A stretch of 16,845 nucleotides of DNA from assembly GCA_029778965.1 (NCBI GenBank), contig JAKPBL010000079.1, forward strand, positions 1-16,845. Reading direction: 5' to 3'. Of this stretch, positions 1-16,845 are shown piece by piece (positions within the stretch are counted from its first letter, which is position 1; every line of letters begins with the position of its first letter). The notes below the pieces were generated by a model. It was not told the origin of the DNA and made no database searches. It worked only from the letters and a program-made list of their open reading frames with translations. The translations under genes were made by a program, and so were the position numbers. This stretch comes from Bacteroidota bacterium (lineage in GTDB: Bacteria; Bacteroidota; Bacteroidia; Chitinophagales; Chitinophagaceae).

Positions 1-768
1 GACGATCGAAAGGCCGGCTACCTTGGCCTGCAGGGAGGCCAGGGGGTTGGTATTGGGCTGGGCGGCAATCTGGTCGCCTTTTACTTTGGCTACAGAGCCC
101 GTCAGATCGCGCTTGTTGGCCGTACCATAACCGATCACCACTACTTCATCCTGCACTTTGGTAGAGGGATTAAGCACTGCTGTTACGCTGGTTTTCCCGG
201 CTATAGACAGCTCCATATCATCGTACCCGATGCTGGATATGATGAGCACGGCATTGTCGGGAACGGTGATCTCGAAGCGGCCGTCAGCATTGGCGGAGGT
301 GCCGATCGACATTCCCTTTACTTTAATGGAGGCCCCGGGCAGCGGGTTACCGGAAGAGTCGGTAACGATGCCCGATATCTTAACGGGATCGGGGGCTTCC
401 ACCCCTTTTTTCTTAATTACCACCAGGAAGTTATCAAGCACTTCGTAGCTGAGTGAAGTGTTGCCGAGAATCCGGTCTAAAATGGAGGTTACTTCCTCAT
501 TCACGGCAGTCAGGTCAACATTTGTATTCTCGCTTACCAGGGCCTGGTTATACAGAAACCGGTAGCTGGATTTTTTTTCGATGCTGGTGAATGCTTTTTT
601 CAGGTTGACATTATCCAATTTAAGACTGATCCGGGTCTGGGAGTAAACCCCGGCAGAAACCTGCAGGCAAGCCACCAGTAAACAGAGCGCAGTCAATTTC
701 ATGATTCTGGTAAACTTTAACCATCTGTGATGCAGCCGGACGGCCCCACCAAGTGACGTTTTTTTCAT
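1..768 (-). CDS. SusC/RagA-family TonB-dependent receptor with STN domain, N-terminal part (cut by window edge)
   Basis: Outer-membrane TonB-dependent transporter of the SusC class; 256 residues are visible and the barrel lies beyond base 1. Visible parts in order: a long basic leader (residues 1-22), a hydrophobic signal segment (23-43, ending near VYSQ), an STN/secretin-like domain (about 45-118, with SYRFLYNQALVSE), a carboxypeptidase-regulatory-like beta-sandwich (about 129-200, starting ISGIVTDSSGNPLPGA), a TonB-box-like DEVVVIGYG (207-215), and the start of the plug. In this family the STN domain signals to FecR-type anti-sigma factors, which fits the fecR and sigma genes directly upstream on the same strand. 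The start at 768 (MKKTSLGG) is chosen because this leader is common in Bacteroidota receptors of this type; the ATG at 702 is an alternative that would begin just before the hydrophobic segment. The substrate is unknown. Confidence 0.93.
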   Translation of the reverse strand, partial: MKKTSLGGAVRLHHRWLKFTRIMKLTALCLLVACLQVSAGVYSQTRISLKLDNVNLKKAFTSIEKKSSYRFLYNQALVSENTNVDLTAVNEEVTSILDRILGNTSLSYEVLDNFLVVIKKKGVEAPDPVKISGIVTDSSGNPLPGASIKVKGMSIGTSANADGRFEITVPDNAVLIISSIGYDDMELSIAGKTSVTAVLNPSTKVQDEVVVIGYGTANKRDLTGSVAKVKGDQIAAQPNTNPLASLQAKVAGLSIV

Positions 769-813
769 ATTTTGAGCAATTAGAGTTACGAAAACGGTAA
801 TTCTGTTTTTCAG

Positions 814-844
814 CGGGAAATGTTGGCGCATTTCCCGTTTTTTT
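814..844 (+). terminator. Hairpin with T-tract in the fecR-susC gap, oriented on the plus strand
   Basis: A perfect 9-bp stem (CGGGAAATG at 814-822 with CATTTCCCG at 829-837) encloses a 6-nt loop and is followed by seven T (838-844). It looks like an intrinsic terminator reading on the plus strand, although both flanking genes lie on the minus strand. On the minus strand the hairpin is not followed by a T-run, so it should not stop the fecR-to-susC transcript. Confidence 0.5.
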
Positions 845-932
845 GTTGTCAGGTGCTGTCAATGGTCATATTCGTAGTTGGTTTTGTCGTTAGCGTGTGC
901 CATCTGTCTATTACTTGTGTTACGGTTATCTG

Positions 933-2108
933 TTACCGGTAAATAACTACCTCGTCCTGGTTGATGCGGTAATTAAAATTGGCCGTGATCGTCAGGGCCC
1001 GCAATGCCTGGAGCAGGGTTTCATGCTCGAAAGTGCCGGTGAGCCGGATTCTTTCCAGCCGCGGCGTTTCAAAGCTGATCTTCACCCCATACCAGCGTTC
1101 CATGCGATTGGCCAGGTCGCGGAACGATTCATCCATAAAGCTCAGCTTGTTCTCCACCCACGATGTTTCCACCACCAGGCTGTCTGCCGGCTGGTAATGG
1201 ATATTGCCAATCACCAGCTTTGGTTCCGCATCGGTCATTTTCGGCTGGCCCTGGCGGGTAGGCTTGCGCAATGAGTCATCGGCTGCCACCACCAGCTTTT
1301 CACTGGGCTTCAATATGAACTTTTCTTTGGGCCGGTTGTGTACGTTCACCTCGATAATACCACGTATCAGACTGGTTTCCACCGTTTTATCTTCGGGGTA
1401 AGAGCGTACGTTGAACGCTGTTCCCACCACCCTGATATCGATGTTCCGGGCATGGATGATAAAGGGATGCGCCGTATCTTTTACTACATCGAAAAAGGCT
1501 TCGCCGGTGAGGTGAACCTCGCGCAATGCCGTATTGAAGTCTTTTCCATAGGTGATCTTGGAGCCGCTGTTCAGCCATACCTGGCTGCCGTCGGGCAACA
1601 GCACTTTGGAACGCGACCCGTTGCGGGTCGACACTTCGCTCTGAACAGCCTGTTGTGCCACGGCCGGCTGTTCCGGGCCGGAAGGCCGGATAAACCACCA
1701 GGTAGCCAGCAACGATGCCGCGATGAATGCCAATGCGGCGATCCGGCGACGGCGCGGGCCGGGCGACGGCGCTGCAAAGCCGGGATCGTCTGGCAAAATA
1801 CCAGGGTCAGCCGGCAAAACACCGGCATTAGCAGGAAAAGATCCGGCCGACGGGTTGGATTCAGCCGCCCCGGATTCGTTGCCGAAATCGCCCCCCTGCG
1901 AAGCCATTCTTTCGAGATGGCGGTCAAACGCGGCTTCCACGTCTTCGGTTTGCGGCGCCGGCTGAAACCAGAGGTCGGTAAGGGTTTGAAAGGGGTAGTG
2001 CAGGTCGGGCGATGTGCGCAGCAATTGCTGCAACTCATCGAGTTCGGGCCGGGTGGCCTCGCCGGCAAGCTTTTTAGACAATAGTTCCCATAACCGGTCT
2101 TCCGTCAT
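933..2108 (-). CDS. FecR-family anti-sigma factor (transmembrane)
   Basis: Inner-membrane anti-sigma factor that should hold the ECF sigma factor encoded just upstream and release it when the STN-bearing receptor signals. With the ATG at 2108 it is 391 residues; a TTG two codons earlier (2114) is possible but less likely. Visible parts: an N-terminal cytoplasmic sigma-binding segment (about 1-50, LWELLSKKLAGEAT), a Pro/Gly/Asp-rich linker with four degenerate heptads (about 89-116), an RRRR stop followed by one transmembrane helix (about 123-141, ALAFIAASLLATWWFI), the periplasmic FecR domain (about 155-260, with LPDGSQVWLNSGSKITY and GEAFFDVVKD), and the C-terminal DUF4974-like domain (about 318-391, with RLTGTFEHETLLQALRALT). 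Four arginines before the helix put the N-terminus in the cytoplasm. It lies 63 bp after the sigma gene and 164 bp before the receptor, so co-transcription with sigma is likely. Confidence 0.95.
   Translation of the reverse strand: MTEDRLWELLSKKLAGEATRPELDELQQLLRTSPDLHYPFQTLTDLWFQPAPQTEDVEAAFDRHLERMASQGGDFGNESGAAESNPSAGSFPANAGVLPADPGILPDDPGFAAPSPGPRRRRIAALAFIAASLLATWWFIRPSGPEQPAVAQQAVQSEVSTRNGSRSKVLLPDGSQVWLNSGSKITYGKDFNTALREVHLTGEAFFDVVKDTAHPFIIHARNIDIRVVGTAFNVRSYPEDKTVETSLIRGIIEVNVHNRPKEKFILKPSEKLVVAADDSLRKPTRQGQPKMTDAEPKLVIGNIHYQPADSLVVETSWVENKLSFMDESFRDLANRMERWYGVKISFETPRLERIRLTGTFEHETLLQALRALTITANFNYRINQDEVVIYR
1761..1844 (-). repeat. Four degenerate 21-bp tandem units inside the FecR linker
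   Basis: The linker before the transmembrane helix reads as four heptads: GSFPANA, GVLPADP, GILPDDP, GFAAPSP. The middle two are closest at the DNA level. The pattern G-x-L-P-x-D-P suggests small in-frame duplications of a flexible spacer. Confidence 0.6.
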
Positions 2109-2171
2109 GCACAAGGATTGTAGGTACAGAGACAGTAAAAAGCAGGCGATACCCCTAAAAAATGTTAAACT

Positions 2172-2756
2172 TTATTTCTTAACAGGGGCGGGAAGCGTGC
2201 GGTTGAGATCGAAACGGACGGCTTCGCCTACCCGGCGAAGGGCAATGGTCATCTGGGCTTCAACGGTTTTGACCGATATTTTCAGCAGTTCAGCGACTTC
2301 GCGGTATTTTAATTCGTCTTCTTTTACCAGCCTGAAGATCAGCTTACAACGATTGGGCAGCCGATTTACGGCCTCGTGCACCATCTTTCTCATCTCGGCG
2401 GTGATCAGGAGCCCTTCGGGGTTAACCGGCAGCACACCCAGTTCCACCGGCAGTTCGGCAAGGTCGATGGTTTGTCCCGGCTGTTCCCTTTCGCGGTAGT
2501 TGAGCGCAGTATTGCGGGTGGCGGTATAGAGATAGAATTTAAGGTTGCCGATATGCTCCAGGCGGGAGCGCTTTTGCCAGATATTGATAAATACATCAGA
2601 TACGATCTCTTCGGCGGCCTGGCGCGATCGGATGATACCGAAAGCGAGGGGCAGGAGGCGGGGATAAAAAGCAGTGAACAGCTCTTTATAAGCAGCCTGA
2701 TCGTGGTAACGTGTCAGCCGGTCTTTCAGGAACACTATTCTGGCATCAGCAATCAT
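2172..2756 (-). CDS. ECF-type RNA polymerase sigma-70 factor (Bacteroidota FecI-like class)
   Basis: Alternative sigma factor of 194 residues that would direct RNA polymerase to the promoter of the STN-type receptor operon once freed by the FecR protein. Region 2 lies at about 24-92, with the -10-binding and core-binding helices (AAEEIVSDVFINIWQKR at 47-63, then LKFYLYTATRNTALNYRER). Region 4 lies at about 122-178, with the -35-binding helix-turn-helix (YREVAELLKISVKTVEAQM). Length and order are normal for this class, and there is no extra C-terminal domain. The ATG at 2756 is the natural start: region 2 begins some 23 residues later. The gene is first of sigma, fecR, susC on the minus strand. 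I see no convincing TAnnTTTG box in front of it. Confidence 0.95.
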   Translation of the reverse strand: MIADARIVFLKDRLTRYHDQAAYKELFTAFYPRLLPLAFGIIRSRQAAEEIVSDVFINIWQKRSRLEHIGNLKFYLYTATRNTALNYREREQPGQTIDLAELPVELGVLPVNPEGLLITAEMRKMVHEAVNRLPNRCKLIFRLVKEDELKYREVAELLKISVKTVEAQMTIALRRVGEAVRFDLNRTLPAPVKK

Positions 2757-2883
2757 GGGTCACCCGCTCGTTTCAGGTTAAAATTACAGATAATCAAATC
2801 ATTGACGGCAATATTTCCTGCGACGTTGGTTGATTTTCGGCAGCTATAGCGGGGTACGAGATGGTTTTGCAAGCTGCGGGTAG

Positions 2884-2914
2884 GGTGTTACCAGTGAGCT
2901 TATGGTGTCACCAG
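2884..2914. promoter_or_regulatory. Pair of GGTGTYACCAG repeats, 20 bp apart, upstream of the tRNA promoter
   Basis: GGTGTTACCAG (2884-2894) and GGTGTCACCAG (2904-2914) are direct repeats with one mismatch and a period of exactly 20 bp, about two helical turns. The second is itself a palindrome (TGGTG-T-CACCA). They lie 20 bp upstream of the -33 box of the tRNA promoter and about 130-160 bp upstream of the divergent sigma gene. An operator role is inference. Confidence 0.35.
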
Positions 2915-2933
2915 GTTGTGGTGCCGGCGCTTG

Positions 2934-2964
2934 TTTGTCACTCGCCCCGATTTCCCTATTTTTG
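2934..2964 (+). promoter_or_regulatory. Bacteroidota-type promoter of the tRNA gene
   Basis: TTTG (2934-2937), 19-bp spacer, TATTTTTG (2957-2964). This is an exact match to the -33 TTTG and -7 TAnnTTTG boxes known for the primary sigma factor of Bacteroidota. Transcription would start near 2970, about 15 bases before the mature tRNA. Confidence 0.85.
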
Positions 2965-2985
2965 CGCTCCATTGTGCTTCGGCAC

Positions 2986-3062
2986 GGGCCCTTAGCTCAG
3001 TCGGTTAGAGCAGCTGACTCATAATCAGCGGGTCGCTGGTTCGATCCCGGCAGGGCCCACCA
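2986..3062 (+). tRNA. tRNA with CAT anticodon (elongator Met or Ile2), CCA encoded
   Basis: The full cloverleaf can be drawn: acceptor GGGCCCT (2986-2992) with AGGGCCC (3052-3058), D-stem GCTC/GAGC, anticodon stem GCTGA (3013-3017) with TCAGC (3025-3029), anticodon CAT at 3020-3022, 5-nt variable loop, T-stem GCTGG (3035-3039) with CCGGC (3047-3051) and loop TTCGATC, discriminator A, and CCA at 3060-3062. It is not the initiator: base pair 1-72 is a normal G-C and the anticodon stem lacks the three G-C pairs. The acceptor stem has C4-G69 and C5-G68 and, with the GGTCGCTGG stretch, resembles E. coli tRNA-Ile2, a TilS (lysidine) substrate. Elongator tRNA-Met cannot be excluded by eye. Confidence 0.95.
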
Positions 3063-3073
3063 ATTCGAGGCTG

Positions 3074-3104
3074 GGGAGTTGCAAATTTTGCAACTCCCTT
3101 TTTT
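3074..3104 (+). terminator. Intrinsic terminator of the tRNA transcript
   Basis: A 10-bp perfect stem (GGGAGTTGCA at 3074-3083 with TGCAACTCCC at 3089-3098), tiny AT loop, then six T (3099-3104). It begins 12 bases after the CCA end. Confidence 0.9.
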
Positions 3105-3125
3105 GTTTTTGGAAACAGCTGTTAT

Positions 3126-3152
3126 AAAAAGCCCCGGGTAAGTACCCGGGGC
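3126..3152 (-). terminator. Intrinsic terminator of the minus-strand barrel gene
   Basis: GCCCCGGGTA (3131-3140) pairs with TACCCGGGGC (3143-3152). On the minus strand the hairpin is followed by a T-run (A at 3126-3130 on the plus strand). It lies about 60 bases past the stop codon of the barrel gene and faces the tRNA terminator, so the two convergent units are cleanly separated. Confidence 0.8.
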
Positions 3153-3213
3153 CCGGTGATGCAACCTTTGTAGAAAAACTGCATTACCCTTTCAACGTCA
3201 AACCAACCACCAA

Positions 3214-3804
3214 CTACCTTTCCCGCACATCATTCTCCACCTGCCTGATCTTCTTCGATGGCAGGTAAATCTGGAAACCGAAGCCAATATTCAGGTTATT
3301 GGAGGTAGGCGCACTGCCGAAACCCACAATCCCATTGTATTTCACCAGCGTTTCCAGCCCGATATTCGGTGTAATGAAATAGGCTACACCCGGGCCGGCG
3401 CCAAAGCCAAACCCGTTGGTATTGTCGCCGACGGCGGGATTATATCCTTCTACACCTGCATTACCTTCTATAAAAAACCGTGCATGGCGCAACAGGTTCA
3501 CGGTTTCCCGGCCGAAATAGTAACGTGATAAAGCACCCACGCCATAGTCGATCCCGGTGCCCGCACCCTTGGCCGTATTAAGGCCGAAATTGAGGTATCC
3601 GCCCACCGCCAGGTTATCGCGAACAAACCAGGCCGCTTTGGGCGTAATACCCAGGGAGAAATTCTTTCCCGACCCCAGGTCGAGGCCTATATTACTGATA
3701 TTGCCGCCGATCAATACATTTCCCTGCTGGATCTGTGCAGTCGCTTTTTGTTGCAGGAACAATAATAAACAGGCAGCCAGCATTGCTACAAAACGTGTTT
3801 TCAT
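3214..3804 (-). CDS. Small outer-membrane beta-barrel protein (porin/OmpA-barrel-like)
   Basis: A 196-residue exported protein. A signal peptide is clear (MKTRFVAMLAACLLLFLQQ, cleavage near KATAQ, residue 24). The rest alternates short Gly/aromatic strands typical of an 8-stranded outer-membrane barrel: GNVLIGGNISNIGLDLG, FSLGITPKAAWFVRDNLAVG, FFIEGNAGVEGY, FGFGAGPGVAYFITPNIGLE, and a final NLNIGFGFQIYLP. The short polar tail after the last strand is unusual for barrels, which often end at an aromatic residue. The start at 3804 is chosen because the signal peptide begins there; the frame stays open 64 codons further upstream but that part has no export signal. It is divergent to the kinase gene. 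The role is unknown; structural barrel or small porin are both possible. Confidence 0.85.
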   Translation of the reverse strand: MKTRFVAMLAACLLLFLQQKATAQIQQGNVLIGGNISNIGLDLGSGKNFSLGITPKAAWFVRDNLAVGGYLNFGLNTAKGAGTGIDYGVGALSRYYFGRETVNLLRHARFFIEGNAGVEGYNPAVGDNTNGFGFGAGPGVAYFITPNIGLETLVKYNGIVGFGSAPTSNNLNIGFGFQIYLPSKKIRQVENDVRER

Positions 3805-3922
3805 AATGAGTTGTTTTTGAATGATATCCGGCCGGCTCAACACCAGCCTGACTAGAGTTGTACAAACCGTCTTATGAAAAGCATGCCACCCTCCCCGCCG
3901 CACCCAACACCACCTGGATTGA

Positions 3923-3940
3923 GGTGAAACCGGGGTGAAA
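3923..3940. promoter_or_regulatory. Two GGTGAAA direct repeats, 11 bp apart
   Basis: GGTGAAA occurs at 3923-3929 and 3934-3940, one helical turn apart, in the 233-bp divergent gap between the barrel gene and the kinase. This could be a tandem regulator site, but the motif is short and may be chance. Confidence 0.2.
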
Positions 3941-3953
3941 ATATCCCGTTTCC

Positions 3954-3982
3954 TTACCCGTCGGGTGGCACCCGACGGGTAA
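3954..3982. promoter_or_regulatory. Large double palindrome between the divergent barrel and kinase genes
   Basis: Two 14-base arms pair perfectly around one central base (3954-3967 with 3969-3982). Each arm also holds its own 11-bp palindrome: ACCCGTCGGGT (3956-3966) and ACCCGACGGGT (3970-3980), 14 bp centre to centre. No T-run follows on either strand, so it is not an ordinary terminator. It ends 55 bases before the kinase ATG. A paired operator for a dimeric regulator, or a cruciform/RNA hairpin in the kinase leader, are possible readings. Confidence 0.45.
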
Positions 3983-4037
3983 AACACTCGTCCCAAACCG
4001 TCCTCATTCTTCGAAAAGTTTCGTAAACTCGTACACC

Positions 4038-6572
4038 ATGTATGGAAAACCTATAATAGCCGGTGGCATTCTGCCGGCCGGCATGATCTTGCTGGCAACG
4101 CTGTCGCTGCTGTTTAGGCACACCCTTTTCCTGGAAAAGAACCCGTTTCTCAATGCCTGGATCATACTCGTGGCGCTGGCCGTTTATTTTCTTCCCCGTT
4201 CCCGTAAAACAGGAAGACGCAGCACGCTCGCCGCATTGCTGATCGCTGTTCCGCTGGCTTTTCCCGGTTCTTTTCAGAGCGATTTCCTATCGTCAGATTA
4301 TCATACCAGTCATTATTTCGTTATCGGCGGGCTGGCCTTCGCCACGCTCCTGCTGCCCGGTCGCCGGGCCCCTTTCGTGTCTCAGTTGCTCGCCCTGGTA
4401 ATAGCCACGGCCGCCGCCCTTCCCCTCCTGAACTACCTGTATAAGGTGGATATCACCGACAGCCGGATCGCCTTCAGCTACCTGTCGCCCGGTATCGCCG
4501 CGTGCCTGCTGTTGCTATCGTTCATCATCATGCTTGAAGAGCCCCGGAAAGGGTTCATTGCGGCCATCAGCAGCGACCTTACCGGCGCCCAGGTTCTTCG
4601 GGTACTCATCCCCGTTACCATTTTCATACCCGTGCTGCTGGGTGTGCTGAGAAGATGGCTGGTCGATAACCGAAACCTCAACGGCCGCTTCGGCACCACC
4701 GTGCTGCTGCTGGTGATGATTTTGCTGATGGTGGCAGCGATATGGTACACGGCTTATCTTATCAATAAAAGAGAGATACAAAGAAGGCAGATGGCCCGTG
4801 CCCTGCGCGTCAGTCAACTGGAGCTGGAAGCCATTTTCAGCAATGCGCCCGATGCGGTGGTAGTGGTGGACCAGAACGGTATCATCGTTCGCTGGAACAA
4901 GGCGGCGGAAAATATTTTCGGCTTTACCGAGCACGAGGTATTGGGCCAGCCCGTGAGCGAAACCATTCTTTTGCCTGCCGACCACCCTGCCTTTGACGCT
5001 GCCTTTGCGGGCCTGACCGATACGGCAACCACCCTGCCGAAAGACCTCACGCTCGAAATGCAGGGGCGGCTGAAGAACGGTTCGTATGTAGACATCTCCC
5101 TCCGCATGGCGCCTTACCTGCTGAACGATTCGGTATATGTAGCCAGCTTCATCCGCGACATCACCGAGTGGAAAAAAGCCGAGGCCCGCCTGAATGCCTT
5201 TAATGAAGAGCTGTCGCTCCAGGTGAAAGAAAAAACCAAAGAGCTGGAGAATGTGCTGGAACGGTTAACAGACGGGTTTGCCGGTCTCGATACCGAATTC
5301 CGCTTCACCTACATAAACCGGCGGGTATCACAGATATTGAAAATGCACCCTTCCGAGCTGGTGGGCCGGAAAATCACCGAGCTCTTTCCGTGGATCGAGA
5401 AATACGATTCGTACCAGGATGTTCTCAATGCTTTCAAAAGCCAGTTGTACACCACCAGCATCAACTATTTCAAGCCTCTCGATTTTTACCACGAGAACCA
5501 TATCTACCCCGACAAAAACGGGGTAACCGTTTTTATACGCGACGTCACTGAAAAAAGAAAAGTGCAGGAGGCATTGCGGCTGAGCATTATGCGGTATAAA
5601 ACCTTCATCGAAGAAGCGGTTGATCCCATCTTCGTGTACGCGCCGGAAAAAAACCGTTATACCGATGTGAACCGCAGGGCGGCCGAGCTGCTCGGCTATG
5701 AAATGGAAGAGCTGCTGGACATCGATCCGCAAGCCACGCTCGAAAAAGGCAGGCTGTCTGACTTCGCCGACGCATTGCAACCCGGTGAACCGACCCGTGG
5801 CGAAACCATCCTGAAAAAGAAAAACGGAACGCTGGTGGAAGTGGAAAGCGCAACGGTGAAGCTGCCCGATGGCTCCCTCCTGTCGTTTGTACGCGATATC
5901 AGCGAGCGAAAAAAGGCCGAGCAGGAAATGCTGCGGCTCAACAGCGAGCTGCGCCGGCTGGGCAATTACCTGCAGGAGGTGCGCGAATCGGAGCGATTGC
6001 ATATTGCACGCGAGATACACGACGAGCTCGGGCAGCAAATGACGGTGCTGAAGATGGATATCATGTGGCTTCGCCGGAACATGGGCACCGCGCCCGCCGG
6101 GGAGCAGCTTGCCAAACTCGACGACCTGGCCGGCCAGGTAAATACCGCCATCAACACGATCAGAAAGATCGCTTCCGAACTGCGGCCCAGCCTGCTGGAC
6201 GATATCGGCCTGGCCGCGGCCATGGAATGGCACCTGTCTGAATTCAGCAAACGAACCGGCATCGGGGTGAAAAGCCGGCTTTCCGATACAGAACAATCGT
6301 TGCCGGATTCAGTTAAAACCAATATCTTTCGAATACTTCAGGAAGCGCTGACCAATGTGGCCCGGCATTCTGCCGCCGATTGTGTCCAGGTCGATTTTTC
6401 AGTAAGCGATGACCTGGTAGAGCTGGAAATCGCCGACAATGGCCGGGGCTTCAATCCGGCGGGCGGCAATCACAAAAGCCTGGGCCTGCTGGGAATGCGG
6501 GAAAGGGCGCACATGATCGGCGCCGAATACGATATAAACAGTGCCCCGGTAAGGGAACCCGGGTGCACGTAA
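4038..6572 (+). CDS. Membrane PAS-domain sensor histidine kinase (HisKA_3/NarX-like), 3' end apparently frameshifted
   Basis: Sensor kinase that should phosphorylate the LuxR-type regulator encoded directly downstream. As read it has 844 residues. About eight transmembrane helices fill residues 8-242. Three PAS-type domains follow: about 260-378 (AIFSNAPDAVVVVDQNGIIVRWN), 405-505, and 515-626, each ending in a FxRDIxE/RDVTE-like signature; a short coiled coil links the first two. The HisKA_3 dimerisation and phosphotransfer helix has H661 in AREIHDELGQQM. The ATPase domain shows an N-box (LQEALTNVARHS, 768-779), G1 DNGRGF (800-805) and GLLGMRERA (816-824). After P837 the frame goes into VREPGCT and stops at 6572, whereas the -1 frame (GGT at 6548-6550 onward) reads GKGTRVHVTYRL and stops at TGA 6584-6586, overlapping the next ATG. 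That is the expected end of this domain, so one G is probably missing near 6548-6549. Confidence 0.93.
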   Translation: MYGKPIIAGGILPAGMILLATLSLLFRHTLFLEKNPFLNAWIILVALAVYFLPRSRKTGRRSTLAALLIAVPLAFPGSFQSDFLSSDYHTSHYFVIGGLAFATLLLPGRRAPFVSQLLALVIATAAALPLLNYLYKVDITDSRIAFSYLSPGIAACLLLLSFIIMLEEPRKGFIAAISSDLTGAQVLRVLIPVTIFIPVLLGVLRRWLVDNRNLNGRFGTTVLLLVMILLMVAAIWYTAYLINKREIQRRQMARALRVSQLELEAIFSNAPDAVVVVDQNGIIVRWNKAAENIFGFTEHEVLGQPVSETILLPADHPAFDAAFAGLTDTATTLPKDLTLEMQGRLKNGSYVDISLRMAPYLLNDSVYVASFIRDITEWKKAEARLNAFNEELSLQVKEKTKELENVLERLTDGFAGLDTEFRFTYINRRVSQILKMHPSELVGRKITELFPWIEKYDSYQDVLNAFKSQLYTTSINYFKPLDFYHENHIYPDKNGVTVFIRDVTEKRKVQEALRLSIMRYKTFIEEAVDPIFVYAPEKNRYTDVNRRAAELLGYEMEELLDIDPQATLEKGRLSDFADALQPGEPTRGETILKKKNGTLVEVESATVKLPDGSLLSFVRDISERKKAEQEMLRLNSELRRLGNYLQEVRESERLHIAREIHDELGQQMTVLKMDIMWLRRNMGTAPAGEQLAKLDDLAGQVNTAINTIRKIASELRPSLLDDIGLAAAMEWHLSEFSKRTGIGVKSRLSDTEQSLPDSVKTNIFRILQEALTNVARHSAADCVQVDFSVSDDLVELEIADNGRGFNPAGGNHKSLGLLGMRERAHMIGAEYDINSAPVREPGCT

Positions 6573-6586
6573 CCTATCGGTTATGA
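6548..6586 (+). pseudogene. Out-of-frame C-terminal end of the histidine kinase
   Basis: Read in the frame GGT (6548-6550), AAG, GGA, ACC and on, these bases give GKGTRVHVTYRL followed by TGA at 6584-6586. The GKGT and the alternating hydrophobic strand are what HisKA_3 kinases carry after the GMRERA helix. The TGA shares ATGA with the start of the response regulator (ATG 6583-6585), a usual coupling in such pairs. The restored protein would be 849 residues. Confidence 0.75.
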
Positions 6587-7218
6587 AAATTCTGATCGCA
6601 GACGACCACGCAGTAGTGCGACGGGGGTTACGGGTAATGATCCACGAAGAATATCCCCATGCACAGATCGGCGAAGTGGCCAATGCAGAATCGTTGTTGT
6701 CGGAGATCGGCAAAGAAGCGTGGACCGTCGTCATTTGCGACATGAATATGCCCGGGCGAAGCGGACTCGATGCGCTTAGCCAGCTCAGGCAACTGGCGCC
6801 CCATGTACCGGTGCTGATCATGAGCGTGTACCCGGAAGAACAGTACGCGGTGCGCGTTATCCGGGCCGGCGCGGCCGGCTACCTCAGCAAAGATTCGCTC
6901 GATACCGAGTTACCCGCCGCCCTCAGGCAGGTGATGAAGGGGAAAAAATACATCAGCGCCGATACCGCCGAAAAACTGGCGGAAGCCGTACAGTCGCCCC
7001 ACGATAAAAAAGCCCACGAAATGTTGTCTGACCGCGAATTTGATGTTTTTAAGGGGCTGGCCGCGGGGAAATCGGTTTCCGAAATTGCCGAACAGCTATC
7101 GCTCGGCGTCACCACTGTGAGCACCTACCGGAGCCGCATTTTGCAGAAATTATCGGTACCCAACAATGCAGCCCTGATCAGGTACGCACTCGAACACCAT
7201 CTCTTTGAAGGATCGTAG
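6583..7218 (+). CDS. LuxR/NarL-family response regulator (REC + HTH)
   Basis: A 211-residue transcription regulator, the expected partner of the upstream kinase. The receiver domain (1-118) has the acidic pair D7/D8, phosphorylated D53 (VVICDMNMPG), S81 (LIMSVY) at the switch position, and K103 (GYLSKDS). After a linker, the LuxR helix-turn-helix (about 146-206) begins LSDREFDVFKGLAAGKSVSEIAEQ and contains the recognition helix TTVSTYRSRILQKL. The ATG at 6583 overlaps the restored kinase stop as ATGA, and falls 10 bases after the stop of the kinase frame as it stands. A palindrome (7215-7230) covers its own stop codon and could be an autoregulatory site. Target genes are not evident. Confidence 0.96.
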   Translation: MKILIADDHAVVRRGLRVMIHEEYPHAQIGEVANAESLLSEIGKEAWTVVICDMNMPGRSGLDALSQLRQLAPHVPVLIMSVYPEEQYAVRVIRAGAAGYLSKDSLDTELPAALRQVMKGKKYISADTAEKLAEAVQSPHDKKAHEMLSDREFDVFKGLAAGKSVSEIAEQLSLGVTTVSTYRSRILQKLSVPNNAALIRYALEHHLFEGS

Positions 7219-7230
7219 TAGGAATACTAC
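7215..7230. promoter_or_regulatory. Palindrome GTAGTA-N4-TACTAC, copy 1
   Basis: Perfect 6-bp arms GTAGTA (7215-7220) and TACTAC (7225-7230) around GGAA. It overlaps the stop codon of the LuxR-type regulator and lies 58 bases before the lone receiver gene. It matches the architecture of the palindrome at 7662-7677. A third half-site, GTAGTAGTT, is at 7272-7280. Its role as an operator for the neighbouring regulator is inference. Confidence 0.45.
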
Positions 7231-7245
7231 ACGAATTAGATGATG

Positions 7246-7289
7246 ATGGCTACAACCCGCGCCCGATGCCGGTAGTAGTTTGTAGCCAT
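7246..7289 (+). promoter_or_regulatory. Inverted repeat that can pair with the start codon of the lone receiver gene
   Basis: ATGGCTACAA (7246-7255) pairs perfectly with TTGTAGCCAT (7280-7289), leaving a 24-nt GC-rich loop. The right arm includes the first two bases of the ATG at 7288, so an RNA hairpin would hide the start codon. No Shine-Dalgarno sequence is visible. Confidence 0.4.
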
Positions 7290-7665
7290 GTATCGCATAC
7301 TGGTTGCAGACGATCACTATGCTGTTCGCCAGGCCCTGCTGGCTCTGTTGAAAGACGCTTTCGAATCGGCCGAGCTCGGCGAGGCGGAAGACACCGATAC
7401 GCTGGTGAAAACCGCGCTGAAACAAAACTGGGACCTGGTGATAACCGACCTGGTAATGCCGGGCGGCGGCGCCTTGCAGGCCATCAAGCAGATCCGGCCG
7501 GCAAAACCCCGCCTGCCTGTTATTGTTATCAGCACGCATTCGGCCGAGATCTATGCAGGCTGGACCCAACGGGGTGGCGCCGACGCCTTCCTCGAAAAAG
7601 ACAAGGTCAGCGCCCTGCTGGTGCCCGTTATCCGCGAAATAATGGACCGGCAGAACAATGTGTAG
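7288..7665 (+). CDS. Stand-alone receiver (REC) domain protein
   Basis: A 125-residue protein made of one CheY-like receiver domain without an output domain. The phosphoacceptor set is complete: D8/D9 (VADDHYAVRQ), D54 (VITDLVMPGG), S82/T83 (VISTHS), K104 (FLEKDK). The sequence is closest in style to NarL-type receivers, yet it ends 21 residues after K104 and no LuxR helix-turn-helix remnant is seen in the 264 bp that follow. The start is fixed: an in-frame TAG lies at 7276-7278. It follows the kinase/regulator pair by 69 bp. It may act as a phosphate sink, a partner-binding switch, or a regulator of the kinase; the sequence cannot decide. Palindromes of the same type overlap its stop and that of the previous gene. 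Confidence 0.9.
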   Translation: MYRILVADDHYAVRQALLALLKDAFESAELGEAEDTDTLVKTALKQNWDLVITDLVMPGGGALQAIKQIRPAKPRLPVIVISTHSAEIYAGWTQRGGADAFLEKDKVSALLVPVIREIMDRQNNV

Positions 7666-7677
7666 TGTAACTACTAC
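7662..7677. promoter_or_regulatory. Palindrome GTAGTG-N4-TACTAC, copy 2
   Basis: GTAGTG (7662-7667) and TACTAC (7672-7677) around TAAC, extended by T7661-A7678, with one mismatch in seven base pairs. It overlaps the stop codon of the lone receiver in the same way as the copy at 7215-7230 overlaps that of the regulator. Confidence 0.45.
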
Positions 7678-7783
7678 AGTTTAATCAATGTTGGTACTAT
7701 TGCCCGTTGCCCCGCCCGGGGTCAATTTTGCTCCAGGTTAAGGCCTTGATTTTATTCCTGTTTTGATCCCTTCCCCCCTACTG

Positions 7784-7837
7784 GTTTCAGGTTTACGGTT
7801 GGTGATTTATAGGTCAACCATAAACCTGAAACTTTTT
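7784..7837 (+). terminator. Long intrinsic terminator after the two-component cluster
   Basis: GTTTCAGGTTTA (7784-7795) pairs perfectly with TAAACCTGAAAC (7821-7832); after one mismatch five more pairs form (7797-7801 with 7815-7819), then five T (7833-7837). It ends two bases before a TAnnTTTG box. A weaker CCCC/GGGG hairpin lies at 7710-7721. Otherwise the 264-bp gap holds only the palindrome at 7662-7677. Confidence 0.8.
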
Positions 7838-7838
7838 G

Positions 7839-7846
7839 TACTTTTG
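7839..7846 (+). promoter_or_regulatory. Candidate -7 box before the barrel-hflX-Rieske operon
   Basis: TACTTTTG fits TAnnTTTG. It lies 83 bases before the ATG at 7930, which leaves a leader of about 75 nt. No good TTTG -33 box stands at the usual distance, because the terminator hairpin arm occupies that place. Confidence 0.45.
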
Positions 7847-7929
7847 CCCACCGAAATTTTGATTAACATTAACAGGCTCCTTCGCGCAGGTTGGCAGGTG
7901 GCCAATAGATTTGTTCTTTATCAGCAATT

Positions 7930-8721
7930 ATGAGAAAATGTTTTGTAGCCGTAGCAGCTCTGCTACTGGCAATAGGTTCGCAGGCGCAGCATACAGACAG
8001 TACAGCCGTTCCGGGACCAGCAGCGCCCGCGCCTGTATCCGCATCCGTCAGCAAGAAAAAAGACTGGAGCAAAGTAAACCTGAATGGCCGCGCCAACGAC
8101 CATTTCGTATTCCAGGTGGGATATGACGGATGGGCCGGTGAAACCACCGGTATCCGTACCAAAGGCATCGGCCGGTTCCTGAACGTGTATTTCATGCTCG
8201 ACCTGCCCTTTAAATCCGACCCCCGTTTCAGCGTGGGCATCGGCGCAGGCATAGGGTCCAGCAGCATCAATTTCAACAAAATGGAACCCCAGATCGCCGG
8301 CACCGGCGCCACCTTTGTGTTCAATGACATGGCAGATTCCACCACTTACAGCACCCGTTTCAAAAAGTTCAAGATGGTCGAGGCCTGGGCCGAAGCTCCT
8401 GTTGAATTCCGCTGGGTGGCCAACCCCGAAAACTCAAATAAAAGCTGGAAAGCAGGGGTCGGCATCAAGATCGGCACCATGCTGAATGCCCATACCAAAG
8501 GCAAAAACCTTCAAAACAATGCCGGCCAGACCGTCAATTCATTTACCCTGAAAGAAAGCAGCAAACGCTATTTCAACTCCTTGCGCCTGGCGGCCACTGC
8601 CCGGGTCGGCTACGGTCCCTTTAACCTGTACATGGCCTACCAGGTCAACAGCCTGATCAAAGAAAACGTCGGTCCGCAGGTGCATCCGTATTCGATCGGG
8701 CTGCAATTCAGCGGCCTGTAA
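7930..8721 (+). CDS. Outer-membrane beta-barrel protein (porin family)
   Basis: A 263-residue exported protein. The signal peptide is MRKCFVAVAALLLAIGSQAQ (1-20), followed by a low-complexity Ala/Pro/Ser linker (about 21-45) and a run of amphipathic strands with Gly and aromatic residues, e.g. DHFVFQVGYDGWAG, NVYFMLDLPF, FSVGIGAGIGSSSINF, EFRWVANPE, WKAGVGIKIGTML, LAATARVGYGPFNLYMAYQ, and a closing YSIGLQFSGL. This is the look of the Bacteroidota outer-membrane barrel families. The specific function is unknown. The gene ends 13 bp before hflX, so the two are probably co-transcribed although no functional link is known. Confidence 0.87.
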   Translation: MRKCFVAVAALLLAIGSQAQHTDSTAVPGPAAPAPVSASVSKKKDWSKVNLNGRANDHFVFQVGYDGWAGETTGIRTKGIGRFLNVYFMLDLPFKSDPRFSVGIGAGIGSSSINFNKMEPQIAGTGATFVFNDMADSTTYSTRFKKFKMVEAWAEAPVEFRWVANPENSNKSWKAGVGIKIGTMLNAHTKGKNLQNNAGQTVNSFTLKESSKRYFNSLRLAATARVGYGPFNLYMAYQVNSLIKENVGPQVHPYSIGLQFSGL

Positions 8722-8734
8722 CTGACCTAATTCA

Positions 8735-9943
8735 TTGATCGAGAAGCAAAAAATACTGGAAGACGAAAATTGCGTGCTGGTAGGCGTAGTGCAGAAAGAC
8801 CAGACCGAGCAACAGGTAAAAGAATACCTGGAGGAGTTGTCGTTCCTGGCAGAAACCGCCGGCGCGCAAACCCGGAGCAAATTCATGCAAAAGCTGGCGC
8901 ATCCCGACAGCAAGACCTTTGTGGGTAAAGGAAAGCTGGAAGAGATCAGGGATTATGTCTCCGGCCGGGAGATCAACCTGGTGATTTTCGACGATGAGCT
9001 GACGGGGTCGCAGATACAGAATATCGAAAAGGTGCTGGGCGTGAAAACCATCGACCGCAGCGACCTGATCCTGGATATCTTCGCCCGCCGCGCCAAAACG
9101 GCGCAGGCAAAAACCCAGGTGGAGCTGGCACAATACCAGTACCTGCTCCCCCGGCTGAAAGGCATGTGGAAACACCTCGAACGCCAGGGCGGCGGCATTG
9201 GCACCCGCGGGCCGGGTGAAACCGAGATCGAAACCGACCGCCGTATCGTCAAGGAAAAGATATCCCTGCTCCGCCGCCGCCTGGGCGAGTTCGACAAGCA
9301 GGCTTATACCCAGCGCAAAGACCGGGGCGAGTTCATACGCGTGGCCCTGGTGGGCTATACCAATGTGGGCAAGAGCACGCTGATGAATATTCTTTCCAAA
9401 AGCGAGGTTTTCGCCGAAAACAAACTCTTCGCCACGCTCGATACCACCACCCGGAAAGTGGTTTTCGACAATACGCCTTTCCTGCTGAGCGATACGGTGG
9501 GCTTTATCCGCAAGCTGCCCCATCACCTGGTGGAAAGCTTCAAGAGCACGCTCGACGAAGTACGCGAAGCCGACATCCTGCTGCATGTGGTCGACCTGTC
9601 GCATCCCAATTACGAAGACCAGTACAATGTGGTTAACCGCACCCTGCAGGAGCTGAAAGTGACCGATAAGCCCGTCATCACCATTTTCAACAAGCTCGAC
9701 CAGTATGAGAAAAACAGCTTCGACGAGTGGCTGAGCGACGAGGTGAAAAACCAGTTGCTCGGGGAACTGCACAACAGGTGGGAAAATGAAACCCTCGGTA
9801 ACTGCGTGTTCGTTTCAGCATTGGAACGCCGGAACCTGGAAGGGCTGCGGGCTACCATCCTTAACAAGGTGCGCCGTTTATACCGGGTGCGTTATCCGTA
9901 TAAAACGGATTTTTTCGGGATCAGCTTCGACGAAGAACAATGA
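8735..9943 (+). CDS. hflX: GTPase HflX (ribosome-associated)
   Basis: Ribosome-binding GTPase; family members split stalled or heat-damaged 70S ribosomes. It has 402 residues, normal for the family. The N-terminal HflX nucleotide-binding-like domain covers about 12-115 (FVGKGKLEEI, LVIFDDELTGSQIQNIE, RSDLILDIFARRA), followed by a helical linker with the Gly-rich RQGGGIGTRGPGETEIETD (150-168). The G domain has G1 GYTNVGKST (207-215), G3 DTVGF (253-257), G4 NKLD (319-322) and G5 SAL (361-363). The start is TTG at 8735: the frame is closed by a TGA at 8723-8725, and no ATG or GTG precedes the conserved domain. The stop overlaps the Rieske gene as ATGA. Confidence 0.97.
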   Translation: MIEKQKILEDENCVLVGVVQKDQTEQQVKEYLEELSFLAETAGAQTRSKFMQKLAHPDSKTFVGKGKLEEIRDYVSGREINLVIFDDELTGSQIQNIEKVLGVKTIDRSDLILDIFARRAKTAQAKTQVELAQYQYLLPRLKGMWKHLERQGGGIGTRGPGETEIETDRRIVKEKISLLRRRLGEFDKQAYTQRKDRGEFIRVALVGYTNVGKSTLMNILSKSEVFAENKLFATLDTTTRKVVFDNTPFLLSDTVGFIRKLPHHLVESFKSTLDEVREADILLHVVDLSHPNYEDQYNVVNRTLQELKVTDKPVITIFNKLDQYEKNSFDEWLSDEVKNQLLGELHNRWENETLGNCVFVSALERRNLEGLRATILNKVRRLYRVRYPYKTDFFGISFDEEQ

Positions 9944-10254
9944 CCATAAAAATAGCGGAAAGCGTGGCAGAACTGGGCTTCGACCAGCGACGGGTGGTGC
10001 GGGTGCGGGCCGGCGATAAATACATCAGCGTAGCCCTGGTGGGAGAACAACTGTTCGCGTTTGCGGATAAATGCCCGCATGCCGGCGGCTGCCTGTCGGC
10101 AGGATGGATGGACTCCCTCGGCAATATCGTATGCCCGGTGCACCGTTATAAATTCGATGTCAGCAACGGCCGGAACACAACGGGAGAGGGTTATCACCTG
10201 AAAAGATGGCCGGTGCTGGAAAATGAAGATGGTATATTCGTTATTTTCAATTGA
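9940..10254 (+). CDS. Small Rieske [2Fe-2S] domain protein
   Basis: A 104-residue single-domain Rieske protein without signal peptide or membrane segment, so cytoplasmic. The cluster ligands are C45-P-H47 (DKCPHAGG) and C65-P-V-H68 (CPVHRYKFD), with 17 residues between the two boxes. The size and the CPHAGG...CPVHRYKFD pattern resemble NirD-like or dioxygenase-ferredoxin-like Rieske proteins, which pass electrons to a partner enzyme. No partner oxidoreductase is present nearby. Its ATG overlaps the hflX stop (ATGA, 9940-9943), which implies translational coupling. C51 is an extra cysteine between the boxes. Confidence 0.93.
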   Translation: MTIKIAESVAELGFDQRRVVRVRAGDKYISVALVGEQLFAFADKCPHAGGCLSAGWMDSLGNIVCPVHRYKFDVSNGRNTTGEGYHLKRWPVLENEDGIFVIFN

Positions 10255-10309
10255 ATAAACGGCACATTTAATAGGACCACTCCACTTCTTTCTTTAATAT
10301 TTTGGCCCT

Positions 10310-10343
10310 TTTGCGTCAACTTTAATAAGTTTTTGCTAATTTG
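10310..10343 (+). promoter_or_regulatory. Weak candidate promoter of the susC-susD operon
   Basis: TTTG (10310-10313) and TAATTTG (10337-10343) resemble the -33 and -7 boxes, but the spacer is 23 and the -7 box lacks one T. The 124-bp leader is AT-rich. No sigma/anti-sigma genes accompany this locus. Confidence 0.25.
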
Positions 10344-10378
10344 TTAACGCCTTTTAACAATAGCTAAAACTAACGATT

Positions 10379-13300
10379 ATGCACTTTACGCGACTAGCGT
10401 GCAGAGTATTGCCTATGCTCTGCTTGCTATTTTCCTTTCTCTTCTCCCAGGCACAAAACCAAACAATTAACGGAAAAGTCATCAACGAGGCAGACAAAAA
10501 GCCTCTTGCGGGCGTTACCGTAACGGTCAAGGGTACCAAAACGGCAACGGTTACCAACGAAGACGGTTCTTTTTCCCTTCGCGGGCTGGATCCCGGCGCC
10601 GTTCTGCAATTCACGAGTGTAGGATTTCAGTCGAGCGAAGTAGCTGCTTCGCGCGCCGAGCTGGTTTCCATGAAATCATCTGAAAGCATCATGTCAGAAC
10701 TGGTGGTAGTGGGTTATGCCACCCAGAAGAAACGCGACTTGACAGGTGCCGTATCGGTGGTGGATGTGACCAAAATGAACAAGCAGCCCTCTCCGTCTAT
10801 TTCGGATCAGTTGCAGGGCCAGGTGGCAGGTGTAACCATCACTACTTCCGGTTCGCCGGGCGAACCAGCCAAATTCCGGATCCGGGGCTTCGGCTCGTTT
10901 GGCACCTCCGATCCTTTGTTTGTGGTAGATGGTGCGCAAACCACCAATATCAATGATGTAAACCCCAATGATATTGCCACCATGCAGATACTGAAAGATG
11001 CTGGTGCTGCATCCATCTACGGGTCTCGTGCATCGAACGGCGTGGTGATCATTACCACTAAGCGCGGCCGTGGCAAAACACGTATCGCTTATGATGGCTA
11101 CTATGGAACGCAGCGTCCAAAGGTGAAAAATCCTTACAACATGCTCAACCCGCAGGATCAGGCCAACCTGAAATGGATTGCGCTGCGGAATACAGCGGAA
11201 CTCAACAACGAAACAGTAGAATACAACGACCCTATCTACGGAAGCGGCGCTGCACCGGTTCTGCCAGACTATATTTTGCCGTTTGGCAAAAAGGAAGGAG
11301 ACCCCGCAGTAAACCCTTCTCTTTATTATGTTAATCCTAATTATACCGAGACGTCAGACCTCAACAGCTTCTATCAAATCATCAGGGCTAATAAAACCGG
11401 TACCGATTGGATGAGTGAACTTTTCAGCCCGGCACCGATTCAAAGCCATAACCTCAGCGCATCGGGGGGCACCGATCAGGGAAGTTATTTGTTTAGCATG
11501 AACTATTTTAACCAACAGGGCGTGTTGATGAATACTTACAACAAAAGATATACCCTGCGCGCCAATAGTGAGTATAAGTTCAACAAAAATGTCCGTATAG
11601 GCGAGAACTTGTCCTATTCTATCATCGACAACCCCCGTATCGGAATTCTGAGTGAGGGTAACGACATCAGTATGGCTTACCGGCAGCAGCCAATCATCCC
11701 CGTGTACGACATTATGGGTAATTATGCCGGCACTACAGGCGGCAAGATCGGCCAGGCCACTAATCCGGTTGCCAACCGTCAGCGTTCTATCAACAATAAA
11801 GGGCTGGCCAATCGCCTTTTTGGTAACGTGTACGGAGAAATTGATTTCCTTAAGAGCTTTACTTTCCGAACCAGTTTCGGTGGAGAGTATTATTCATATT
11901 CGGGAAGATATTTCAACTATCCCACCTATGAGAATGCGGAGAATTCGCAGTCCAACTCATACGGTGAATACGCCGGCTCGGGCTTTAACTGGGTATGGAG
12001 TAACACGGTCACCTATAGTCAGTCATTCGGCGACCACAATTTAAAAGTGGTTGCAGGTACTGAGGCTATTAACGAAGGCGGCACCAGCCTTGACGCCAAT
12101 ACTACAAACTACTTCTCATTCAGCAGCGATTATACAACACTGACTACCGGTGCCGGTGCAGCCACCCACAGTTCCGGTCGGTACAGCCGGTCGCTGGCCT
12201 CACTGATTGGCCGGATTGATTATAATTACAAAGGACGTTATCTGCTGGGGGCCACTGTTCGTCGCGACGGATCTTCTGCATTTGGTCCGGATAACAAATA
12301 CGGGGTGTTCCCTGCCTTCAGTGCTGGCTGGCGCTTGTCCGACGAAAATTTCCTCAAAGATGTTAAATGGTTGCAAGACCTGAAAGTCAGGGGTAGCTAT
12401 GGTGTCATGGGTAACCAGGCAAACCTGGCTGCCGACAACCAGTTCACAACGTTCAATTCAGACCGAAGCTCAACTTTCTACGATGTAAACGGAACAAGTA
12501 ACTCGCTGGTACTCGGCTTCCGCCAGGGACGCTATGGAAACCTCGCGGCCAAATGGGAGTCTCAGAAATACACCAACGTAGGATTTGATGCCACCATCGG
12601 CAATCGCCTTCTGGAAATTGTAGCAGACTACTATGTGCGGAGCGTATCTGATATGCTGTACGCACCTGAATTGCCCGGCACCGCAGGCGCTGCTACACCT
12701 CCTACGGTGAACATCGGTAAAATGCAAACCTCCGGTTTTGATCTGAGCATAGGTACTCACTTTGATATAAACAAAGATTTTGGCTTTGACATCACAGGAA
12801 CATTCACCACGTTCAAAAACCAGATCAAGCAAATCGCCGACGGTATCCAGTATTTCGCAGAAGAAAGCCGCCGCTTCAACGGTTCAACCATCATTCGGAA
12901 TGAAGTAGGTCACCCCGTGAGCTCTTTTTACGGATATAAGGTTGTCGGATTCTGGAACAGCCAGGCCGAAATCGATGCAGCTAATGAGCAGGCTCGCAAG
13001 GCCACTGGCAACCCTGACGCCGTATACCAAACAGAAGCAGCAGTCGGTCGCTTCCGTTATGATGATAAGGGAGCCGGCATAGTTACTCCCGAAAGTCGTC
13101 AATTCCTGGGCAATCCGACACCGAAGTTCAACTATGGTCTGAACGTCGGTGGTTTTTGGAAAGATCTTGATTTCAACTTTTTCTTTTATGGTGTTCACGG
13201 TAACCAATTGTGGAACCAGGTTAGATGGTGGACAGATTTCTATCCTTCTTTTGCCGGCGGAAAGAGCTACACAGCCTTATACAATTCCTGGAGGCCAGAT

Positions 13301-13624
13301 CACATGAATGCCAAAGCGCCTATTCAGGAAAATGCCGGTTCATTCAGCACCAACAGCGTTCCCAATTCTTATTATGTGGAGAACGGCTCGTACATCCGTC
13401 TTCGTAACGTTCAAGTGGGCTGGACATTCAACAATCCTGGAGTTGCAAAACTGGGTATTAGCCGGCTGCGCTTGTACGTTCAGGGGGCTAACCTGTTCAC
13501 ATCAACCAAATATACAGGCCTTGATCCTGAAATCGGAGGAGGTAGCAATACTGCATTTGGTATTGATGAAGGCGCCTATCCGGTCGTAAAACAGTTCCTC
13601 GTTGGCTTAAACGTAAGCTTCTAA
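10379..13624 (+). CDS. SusC/RagA-family TonB-linked outer-membrane receptor (no STN domain)
   Basis: Outer-membrane transporter of 1081 residues, normal for SusC. Parts: signal peptide (1-25, LCLLFSFLFSQAQ), carboxypeptidase-regulatory-like domain (about 27-100, INGKVINEADKKPLAGVTV), a TonB-box-like SELVVVGYA (106-114), the plug domain (about 117-240, with FRIRGFGSFGTSDPLFVVDG and ASIYGSRASNGVVIITTKRG), and a long beta-barrel ending in a C-terminal phenylalanine (FLVGLNVSF) as usual for barrel insertion. It lacks the STN domain found in the receptor at the left end, so it should not signal through FecR. It forms a lidded uptake complex with the SusD protein encoded 29 bp downstream. The substrate cannot be named. 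Confidence 0.97.
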   Translation: MHFTRLACRVLPMLCLLFSFLFSQAQNQTINGKVINEADKKPLAGVTVTVKGTKTATVTNEDGSFSLRGLDPGAVLQFTSVGFQSSEVAASRAELVSMKSSESIMSELVVVGYATQKKRDLTGAVSVVDVTKMNKQPSPSISDQLQGQVAGVTITTSGSPGEPAKFRIRGFGSFGTSDPLFVVDGAQTTNINDVNPNDIATMQILKDAGAASIYGSRASNGVVIITTKRGRGKTRIAYDGYYGTQRPKVKNPYNMLNPQDQANLKWIALRNTAELNNETVEYNDPIYGSGAAPVLPDYILPFGKKEGDPAVNPSLYYVNPNYTETSDLNSFYQIIRANKTGTDWMSELFSPAPIQSHNLSASGGTDQGSYLFSMNYFNQQGVLMNTYNKRYTLRANSEYKFNKNVRIGENLSYSIIDNPRIGILSEGNDISMAYRQQPIIPVYDIMGNYAGTTGGKIGQATNPVANRQRSINNKGLANRLFGNVYGEIDFLKSFTFRTSFGGEYYSYSGRYFNYPTYENAENSQSNSYGEYAGSGFNWVWSNTVTYSQSFGDHNLKVVAGTEAINEGGTSLDANTTNYFSFSSDYTTLTTGAGAATHSSGRYSRSLASLIGRIDYNYKGRYLLGATVRRDGSSAFGPDNKYGVFPAFSAGWRLSDENFLKDVKWLQDLKVRGSYGVMGNQANLAADNQFTTFNSDRSSTFYDVNGTSNSLVLGFRQGRYGNLAAKWESQKYTNVGFDATIGNRLLEIVADYYVRSVSDMLYAPELPGTAGAATPPTVNIGKMQTSGFDLSIGTHFDINKDFGFDITGTFTTFKNQIKQIADGIQYFAEESRRFNGSTIIRNEVGHPVSSFYGYKVVGFWNSQAEIDAANEQARKATGNPDAVYQTEAAVGRFRYDDKGAGIVTPESRQFLGNPTPKFNYGLNVGGFWKDLDFNFFFYGVHGNQLWNQVRWWTDFYPSFAGGKSYTALYNSWRPDHMNAKAPIQENAGSFSTNSVPNSYYVENGSYIRLRNVQVGWTFNNPGVAKLGISRLRLYVQGANLFTSTKYTGLDPEIGGGSNTAFGIDEGAYPVVKQFLVGLNVSF

Positions 13625-13653
13625 ACAGCCACAGTAACATCAAAAGAATTACA

Positions 13654-15423
13654 ATGAAAAATGCAAAATATCTTATTACCTGTTCTCTACTGGTAGCAGC
13701 CAGTGTAGGACTCGATTCGTGTAGCAAATCTTTTTTGGACAAGCCGTTGTTGGGTAACCTGACCGAGCCTGTACTTGCTACCGAAAAAGGCGTCACAGCC
13801 CTGCTGGTTGGCGCTTATGCTGCGTTGGATGGTCAAAATGTGGGTGGCGGTACATGGGAATCATCGCCCACCAACTGGATCTATGGTTCTGTTGCTGCCG
13901 GTGACGCGCACAAAGGCAGCGATGCCGGTGACCAGCCCCCCATCAACCTTATTGCAACCGGCAAGTCAGATCCTACCAATGGTTTCTTCAATGCAAAATG
14001 GCGCGCCGGCTATGAAGGCATCGCCCGCTGCAACTCCGTGATTCGCGTCGCAAATATTGCCACCGACATCAGTGATGAGGCGAAGACAACCCTGGTTGCT
14101 GAAGCGCGTTTCTTACGCGGTCACTATTATTTTGACCTGAAGAAAATGTTCAACATGGTACCCTGGGTCGACGAAACAACCACCGACCTGAAAGCACCCA
14201 ACACAACAGATATCTGGTCGAATATCGAAGCCGATTTCCGTTTTGCCTATGAAAACCTGGGAGGCACGGCCCCTGCCGTAGGCCGCGCCAATAAATGGGC
14301 TGCCGGCGCTTATCTTGGGAAAGCACTGGTATACCAGAAAAAATTCTCAGACGCCATTCCCGTATTTACCGACGTAATCACCAATGGCACTAATTCCAAG
14401 GGCGACAAATACGACCTCCCTGCCCGTTTCGAAGACAATTTCGACCCCGCTGAGAAAAACAACGAGGAAACCGTCTTTGCTGTTCAAATGGTAGCCAAGG
14501 CCGGAACTGGCGACATCTCAAGCGGTAACGCCGGTGAAATGCTGAACTTCCCCTATGGTAGCAGCCCCTTTGGTTGTTGCGGCTTTTACCAGCCGACGCT
14601 TGACCTGGTGAACTCCTATCGCACCGACGCAAATGGCCTCCCTTATTTCGACACTTATAATAGTGAGATGGTGAAAAACGATATAGGTATTAAGTCCGAC
14701 CAGCCGTTCACCCCGTATACAGGAAGCCTTGATCCTCGTCTGGATTGGACTGTTGGACGTCGGGGCATTCCATACAAAGACTGGGGCAACCATCCTGGCT
14801 ATGACTGGATTCGCGATCAAAGCTTCTCCGGTCCGTATGCACCCAAGAAAAACGTATACTGGCAGGCTACACAAGACACCTACAGCGATCGAATTTCCTG
14901 GGCACCAGGTTCAGCAATCAACGTACATATAATCCGTTTTGCAGACGTGCTGTTGCTGGCGGCTGAAGCTGAAACACAAGCGGGTTCACTTACCACCGCT
15001 ATGGGTTATGTGAACCGGGTGAGAAACCGTGCCGCATCTCCGAAATCCGCCGTATATAAATATGTGAACGATGCTGCTCCTCTTGCCGGCTTTTCCAGCA
15101 CACCAGCTGCGAACTACAATGTAAAGCCTTACCCTGCCGGTTCTCCGGTATTTGCAGCCAAAGAATCGGCGCTGAAGGCGATCTACTTTGAGCGTAAACT
15201 GGAACTTGCAATGGAAGGCCACCGTTACTTTGACCTCTCTCGCTGGGGTATTGCGGCAACGGAAATCAACAAGTTCTACACTTATGAAGGCACTTATATT
15301 TCAGATATTCGCGGCGGCACCTTCACTGCAGGCAAAAACGAATACTTCCCGATTCCGCAAAACCAGATTGATTTGAGCGCAACAGGCGGAACAGCTAGCT
15401 TGGTACAAAATCCTGGTTATTGA
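13654..15423 (+). CDS. SusD/RagB-family nutrient-binding outer-membrane lipoprotein
   Basis: A 589-residue surface lipoprotein that forms the lid of the SusC receptor encoded upstream. The signal peptide ends in a lipobox with C23 (VGLDSC); aspartate at -2 is unusual but the rest fits. The mature start CSKSFLDKPLLG is typical of the family (SusD proteins often begin with a FLD-P motif). The TPR-like helical core is seen at RFLRGHYYFDLKKMFNMVPW, NKWAAGAYLGKALVYQKK, and near the C-terminus in FADVLLLAAEAETQAG and ERKLELAMEGHRYFDLSRWG, ending in YFPIPQNQIDL. These are hallmark SusD/RagB segments. A strong terminator lies 43 bases after the stop, so the transcript appears to be susC-susD only. 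Confidence 0.97.
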   Translation: MKNAKYLITCSLLVAASVGLDSCSKSFLDKPLLGNLTEPVLATEKGVTALLVGAYAALDGQNVGGGTWESSPTNWIYGSVAAGDAHKGSDAGDQPPINLIATGKSDPTNGFFNAKWRAGYEGIARCNSVIRVANIATDISDEAKTTLVAEARFLRGHYYFDLKKMFNMVPWVDETTTDLKAPNTTDIWSNIEADFRFAYENLGGTAPAVGRANKWAAGAYLGKALVYQKKFSDAIPVFTDVITNGTNSKGDKYDLPARFEDNFDPAEKNNEETVFAVQMVAKAGTGDISSGNAGEMLNFPYGSSPFGCCGFYQPTLDLVNSYRTDANGLPYFDTYNSEMVKNDIGIKSDQPFTPYTGSLDPRLDWTVGRRGIPYKDWGNHPGYDWIRDQSFSGPYAPKKNVYWQATQDTYSDRISWAPGSAINVHIIRFADVLLLAAEAETQAGSLTTAMGYVNRVRNRAASPKSAVYKYVNDAAPLAGFSSTPAANYNVKPYPAGSPVFAAKESALKAIYFERKLELAMEGHRYFDLSRWGIAATEINKFYTYEGTYISDIRGGTFTAGKNEYFPIPQNQIDLSATGGTASLVQNPGY

Positions 15424-15466
15424 TAGCGCCTGATTGATTAAACGGATACCAAAGTATCAAACGAAG

Positions 15467-15500
15467 AGGCCGTCTCAATTAGTTTTGAGACGGCCTTTTT
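15467..15500 (+). terminator. Intrinsic terminator of the susC-susD operon
   Basis: AGGCCGTCTCAA (15467-15478) pairs perfectly over 12 bp with TTGAGACGGCCT (15485-15496), with a 6-nt loop and a T-run to 15500. The rest of the gap to 15632 is AT-rich and shows only a weak TATATTTA box at 15609-15616. Confidence 0.92.
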
Positions 15501-15632
15501 CTTTGGCAGAACTGGTTGTGGCGCAAACCATCTTCCAAACGTCAAAAGCATTACATCTTTATACGCCTGCGACAACTATAATTAAATTTTTATATAAATA
15601 AAATTTCGTATATTTATGGAAACTTTATTATC

Positions 15633-16259
15633 ATGAAAACAATAACCTTATTTACAACCTTGCTTTGCGTTGCGCTTACAACCATCTTTTATTCTTGCGA
15701 GAAAGATCATTCAGACAGTACAAAAACATCTGCAGTACCGCAAAACGACCGGCTTAATTTTACTTTCGATGCTTTCAGCCCCCCTACCTCAAATACACAG
15801 CCGGATAAACACGGCAGGACGTCTTCACCGCGTCAGTTTAAAAAATCTACCTGCGGTGCGCTTATGTACGGCAACCATACCGGTACCGGGTTTTATACGT
15901 ACCCTATTGACACCCTGGATTTGACAAATGTACCAGTCAATGCTACGGTGAGCGTGACCGTAAATGCCAACATGATTCCCAACCGGTTTTCCATTTATTC
16001 TATCAGTACCGTTGCATTACTTGCAACTTCGGGCTGGATTGGCTCTGCTAATTACGCAGGACCTTGGGGGCCATCAATCAACACAGCCGTTACCGGCACC
16101 CTGACTTTTACCCGCGGCTCCGGTGCTTTATATGAATTACGGGTCGAAACAGTTTATCCACCCGGCGGCGGACAAGAAGATGCATGGCATTCCTCACTTA
16201 AATGCCATTTCACTGGTTGTTCGGGCAACCCTTGTACCTGCACTTGTAGTTGTCCCTAA
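15633..16259 (+). CDS. Small lipoprotein with a Cys-rich C-terminal tail, function unknown
   Basis: A 208-residue predicted lipoprotein: hydrophobic signal (1-21) ending in YSC with lipidated C22, then EKDHSD, a charged stretch like the Bacteroidota lipoprotein surface-export signal. Residues about 25-72 are polar and probably disordered. From about 73 to 190 a beta-rich domain follows (STCGALMYGNHTG, TVSVTVNANMIPNRFSIYSI, GTLTFTRGSGALYELRVET) with several aromatic-Gly turns (SGWIGSANYAGPWGPS). The last 18 residues hold six cysteines in the spacing CxxxxCxxxxCxCxCxC before a final proline. I do not recognise the family; the middle looks like a small beta-sandwich, perhaps adhesive or binding. 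The gene stands alone between two terminators, and its 5' flank is AT-richer than the rest of the window. Confidence 0.8.
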   Translation: MKTITLFTTLLCVALTTIFYSCEKDHSDSTKTSAVPQNDRLNFTFDAFSPPTSNTQPDKHGRTSSPRQFKKSTCGALMYGNHTGTGFYTYPIDTLDLTNVPVNATVSVTVNANMIPNRFSIYSISTVALLATSGWIGSANYAGPWGPSINTAVTGTLTFTRGSGALYELRVETVYPPGGGQEDAWHSSLKCHFTGCSGNPCTCTCSCP

Positions 16260-16305
16260 AAACCTCCGCAGCAGATATGCAATCTGAGGTGGTTACATAT
16301 AAAAG

Positions 16306-16345
16306 TGAAGCCTGCTTTATGTTTGAGGCAGGCTTCATCTTTTTT
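16306..16345 (+). terminator. Intrinsic terminator after the Cys-rich lipoprotein gene
   Basis: TGAAGCCTGC (16306-16315) pairs perfectly with GCAGGCTTCA (16328-16337); loop of 12 nt; then TCTTTTTT. A smaller stem (ACCTC/GAGGT enclosing CAGAT/ATCTG) lies just before it at about 16262-16290. Confidence 0.88.
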
Positions 16346-16381
16346 ATTTAGGAAACTCCTTTATATCTTTTGTGGCATAGC

Positions 16382-16412
16382 TTGGTTTGTAGTTGATATA
16401 TTGTAACTTTTG
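16382..16412 (+). promoter_or_regulatory. Candidate promoter of the FG-GAP lipoprotein gene
   Basis: TTGG (16382-16385), 19-bp spacer, then TAACTTTTG (16404-16412), one T longer than the TAnnTTTG consensus. The ATG follows 10 bases later, so the leader would be very short, as is common in Bacteroidota. Confidence 0.45.
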
Positions 16413-16422
16413 TTTAAAAAAT

Positions 16423-16845
16423 ATGGCTCATACTTGTTGCAATATATGTTTTGCAGCTCTACTCTTATTGGGTATTCAGTCATGCAACACACCTAATAAT
16501 AAAAACAGCCTATTCGATCTCCTGCCTGCAACCGAAACTAATATTAATTTCGCCAACACCATCACCGAAAACGACAGCACCAATATTCTCGACTACGAGT
16601 ACACCTTCAATGGCGGTGGCGTGGCTGTGGCCGATTTTAACAACGACGGCAGGGAAGACCTCTACTTCACCGCCAGCATGGGTAGCAATGCACTCTACCT
16701 CAACAAAGGCAACTGGCAGTTTGAAGATATTACCGCCGCTGCGGGCGTGAGCGGCGAAGGCCGTTGGTGCACCGGCGTTTCTACCGTCGATATCAATAAC
16801 GACGGATGGATGGATATCTACGTCTGCACCTCCCGGTACAACGAT
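16423..16845 (+). CDS. FG-GAP/VCBS-repeat lipoprotein (CRTAC1-like), N-terminal part (cut by window edge)
   Basis: The first 141 residues of a surface protein with integrin-alpha-like FG-GAP/VCBS beta-propeller repeats. A signal peptide ends in a lipobox with C21 (LLLLGIQSC). The mature start has the family pattern LFDLLPATETNINFANTIT and ILDYEYTFNGGGVAVADFNNDG. Two calcium-binding-type loops of the form DxNxDGxxD are visible, at D71-D79 (DFNNDGREDLYF) and D123-D131 (DINNDGWMDIYV), each at the end of a blade. Long proteins of this kind, often around 1100 residues with a C-terminal ASPIC/UnbV domain, are common next to SusC/SusD genes in Bacteroidota. The start at 16423 follows a plausible promoter. 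The substrate or ligand is unknown. Confidence 0.92.
   Translation, partial: MAHTCCNICFAALLLLGIQSCNTPNNKNSLFDLLPATETNINFANTITENDSTNILDYEYTFNGGGVAVADFNNDGREDLYFTASMGSNALYLNKGNWQFEDITAAAGVSGEGRWCTGVSTVDINNDGWMDIYVCTSRYND

Follow-up and report, generated by a model that had tools for sequence, protein, structure and literature searches.

The 3' end of the kinase gene

The locus considered here raises the question of why an otherwise ordinary sensor kinase gene ends in a C-terminus that its relatives do not share, and of whether a base was lost in the organism or in its assembled sequence. The window, i.e., the whole stretch of 16,845 nucleotides that was analyzed, carries on its plus strand a gene for a PAS-containing HisKA_3 sensor histidine kinase (4038..6572), which as read encodes 844 amino acids. 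The frame terminates in ...AEYDINSAPVREPGCT; from position 6540, its codons are AGT GCC CCG GTA AGG GAA CCC GGG TGC ACG TAA, which yield SAPVREPGCT and end at 6572. Read one base back, positions 6548..6586 of the plus strand encode GKGTRVHVTYRL and a TGA (6584-6586) that overlaps the ATG of a response regulator gene at 6583. Both C-termini and the TGA/ATG overlap had been described in the first-pass annotation, whose coordinates and letters proved correct to the base upon retranslation.

The product of the -1 frame corresponds to the end found in relatives, which comprises the GxGT loop and the last strand of the ATPase domain. Compared with the DNA of two related loci (L032 and L033) and the protein of the best database relative (P0001), the window is out of step by one base from position 6544, at the plus-strand letters CCCCGGT (6544..6550). 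The apparent deletion falls within the last 13 codons of the kinase. In the zero frame, 7 unrelated residues stand instead of the last 12 residues of the relatives, and the stop occurs 14 bases earlier.

Conservation of the C-terminus among relatives

The homologue set consisted of 120 listed sequences of the 6960 found, drawn from a database clustered at 90%, which may hide strains with or without the change. P0001, the best relative among the 120 listed, has 849 amino acids and is identical to the window at 813 of its first 837 residues. Its 12 C-terminal residues are GKGTRVHVTYRL, 12 of 12 identical to the -1 frame of the window, and given the close match over the rest of the protein, this agreement is not due to chance. 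The exact tail was found in P0001 only among the 120 listed homologues, with similar ends bearing small changes in P0002 and P0003 (849 amino acids each) and P0004 (850 amino acids).

None of the 120 listed homologues contains VREPGCT anywhere, so the orthologue comparison proposed with the first-pass annotation found no relative that keeps this end. Nor is the GxGT strand missing from relatives: a script scored a strict GxGT in 100 of the 120, and all 120 carry, at the position of the tail, a G followed by T, S, A, V, or M and at least 6 further residues. The 20 sequences without a scripted GxGT comprise 10 with GM, 5 with GT but minus the first G, 4 with GxGS, GxGA, or GxGV, and P0014, which has GEGT by eye and was counted as non-GxGT solely through the anchor used by the script. 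In 19 relatives selected by us from the 120, neither G838 nor G840 varies.

Agreement at the DNA level was sought by scanning 13 loci for a conserved motif upstream of the kinase end. Six loci matched on the strand scanned, and in all six the frame continues through the GxGT loop to the stop; the seven loci outside this count include L003 and L004, whose genes are those of L032 and L033. The DNA of L032 and of Flavihumibacter petaseus L033, both from members of the genus, is in frame and shows the same ATGA overlap with the regulator. In L005 (genome G008), the kinase frame is also intact, with no overlap with the regulator. Among 58 other genomes searched, the best match to the kinase gene (72% identical) was found in G003. 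The simplest reading offered by the first-pass annotation, loss of a single base in the C/G tract, is supported by the in-frame DNA of L032 and L033 and by P0001 at 97% identity. As judged from these sequence comparisons, a single additional base would make the gene in the window intact, like its conserved counterparts.

This arrangement is like that of a frameshifted two-component kinase pseudogene in its one-base length change, its otherwise intact gene, and its in-frame relatives; intact orthologues were indeed found in near relatives (P0001, L032, and L033). It differs in that the change lies very late in the gene, that no other decay is seen, and that the candidate comes from assembled sequence. 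We regard the locus as a broken gene of a common kind or the result of one sequencing slip, with no new mechanism.

Consequences for the ATPase domain

The phospho-acceptor part of the kinase is untouched. The HisKA_3 domain is recognized at residues 652-719 (PF07730, 51.3 bits; cut-off, 24), and its HDELGQ motif is present in the window's frame, as in 119 of the 120 listed homologues. The Pfam HATPase_c profile matches the window with 31.3 bits (cut-off, 26.4) and ends at profile position 97 of 111, compared with 44.2 bits and position 107 of 111 for P0001. A complete HATPase_c end, with GxGT loop and last strand, is thus lacking in the window's frame.

AlphaFold2 models were computed from 19 sequences headed by P0001 and from 20 sequences (the same 19 plus the window's frame, placed first), all relatives having been chosen by us from the 120 listed. 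The ATPase domain of P0001 was modeled with five strands (residues 743-748, 782-789, 793-800, 830-836, and 840-848), and block pLDDT values over residues 821-849 were 85, 86, and 89. The window's frame yielded the first three strands only, with values of 70 and 72 in its last two blocks. The ATPase domain is therefore predicted by these models to be down two of five strands. The pTM was 0.37 for both models; as their overall quality is moderate, the structures serve as support rather than proof. Nonetheless, the early halt of the Pfam match and the two strands absent from the model agree with the earlier claim that the kinase frame has no G-x-G-T strand.

Sensor kinases with HisKA_3 and HATPase_c domains, such as VraS and DesK, have both domains and a downstream LuxR-type partner gene in common with the window, and P0001 matches VraS (4gt8) and DesK (7ssj and 3gig) by sequence. 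The alignment of P0001 to VraS 4gt8 extends to residue 846 and includes the GT, whereas the DesK alignments end at residue 838. The window's frame lacks both the GxGT loop and the final strand, which are present in P0001 and align with VraS 4gt8. NarX is another sensor kinase of this kind. We take the GxGT of this kinase to be its G3 box. An excerpt of PMC10779265 states that residues of the G3 box contact the nucleotide, and the boxes are named in a figure legend of PMC3582566.

Recoding and phase variation

Two explanations would make the frame change functional. In the first, programmed -1 frameshifting would let a fraction of the kinase molecules reach full length, such that two C-termini are made. 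The -1 frame is open as far as its TGA and agrees with relatives, and a G+C-rich hairpin spans the frameshift site (6541..6568, plus strand). The fold of positions 6530-6590 has a free energy of -20.7 kcal/mol with a second small stem-loop counted in (z, -2.82; 4 of 200 shuffles equally good), and the same stretch folds more weakly in L032 and L033. However, programmed -1 frameshifting is expected to have its hairpin 5 to 9 bases after the slip site, and here it starts at 6541, upstream of the site. A scan of 6480-6572 for an in-frame X XXY YYZ heptamer gave half-matches and no full one, as the first-pass annotation had noted for the classical heptamer. Recoding is not needed in L032 and L033, whose DNA is in frame, and the out-of-frame layout is thus not conserved in these orthologues. 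We consider recoding very improbable.

In the second, slippage would toggle the kinase on and off. A single-base change does switch the frame, but runs at the site are only 2 to 4 bases long (the longest listed in 6500-6580 are CCCC and GGG), and the relatives seen are all in frame. Phase variation, which the first-pass annotation had left as an option, is unlikely because the CCCCGG site has no repeat tract, and we rank it lowest of all the readings. Both explanations were rejected: there is neither a slippery heptamer nor a repeat tract, and relatives need neither.

The frameshift site has the letters CCCCGG and TAAG in common, perhaps by chance, with an inverted repeat, CCCCGGGTAAGTACCCGGGG, at 3132-3151, downstream of a tRNA gene.

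Real deletion or sequence error

The choice is then between a real, recent, strain-level single-base deletion that disables the kinase, which we favor as the probable reading, and a one-off read or assembly error, which is less probable but retains considerable weight. If an error occurred, the true kinase is intact, with 849 residues, and the consensus lost one base at the G+C-rich hairpin. Such an error would fit the intact relatives, the undamaged remainder of the kinase, the hairpin over the site, and the fragmentary state of the draft genome (3.2 Mb; 680 contigs; completeness, 76%), whose contig C514 is the window in its entirety. However, no long homopolymer is present at the site, and a census of reading frames revealed no second clear case.

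For the census, 81 of the 680 contigs were sampled, mostly a few kilobases long, and compared with 60 stretches of G003 (1,163,536 of approximately 4.0 million bases). The sample is partial, since 66,456 of its 358,614 bases are N and 29 contigs are all N. In total, 91 reading frames (89,061 nt; median identity, 83%) were aligned, and no other clear frameshift was found in them at a detection power of 75% (274 of 364 simulated one-base deletions). Six frameshift flags in five pairs were raised in the G003-to-G000 direction, all by upstream shadow frames similar in another frame; by eye, the true genes of the flagged pairs (on L160, L116, L150, L161, and L046) start further downstream and have open frames in both genomes. 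The ten stop flags were confined to about the first 24 alignment columns. The reciprocal direction (85 frames, 87,114 nt) gave 6 flags: those on L160 and L046 repeat earlier pairs, L131 and L118 were intact on inspection, and one at 13499-13814 of the window, minus strand, is antisense to SusC/SusD-like genes. One reciprocal stop flag lay 43 columns in (L163/L059).

Power was poor at alignment ends, with 12 of 44 deletions detected in the first tenth and 12 of 35 in the last tenth, where the kinase change sits. Therefore, the kinase itself was missed by the frameshift test and caught only in a separate test of C-termini. In the latter, 69 of the 91 pairs could be assessed, and ends differed by at least 4 residues in 5, the kinase among them. 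The tail of a TerC-like gene (L150) was read as natural variation, and L048 and L139 are short frames resembling shadow frames. The remaining pair, L175/L068, is 55% identical; the gene on L175 (minus strand of G000 contig C535, around 1449) stops early, and visual inspection of all three frames revealed no match for its tail.

With no other clear frameshift in the census, indel errors do not pervade the assembly; this lowers, without removing, the chance of a single one. Against a real deletion, the kinase gene shows no other decay, and selection should oppose the change because the lost motif is highly conserved. The weight given to the two readings leans as much on the general expectation for draft genomes as on the census.

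Proposed effect of the deletion

We propose that an unremarkable PAS-containing HisKA_3 kinase lost one base within its final 13 codons, most likely as a genuine mutation that arose recently in the strain sampled. The GxGT loop and final strand would be lost, with 7 unrelated residues in place, and ATP binding and autophosphorylation would probably be abolished or much weakened. The phospho-acceptor helix with its HDELGQ motif would stay, which may leave a product that is either inert or active on its partner as a phosphatase only. A selected kinase-dead variant, whose HDELGQ helix serves as phosphatase or decoy on the coupled regulator and locks the pathway off in this strain, appears improbable, though less so than recoding.

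The main consequence is for annotation: a frameshift flag on the gene is warranted, and the 844-residue product is unsuitable as a model C-terminus for the kinase family. A real deletion would offer a natural experiment on whether any activity persists in a HisKA_3 kinase whose ATPase sheet is missing its last two strands.

The downstream regulator and gene neighborhood

The kinase is adjoined by an intact LuxR-type response regulator gene (6583..7218, plus strand) with Response_reg and GerE domains, 88% identical to its G003 counterpart over all 211 residues; its ATG is the one overlapped by the -1-frame TGA. The zero-frame stop lies 10 bases upstream of this ATG (6572 to 6583), and the regulator is therefore probably still translated; reinitiation could supply it. 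Next after the regulator lies a gene for a receiver-only protein (7288-7665), which is kept in place in G003 (79%), G010 (59%), and G008 (45%).

F. petaseus (G010) and G008 share the window's gene order around the kinase, which speaks against a chimeric contig at this place. A chimeric contig had come into consideration through a split between two G003 contigs and was rejected, as G010 and G008 have sigma-factor/FecR genes near the kinase, like the window. The synteny break coincides with a tRNA-Met gene (2986-3062): positions 1-3060 resemble G003 contig C5, and those from 3237 onward resemble C9. The compared stretches of G010 and G008 showed no counterpart of the barrel gene at 3214-3996. 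Upstream of the kinase, at 3954-3985, lies a palindrome, TTACCCGTCGGGTGGCACCCGACGGGTAA, which is repeated in six G003 stretches (L063, L073, L088, L094, L104, and L108) and in this resembles a dispersed intergenic palindrome.
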